A stretch of 22,741 nucleotides of DNA from a virus: positions 1 through 22,741 of IMG/VR virus record IMGVR_UViG_3300027996_000181; one strand, written 5' to 3'. Each line of letters begins with the position of its first letter. Position 1 is the first letter of the stretch. Shown piece after piece: positions 1 through 22,741 of the stretch. The notes under the pieces are model-generated. The model had not been told where the DNA came from and did no database searches. It saw nothing but the letters and a program-made list of their open reading frames with translations. The position numbers and the translations under genes were made by a program.

Positions 1-1260
1 ACTTAGATGGACTTTAATGGTGATGTTAGATGTGTTCATATAGATTGGGAACACCACTCCATCAACTCCATTTCTGTTTTTGGCTATAAAGATACGACCC
101 TCGTTATTCAATTTGTCCTCGGCGGTCCTGGATATTGAAAAAATAAAGTCTGCGACAAAACATTTGTTAAAGGCCTCTGATATTGATTCCATAGTGATAA
201 CTTCGGCATTTAGCCCAGAACGATTTGTCTGGGAAGCAGTCCATACACAGCATTTGTGTACTTGCGCCAAGGCTCTCAACTGCTCATAAATAGTCTCCAA
301 TTCGTGCCTTTTCTCTCTTAAATTTGAAGATGGCCTCAAAAGGTCCGCATAATCGACGATTATCACATCCGGAGTAAAGTCCCGGTTCTTCATTTTTTCC
401 AAATGATGCTTTAGTGTATTGACACTCGAAGATTTTGTTGGATATTCCTTGACAATCAAGTTTCCTTCGAGATCTTGAATTTTCTCGTATATCTCTTCCT
501 TAAAAGAGTGGAGGGAGCCAAGTGGGACTTTGGTCAGGCAAGAATCGAACCGTGACCCAACCACGGTGTCCGAAAGCTCTAGAGTATAATAGACCACATT
601 CTTTCCGGCCGCTATGGCTTGGGCGCCGATGTGGACGAGAGCCATGGACTTTCCTGCACCAGTAGGGGCGATGACGACACCCAACTCTCCGGCGCCCAAG
701 CCTTGGTGAGTTATACTATCTATCTCAGACCAGCCAGTGGGAACTGGATTTCTAGCCTTCAAGATGAATCTTTGTTCGAAGTCTTTTAAATAATCATGGC
801 CAAAATCAGAATCAGAACCCAGGCGCAAAGCCTCATTAATGACTTCGGCAATTTCGTCGAACGAGGACTTCTGAAGCAACTTCACAGACCTTAACATTGC
901 TCCTTTGAGCTTTTGCTTTCGACAGAAGTCTAAACTAGTCTCCTTGATATATGTCGATTCTTCTATATCGGATTTAGATATTCTAGCAAAGAAATTTCTA
1001 ATTTGCTGTTGAACCGATTCATTTAGATTTTCTATTTCCGTTCTCAAGACTGAAGTCATTATCTTTTCAGTGGGATGGACTTCAAACTTTTCGCGGTATT
1101 TCGAAATTAAATTTACAAATTCCTGAAGGTATTTTAGTTCTAGGAAATTAACGTCGAGGACTTCGAACATCTGGTCAGCAAACGGTCTATCGATCAGTAT
1201 CAAATGGCACAGCATTTCTTGAAAGTCTTTGCCATATTGACTAAAATCTTCTTTGGACAT
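1..1260 (-). CDS. gp41: Replicative DNA helicase, DnaB/T4 gp41 type (3' end cut by window edge)
   Basis: The frame starts at ATG 1258-1260 and stays open for 420 codons to base 1, so the stop lies outside the window. It encodes a hexameric 5'-3' replicative helicase of the RecA-fold DnaB family. Visible motifs are Walker A APTGAGKS (residues 198-205), Walker B VIIVDYADLL with Asp303, and the downstream ASQTNRSG motif (342-349) typical of DnaB/gp41. The first ~160 residues form a divergent N-terminal domain. T4 gp41 is about 475 residues, so perhaps 50 residues are missing. The start is preceded by a G-rich ribosome binding site (AGGGGGGCGA, 1261-1270) and its own sigma-70-like promoter. It probably unwinds the fork for the phage polymerase. 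The family call is firm; loading partners and primase are not visible here. Confidence 0.93.
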   Translation of the reverse strand, partial: MSKEDFSQYGKDFQEMLCHLILIDRPFADQMFEVLDVNFLELKYLQEFVNLISKYREKFEVHPTEKIMTSVLRTEIENLNESVQQQIRNFFARISKSDIEESTYIKETSLDFCRKQKLKGAMLRSVKLLQKSSFDEIAEVINEALRLGSDSDFGHDYLKDFEQRFILKARNPVPTGWSEIDSITHQGLGAGELGVVIAPTGAGKSMALVHIGAQAIAAGKNVVYYTLELSDTVVGSRFDSCLTKVPLGSLHSFKEEIYEKIQDLEGNLIVKEYPTKSSSVNTLKHHLEKMKNRDFTPDVIIVDYADLLRPSSNLREKRHELETIYEQLRALAQVHKCCVWTASQTNRSGLNAEVITMESISEAFNKCFVADFIFSISRTAEDKLNNEGRIFIAKNRNGVDGVVFPIYMNTSNITIKVHLS

Positions 1261-1280
1261 TCGCCCCCCTATCTAATGTT

Positions 1281-1309
1281 AATATAACATTAAATATTGT
1301 ATTTGTCAA
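1281..1309 (-). promoter_or_regulatory. Sigma-70-like early promoter for the helicase gene
   Basis: On the minus strand, TTGACA (1309-1304) is followed after exactly 17 bases by TATATT (1286-1281), with an extended -10 TG at TGTTATATT. The -35 box overlaps the TGA stop of the upstream 5' nuclease gene. Transcription would begin near 1275, leaving a very short leader with the ribosome binding site. An 8-bp inverted repeat with a 3-base centre (TAATGTTA/TAACATTA, 1274-1292) overlaps the -10 box and could be an operator or merely AT-rich symmetry. Confidence 0.82.
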
Positions 1310-2262
1310 ACATTACTTGTGATTCTTTTGAAGGTGGCGAACAGAGCCGTAGTGTTCCACTCTCCAAATCCGTCATTTGACATCCTCTTTATCACACCAG
1401 TCTTATTAAACTGGGGTTCGTAATTTTCAACAGTTTGTTTAATTCTCCTCTTACCGTCGATTGAGATAGATGGAGAATACAGTTGCATAATCTTATAATT
1501 CTCTACAATCGTCTCTCTGCTCTCAAGTATGGAAGAAAAGACTCTCAGATTGGTGTTATCGTTTTCACAGAAATCAAACAGTTTATCGAAGGCGATGTCG
1601 GACTCTTCAGCAAAGAACGGAAACCTTTTTGAAATCGTAGCTAACCCGACGCCCTTGGCGCCTGGAAGGTTGTCTGATTTATCTCCTGCGATTGCGCGTG
1701 CCAAGGCAAAGTTGCCAGGGTGAATCGAAAACTCCTCCAGAATCCTCGGCTTGTTTACAAACTTTTTCTGAATCGGGCGATAAATAACCGTCTCATTATC
1801 GCAGAGTTGAAAAAAATCTTTATCGCTCGAAACGATTACCTTTTGCCACCCTTTGTAGTGTGGAAGCTGGACCACATAAGAGATAATATCATCTGCCTCG
1901 ACGCCATCGTTCATCAGTTGGATGACCGGCATATCGTTTAGTAATTCCATTAGCCTATGTTGCTGCCATACCTTATTTTTCATCTCCTCGTCTTCAGTCA
2001 GATTCTTTATGTCTCGATTCAAACGAATTGGCTTACGCCCTTCTTTATAGTTCTTGTTGACCGCCTTCCTTCTCTGCGATCCACCTGCGCCATCCCAAGC
2101 TATGATAATTTCATCAGGCTTCATTTCTCGACATAACTTCTGGAGGATCTTAACGAACCCCTTGTATCCTCCGATGGGTTGCCCATTGGTAGACAAGCTC
2201 GGGTCTACGATATAAGCTCTAAAATATGCGTTAAGGGCATCTATAACCAACAGTCTTTTCAC
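1306..2262 (-). CDS. rnh: 5'-3' exonuclease / flap endonuclease (T4 RNase H-like)
   Basis: This 318-residue protein belongs to the FEN/PIN-like 5' nuclease family, which in phages removes RNA primers and flaps during lagging-strand synthesis. Metal-ligand motifs are in order: VIDALNAYF (Asp8), IAWDG (Asp57), the basic RR...YKEGRK arch region (64-77), EADDII (Glu122, Asp124, Asp125), SSDKD (Asp147, Asp149) and AGDKSDN (Asp194, Asp197). A helix-hairpin-helix GAKGVGLATI (201-210) follows. T4 RNase H is about 305 residues, so this is full length. The start is GTG at 2260-2262, overlapping the stop of the J-domain-like gene by 4 bases (GTGA) with GGAGAG upstream, so translation is probably coupled. 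It could equally be called a stand-alone version of the DNA polymerase I 5' nuclease domain. Confidence 0.93.
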   Translation of the reverse strand: MKRLLVIDALNAYFRAYIVDPSLSTNGQPIGGYKGFVKILQKLCREMKPDEIIIAWDGAGGSQRRKAVNKNYKEGRKPIRLNRDIKNLTEDEEMKNKVWQQHRLMELLNDMPVIQLMNDGVEADDIISYVVQLPHYKGWQKVIVSSDKDFFQLCDNETVIYRPIQKKFVNKPRILEEFSIHPGNFALARAIAGDKSDNLPGAKGVGLATISKRFPFFAEESDIAFDKLFDFCENDNTNLRVFSSILESRETIVENYKIMQLYSPSISIDGKRRIKQTVENYEPQFNKTGVIKRMSNDGFGEWNTTALFATFKRITSNV

Positions 2263-2918
2263 TCTTCACTCTCCGGATTTTTCTCTTTATCTTTCTCTGC
2301 CAAGGTCTTTAATATATCAAAGTAACTTGACATTAACTCTTCTTTGCTTTCTTCCGAATCTTCGTTGTACCATACCCAGGCGTAAGAATTCGTCATTTGC
2401 TTTATTTCTTTCTTTATCTTTTCAGATTCTAGCTCAAGGATCTTAACCTGTTCATCGCTCAATAATCCGATGTCGATACCAAGATCGAGGGCTATTTGCT
2501 GAAGGGCGAATAGTCTATTTTCCTCGGCGGCAGATGTGGCCTTTAGAAAGATCGCCCTTTTGTGCTTTCTCTCCTCTTCCGAAAGAGAAGTCAATTTATC
2601 CGGATGGGTCACTGTAACAATTCTCTTATATAAGTCTTTAACATCCTTATTGATGTTCTTCTTATCTATTTGGAATATGTCACTCTTTTCGGCATCTGCC
2701 CCATGTGCGTCGTCCTGTTCAGGAGAGAACTCTTGCTGTGCTGGGGCACTTGAAGCTGGTGGGGTTGGTGAAGGATTTGTCATCCTACTCATCACTTCCT
2801 TCTGGAAGTTATTCCCCGCATCTTGTAAGGCAGCAGTATGGTATTCCAAATCTGCATAAAGAAACTTCAATTCGAATAGTAGCTTGTGATGCTTTAACTT
2901 GTTCTTGTGACTTGCCAT
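2259..2918 (-). CDS. J-domain-like (DnaJ-type) protein
   Basis: The protein has 219 residues. The centre resembles a J domain: a helix (DVKDLYKRIVTVT) leads into the diagnostic HPDK loop (residues 105-108), followed by a second helix with FLKATSAAEENRLFAL. In J proteins HPD stimulates DnaK-type ATPases. No Gly/Phe region, zinc fingers or C-terminal substrate domains are present. The N-terminal ~45 residues are helical and charged, residues 47-75 are a Pro/Ala/acidic linker, and the C-terminus is charged coiled-coil-like. The gene overlaps the 5' nuclease start by 4 bases. The ATG at 2918 has no clear ribosome binding site; an internal ATG at 2792 (residue 43) has AGAAGGA upstream and is an alternative. 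The role is unknown; recruiting host DnaK to phage replication proteins is a guess. Confidence 0.7.
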   Translation of the reverse strand: MASHKNKLKHHKLLFELKFLYADLEYHTAALQDAGNNFQKEVMSRMTNPSPTPPASSAPAQQEFSPEQDDAHGADAEKSDIFQIDKKNINKDVKDLYKRIVTVTHPDKLTSLSEEERKHKRAIFLKATSAAEENRLFALQQIALDLGIDIGLLSDEQVKILELESEKIKKEIKQMTNSYAWVWYNEDSEESKEELMSSYFDILKTLAEKDKEKNPESEE

Positions 2919-2971
2919 ACTATAATATAGTCAACTGGCAAGTCAAAGGACAAATTGGTGAGCAAGTTTAG

Positions 2972-3277
2972 CTAGCGTCGGTGGTGATGATGGCGAGTTG
3001 GTGCGTGGTGCGACCGTGTCTGGACATGGCGATGATGAGAGCGGCTAGTGTGGAATGTTACCACTGGTACTCGGACGATTACACGGGGGCGAACGGGCGG
3101 TGCTGGTGGTCGGCATAGTTCGACGATCTTCCAGTGAGCTTCATGATAGTGACCATGACTATCTCGGTAGGCGTCTACCCACACCTTAGTCGATTCGCAC
3201 CTATCACAGGCGGCTGCTTCATCGAGTGGCAAAACGATTGCCATTGCCAGTAAGGCGATTTTAAATAATTGTTTCAT
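2972..3277 (-). CDS. Secreted His-rich protein with signal peptide, unknown function
   Basis: This 101-residue protein starts at ATG 3277 with a strong AGGAG upstream. Residues 1-23 look like a Sec signal peptide: MKQLF, a hydrophobic core IALLAMAIVL, then an AAA site just before Cys24. That site could be cleaved by signal peptidase I; a lipoprotein reading is weaker because the -3 residue is Ala. The mature part has a CDRC motif (Cys24, Cys27), a third Cys55, and a Pro/Arg/Val segment. It ends in a strongly His- and Arg-rich tail, with 14 His overall including four in a row near the end. Metal binding in the periplasm is a reasonable inference. It lies between uvsX and the J-domain gene, 25 bases after uvsX, an unexpected place for an envelope protein. 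No family was recognised; a spanin or lysis role is not supported because no partner or transmembrane segment is seen. Confidence 0.68.
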   Translation of the reverse strand: MKQLFKIALLAMAIVLPLDEAAACDRCESTKVWVDAYRDSHGHYHEAHWKIVELCRPPAPPVRPRVIVRVPVVTFHTSRSHHRHVQTRSHHAPTRHHHHRR

Positions 3278-3302
3278 CTCTCTCTCCTACTTTTAGGTTA
3301 TG

Positions 3303-4421
3303 TTAAATCTCTATAGTCTCTTCATTTTCGTAAAAATCTTCTGCTTTTCCTTGCCGATTATCAAATTTATAAATGATCTCTTCATCGATGATCTGATATA
3401 CTCTTTGTCGAAATTTATCGTCCTGCATCTTGTCGGCCCACTTTGAGGCTTGGAACTTTTCAGTCGATCCGTCGTCGAAAACCATTGTAAACCAGGCGCC
3501 GGATTGCTTGATGTTGTCAGAGCCCTTGACGGCCTCAAAAAGGGACTCATCATCTTGGATGCTGACCTGATCTCCTCCCCATAAAATTCGAAAGTTGCAG
3601 CGTCGACCCTGTGTTCCGAACCTTGACTTCTCAAGCTTTACTTTGACTTCTGACCCAATGCGGAATCCATTATCATCCAAGACGAAACTAGCTTTTGCCT
3701 TGCGACCGGTGAGCCAGATGCGTAAAGAATACGCATAAATCATGGCTTTTCCGCCGGGAGTAACATACGGGGTAGTCATAGCCTCGCTGGGAGAGCGGGT
3801 AATATTTGTCTTTAGCTGATTTAGGACTAGGAAAGTCGATTTAGTGTTTGCGATTGCTAGTGTCAACTTCGACATACCTTTCGCTAAAATACGAGCTTTC
3901 ATCGCCATAGATGACTGAGGGTTGAAATCCCCCTCGACGTCGGAAATTGCGGGAGTCAATGCCAGAGAATCCCAGATAAAGAGGATCTGGTTGTCTGAAC
4001 CAAGAAGCTCCTCCATGGTTTCCAGAACGAACTCGACAGAGGTTGCTTGAACATAAAGTAACTTGTCGAGATCGCATCCGGTGTTCTCAAGGAAGGTTGG
4101 GTCAATGGCCGATTCCGAATCAAAATAAACAACATCCACTCCCATCTTTTGGGCGTTTGCTGCGATCTGAGCGGCCATATATGACTTCCCAGTCGCTTCA
4201 AGGCCGGCGATTTCCGTAACCTTGCCCACCGGAATTCCGGAAAGCTTTCCTCGACAAATAATAGAATCAAGCCAACGAGATCCCGTCGGAATCCATTGCG
4301 TAACTTCTGTCGGATTCTTTTCCTTCAGGTTATGGGCAACGTTCATTCCCGCCTTTTTATTGATAATCTTCTGCATATCTCCCAGAGATAGCTTACCAGG
4401 TGATGTTGTTTTTTTAGCCAT
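3303..4421 (-). CDS. uvsX: UvsX-type recombinase (phage RecA homologue)
   Basis: This 372-residue RecA/UvsX strand-exchange protein would form filaments on single-stranded DNA with the gp32-like protein encoded upstream. Walker A is GLEATGKS (residues 73-80), the FDSES segment (100-104) follows, and Walker B ILFIWDS has Asp151. FLVLNQLK (197-204) matches the region after strand beta-5. The TTPYVTPGGKAM segment (216-227) corresponds to the DNA-binding L2 area. Length is close to T4 UvsX (about 390). The start ATG at 4419-4421 follows directly on the stop of the FKBP gene with AAGGAAC as ribosome binding site, so both are co-transcribed from the gp32 promoter. The assignment is firm; the UvsY mediator was not found in this window. 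Confidence 0.94.
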   Translation of the reverse strand: MAKKTTSPGKLSLGDMQKIINKKAGMNVAHNLKEKNPTEVTQWIPTGSRWLDSIICRGKLSGIPVGKVTEIAGLEATGKSYMAAQIAANAQKMGVDVVYFDSESAIDPTFLENTGCDLDKLLYVQATSVEFVLETMEELLGSDNQILFIWDSLALTPAISDVEGDFNPQSSMAMKARILAKGMSKLTLAIANTKSTFLVLNQLKTNITRSPSEAMTTPYVTPGGKAMIYAYSLRIWLTGRKAKASFVLDDNGFRIGSEVKVKLEKSRFGTQGRRCNFRILWGGDQVSIQDDESLFEAVKGSDNIKQSGAWFTMVFDDGSTEKFQASKWADKMQDDKFRQRVYQIIDEEIIYKFDNRQGKAEDFYENEETIEI

Positions 4422-4865
4422 CTATGTTCCTTCTTCTGTGATCTCGACCAGTTCAATTTCAAACAATAGGCTCTTTCCTGCAAGGGGGTGGTTCAAGTCG
4501 ACCGTAATAGCTTGCTCATTAATTTGAGTTACATGTCCGACTGCCGTTGAGCCTTCTGCATTCGATAGTGGGATTGGCATACCAACTTGTAGTTCCAAAT
4601 CTTCCGGGAACGCAGAACGATCGATGTGTGTCACTGCGGCGGGGTTGGGTGGGCCATAGGCATCTTCTGGGGCTAGCAGCGCCTCTTTCTTCTCTCCGAT
4701 TGACATACCTACAATAGCGTTGCTAAAGCCGGCGATCAACCTTTCATCTCCCACTTTGACTGCCAAGGGCTCTCCGCGAGTATATGAGTTATCAAATTCT
4801 GCTCCATCTTCAAGTGTCCCGCGGTAATTAACCAAAACGTGATCACCATTTTTTACTGTCGACAT
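4422..4865 (-). CDS. FKBP-type peptidyl-prolyl cis-trans isomerase, SlyD-like
   Basis: This 147-residue protein has the SlyD layout. An FKBP half-domain includes VNYRGTLEDGAEFDNSY and LIAGFSNAIVGMSIGEKK (residues 12-60). An inserted 'insert-in-flap' domain (about 70-118) follows, and the signature VDLNHPLAGKSLLFEIEL (122-139) closes the FKBP fold. The metal-binding His-rich tail of bacterial SlyD is absent. The family catalyses prolyl isomerisation and acts as a chaperone in the cytoplasm. The gene sits between gp32 and uvsX and abuts the uvsX start without spacing, so it is part of the recombination operon. AAGGA lies 5 bases before the ATG. The enzyme class is well supported; the client protein is unknown. 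Such genes are uncommon in phages, and host origin by transfer is an inference. Confidence 0.92.
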   Translation of the reverse strand: MSTVKNGDHVLVNYRGTLEDGAEFDNSYTRGEPLAVKVGDERLIAGFSNAIVGMSIGEKKEALLAPEDAYGPPNPAAVTHIDRSAFPEDLELQVGMPIPLSNAEGSTAVGHVTQINEQAITVDLNHPLAGKSLLFEIELVEITEEGT

Positions 4866-4889
4866 AATAATCCTTTATTTTTTAAGTTT

Positions 4890-4913
4890 GAGGCACCTGT
4901 AAACCCGTGCCTC
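4890..4913 (-). promoter_or_regulatory. Intercistronic stem-loop between gp32 and the FKBP gene
   Basis: A perfect 7-bp inverted repeat GAGGCAC/GTGCCTC is separated by 10 bases. On the minus strand it is followed by an A-rich, not T-rich, stretch, so it is not a standard intrinsic terminator. It could stabilise the 3' end of gp32 mRNA or be an RNA-processing site; this is inference. Confidence 0.4.
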
Positions 4914-4927
4914 CCTGCGGCATGTTT

Positions 4928-5719
4928 TTAATTTCCTGTTAGCTCGTTGAAAGCTGACAAAACTTCAGTTGAACTAGAGGCTGGTTTATAAGCTTCCGAG
5001 TCTGTTAGATCAATTCCGGCGACAGGGTCGGCGGAGTCTCCAAGCGAAGCCATGAAGGAATCGAGGGCCTCTTGAACCTCCTCTAAGGACTTGGTCGGAA
5101 AGAGATTGTCGAAGTTTGGAATATTCTCCAGCAGGCGTGAGCACTCTTCATCGCCGCCAACAGCTTCATCACAAAGCGGAGAAGTGCGGCGCCGAGGTGT
5201 CAAAGTTGTCTTTGGGAAGTTAGCGCCAGGAGGCTTGCCATACGTCAAAGTCAGATCTGTCCCTGCGTCGACGTCAGTGATATCTCCGTATTCGGGATTT
5301 AGAACCAGATTCAACAACGAGGTGTAAGCTTCTTTGCCATATCCCCAGATTCGAATTCCACCAGACTCTTCCCCTCGGACCATTACTGGAGAGAAGAAGC
5401 GTTGTCGAGGTGTCATATCCTTGGCCAACTTAAGAGTGTCTGTGTCTTGCGTGCTATTATATTCCTTCCAAAGCTGATCCTTGAAGTCACAGATAGGGCA
5501 ATCATCTCCATGATTTTTCTTCGGACATATCAATCCACCGCGTTGCTCTGGGCCGAGGTTATAGTGAAACCAATAATCCTTGAAAGGGTCACCGTCCGAA
5601 GTCGGAACGATACGGATAACCTGCTGACCATCCTGTGGGCGCCAGAAGGAACCTCCGGCTTTGCCGTTGCTCTTTACGTTATCAAGCCGTGCTTGAATTT
5701 TTGTTAAATCTAATCCCAT
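4928..5719 (-). CDS. gp32: Single-stranded DNA-binding protein, T4 gp32-like
   Basis: The protein has 263 residues (T4 gp32: 301). A basic N-terminus (to about residue 20) is followed by the OB-fold core. A zinc site is visible as His52, Cys65, Cys74 and Cys77; its spacing almost matches His64/Cys77/Cys87/Cys90 of T4 gp32. RQRFFSPVMVRG...GGIRIWGYGK and YGDITDVDAGTDL (105-155) are typical gp32 core segments. The C-terminus from about 205 is acidic, as in gp32, where it contacts replication and recombination proteins. ATG at 5717-5719 has AGGAG 8 bases upstream. The gene has its own promoter and a leader of about 100 bases with two stem-loops, reminiscent of the translational autoregulation known for T4 gene 32. 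Confidence 0.92.
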   Translation of the reverse strand: MGLDLTKIQARLDNVKSNGKAGGSFWRPQDGQQVIRIVPTSDGDPFKDYWFHYNLGPEQRGGLICPKKNHGDDCPICDFKDQLWKEYNSTQDTDTLKLAKDMTPRQRFFSPVMVRGEESGGIRIWGYGKEAYTSLLNLVLNPEYGDITDVDAGTDLTLTYGKPPGANFPKTTLTPRRRTSPLCDEAVGGDEECSRLLENIPNFDNLFPTKSLEEVQEALDSFMASLGDSADPVAGIDLTDSEAYKPASSSTEVLSAFNELTGN

Positions 5720-5756
5720 TTATTTTTCTCCTAGTAGTTTGCCGATTGGCTAAAGT

Positions 5757-5780
5757 CAGAATAACAAATCTCTTATTCTG
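5757..5780 (-). promoter_or_regulatory. Leader stem-loop 2 upstream of gp32
   Basis: A perfect 8-bp inverted repeat CAGAATAA/TTATTCTG with an 8-base loop lies in the predicted 5' leader of the gp32 mRNA, about 38 bases before the start codon. No T-run follows, so an mRNA structural or operator role is more likely than termination. Confidence 0.45.
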
Positions 5781-5797
5781 CTAATTTTGTTTAAGAT

Positions 5798-5821
5798 AAT
5801 GACAGCAATACTGCCATCATT
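5798..5821 (-). promoter_or_regulatory. Leader stem-loop 1 at the 5' end of the gp32 transcript
   Basis: On the minus strand AATGATGGCA pairs with TGCTGTCATT over 10 positions (two G-U pairs) around a 4-base loop. It would form at or just after the predicted transcription start below the 5830-5858 promoter. It could protect the 5' end or act in translational control together with the second stem-loop. Confidence 0.4.
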
Positions 5822-5829
5822 GTAATACT

Positions 5830-5858
5830 AATATAACATAACCTCCCCAGATTGTCAA
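5830..5858 (-). promoter_or_regulatory. Sigma-70-like early promoter for the gp32-FKBP-uvsX operon
   Basis: On the minus strand TTGACA (5858-5853) is followed after 17 bases by TATATT (5835-5830), with an extended -10 (TGTTATATT) identical to that of the helicase promoter. It lies in the 154-base spacer after the tubulin-like gene, which otherwise holds only the two leader stem-loops and the gp32 ribosome binding site. Confidence 0.85.
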
Positions 5859-5873
5859 GGACTTTCTGAAACT

Positions 5874-6713
5874 TTATTCGTTATTTTTATTTTGAATGCA
5901 TGGAGTCCTTTCGATGACATATGCGATATCGTAATCATAATCAGTAGAATAAATGGCATAAGATACCTTAACATTTTCTTCCGATTTTGACTTTATTTGA
6001 CTCATTATTTTTTTAAACAATTTACCATCATTCTTAAGTTTTTCTTCATTGATACCATAAATATAGCATTTTTCTCTCACATTGTCAAGCGAAAAAAACT
6101 TTTTTTCCTTATTCTTGGCTGCATCGTATATGCCGATGGTAGTAATTCGATGTGTTATCTTTGACTTCTCAATCTTTCCAATCACGGGGTCTGTATTATC
6201 AAAGACCTTTATCATATGGAATGCTGGTACCAATACCTCGTTCAGCTTATCGTGATATCCGATAATTGGCGCGCCGTCGATAATTTCATCCAGTGCTTCG
6301 TTTGATATAAGATACATCTTCTCAAAAACTCCGGATCTCGCGTATTCCTGGAGTACCCCGAATACAACCTTCTCGCGGAGCAGCGGAGTACCACCCAACA
6401 GGGACATGTCTGGCTTTATATACATAATCGAGATTGACAGGCTCCTGATATTTTCAAGAATTCGAAGTGAGGCACACGATACCTTTCCAGACCCGCCAAT
6501 GATGACAAGCGCCTCGCCCTTGAGTCCCTTGAAGAAGGTCTTTATCCTCGGGAGTTTGACGGTTTCATACTCTTCGGCTGAATCGCACTCAGGAAGTGCA
6601 TAACAGCGCTCTCCCTCCAGGCCCACATCGATCTTATAGATATCATATTGAGGATATTTTCCAAAACAATCCGCAATCTTAACTCCTGCGGAACCCAGGC
6701 CTATAATATTCAA
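5874..6713 (-). CDS. Tubulin/FtsZ-superfamily-like protein (tentative), coupled to DNA polymerase
   Basis: This 279-residue protein starts at TTG (6711-6713), inside the polymerase stop (TTGA overlap), with GGAGG 7 bases upstream. The N-terminus IIGLGSAGVKIAD (residues 3-15) resembles the FtsZ T1 loop. YKIDVG (26-31) lies where the T2 strand would be. ALVIIGGSGKVSCASLRILENI (68-89) aligns with the FtsZ segment around GGGTGTGAAPVVAEI. It is followed, at FtsZ-like spacing, by SISIMYIKP (93-101), a long helix, MYLISNEALDEII (133-145) and a helix ending near 170. The C-terminal part ends in KVSYAIYST...IAYVIER, like the FtsZ second domain. The tubulin signature is degenerate (GGSGKVS), so nucleotide binding is uncertain. 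A Rossmann-type NAD-binding protein is the main alternative. Its role is unknown; linkage suggests DNA positioning or replication. Confidence 0.48.
   Translation of the reverse strand: MNIIGLGSAGVKIADCFGKYPQYDIYKIDVGLEGERCYALPECDSAEEYETVKLPRIKTFFKGLKGEALVIIGGSGKVSCASLRILENIRSLSISIMYIKPDMSLLGGTPLLREKVVFGVLQEYARSGVFEKMYLISNEALDEIIDGAPIIGYHDKLNEVLVPAFHMIKVFDNTDPVIGKIEKSKITHRITTIGIYDAAKNKEKKFFSLDNVREKCYIYGINEEKLKNDGKLFKKIMSQIKSKSEENVKVSYAIYSTDYDYDIAYVIERTPCIQNKNNE
6060..6088 (-). promoter_or_regulatory. Sigma-70-like promoter inside the tubulin-like gene
   Basis: On the minus strand TTGACA (6088-6083), 17 bases, then TATATT (6065-6060), again with extended -10 TG (TGCTATATT). It lies in the 3' third of the tubulin-like coding region, about 340 bases upstream of gp32, and would give a second, longer gp32 operon transcript or express a C-terminal fragment. 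Confidence 0.6.
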
Positions 6714-7900
6714 AGCTGAACCTCCATGTTTACTAGTTTGCCAAAATTTGGGCCATGACTCACATTAACTTTAAACTTTCCCAACTCTGTGTTCGAAAAT
6801 ATCTCTATAATCTCAGGAAGTCTTCTTAAATCTTCCTTTGTCATGTCTAAAACCACTGAATCGTGTACTGGAAAAGCCAGGTGTGAGTCCATCCCTACTA
6901 AATAATTAGATACTTTCGCCATTTGTCTCAAAACATTCTCGGCACATGTGCTCTGAATGATGTAGTTCAGGGCTGTTCTCTCTTCCGAAGGAATTACTTT
7001 GTTAAAAAAGGTTCTCACTTGGCCCTGGGTGAAGTACTTTTGTACCACAGTGTTTCGATCGTATATCTTCTCGCACATACGATCATGACTCTTAGGATTA
7101 TATAGCCAAGCAAAAATCCTCTTCTTGGCCTCATTCCTGGTGCCGGCGCCGCGGAAGACATTTCTAATATTCCATTCGTGGATATCTTCAACTGGCTGGG
7201 GTTTTCCCTGGAGCGCCAAGAGTGTTCTCAACTCTGCTGCATTGAAGTCAAGTTCGACAAAGTAATCATTCGAGGGCTCGATTACGCAGCGAAACTCCTT
7301 ATCCAGAGTCAAGATTGGGAAGCTAGCTGCAGTAGTTGTCAGGCGGCCTGTCTTAGTGCCATTAATATTGAATTTGCAATAAGGCCCTATCTCTCTCAGT
7401 TTTCGTGAGAACTTCCTGTGCTTTGACTTATAGAATGACAGGTTTTTGGGATTTATATTCAATTTCCTGTACTTAATGTCTTCAATATTTTTGATCAGAG
7501 AGAGTGTATGCTCATAGTTCGCTGGCTTCTCATAGTTTTCAAAAACATGCTTACAGATCATATCCTTCACATAGCACATTTCTAAAAGAAACCTTTTAGG
7601 CACTAAGTCAAAAAAACAGTTCTCATTGAGCGATACACGGGCCGTATGAAAAGATTTGAGCAAAGCTTTGAGCTTTTCCTCAACACGCTCCCAGCGCTCT
7701 GTTAGGTGGGTTGGACACGCTTCTCGCAATGATAATCCCCCACAGTATATCTTGGCATATTCCACTTCATGGCCAGAGAGGAAACTAGAGTATGACCAGG
7801 TGTGAGTCAGGCCGGCCAAGATAGAAATATCAAACGAAAGAGCGCCATCACAATATATACCAACGCACTCTCTTTTATCGTCAAGCGTCTGGAAAAGCAA
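6710..7900 (-). CDS. Family A DNA polymerase, polymerase domain only
   Basis: This 396-residue protein carries the palm/fingers motifs of DNA polymerase I. GTKTGRLTTT (181-190) precedes motif A VELDFNAAELR with catalytic Asp218. DIHEWN (239-244) leads to the O-helix with Arg255, Lys259, Phe263 and Tyr267 at Pol I spacing; Phe263 corresponds to E. coli Phe762. ERTALNYIIQSTCAENVL (307-324) and motif C FPVHDS (Asp347) follow. Motif C has Ser instead of the usual Glu in HDE. The N-terminal ~150 residues are divergent and too short for a 3'-5' exonuclease, so the enzyme appears exonuclease-free. TTG at 7898-7900 is the likely start, with GAGG 5 bases upstream. It is probably the replicative polymerase, replacing the T4 family B enzyme, and overlaps the tubulin-like gene. 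Confidence 0.9.
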   Translation of the reverse strand: MLFQTLDDKRECVGIYCDGALSFDISILAGLTHTWSYSSFLSGHEVEYAKIYCGGLSLREACPTHLTERWERVEEKLKALLKSFHTARVSLNENCFFDLVPKRFLLEMCYVKDMICKHVFENYEKPANYEHTLSLIKNIEDIKYRKLNINPKNLSFYKSKHRKFSRKLREIGPYCKFNINGTKTGRLTTTAASFPILTLDKEFRCVIEPSNDYFVELDFNAAELRTLLALQGKPQPVEDIHEWNIRNVFRGAGTRNEAKKRIFAWLYNPKSHDRMCEKIYDRNTVVQKYFTQGQVRTFFNKVIPSEERTALNYIIQSTCAENVLRQMAKVSNYLVGMDSHLAFPVHDSVVLDMTKEDLRRLPEIIEIFSNTELGKFKVNVSHGPNFGKLVNMEVQL

Positions 7901-7902
7901 TA

Positions 7903-9189
7903 CTACCTCTTTTTTATTTTAGCTGTCTTAGTTAGGAAATTTCTATAATCCGAGAATGGGCGGTCCTTGATTCCCTTAAAGAAATTCTTATTTTGCAAAT
8001 CATTAAAGGATCCTTCTAGTGACGGAATATCTCGAAATACTCTATTAATATAGCCCATTGCTTCCCTCGTGTCAAGCAAATTCTTTAAACTAATTGAATT
8101 TTTTGTTATTCTCTTGATCTCAGGCTCATTAAAATTTAATTTCTTTTCATTGTTCTTGACCTTGATGTATAGTTGAAGCCACTTCTCATCTGGATATAGA
8201 ATGTCGACTTCATCAGGAGTCACAGGCATTCTTTTTTTAAATGAAGTGAAGAGCTTTCCGCCTTCTTGAAAAGACTTCGAGACATTCGGGCGCGATGAAA
8301 CTATGGTACTATAAGCGTTATATGCCGAGAATTTCAGAAGTCCTAGGTCATTCATATAGGCTTTTCTAAAGTTAGCGGTAAGCAGCGACTGTAGGTCGCT
8401 AGGCGCGCCAGTCTCTTCTATGAAGAGTTGCATGGGTCGTGATGATAGATTAGCAACAAGGCGCCAGGGCACGTTCTTATCCACATAAAATCCATATTTT
8501 TCGGCTACCTTGAGGTAATATGCATATTCTGGATCATCTATGAAGTTCTCGATTTTTTCGAAATCAGATGCATAATCCGCGTCGGCGAGTTCAAGTGACA
8601 GGCCAGTATGTGGGAGGCCGACGTCATTAGACATCACAAAAGAAGATTTTGTTACGATATTATTTAGGCTGAATTCCAGAACAAAGTCTTCGAAATGTAG
8701 CATAAAGTCCTCAAAGCTAAATATTTTATCTGACCTTCTAGTTTGAGTTAAGAACCTGACCATTCTGGATGTTATGATGGTAGCTAAGTTAGAGTATAGT
8801 CGATTTATTGATTCTGTTGATTTGTGAACTTTAAGTTTTCTCAAAAACGGCATGCTTCCGATTTTTCCAGATAAAATGGCATTCCTGATCTCTTTTTCGA
8901 ACTCCCCATACGCAGAGATAATAAAAGGGAAAGTAAATTGATCATCAGTTCCCGGAATGGGTACCAATCTCTCATGGCGAGGCTCAATAGCGAAAAACGA
9001 TGCGTTTATCTTTCCATATAGCATATTCTCTGCAAACCAGAAATCTCTAATCACCCCCTTCTTCTTCATCTCTTCGTGATCCCGGAAAGCATAAACAGAA
9101 TAAGCCATTCTAGAATAAAAGTGATCTTGTGAATCTAAATCATTCTTTCCGAAAAAAATATCATTATTGATTAAAAAATTGTTAGCCAT
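7903..9189 (-). CDS. Unrecognised 428-residue protein, probably structural
   Basis: This full-length frame runs from ATG 9187-9189 to TAG at 7903-7905 and has 428 residues. I do not recognise the family. It is soluble-looking with no signal peptide or membrane segment. It is rich in aromatic, Asp/Glu and Lys residues, ends in a basic Lys/Arg tail, and has a segment VDKNVPWRLVANLSS around residue 245-260. It starts 15 bases after the giant hub-like gene and is the last gene of the baseplate unit, so a virion or baseplate role is inferred from position. An early-type promoter lies within its last 170 bases and serves the polymerase gene downstream. The ribosome binding site is weak (AAGGG about 11 bases before ATG). 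Confidence 0.6.
   Translation of the reverse strand: MANNFLINNDIFFGKNDLDSQDHFYSRMAYSVYAFRDHEEMKKKGVIRDFWFAENMLYGKINASFFAIEPRHERLVPIPGTDDQFTFPFIISAYGEFEKEIRNAILSGKIGSMPFLRKLKVHKSTESINRLYSNLATIITSRMVRFLTQTRRSDKIFSFEDFMLHFEDFVLEFSLNNIVTKSSFVMSNDVGLPHTGLSLELADADYASDFEKIENFIDDPEYAYYLKVAEKYGFYVDKNVPWRLVANLSSRPMQLFIEETGAPSDLQSLLTANFRKAYMNDLGLLKFSAYNAYSTIVSSRPNVSKSFQEGGKLFTSFKKRMPVTPDEVDILYPDEKWLQLYIKVKNNEKKLNFNEPEIKRITKNSISLKNLLDTREAMGYINRVFRDIPSLEGSFNDLQNKNFFKGIKDRPFSDYRNFLTKTAKIKKR
8047..8075 (-). promoter_or_regulatory. Sigma-70-like early promoter for the DNA polymerase operon
   Basis: On the minus strand TTGACA (8075-8070), 17 bases, then TATATT (8052-8047); here the extended -10 TG is absent. 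It is inside the 3' end of the 428-residue gene, about 150 bases before the polymerase start, and marks the border between the late structural and early replication blocks. Confidence 0.75.
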
Positions 9190-9204
9190 TTCTATTATTG
9201 CCCT

Positions 9205-12200
9205 TTATTCTGGAAGTTCTATATTGCTTTCGGGGGAGGGTGTCGGACTAGAGAGAGCCGTATTTGAAGCATCGCTGGAACAATTCCCTTTTTCTGTCTT
9301 TTGCCCTCTGTCGTTTCTGCGGGCGCAAGGGCCACCACTTGTCTCCCATAGAGCTTCGACGGTTGTTTCGAATTTTCCCTCATCTATGAAGCTAGAAACT
9401 TGCGTTACCAAGTGATAACCTCCCAGGCCCATCGCACGAGATGGAGAGCCGGGGTCCGCAGGGTTGCCAAGTTTGGTGCCGAAGCCGATTGGGTTTAAGT
9501 AAATATATTGGCCTGGAAAGAACATAGTATTTCCTATCATCCTGGCACTTATATTATAAACGTCTGCCAGGTGAGACAGCGGATTAAATTCTGACTCTTC
9601 TATCACTCTCTGTTCTCGGAGGCCGGGAGAGGTCGACCTTGAAAAACTAGCTTCCTTTAGAAGCCCAGATCTAGAACCCATGACTATGTGCTGTATACCC
9701 TTTTTTGAATCCTCTTGTTTATTTCCATTTAGATAATCTGGGGAATCATTCACCAAATAAAATACCTTATAGAAATACATGTCATTTGGAGTTAAGTTGG
9801 TCGGGTTAACAGCCTGCATCGGACTAGTGTTATCTATCTTGTTTAGATCCAACCTAGATGCTTTGAGCAGGCGCCTTTCGTTTGCATTATCGAGCCCCTT
9901 GTTGATCCGATCCTCTATCGGATTGCCTCCGCCTGGTTTTGCCGGGACACTAATAGATGCGTCCCTTATCATGAGCTTTTGAGAGCGCTGGCCATCGAAA
10001 AGATCATCGCCCAAAGCTTCCATCGCGAAATCTTTGAGACAATCTCGAATGAATTGAATTAGGGGGTAACTGTTTTTTGAAGACTTTGTAGTATGGCGCG
10101 CCCACCAATCTCTGAAGTAGGGGAGGCATACTGGAATGTCTCCAATATTAATATATTCCCAGCTATCTTGGTCGCTATAAGGGGCTATCTCCAAACATCC
10201 CAATATTATCTGCAGATTCTGAACTCGATTTGGGTGAAAATCTGCGGCATCCTCACTCTCATCTGTTGTCGAGTTTTCGCCTCCGAGGGCCTTTCTGGCT
10301 GCAATGTCTATCAAATCCCCAAGAAAGAAATAGGGGATAATCTTAGAGCCGTCTTCTTCGCGGAGACCATATGTCTCGCCAAGTTGACCAAGCTTAAATT
10401 CTACGGGCTTGATGGCTAGTGGTTTTTCTTCGGGTTGCTCCTGACCAGTTGTGGTATTATATTGTAACTTGAAGCATTTCCACCAATCGGAATCTTCTTG
10501 GGATAGCTCCCAGGCGGCAGGCTCCTCGTTGATTATGCCGGCGAATTGGAATCCCTCGGAAGCGAGATGGGCGACCGGGTTCCACCAAGTAAGGGCGTTG
10601 TCAGCATGGGCTGCGGTAGCAACGTTTCCAAGGTACCAGGCTGCAAGGGCGGCAGTACTCTGGTATGAGGTACCGCAACCACCCTCGATGACATCTGGGC
10701 GGTCGCCAAAAGCAATTTGCATCTCTTTGTTCAGAATATCATCAGATGCCTTATACAGTACTTTCAGATCAGTCGAGCCGTCGGCTGGAATTCCAATGTC
10801 GACTTTCTTAAGATTTATTATTTTTTGGCCTGCAGCGTCCCAATCGTCTGTGCTAATTTTAGCATAATAAAGGCGGCCGGTGACTAACAGGTCTTGGAAT
10901 ATTTTAGTATGTGATTCAAATTTCGCCCTTGTTTTCACATCCTCTATCCTCTCCTTTATTTCTCCTATTTCGTCTTTGAAACAATTTGATTCTGCCTCTT
11001 TGAGATCTTTGGTCAGCTTAGACATTTGCTTTCGAACTTCTCCGTCCAAAATGACATCTGCTCGTTTATCCATCATAATACCGTCTATTCTTCCTCGATA
11101 ATCAATTGTGAGTTCAAAAGTGCCCTGTTGAGTAATCTTAAACTCGTGCTCGACTAGTGTCAGGAACAAGCTCACTTGTTGATTTCTTATGCTAGTTGCC
11201 AGGTCAGGATTGCCATGCTCTTCAACGTATTGCACGTTTGGGGCCCAGCCGACTGTAGCCTTTATTTCGTAATGTTTAGAATCGCCTTCAGTGGTTGACT
11301 CGTTCTCTGGGCAGTCTGTTTCATTCTGGTCCTCTATTGGCTTTTTTTTGTCCTTCACACTTGTTGGGCTGCTTCTAATCAGCAAATCAACATACTTAAA
11401 ACCGCCTTCTTGTTCCTTCAAGAGATCATTGAAATTCTGAAAATATAATACGAGTTTGGCTGTTATATCGTTTTTTACGGTTGCTGGGTTTGTCCCGTTA
11501 TATTGCCAATCAAAAGACTTTATTCCAACACCGGACCTTCCGGCGCCATGACCGGATATAAAATCGGAATCAGTATCAGTAAAAGTTTTAAAGATTAACG
11601 GGATTGCTGGTAAATCAGGATCAAGAGCGCCTTTTGAGTTATATCGAACTTTCCAAAGCTTTATCATCGGAACCAAAGAGGAGGCTTCCGGTACTGTCAA
11701 GTTAATAAAGCTCTCTGAGCCTGGTACATATGTTAATTTGTTCACCAGTTCAGAGGGAGGGCCGTCGAGCAGATATGTTTTTGAATATCGAGGCATCATT
11801 AACGATCGATTATTTTTATTAAATTTTGAGAGTTCTACCAAAGAAGAAGCCAATAGGGCTTGCATGTGAATTTTGATATCTTGTTCTGTCTTCTCTATAT
11901 CTTCTTTTGATGCTGCTTTAGCTTCTGATGCTGATTGTTGTGATTGCTTGAATCTTTCCTCTAAAGCTTGTAAGTCTTGCTCATCTTTTACGCCGATCAT
12001 TTCAAGGAGGGCGGAGGCGCGGGCCTTGGCATCGTAGAAGACTTCGTCGATGCCGGCGCCGCTGAAGTATCCGAGTTTCCGAGCCAGTTTTGCTGCGGAT
12101 ATTATGCTAGCGAAAGTAGAGCTATTAATGAGATTGTATGCTAAAAAATCTACTGCCAAAGTATCCGGATTATTTCTCCGAATTTTATCAGAGTCATCCA

Positions 12201-12567
12201 AGCTGGAGGCATCGGTGAGGGCGTCGAGTGATATGTTTGTATTTCTATAGAACTCCTTGAAAGTTTGGGTGCCGGCCATAAACATATCCCATTCTGCTTG
12301 AAGATCTGAGGTCTTTGTTATTATCAAATCTTTCGCTATAGCTTTCGCAACGTCTATTAAGAAGCCCTGGTTCTCTTTCGTGCTCCCCCCGTGCGTGCCT
12401 CCACCTGTTTGTATGCCACCGACAGAGCCTAGGGAGGCTTTGGCATATGTATACCAAAGATCGCCTTCTATCAAAGATCTAATTGCAGCTTTACCTACTG
12501 CTCCAGCGGCCCACCCGCTGGGCGATTCTGCAGGTAGCTCATCCAGCAAATTAAGATAGTGTCCCAT
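9205..12567 (-). CDS. Very large baseplate/hub-like structural protein
   Basis: This 1120-residue protein starts at ATG 12567, only 3 bases after the gp53-like gene stop. The N-terminal ~200 residues are Gly/Ala-containing and helical. Residues ~200-245 are a Gln/Glu/Ala/Lys-rich coiled-coil-like stretch. The C-terminal region (about 1010-1090) contains NTMFFPGQYIYLNP and, later, LGGYHLVTQVSSFIDEGKFET followed by ALWE. That arrangement (a 'placed at the surface' strand, then a final Y-x-V...G-x-F-x-T hairpin) is typical of tail-hub proteins of the gp27/gpD kind. The last ~40 residues are low-complexity Ser/Pro/Glu. Its place next to gp53-like and tube/baseplate genes supports a baseplate hub role. 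The size far exceeds T4 gp27 (391), so extra domains or fusion are likely. The exact T4 counterpart is uncertain. Confidence 0.62.
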   Translation of the reverse strand: MGHYLNLLDELPAESPSGWAAGAVGKAAIRSLIEGDLWYTYAKASLGSVGGIQTGGGTHGGSTKENQGFLIDVAKAIAKDLIITKTSDLQAEWDMFMAGTQTFKEFYRNTNISLDALTDASSLDDSDKIRRNNPDTLAVDFLAYNLINSSTFASIISAAKLARKLGYFSGAGIDEVFYDAKARASALLEMIGVKDEQDLQALEERFKQSQQSASEAKAASKEDIEKTEQDIKIHMQALLASSLVELSKFNKNNRSLMMPRYSKTYLLDGPPSELVNKLTYVPGSESFINLTVPEASSLVPMIKLWKVRYNSKGALDPDLPAIPLIFKTFTDTDSDFISGHGAGRSGVGIKSFDWQYNGTNPATVKNDITAKLVLYFQNFNDLLKEQEGGFKYVDLLIRSSPTSVKDKKKPIEDQNETDCPENESTTEGDSKHYEIKATVGWAPNVQYVEEHGNPDLATSIRNQQVSLFLTLVEHEFKITQQGTFELTIDYRGRIDGIMMDKRADVILDGEVRKQMSKLTKDLKEAESNCFKDEIGEIKERIEDVKTRAKFESHTKIFQDLLVTGRLYYAKISTDDWDAAGQKIINLKKVDIGIPADGSTDLKVLYKASDDILNKEMQIAFGDRPDVIEGGCGTSYQSTAALAAWYLGNVATAAHADNALTWWNPVAHLASEGFQFAGIINEEPAAWELSQEDSDWWKCFKLQYNTTTGQEQPEEKPLAIKPVEFKLGQLGETYGLREEDGSKIIPYFFLGDLIDIAARKALGGENSTTDESEDAADFHPNRVQNLQIILGCLEIAPYSDQDSWEYINIGDIPVCLPYFRDWWARHTTKSSKNSYPLIQFIRDCLKDFAMEALGDDLFDGQRSQKLMIRDASISVPAKPGGGNPIEDRINKGLDNANERRLLKASRLDLNKIDNTSPMQAVNPTNLTPNDMYFYKVFYLVNDSPDYLNGNKQEDSKKGIQHIVMGSRSGLLKEASFSRSTSPGLREQRVIEESEFNPLSHLADVYNISARMIGNTMFFPGQYIYLNPIGFGTKLGNPADPGSPSRAMGLGGYHLVTQVSSFIDEGKFETTVEALWETSGGPCARRNDRGQKTEKGNCSSDASNTALSSPTPSPESNIELPE

Positions 12568-12570
12568 TCC

Positions 12571-12921
12571 CTATCTCACTTCGCTTTGATAATAATATCC
12601 CAAAATATCTTCGAGGGGAAGTGGTATCAGGACAGTTTGACCAAGCTTAAAATGACTTTCAGTTGGCTTTTGATTATACCAGGCGATGAGCCACCACAAT
12701 TCTGGATCTCCGTAGTGTTTCGAAGCCAGCTTATACAAGCGATCTCCGCGAGTCCATATATGCCTCACTCTTTCTAGAGAACCTCTTTTCTTTGCTGTCA
12801 GTTCATTAAAAATTGGAGTTGTATATTGTTGGACTTTTTTTAAGCCCTTCTTTTTCAGTTTCTCTTTATAAATCTGGGCGCCATTGGTTCTGATTACTCT
12901 GTTGTTATTTCTATTAGACAT
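12571..12921 (-). CDS. gp53: Baseplate wedge protein gp53-like with LysM domain
   Basis: This is a 116-residue protein. The N-terminal 50 residues are basic. Residues ~55-102 form a LysM-like domain: WTRGDRLYKLASKHYGDPELWWLI then WYNQKP and a closing FKLGQTVLIPLP. T4 gp53 and the LysM adaptor proteins of contractile tails carry the same fold and join the baseplate wedge to the hub. ATG at 12919-12921 follows the upstream stop by 11 bases, with TAGGAAAA as ribosome binding site, and the next gene begins 3 bases after its stop. The LysM fold is clear; the exact identity as gp53 rests on context and length. A peptidoglycan-binding role is less likely without a signal sequence or enzyme domain. 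Confidence 0.8.
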   Translation of the reverse strand: MSNRNNNRVIRTNGAQIYKEKLKKKGLKKVQQYTTPIFNELTAKKRGSLERVRHIWTRGDRLYKLASKHYGDPELWWLIAWYNQKPTESHFKLGQTVLIPLPLEDILGYYYQSEVR

Positions 12922-12932
12922 ACTATATTTTC

Positions 12933-13880
12933 CTACGAGATAGATTGGGGGTCAAAGAATTCGTTTTCAAGGGCCATCTGTTCTTCAGTTATTTCAGGAG
13001 TTAAGTTGGTCGGCAAAGTCTCTGGTCCTGCGCTTTTTGCCGCTTTTGCCTCATCAGAAATCGATGATGAGTCTTCTTCTTGGGCTCGAACAGTCGAATC
13101 TTCTGGAGGGAGGCCGAGAACATCTGCATCTTCGTAATTGTCTGTAAACTCTTTCAATTTTTCCTCTGCTGTATTCAGGCCGAGGATGGTGTTTGCGCTG
13201 GTAGCTGTTGATAAAAACGGAAAAGAATCCCTCTCCGTATCCAACACGAATGGTATGGCCGGGATAACCTCCCAGTTTCCATCGTGCCAACCTAGGTGAT
13301 GCTCGTGAAGCACTTCAAAGGTGCAACTAAAGGTCAGTAACTTGGGATATAACAGGTTAGTCATGCCAGATGATCCCAAATTGAAATCTGCGTCCCACCA
13401 GCCCTCTTCCATATCCGGCTTAAAGGAGAACCCACCTGGCCTTCCCAAGAGCCCTTGTGAATTATTCTTTTTTGCCAAATTGACAAATTTAAAGCGCAAC
13501 AAAGGCGGCTTGTGGATAGTGGAGGCGTTTCCGGCGTCAGTGTATGTGGGATAAAGAAATCTCATCATTTGAGATGCCTTGGCCATATTCTCTCTGGCCT
13601 CTACAAGATCTGCAGATGGGACTTTCCAATCGATCTGGATCTTTCTCGTGGTATGCGAGAAGGTCTGAATTGGGTCGGGGCGCCCATATACGGCTTCAGG
13701 ATTCCACTCGGACACAAAGTCATCCGAATAGTTTGTTATAAACGCTTTGAAGGCGACCTTGTTGGTTTCTGGGTTTCCAAAGATATATTCAAACTCAATA
13801 AATAGTTCTTTTTGATTTGCGTATAAATCACTCGGATCTTGAAAAGTTAAATCTTTTCTATTTTTTCCAAAATTAGCCAT
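12933..13880 (-). CDS. Tail/baseplate structural protein (probable tube-terminal or wedge component)
   Basis: This is a 315-residue protein starting at ATG 13878-13880 with AGAAGGA upstream. The first ~220 residues resemble a conserved structural protein of marine T4-type phages. They include AFITNYSDDFVSEWNPEAVYGRPDPIQTFSHTTRKIQIDWKV (about 45-86), a helix ARENMAKASQMMRFLYP, PPLLRFKFVNLA and a later LTFSCTFEVLHEH segment. The alternating strands are compatible with a tail-tube-like or gp48-type fold. Residues ~235-315 are acidic and Ser/Pro-rich and probably disordered. It is the first gene of a unit with the gp53-like and hub-like genes, so a baseplate or tube-junction role is inferred. I cannot assign a T4 gene number. 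Confidence 0.6.
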   Translation of the reverse strand: MANFGKNRKDLTFQDPSDLYANQKELFIEFEYIFGNPETNKVAFKAFITNYSDDFVSEWNPEAVYGRPDPIQTFSHTTRKIQIDWKVPSADLVEARENMAKASQMMRFLYPTYTDAGNASTIHKPPLLRFKFVNLAKKNNSQGLLGRPGGFSFKPDMEEGWWDADFNLGSSGMTNLLYPKLLTFSCTFEVLHEHHLGWHDGNWEVIPAIPFVLDTERDSFPFLSTATSANTILGLNTAEEKLKEFTDNYEDADVLGLPPEDSTVRAQEEDSSSISDEAKAAKSAGPETLPTNLTPEITEEQMALENEFFDPQSIS

Positions 13881-13904
13881 TACAAAATGTATTCCTTCTG
13901 TTTA

Positions 13905-13914
13905 TTAAATAGAG
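13905..13914 (-). promoter_or_regulatory. Candidate late promoter element (CTCTATTTAA)
   Basis: The minus-strand CTATTTAA core lies 24 bases before the start of the 13880 gene, in the spacer after the tape-measure gene. It is one of five related spacer motifs; see the finding on AACTATTTAA. Confidence 0.5.
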
Positions 13915-13946
13915 TGTCAACTAAAAAGATGCAGCCATTAAATATC

Positions 13947-16178
13947 TTAATATTGGTTTAGCAGCTTATCTAAAGTTTCTGTCTGCAGGCTTATCCACTC
14001 TCTGCCGGCAACGTTTAGAGAGATCTGAATCGGCCTATTGAGGGCTGCTGCCGTGTGGGGTGGGAGATCCTGTGATGTTGACGCGGGGCCTGGAGTGGTG
14101 TCTCTGGATGTAGCTGCGTTGACAGAATCAATCAGTTGTTTTACTGCGAATACTTTTTCCGTGCTATCGATTGAATTTATGGAAGTGGCTATATTGGCGA
14201 TTGCTTGTTCCACTTTCATCAGACCTTCTAGGTCTTTATCGAGAATTGAGTTAATGCTACTAAACATATCTGCCACCGGGATTAAGTTATCACCCTCGAT
14301 AGCGTTTAGGGCGTTGATCAGTGGCCACAAAGCGGACGGAGTGGCGGCGGCAGAGAGCACTAAAGTAGAGAATGAGGCAGATAGGCTATTCAGCGCGGAG
14401 ACTTTTTGAAATATTGTAGTGGGATCCAAATTTCTTAGGAGCGTGACGACTCCGCCAAGGACTGCCCCTATCACCTCGGCGACTCCGCCGAGGGCCAACA
14501 TGATGCCGGCTCCAACGGCCATGATACCGGCTCCCACCATAAAAATACTTGCCCCAATGGCCAAGATGACCGGAACAAAGCTCCCGAGGGCGGCGCCGGC
14601 GGTCGCGATTACCGGCGTGGCTGCAGCAAGTGCCGTGGCGAATGTTGTTATGCCGGCGGCAGCGGCGCCGGCGGCAGGTGCCGTGGCGCCCGTTGTTGCG
14701 GCGATTCCGCCGAGGATGGGTAAGGCGAGGCCGGCGAGAGCGATAAGTGCGAAAACGGCGCTGGCGACGAGGAAAAATGCGGCGGCGAGGAGACCTAGGG
14801 CTGGCATTAAATATCCACCGAAAAATTGATTGAGATCCTGGAGTTTCTGGGCTAGCCACTTAATAGACGGGATAACCCACGTCAATAAGCTTGTGGCAAA
14901 CATTCTCATCAGTTGAGTCATCTCTTCCGACAAAGTGTTGAAGTCGGCTGATTGCTTTGCGATTGCTGCCAATTCTGCTTGTGATTGCTTTATGGCAGGA
15001 ACCGTCTCGTCAAATCCCCCTGCCATAACTAAAGCCAGTTCTGATACATCTTTTAGGCCCATCGCCTCAGTGAGTGCGATTCTCTCATAGTATCCCATGT
15101 CGTCAAAACTTGCGCCTGCCTGGTTTGCGGCGTCACTAAGAAGCTTCATTCTCTCTACCGGATCCGTAGTCTGGACCATCTCCATAGAGTTCAAAAATGG
15201 ACCACCAAGTATTGCGTTGAGTTGCCCGACTGATTGGGCTGCGCCCTCAAAAGTATCGAATTTCTCAACGATACCCAATAACTGACTAACTTCCATGTTT
15301 GCTGCGCGTGCATTCACTGCGAGCTTCTTGTACATTTCATCACTCTGGGATCCAAATTTGGCCATGGCTGGTGCGGCCTCTTGAAGGCCCTGGGCCATTT
15401 CTGCGGGGGGCATACCTATCTCTTGAGCAAGTAAAAACATTTCTCTTGAGAAGTCATTTGCTTCTGAAGCAGAAAAGCCCATGGCTGCGGTTAGAAATTC
15501 AAAGTTCTGGGTTGTAGTGTCGGCAGACACGCCAAACTTATCTAGAACAGCAGTTGTTTCTGCGAGGTCTGTTCGCGAAGCGGCTGACATATTTTTGAGG
15601 CCTTTCACATTCTTGACCATGGACCCATAAGATTCGCTAGCAATCTCTAGGCTCACACCATGGTGATTCATACTAGATTCTAGATTAAGTAGCTCGTCTC
15701 CATAAAGCCTGGCGGCGCCAGTGGATTTATTGAAAGCCACCAGAGTATCGTCTTGCATTTTTGCTAGAGCGAAGCTCGCTCCGACCAGTGCGGCTGTTAT
15801 CTCAACGGCTTTTGTCAAAGAAGATACGGCAAGATTGCTGGCGGTGAATGTCCGTTGAAGACTATCGACGAAACCATTTAGACCACCGGGTTGCATGAGC
15901 TTCCCTATCATGGAAGATTTCCACTTATCGCTGACACCCAGCATGTTCTCGAAGGTCTGATCCCAGGCATCGGCCGCGGCCTGCCGGTTCTTGAGCGCGT
16001 CAGCCTCCATAGAAATTGACTTGCCCTGTAACTTCAGGCGGGCCTCCTCGGCTGCATAAAAGGCTTCTTGGCGCTTCCGTATATCGTTAGAGTTTTGTAT
16101 TATCTGCTCTTGGGCGGCGATGTACTCCAGCAGGGTCATCGTCGTGGCGGCATCGGGTATGTCGGATTCACTACTCAC
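13947..16178 (-). CDS. Tail tape measure protein
   Basis: This 743-residue protein shows tape-measure features. The Ala/Gln-rich helical N-terminus (to ~75) precedes SLQRTFTASNLAVSSLTKAVE. Residues ~140-400 have repeated helical segments with EIASESYGSMVKNVKGL and NDFSREMFLLAQEIGMPPAEM, typical of phage tail-length proteins. A long hydrophobic Ala/Gly/Val/Ile-rich region (about 455-585) probably contributes to membrane passage of DNA. At about 0.15 nm per residue the length suggests a tail near 110 nm, which is an estimate. The start is GTG at 16176-16178, directly after an in-frame TAA; the ribosome binding site (AAGGGGG, about 11 bases away) is imperfectly spaced. The gene lies after tube and gp26-like genes, the usual place for a tape measure. 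Confidence 0.87.
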   Translation of the reverse strand: MSSESDIPDAATTMTLLEYIAAQEQIIQNSNDIRKRQEAFYAAEEARLKLQGKSISMEADALKNRQAAADAWDQTFENMLGVSDKWKSSMIGKLMQPGGLNGFVDSLQRTFTASNLAVSSLTKAVEITAALVGASFALAKMQDDTLVAFNKSTGAARLYGDELLNLESSMNHHGVSLEIASESYGSMVKNVKGLKNMSAASRTDLAETTAVLDKFGVSADTTTQNFEFLTAAMGFSASEANDFSREMFLLAQEIGMPPAEMAQGLQEAAPAMAKFGSQSDEMYKKLAVNARAANMEVSQLLGIVEKFDTFEGAAQSVGQLNAILGGPFLNSMEMVQTTDPVERMKLLSDAANQAGASFDDMGYYERIALTEAMGLKDVSELALVMAGGFDETVPAIKQSQAELAAIAKQSADFNTLSEEMTQLMRMFATSLLTWVIPSIKWLAQKLQDLNQFFGGYLMPALGLLAAAFFLVASAVFALIALAGLALPILGGIAATTGATAPAAGAAAAGITTFATALAAATPVIATAGAALGSFVPVILAIGASIFMVGAGIMAVGAGIMLALGGVAEVIGAVLGGVVTLLRNLDPTTIFQKVSALNSLSASFSTLVLSAAATPSALWPLINALNAIEGDNLIPVADMFSSINSILDKDLEGLMKVEQAIANIATSINSIDSTEKVFAVKQLIDSVNAATSRDTTPGPASTSQDLPPHTAAALNRPIQISLNVAGREWISLQTETLDKLLNQY

Positions 16179-16194
16179 TTATCTAAACACCCCC

Positions 16195-16554
16195 TTATTT
16201 ATAGGGCCACTTTAAGCCCGTGCTCTTCTCGAAATTCTTTATGGATTTATCTAATACGCTCTTTGATCTATAAGTTTCTGGATGGTCTAGGCCATTTTTC
16301 TTGAACGCCTCTAAGTACTTCTTCTCGTTGCCAAGGGTGCGCGCAAAAGAACTAATGTCTCCTCTCCTGCCCTTGAATTCGAAAAAATCTTTAGGAACAT
16401 GACTACCTGGGCCGGTCGCGAATATATATTTCATCATACTCTTTATGGTTCCGGCGAACATGGCCAAAAAACTCTCATTTATCTCATTCTTTCTAAGTTC
16501 GTCAAAATCTATTTTAATTTTAACAATTTGATCTTCGTTTAGAATATTGTTCAA
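16195..16554 (-). CDS. Small protein upstream of tape measure, unknown
   Basis: This frame encodes about 119 residues from TTG 16552-16554, which has GGAGGGG 6 bases upstream. An upstream GTG at 16569 (124 residues) has no ribosome binding site, so the TTG is preferred. The sequence is charged and soluble, with KIDFDELRKNEINESFLAMFAG near the start and a C-terminal Lys-rich helix; no family is recognised. It is the first gene of the tape-measure transcription unit, following a terminator and a candidate late promoter, and its stop TAA lies 17 bases before the tape-measure start. By position it might be a tail assembly factor, but nothing in the sequence proves this. Confidence 0.6.
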   Translation of the reverse strand: MNNILNEDQIVKIKIDFDELRKNEINESFLAMFAGTIKSMMKYIFATGPGSHVPKDFFEFKGRRGDISSFARTLGNEKKYLEAFKKNGLDHPETYRSKSVLDKSIKNFEKSTGLKWPYK

Positions 16555-16573
16555 GACAAACCCCTCCACTGTA

Positions 16574-16583
16574 TTAAATAGTT
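16574..16583 (-). promoter_or_regulatory. Candidate late promoter element (AACTATTTAA)
   Basis: The motif lies just downstream of the terminator T-run and 19 bases upstream of the TTG start at 16554. Terminator followed at once by this element fits the start of a new transcription unit. Confidence 0.55.
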
Positions 16584-16590
16584 ATTTGAT

Positions 16591-16620
16591 AAAATAAAAG
16601 CCGAAAAGTAAAAATTCGGC
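16591..16620 (-). terminator. Intrinsic terminator after the tube/gp26-like unit
   Basis: On the minus strand GCCGAA and TTCGGC form a 6-bp stem with a 9-base loop, followed by TTTTATTTT. It begins 3 bases after the stop of the 65-residue gene and ends the tube-gp26-like transcription unit. Confidence 0.85.
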
Positions 16621-16622
16621 CC

Positions 16623-16820
16623 CTATTTCTTTGAAGAACTCTCCATCTGCTGCTTTTCCATTTCAAATTGCTTAACCAGGCGATTCAAGAACCAACGTCT
16701 TATCTGAATCGGCAAACTATAAGCTTCATAAAATGACCAAGCACCATGGTATTTTAGAGTGAAGATTTCCTCATATACGCTCTCTATGTATTCATTACTT
16801 AGGCCAAAAGAACTCCGCAT
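16623..16820 (-). CDS. Small tail/baseplate assembly protein overlapping gp26-like gene (gp51-like?)
   Basis: This is a 65-residue protein beginning at ATG 16818-16820, with GGAGG 9 bases upstream inside the gp26-like gene. The two frames overlap by 26 bases. A longer TTG-started version (16868, 81 residues) lacks a ribosome binding site. The sequence SNEYIESVYEEIFTLKYH and EAYSLPIQIRRWFLNRLVKQFE is helical, with a conserved-looking LP...RRWF segment. It resembles small proteins that follow the gp26-like gene in T4-type phages and act in hub assembly (T4 gp51), but this is from memory and position only. A programmed +1 frameshift fusing it to the upstream protein is possible but not required, as it has its own ribosome binding site. 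Confidence 0.65.
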   Translation of the reverse strand: MRSSFGLSNEYIESVYEEIFTLKYHGAWSFYEAYSLPIQIRRWFLNRLVKQFEMEKQQMESSSKK

Positions 16821-17652
16821 TAAGCGGAACCTCCGTTTCACCTTCGTAAGAACATGAGGAGCATTCAAATCTCTGTCTCATGCTAACATTTGGGATAGCT
16901 TTGGTATAGATATCTCTCAAGTGTTTAGAATCTCTAGCGGGAAGGTTATCCACTAGAGAAGCAATTGTGGCTGAATCTTCTTTCCCCTCAACAGATACAA
17001 TGATCATTTTCAACATATCAGTTAATTTCGTATCGGGAAGATTCTTGTCTTTTTTATTATTTGTCAAGCGACTCAAATAATTCTCTTCTTTCACGGTCAG
17101 AAGTCGAAGTTCAACTTTAACCTTGAATATAGGCAATCTCGTCGTCACAGTCCCTGTGTCTGTAAATTCTGCATCAGAATCCTCGGCGATAGCACCCTCT
17201 GTCAAGACTCTCTGGTCCAAATCAAAGGAATGTTTCTCGACACTGATGCAAGAAGGGCATGTGATCTGCGTTGCATACTCCTCGCCATAACCAGTAACCC
17301 TGGCGGCTATGAGTATAGCGTTTCTATCTCCAATATAGAGATCTTCTACTTTTATCCTCTTATCTTTCAAAACACTCTGAACAAACCTGTCTAGAGCAAC
17401 ACCCTTTTTCAAGAGAGATCTAGAAGACAGAATGTCCTCCTCTCTTGCGGTCATGTGCTTTATTTCGACATGCTCCTGGTTATGAAGTGGATGATTTTGT
17501 GGATAAAATCGACCCTTTGTCGGTAGTTCGACGAATTCAGATGGGGTCTCGAATATGAGCGGGCCATCCGAATTCATTGCTGCGGAAGGGGAGATAGGAT
17601 CATTACTCTCCACGTCCTTTCCAAGACCTAATCGGTCTTTATTTCTAGCCAA
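16795..17652 (-). CDS. gp26: gp26-like baseplate hub / tail assembly protein with zinc-ribbon cysteines
   Basis: This is a 285-residue protein of the T4 baseplate gp26-like family. Conserved features are FVELPTKGRFYP (40-51), IKHMTAREEDIL (64-75), LYIGDRNAILIAARVTGYG (105-123), CPSC (132-135) and CSSC (264-267), ending in NAEFFWPK. The two CxxC pairs probably bind one zinc. Such proteins act in hub or tail assembly in the cytoplasm. TTG at 17650-17652 is the likely start, with GAGAGG 6 bases before it. The gene starts 25 bases after the tube gene stop and overlaps the small downstream gene by 26 bases. T4 gp26 is about 208 residues, so this version is longer, mostly at the N-terminus. The family is fairly sure; the precise role is not. 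Confidence 0.8.
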   Translation of the reverse strand: MARNKDRLGLGKDVESNDPISPSAAMNSDGPLIFETPSEFVELPTKGRFYPQNHPLHNQEHVEIKHMTAREEDILSSRSLLKKGVALDRFVQSVLKDKRIKVEDLYIGDRNAILIAARVTGYGEEYATQITCPSCISVEKHSFDLDQRVLTEGAIAEDSDAEFTDTGTVTTRLPIFKVKVELRLLTVKEENYLSRLTNNKKDKNLPDTKLTDMLKMIIVSVEGKEDSATIASLVDNLPARDSKHLRDIYTKAIPNVSMRQRFECSSCSYEGETEVPLNAEFFWPK

Positions 17653-17677
17653 TATACACCTCTCTTAAAATTATTTA

Positions 17678-18262
17678 TCAGCTTCCTGGTTTAAAGAATG
17701 TTTTTCCATCGGCGGGGGCGCCGGATGGTGTGGTTTGTCCCGTTTTTGATTCATTAAGAGTCTCAAGCACAGCCCAATCAAAACGTACTGTCATTTTTAT
17801 CTCGGTAAGGCCATCTTCATCGTAGCTTAAATCGCCATAGGTAACGCCTGTGAGAAAAGCATTCCAAAGAGTCCACTTTTCAAGAGTTTCGCCAACTGAA
17901 TCTATCTGCTTAATGACTACTCCATTGAGTGCCTTGACCGCAGACGCTTTAGACATAGTTGTCACATCATTAACATCTTTGGGTGGAGTATATCCAGAGG
18001 CACGAATAATTGCCGCAGTATTTGCTGCAGCGTCCGGACTGACCGGATCAACCAGAGTAATTTCTATAGCCTCCCAGCTTGTTCTGCCAGGATAATAGAA
18101 CTTGTGGTTTAGAAAAGTGTGATCAGCCTCTTCAACCTTTATCGATGGTTTCTGTACTGCCTTCGCATACCAAGTAGCGCCATTTTCCATGCCGCCGATT
18201 TGAACCATAAATCTAAATGCTCTTTTTGGATCTTTATTTTGAGCGTCTGTCCAGAATGCCAT
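17678..18262 (-). CDS. gp19: Tail tube protein, T4 gp19-like
   Basis: This 194-residue protein would polymerise as hexameric rings into the inner tail tube. The N-terminal segment NKDPKRAFRFMVQIG, then WYAKAVQKPSIKVEEADHTFLNHKFYYPGRTSWEAIEITLVDP (about 31-73), is the characteristic tube fold of the gp19/Hcp family. A later WTLWNAFLTGVTYGDLSYDEDGLTEIKMTVRFDWA gives the closing strands. T4 gp19 is 163 residues. ATG at 18260-18262 has AAGGAG about 11 bases upstream. It directly follows the sheath gene, as in T4 (18-19), and heads a unit with the gp26-like gene. The C-terminal ~25 residues are Gly/Ser/Thr-rich and probably flexible. Confidence 0.92.
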   Translation of the reverse strand: MAFWTDAQNKDPKRAFRFMVQIGGMENGATWYAKAVQKPSIKVEEADHTFLNHKFYYPGRTSWEAIEITLVDPVSPDAAANTAAIIRASGYTPPKDVNDVTTMSKASAVKALNGVVIKQIDSVGETLEKWTLWNAFLTGVTYGDLSYDEDGLTEIKMTVRFDWAVLETLNESKTGQTTPSGAPADGKTFFKPGS

Positions 18263-18294
18263 ATTTTAAAATACTCCTTATGTGCTGTATATTC

Positions 18295-18304
18295 TTAAAT
18301 AGTT
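18295..18304 (-). promoter_or_regulatory. Candidate late promoter element (AACTATTTAA)
   Basis: The motif lies in the 54-base sheath-tube spacer, 32 bases upstream of the tube start codon. It is identical in all ten bases to the copy at 16574-16583. Confidence 0.55.
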
Positions 18305-18316
18305 GTTAGTTTTCTT

Positions 18317-21184
18317 TTAGTCATCAAAAGATGCGCCAGATCTCGTAATCACAAAATCAACTGCGATAAACTCAATAGCTCTTGCAGGCTTCAAGAATAT
18401 CTTAGCATACATGATGTTCTGATCTACCAAGTCCGGAGTAGTGGTCGTCTCATCGAGAACAACCTTAAATTCGGTCAATCCCAATCTCGACTGGATACTT
18501 GACAGCAGCGGATTAACCTGATTTAGGAACCTCTCCCAAGTCACGCTAACGTTCTGATCAAACAAGAGGCCAGAAGATATTCTGGATACCTGTTTCTTAA
18601 TGAAGATCATCAACCTTCTCACGTTAATTCGATCGAGTGCTGATCTCTTAACCTGCATAGTTTTTTGTCCGAAAACGACAATGCCTTCCGATGGGAATGA
18701 GGCGATTGGATTAACACTCGCATCATAAAGAAGATCCCTGTCTTTCGAGGTCAGCTTATATGTCAGGCCTGCGACTGGTAATCCGGCAGAGCCCTCTGTA
18801 AGACCTCCACGATTAAATCCTGCAGGTGCAAACCATACCTCTGATTTGGCCTCGGAGTTCGCCATGACGCCAAGTCCTATTACGGAAGGCGGGACCCAGA
18901 GTAATCTAGAGGCGATAGTATCTCGGACCTGGACCCATGGGAAATAGGTACATGCGTAAGAAGAATCAATTTGCCTCAGTCTAAGTGCGTTCACTGCGTC
19001 ATTCGGGGTACTAACTCTTTCCTGAAATGCCTTAGTATTCTCTGTAAAAGGAGCATACACATCTTCGAGGTCGACGACTGCGAGAGCGTCTGCTCTGTCT
19101 TCGCAAATGTTTATCATATGTTGCGTCAATTTTGTGTTAGTCAGCCCAGGTACTGCGAGTAGATTATACTCTACAACTTCTGGGTCGGAAATACTGTTGA
19201 GAGCTTGTTGAATTGCGTTAAATGCGTAGTTGGAGTACTCGTTATCAGTGGCTCCCATGGCACTGTTTCTAAATGGTTCGATCTCCTTGATATTGAGGCC
19301 GTCAAACCCATCGTAAAGGGGGGCCGTAAAGCTGTCATAACCATCTGTCAAAATAGAAGTATAATCCCCCTGTGCAGTGGCCGAATCAAGCGATGCTCTT
19401 GAGCCGTCTTTCCAGAAGGCTGTCGCTGAACCAGAAGTGACAACTTCATCCAGGGAGAATACCCACGAATCTACAAGAGTTCCCTCAAGGGCGGTAGGAA
19501 ATGATCTCAGAAGATCTCCCCAGCCTGGATCAAAGTTAAGATTGTCATTGACGGAAAGCTGGGTTGATGACTGCGCGCCGAAAAATGCGTCAGTTGGGTT
19601 TCCAAGGCCGCCGTCAGAAGCTGAGAGGCGGAGAGTCACTGCTGGCCACTGAATGGAGCATGTGTGTTGTGCGTATCCGCCTGCGTCATACATCGATGTA
19701 GGGGAAGCCTTCGTGTCAGCAGCCACTGAGCCGGTGACCAATATAGAATCTGCATCGCCTGGAGTGGTGATAGACACGGAACCGGACTCGATAGTTACTG
19801 TTGCTGGGACCTTTGGTCCTCTGACTCCGAATGGTAGAGCTTTTGGATCAGTCAGGCCAGTGGCAACATCATCTCTAATTTCTACTCGAATGTATTTCGA
19901 TTGATTGTCGTACTGTCCATATTCTCTAAGTCTCTTTTGGTCATCGTCATAAATGGTATATTTATCACCAATTTTAACTCCGATGTAGTTTTCAGATGAA
20001 GGATTCAAAGATAGATTTGTATATCTCTCGACGTATTTAACAACGTTGTCTGTGTCGTTTGCTCTTCTCACCACAACATCGAAAGTACCATATTGATCCA
20101 GTAAGCTGGTAGATGGTTTGATATTCTGTACTGATATTTTTAAAGTGTTCTGGGCGTTCTCTCCAGCGTCTCTAGCGACAATTCTAAACAGATTGTTCTG
20201 GTTGGAAGCGACGTAAGATGCGGCATCTGAAGTTAGATCTTGCGAGATGAACCAGCCGGTGGCTGCTTCTTGATAATTCTGCTTCATATCAGATCTACTG
20301 ACGGTTCCAGCAGCGTTTCCGAGGGCTACAATCATTGCGTCTGGGTTTGTTATGTCTCCGCCCAAAACGAGCTTTGCCATGGTATTCTCGAAAGTTTCTC
20401 CGAGCCAATACAGATTTTCACCGCGATTAAAAACCGTAGTGTCCACTACGTCAGAGTTCACTAACTGAGGATTCGTATTGAAGACATTTCTGATATACTT
20501 AGCGGAATCGGGATCAGCATTAAATGCTGTTTTGTGAACCACATTCCCAAGAGAGTCTTTTATTATAGCTGTGTATTCTGGGTTGAAGGAGGAGCCATTG
20601 TTTTTGAACAAGGCGTATGACCCTGTCTGTCCAGTGGCGCCGGCTGGGCCGGCGAGTGTTCCGCTAAGAGAGATAGAACCACTGTCCATGTACCAGATTG
20701 CCGCGACGACAGCATCTTGAGCCACTCCTGCTGGAGATGAGGAGCTATTGCAGACAACCAGGGCGTAGGCCCCACCGTCGTTACCGGGAGAAATTGTCCC
20801 TTCCGTTGCCCACCCAGCGGATGCGCGGTTTGCTGCCACCGGACTTCCAAGAAACTCTGGATTTTGACTTCCCAAAAGGCGAATCATTGTCACTGGTCCG
20901 ACATCAGACTTCAGATATGCTTGGGCTGCATATGCAGCATATGTTGGGCCCTGCTGGTTCCCATCTCTCCACACATCTCCTCCGGCGCCGCCTGGTACCG
21001 GATTACCAAAAGTCTCGACATATTCAGAAAACGATTGAACGGTGACTGGTCTCATGGCTGGGCCAAATTGGGTACGACCAACGACAAGTGGGCCGATTTC
21101 TCGTTCTGCTGCCGGTAATTGCGAGTTGTCAACTTCGCTTAAAAATACGCCGGGCGATACAAATTTGAACTTTTTGACTGACAT
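18317..21184 (-). CDS. gp18: Tail sheath protein, T4 gp18-like (enlarged)
   Basis: This 955-residue contractile sheath protein starts with FKFVSPGVFLSEVDNSQLP and EREIGPLVVGRTQFGPAMRPVTV (residues 6-50). YVETFGNP, TYAAYAAQAYLKSDVGPVTMIRLLG (about 80-105) and the C-terminal core RLMIFIKKQVSRISSGLLFDQN...LVDQNIMYAKIFLKPARAIEFIAVDFVITRSG (about 850-950) are typical of sheath proteins. T4 gp18 is 659 residues; the extra ~300 residues are in the variable middle (about 110-640), which contains Gly/Ser/Asp-rich beta-type sequence and may form outward-facing domains. ATG at 21182-21184 is preceded by TAGGAG. The gene appears to form its own unit between two candidate late promoter motifs. Together with the tube it proves a myovirus-type tail. 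Confidence 0.94.
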   Translation of the reverse strand: MSVKKFKFVSPGVFLSEVDNSQLPAAEREIGPLVVGRTQFGPAMRPVTVQSFSEYVETFGNPVPGGAGGDVWRDGNQQGPTYAAYAAQAYLKSDVGPVTMIRLLGSQNPEFLGSPVAANRASAGWATEGTISPGNDGGAYALVVCNSSSSPAGVAQDAVVAAIWYMDSGSISLSGTLAGPAGATGQTGSYALFKNNGSSFNPEYTAIIKDSLGNVVHKTAFNADPDSAKYIRNVFNTNPQLVNSDVVDTTVFNRGENLYWLGETFENTMAKLVLGGDITNPDAMIVALGNAAGTVSRSDMKQNYQEAATGWFISQDLTSDAASYVASNQNNLFRIVARDAGENAQNTLKISVQNIKPSTSLLDQYGTFDVVVRRANDTDNVVKYVERYTNLSLNPSSENYIGVKIGDKYTIYDDDQKRLREYGQYDNQSKYIRVEIRDDVATGLTDPKALPFGVRGPKVPATVTIESGSVSITTPGDADSILVTGSVAADTKASPTSMYDAGGYAQHTCSIQWPAVTLRLSASDGGLGNPTDAFFGAQSSTQLSVNDNLNFDPGWGDLLRSFPTALEGTLVDSWVFSLDEVVTSGSATAFWKDGSRASLDSATAQGDYTSILTDGYDSFTAPLYDGFDGLNIKEIEPFRNSAMGATDNEYSNYAFNAIQQALNSISDPEVVEYNLLAVPGLTNTKLTQHMINICEDRADALAVVDLEDVYAPFTENTKAFQERVSTPNDAVNALRLRQIDSSYACTYFPWVQVRDTIASRLLWVPPSVIGLGVMANSEAKSEVWFAPAGFNRGGLTEGSAGLPVAGLTYKLTSKDRDLLYDASVNPIASFPSEGIVVFGQKTMQVKRSALDRINVRRLMIFIKKQVSRISSGLLFDQNVSVTWERFLNQVNPLLSSIQSRLGLTEFKVVLDETTTTPDLVDQNIMYAKIFLKPARAIEFIAVDFVITRSGASFDD

Positions 21185-21223
21185 TTAAAATTTCTCCTAC
21201 GGGGAATAAAATCCTGTTATACT

Positions 21224-21233
21224 ATAAATAGTT
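21224..21233 (-). promoter_or_regulatory. Candidate late promoter element (AACTATTTAT)
   Basis: The minus strand reads AACTATTTATAG, 39 bases before the sheath start. It differs from the other copies only at the last base. The core CTATTTATAG is nearly palindromic and carries a T4-late-type TATAAATA on the opposite strand, which faces no gene. Confidence 0.5.
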
Positions 21234-21274
21234 TATTCTTTTTTCAAAGTCATATTAAATATTCCAGAATAGGA

Positions 21275-21652
21275 CTACTTATTCCTTTTTTTGAAATATC
21301 CTTGCTTTCCGGTTATCGCCGGCAATTCCAGGTCGTAACTTCCATCTGATGGGATGTTGTATTTCTCATGTAGTTCTTTCAGCTTTTCTTTTTCAATCTC
21401 TCGATAAAGATCTAAAGTCTGGAAAGCCTTGGCCTCTGTCATCTTTGCATTGTATAGAATATCTTTAATTTTATCATGAAGCTTTTTCCTGGCATTGTCA
21501 ATGTTCTTTAGCGGTGTTACATCTTCCCATGGGATCTCCAAAGTGTTTGGTGGTTCTGGTGGGGCCTCATGGATTTCTTCTTGTAGGGCTTCTTCGACTT
21601 CTGACTTCGCGTTGCTGTTAGTGGTAAAAAAACTCTTTATCTTTTCGAACAT
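21275..21652 (-). CDS. Small helical protein upstream of sheath, unknown
   Basis: This is a 125-residue protein starting at ATG 21650-21652, with GGGGGA about 10 bases upstream. Residues 1-10 (MFEKIKSFFT) form a short amphipathic start. Residues 17-45 are acidic and Pro-rich, and residues 50-100 look like a long charged helix with coiled-coil character (NARKKLHDKIKDIL, EIEKEKLKELHEKYNI). The C-terminus is basic. No family is recognised. It lies between the fibre gene terminator and the sheath gene and has its own candidate late element, so it is probably expressed late; a scaffold or neck/tail completion role would be a guess. Confidence 0.6.
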   Translation of the reverse strand: MFEKIKSFFTTNSNAKSEVEEALQEEIHEAPPEPPNTLEIPWEDVTPLKNIDNARKKLHDKIKDILYNAKMTEAKAFQTLDLYREIEKEKLKELHEKYNIPSDGSYDLELPAITGKQGYFKKRNK

Positions 21653-21683
21653 ATCTTTCGATCCCCCTTTTCATTGTTCGTTC

Positions 21684-21693
21684 TTAAGTAGTT
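21684..21693 (-). promoter_or_regulatory. Candidate late promoter element, variant (AACTACTTAA)
   Basis: One base differs from the AACTATTTAA consensus. It follows immediately on the T-run of the fibre-gene terminator and is 31 bases upstream of the 125-residue gene. Confidence 0.42.
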
Positions 21694-21694
21694 T

Positions 21695-21730
21695 AAAAAA
21701 AAGGGCCCTCCCAAATTAATGGGAGAGCCC
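21695..21730 (-). terminator. Intrinsic terminator after the tail-fibre gene
   Basis: On the minus strand GGGCTCTCCC pairs with GGGAGGGCCC (10 positions, one G-U) around an 8-base loop and is followed by eight T. It lies 47 bases after the fibre stop codon and is the strongest terminator in the window. Confidence 0.93.
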
Positions 21731-21777
21731 GGCAATATTTCAATAAGATTGGAATATCGCTTTAATAGTTTAAGCTA

Positions 21778-22741
21778 TTACGATGTGAGAGAGACCTGCT
21801 TTTGGCCCATGACAGTGACATCATCACCTGTTTCACAGCCCAAGACACTGACGGTCATAACGCCGGCGGCGGAGGACACAGTATAATCAACAGTGGTTAC
21901 CATAAGTATACCGTTGACAAATACCTGCAATGAACCTTCGTCTGCGAGGTCGCCTAGGGCAACCTCATAAGTGCCATCGGAACCTACGACAGAGCTAGCT
22001 CTGAAGTGTCTTCCGTATAGGGCAAGTATATCAGCGTTTAGCTCACTGACATCAGTGGTGAGGGCAGCTTCTGCTGTCAATGCTCTAGTCTGCTCAGTGG
22101 TAACACTGGCGGAAAGGGCAGCTTCTGCTGCCAATGCGCGTGCAGCTTCAGAAGAAATATCTGCTGCGTTAGTAGCGATATCAGTATCGTTCGAGGTGAT
22201 TTGATTCTGAAGAACTACATCTGCTGCTGCGAATTCAGTGCGGATTAATGCACGGTCGTCAGAAGCGGAGAGAATTTCAACACCAGCATACGCCCCTAGT
22301 GCGTCGATGTTACCCTGGAGGGCTGTATCTGCTGCTTCAAACTCGGAGCGGATTGCTGCGCGATCGTCTGCTGCTACGGTCGACAGGTTGGTGATGGAAG
22401 TCTCAAGACTACCATCAGCAGCCTCATAGGCTGCGACAACTTCGATAAATGTGTCGAGGCCGTCGGATGAACCCGAGAGGATCGCGGTGACGCGAGCGTC
22501 AACAGTATCGATGTTACCCTGAAGGGCAGCTTCTGCTGCCAATGCGCGTGCAGCTTCAGCATCGATGTTCGACTGAAGAGTTGTATCTGCTGTTGTGCGG
22601 GCTGCTGCTTCAGCATCGATGTTACCCTGAAGGGCAGCTTCTGCTGCCAATGCGCGTGCAGCTTCAGCATCGATGTTCGACTGAAGAGTTGTATCTGCTG
22701 TTGTGCGGGCTGCTGCTTCAGCATCGATGTTACCCTGAAGG
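21778..22741 (-). CDS. Tail fibre / receptor-binding protein, C-terminal part (5' end cut by window edge)
   Basis: The frame is open from base 22741 to TAA 21778-21780, about 321 codons; its start lies outside the window, and apparent internal TTG starts are not real. The N-terminal visible part is built of Ala-rich 18-residue repeats of the pattern DAEAARALAAEAALQGNI, expected to form a trimeric coiled-coil or fibrous shaft. LSGSSDGLDTFIEVVAAY is a segment common in marine phage fibres. More heptad-like units (SSEAARALAAEAALSASV) follow. The last ~90 residues form a beta-rich tip with LQVFVNGILMVTTVDYTV and GDDVTVMG, resembling adhesin tip domains. It is the terminal gene of its unit and ends before a strong terminator. 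A neck whisker or short fibre is an alternative. Confidence 0.85.
   Translation of the reverse strand, partial: LQGNIDAEAAARTTADTTLQSNIDAEAARALAAEAALQGNIDAEAAARTTADTTLQSNIDAEAARALAAEAALQGNIDTVDARVTAILSGSSDGLDTFIEVVAAYEAADGSLETSITNLSTVAADDRAAIRSEFEAADTALQGNIDALGAYAGVEILSASDDRALIRTEFAAADVVLQNQITSNDTDIATNAADISSEAARALAAEAALSASVTTEQTRALTAEAALTTDVSELNADILALYGRHFRASSVVGSDGTYEVALGDLADEGSLQVFVNGILMVTTVDYTVSSAAGVMTVSVLGCETGDDVTVMGQKQVSLTS
22511..22741 (-). repeat. 108-bp perfect tandem repeat in the fibre gene
   Basis: Units start at 22511, 22619 and 22727; the first two are identical over 108 bases and the third runs off the window. Each unit is two related 54-bp halves, equal to two 18-residue protein repeats. 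A 37-base exact piece of the unit recurs at 22115-22151. The copy number outside the window is unknown. Confidence 0.93.

Follow-up and report, generated by a model that had tools for sequence, protein, structure and literature searches.

Gene organization of the locus

The window, a 22,741-nucleotide stretch of viral DNA (IMG/VR record IMGVR_UViG_3300027996_000181), carries on its minus strand, in order, baseplate and tail genes, a gene for a 428-residue protein, a family A DNA polymerase gene (polA), a tubulin-like gene and the gene for a gp32-type single-strand DNA-binding protein (SSB). These are followed by genes for an FKBP-type protein and UvsX, open reading frames (ORFs) of 101 and 219 residues, and genes for a 5′–3′ exonuclease and a DnaB-type helicase (Table 1). 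The initial annotation had described the source as a T4-like phage, a label that suits the gp32-type protein, UvsX and a T4-type baseplate protein, but not the polymerase, which belongs to family A.

The tubulin-like gene had been read as starting at a TTG codon that overlaps the polymerase stop codon, and the sequence bears this out, as the two ORFs have the tetranucleotide TTGA in common. Moreover, the GGAGGT sequence 6 nt upstream supports the TTG start. The sequence itself shows the overlap and the ribosome-binding site; translational coupling of the tubulin-like gene to the polymerase gene is our inference. The short motifs quoted in the initial annotation are also all present, at residues 5–10 (GLGSAG), 73–79 (GGSGKVS), 96–101 (IMYIKP) and 133–145 (MYLISNEALDEII).

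The FKBP-type prolyl isomerase gene (4422–4865, minus strand; PF00254, E = 5.4e-20) lies between the SSB and UvsX genes, and tblastn against 165 related loci, many truncated and some duplicated, detected an FKBP-like protein in 24. The 219-residue ORF (2259–2918, minus strand) adjoins the exonuclease gene, contains by eye an HPDK motif as in J-domains, and matches phrog_34319, a family of unknown function (E = 9.9e-6). The tail sheath gene (18317–21184, minus strand) encodes 955 residues, of which only residues 659–947 are covered by Pfam sheath domains. An ORF cut by the window edge (21778–22740, minus strand) contains LQGNIDAEAAART-type repeats, fibre-like by eye, that are encoded by a tandem 108-bp repeat (54-bp subunit) at 22503–22741.

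Table 1 Features of the tubulin-like gene and its neighbours in the window
Feature	Position	Strand	Basis or conservation
Tubulin/FtsZ-fold protein (predicted), 279 aa, TTG start	5874..6713	(-)	ORF; AF2 model (scores in text); Foldseek and VIA-align matches to FtsZ, CetZ and TubZ
TTGA, overlapping polymerase stop and tubulin-like start	6710..6713	(-)	Sequence
GGAGGT, Shine–Dalgarno-like, TTG 6 nt downstream	6720..6725	(-)	Sequence
T1-like loop GLGSAG, residues 5–10	6684..6701	(-)	G5 in 147, G7 in 149 and G10 in 147 of 149; paired with FtsZ T1 by hhalign
Degenerate T4 loop GGSGKVS, residues 73–79	6477..6497	(-)	Paired with GGGTGTG by hhalign; G74 in 133, G76 in 130 and S79 in 136 of 149
N138, T6-like Asn	6300..6302	(-)	148 of 149; paired with Asn of FtsZ IPND
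N158, H7 Asn	6240..6242	(-)	149 of 149; paired with Asn of FtsZ AAND
Core helix H7, residues 153–172	6198..6257	(-)	DSSP on AF2 model
T7-like stretch NTDPVI, residues 173–178	6180..6197	(-)	Second catalytic acid missing; register uncertain
Family A DNA polymerase, 396 aa	6710..7900	(-)	PF00476, E = 8.9e-14; phrog_17
gp32-type SSB	4928..5719	(-)	PF08804, E = 2.1e-13
RecA/UvsX-type recombinase	3303..4421	(-)	PF00154, E = 3.9e-36
5′–3′ exonuclease	1306..2262	(-)	PF02739, E = 1.7e-28
DnaB-type helicase, truncated by window edge	1..1260	(-)	PF03796, E = 5e-20

A large family in uncultured phages

Relatives of the protein are encoded by at least 597 IMG/VR stretches. Successive, overlapping scans of IMG/VR recovered 8, 386, at least 561 and at least 597 such stretches, and after the first scan the best 80 of each were kept. 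The family set analysed here comprises 149 distinct proteins of at least 255 residues, drawn from 166 loci (L001–L165 and L172) and the window; the 597-stretch scan contributed no proteins to it. The 148 other members are 32–81% identical to the window protein (median, 47%), and G7, Q122, R126, S127, N158, H166 and M167 are invariant in all 149 sequences, which together argue that the ORF is not a chance reading frame.

Searches of other collections returned little. A tblastn search of 50,697 phage records revealed no convincing relative: the window protein gave one chance match, in a Klebsiella phage (E = 3), and the L008 protein gave none. No relative was found by tblastn in 72,556 plasmid records, and a stretch of Edwardsiella phage pEt-SU has no annotated tubulin. 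Two scans of bacterial and archaeal genomes, both with narrow peptide patterns, yielded nothing in the first and one locus in the second, L172 (CP070664.1), in a 2.8-Mb WOR-3 MAG chromosome. Its neighbours there are polA, ssb and uvsX genes belonging to this phage clade, and it is thus most likely phage DNA; this polymerase–tubulin–SSB operon may represent an integrated phage, a hint of the host or misbinned sequence.

Conserved place in the replication operon

We examined the gene order at 148 distinct loci, leaving out 42 with less than 1,200 bp of upstream sequence. In 104 of the 106 testable loci polA lies upstream on the same strand; it overlaps the tubulin-like gene in 51, is separated from it by a gap of at most 30 bp in 28 and by more than 100 bp in 25, with 283–2,625 bp of other DNA intervening in these last. 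The two exceptions, L071 and L074, have other genes in the polA position. Downstream, an SSB gene is found in all 135 loci that have 900 bp there (within 200 bp in 92), the remaining 13 being too short for this test. The reported coupling to the polymerase is thus real and common in the family as a matter of gene arrangement, its translational nature remaining inferred, and, in place of one odd phage, a large uncultured clade has the gene at a constant position in its replication operon.

At L071 (1–4706) and L074 (1–2432), the usual polymerase place is taken by other genes; from inspection alone, one of about 385 codons resembles a kinase gene, and L071 also has one that resembles NUDIX genes.

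The reverse test gave the same association. Among the best 80 of at least 576 loci found by the polymerase alone, 3 lacked room for the gene, and the tubulin-like gene was present at all 77 others: 70 were scored directly, and 7 have overlapping reading frames beyond the 60-bp limit, with profile E values of 7.5e-106 or better. The search patterns were derived from polymerases near the gene, which favours this outcome, and some contigs are common to the first set.

Flavobacterium phage immuto and Microcystis phage Mel-JY01, both cultured, arrange this operon in a similar order but lack the gene. Between polA and ssb, immuto has two other ORFs and Mel-JY01 three, none of which is matched by the family HMM, and the family profile found nothing at E values up to 10 in either complete record, two control contigs being positive. 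The Mel-JY01 polA was named by eye, as the record annotates it as hypothetical. The tubulin-like gene is therefore a feature of one clade and not of all phages with such an operon. In both phages a small protein follows polA (immuto, L166:1346–1801; Mel-JY01, L167:9675–10064), and the two have the stretch HRKKESNT in common.

Predicted fold and relationship to FtsZ

The initial annotation had suggested a tubulin/FtsZ-like protein, and structure comparison with FtsZ and CetZ supports this, both domains being found in two models. The AlphaFold2 (AF2) model of the window protein, built from a 71-row alignment (pLDDT 93.4, pTM 0.91), orders its strands and helices as tubulin GTPase domains do, and has the core helix H7 and a second domain. 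A second AF2 model, of the L006 protein (37% identical to the window protein; 45 rows, pLDDT 93.5), has the same order of elements. Foldseek against the PDB gave FtsZ as the best matches (E = 7e-13; TM-score by query, 0.73). With VIA-align, the window-protein model matched CetZ (Z = 24.3, r.m.s.d. 3.0 over 259 residues) and TubZ (Z = 23.4), which we regard as tied, followed by FtsZ (Z = 21.7) and tubulins (Z of about 21.5), and the aligned ranges extend from residue 1 to residues 272–279. The L006 model matched CetZ with Z = 24.4, and both models matched TubZ, FtsZ and tubulins with Z of about 21–23.5. Thus, as a prediction, the complete two-domain tubulin/FtsZ fold, with GTPase and activation domains joined by H7, is secure.

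A distant relationship to FtsZ is also detectable in sequence profiles. We compared the 149-protein family profile with a control profile of 31 FtsZ sequences (E. coli, the WOR-3 MAG and 29 genomes of the MAG's class) using hhalign, and obtained an E value of 1.4e-5, a score of 46.1 and a probability of 80, over 170 columns that place residues 2–180 on FtsZ residues 14–219. This score exceeds all 200 shuffle controls, the highest of which reached 30.2 (100 column shuffles) and 36.4 (100 ten-column block shuffles); the reversed profile scored 15.3. The family profile had no similarity detectable by hhalign to a single PhuZ sequence, that of phage 201phi2-1 (E = 0.33), to which the FtsZ profile, as a positive control, aligned with E = 2.6e-5. 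Prediction and profile comparison together show the gene product to be a divergent member of the tubulin/FtsZ fold.

Standard family models do not recognize the family. The window protein has no Pfam match and no convincing PHROG or NCBIfam match, and TIGR00065 was found in 7 of 71 members only, at E values of 0.058 or worse. A PF00091 search of ten related virus contigs gave nothing at E values up to 1, so the family is invisible to this model. A sequence search of the PDB with an 8-row profile returned only weak matches to unrelated proteins (best E = 0.44).

Nucleotide pocket and catalytic loops

The GLGSAG sequence, previously noted as T1-like, is a genuine conserved loop whose three glycines are retained almost throughout the family (Table 1). 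In the hhalign alignment, N138, residue 153 and N158 lie on or beside the Asn of IPND, the Phe of DAF and the Asn of AAND in FtsZ, which we take to be guanine contacts, and by this pairing N138 and N158 presumably have a guanine-side role. Residue 153, at the position of the stacking aromatic, is tyrosine in 139 of the 149 members; N138, Y/F/H153 and N158 occur together in 147, and in 145 they are accompanied by all three T1 glycines.

The degeneracy of the T4 loop, which the initial annotation had noticed in the window protein as GGSGKVS for GGGTGTG, extends across the family: the motif GGG[TS]G[TSA]G occurs in none of the 149 members, as against 30 of the 31 FtsZ sequences, and 106 members match a more permissive glycine pattern, [GSAC]G[SACG]Gx[IV][ST]. 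The T7 loop proved to be degenerate too. The motif N-x-[DE]-x-x-[DE] is absent between residues 160 and 190 in all 149 members and present in 30 of the 31 FtsZ controls when their window is set at an equal distance from the H7 Asn. An acid occupies position 178 in one member and position 175 in 96, and 64 of the latter also have N173; a [DE]xx[DE] pattern on its own is found in 64 members over residues 160–190 and in 21 over residues 165–181.

The exact register of T7 is uncertain, because N173 lies 15 residues past the H7 Asn of the family, and FtsZ N207 lies 21 past that of FtsZ. The hhalign alignment places a 10-residue gap within H7 and pairs N173 with FtsZ D212; H7 ends at residue 172 in the model, which gives an alternative pairing of N173-T-D175 with FtsZ N207-V-D209 and of I178 with D212. 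The second T7 acid is missing under both registers. Furthermore, the family lacks a C-terminal extension: only 4–21 residues (median, 9) follow position 270, and in both AF2 models the chain ends after the last strand, with no H11 and no acidic tail.

The strong conservation of the pocket makes nucleotide binding the likeliest retained function, although the degenerate T4 loop means that phosphate binding could be weak. With a T7 loop that lacks the second catalytic acid, hydrolysis is inferred to be poor or absent; half of T7 may survive in the 64 members with N173 and an acid at 175, and some hydrolysis is thus not excluded. Judged from the sequences, in the absence of binding or turnover data, the protein is a putative GTP-binding protein that is probably impaired in hydrolysis.

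Comparison with known tubulins

FtsZ and the family have in common a fold of two domains, the T1 loop, the asparagines of T6 and H7, and a match between their sequence profiles, but identity is only about 11–15%, and the family differs in its degenerate T4 and T7 loops, its lack of a C-terminal linker and peptide, and its place in a phage replication operon. CetZ, the top structural match together with TubZ, was compared in fold only; it is 12–15% identical, and its role is a cellular one, in archaea. The best viral structural match, A0A6J5RW92 (E = 1.8e-12, TMq 0.80), named 'FtsZ Cell division GTPase' of an uncultured Caudovirales phage, has 452 residues and is 13% identical. TubZ has the same fold, but carries a partner-binding C-terminal tail, according to the accessible part of its description (PMC5322520), and the family has none.

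The comparison with PhuZ-type tubulins made in the initial annotation is not sustained. PhuZ (201phi2-1 gp59; phiKZ TubZ) is likewise a phage-encoded protein of tubulin fold, but it keeps GGGSGS and DVHD where T4 and T7 of the family are degenerate, and the 201phi2-1 gene is not next to the polymerase gene (gp59 versus gp83), unlike that of the family. PhuZ also has a C-terminal helix and tail (PMC3678025, in the portion available), and since the family has neither, and no detectable profile similarity to 201phi2-1 PhuZ, it is not PhuZ-type. None of the 50 PDB matches listed by Foldseek and VIA-align is PhuZ, an absence that carries no evidence against PhuZ. A chimallin query (201phi2-1 gp105) had no match in ten related contigs, in a search without a positive control.

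We found no publication describing the family among the literature matches listed, which were available in part; preprints and most subscription journals lay outside the search. As far as their accessible text extends, the phage tubulins in the papers cited here comprise PhuZ, from jumbo phages that form a nucleus, and partition proteins of the TubZ type. A jumbo-phage survey mentions two distinct FtsZ/tubulin representatives in its available part (PMC7824862), and the words 'tubulin' and 'FtsZ' do not occur in the accessible main text of the Far-T4 (PMC4360716) and Mediterranean phage (PMC5628999) papers. A hot-spring virome (PMC8597652) and the Borg paper (PMC12660748) report genes for tubulin/FtsZ-like proteins, without mention of a neighbouring polymerase in the excerpts available. 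The new elements here are the conservation of the gene within the replication operon across a large clade and the degeneracy of T7 in addition to T4.

Possible roles in phage replication

The role of the protein is a matter of inference, as are its GTP binding, polymerization, hydrolysis and partner contacts. Given the fixed place of its gene beside those for the polymerase and SSB, our best guess is that it acts in replication as a scaffold or an accessory factor, and our leading reading, to which we assign a probability of roughly 0.4, is a GTP-bound, hydrolysis-poor tubulin that is made together with the polymerase and forms a static scaffold for phage replication. Through translational coupling, the protein would be produced along with the polymerase; it would bind GTP in the conserved pocket and hydrolyse it poorly or not at all. 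GTP-bound subunits would then assemble head to tail into short or static filaments, which may tether the polymerase, SSB and replicating DNA to one another or fix their position in the cell. Such a naturally GTP-locked tubulin would be a scaffold and not a dynamic spindle.

Studies of PhuZ, cited here from the portions available, offer a partial precedent. The catalytically inactive D190A variant still requires GTP, and its filaments appear at about tenfold lower concentration and persist on addition of GDP (PMC4244570). However, catalytic mutants disrupt the positioning of DNA by the phage, so static filaments fail in the PhuZ system (PMC4244570). PhuZ assembly also relies on the C-terminal helix and tail (PMC4244570; phiKZ TubZ structure, PMC3678025), which are absent here, and any filament of the family would therefore have to be built otherwise. 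C-terminal tails, which contribute to assembly in PhuZ and to the shape of filaments in TubZ (PMC3678025, PMC4244570, PMC5322520), are missing from the family altogether. Moreover, constant gene order is no proof of a physical partnership, and in the 25 loci with intervening DNA the gene does not even adjoin polA. We put forward only tentatively, and with less confidence, the bolder proposal that throughout the clade a tubulin has become a fixed, GTP-locked component of the replication apparatus, one that does not hydrolyse its nucleotide, binds the polymerase and assembles into a static scaffold for replication, being neither a spindle nor a division ring.

The lack of the tails of known phage tubulin filaments also speaks for a protein that forms no filament at all, a GTP-bound monomer or small oligomer that serves the replisome as a polymerase accessory or processivity factor. 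The polymerase has only about 395 residues, with PF00476 its sole Pfam match, the gene lies between polA and ssb and often overlaps polA, and the invariant residues Q122, R126, S127, H166 and M167, outside the pocket, could form a partner surface. Evidence of an interaction is lacking, however, and neither of the cultured phages immuto and Mel-JY01 has the gene, despite a similar operon order; we consider such a subunit unlikely, albeit a serious contender.

A dynamic cytomotive filament, like those of PhuZ or TubZ, that centres or segregates phage DNA would be consistent with the fold, the phage origin and adjoining replication genes, and the acidic position 175 in 96 members. The complete T7 motif is found in no member, though, there is no H11 or acidic tail, and the single PhuZ sequence compared has no profile similarity to the family, all of which leave this possibility improbable.

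Phage inhibitors of FtsZ are known, a point that we count in favour of a dominant-negative FtsZ that caps or co-assembles with host FtsZ and blocks division during infection. The profile similarity is indeed to FtsZ, and a subunit with a GTP pocket and a dead T7 loop could, by inference, cap a filament. But at only about 11–15% identity to FtsZ, mimicry of the host protein at the filament interface is unlikely, and the gene is grouped with replication genes, SSB being next in every testable locus; the prospects of this explanation are slim. Both the dynamic spindle and the FtsZ poison are thus less likely than a scaffold or accessory role, but are not excluded. Finally, a plain Rossmann dehydrogenase-like protein, suggested by the N-terminal GxGxxG loop and by weak 2-Hacid_dh_C matches in 2 of 8 members (best E = 0.11), can be dismissed, as both models have two domains in tubulin topology with H7 and match CetZ with Z of 24 over 257–259 residues.

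The family represents another kind of phage tubulin, shorter, chemically degenerate, fixed between the genes for DNA polymerase and SSB in a large uncultured T4-related clade, and missed by the family libraries searched. If the bolder scaffold proposal is true, it would be a replisome tubulin, with a job and a chemistry unlike those of PhuZ, TubZ, FtsZ and CetZ. If the role of the protein matches the place of its gene, tubulins would have entered phage replication itself, and a natural hydrolysis-impaired tubulin would be available to test what GTP turnover is needed for.
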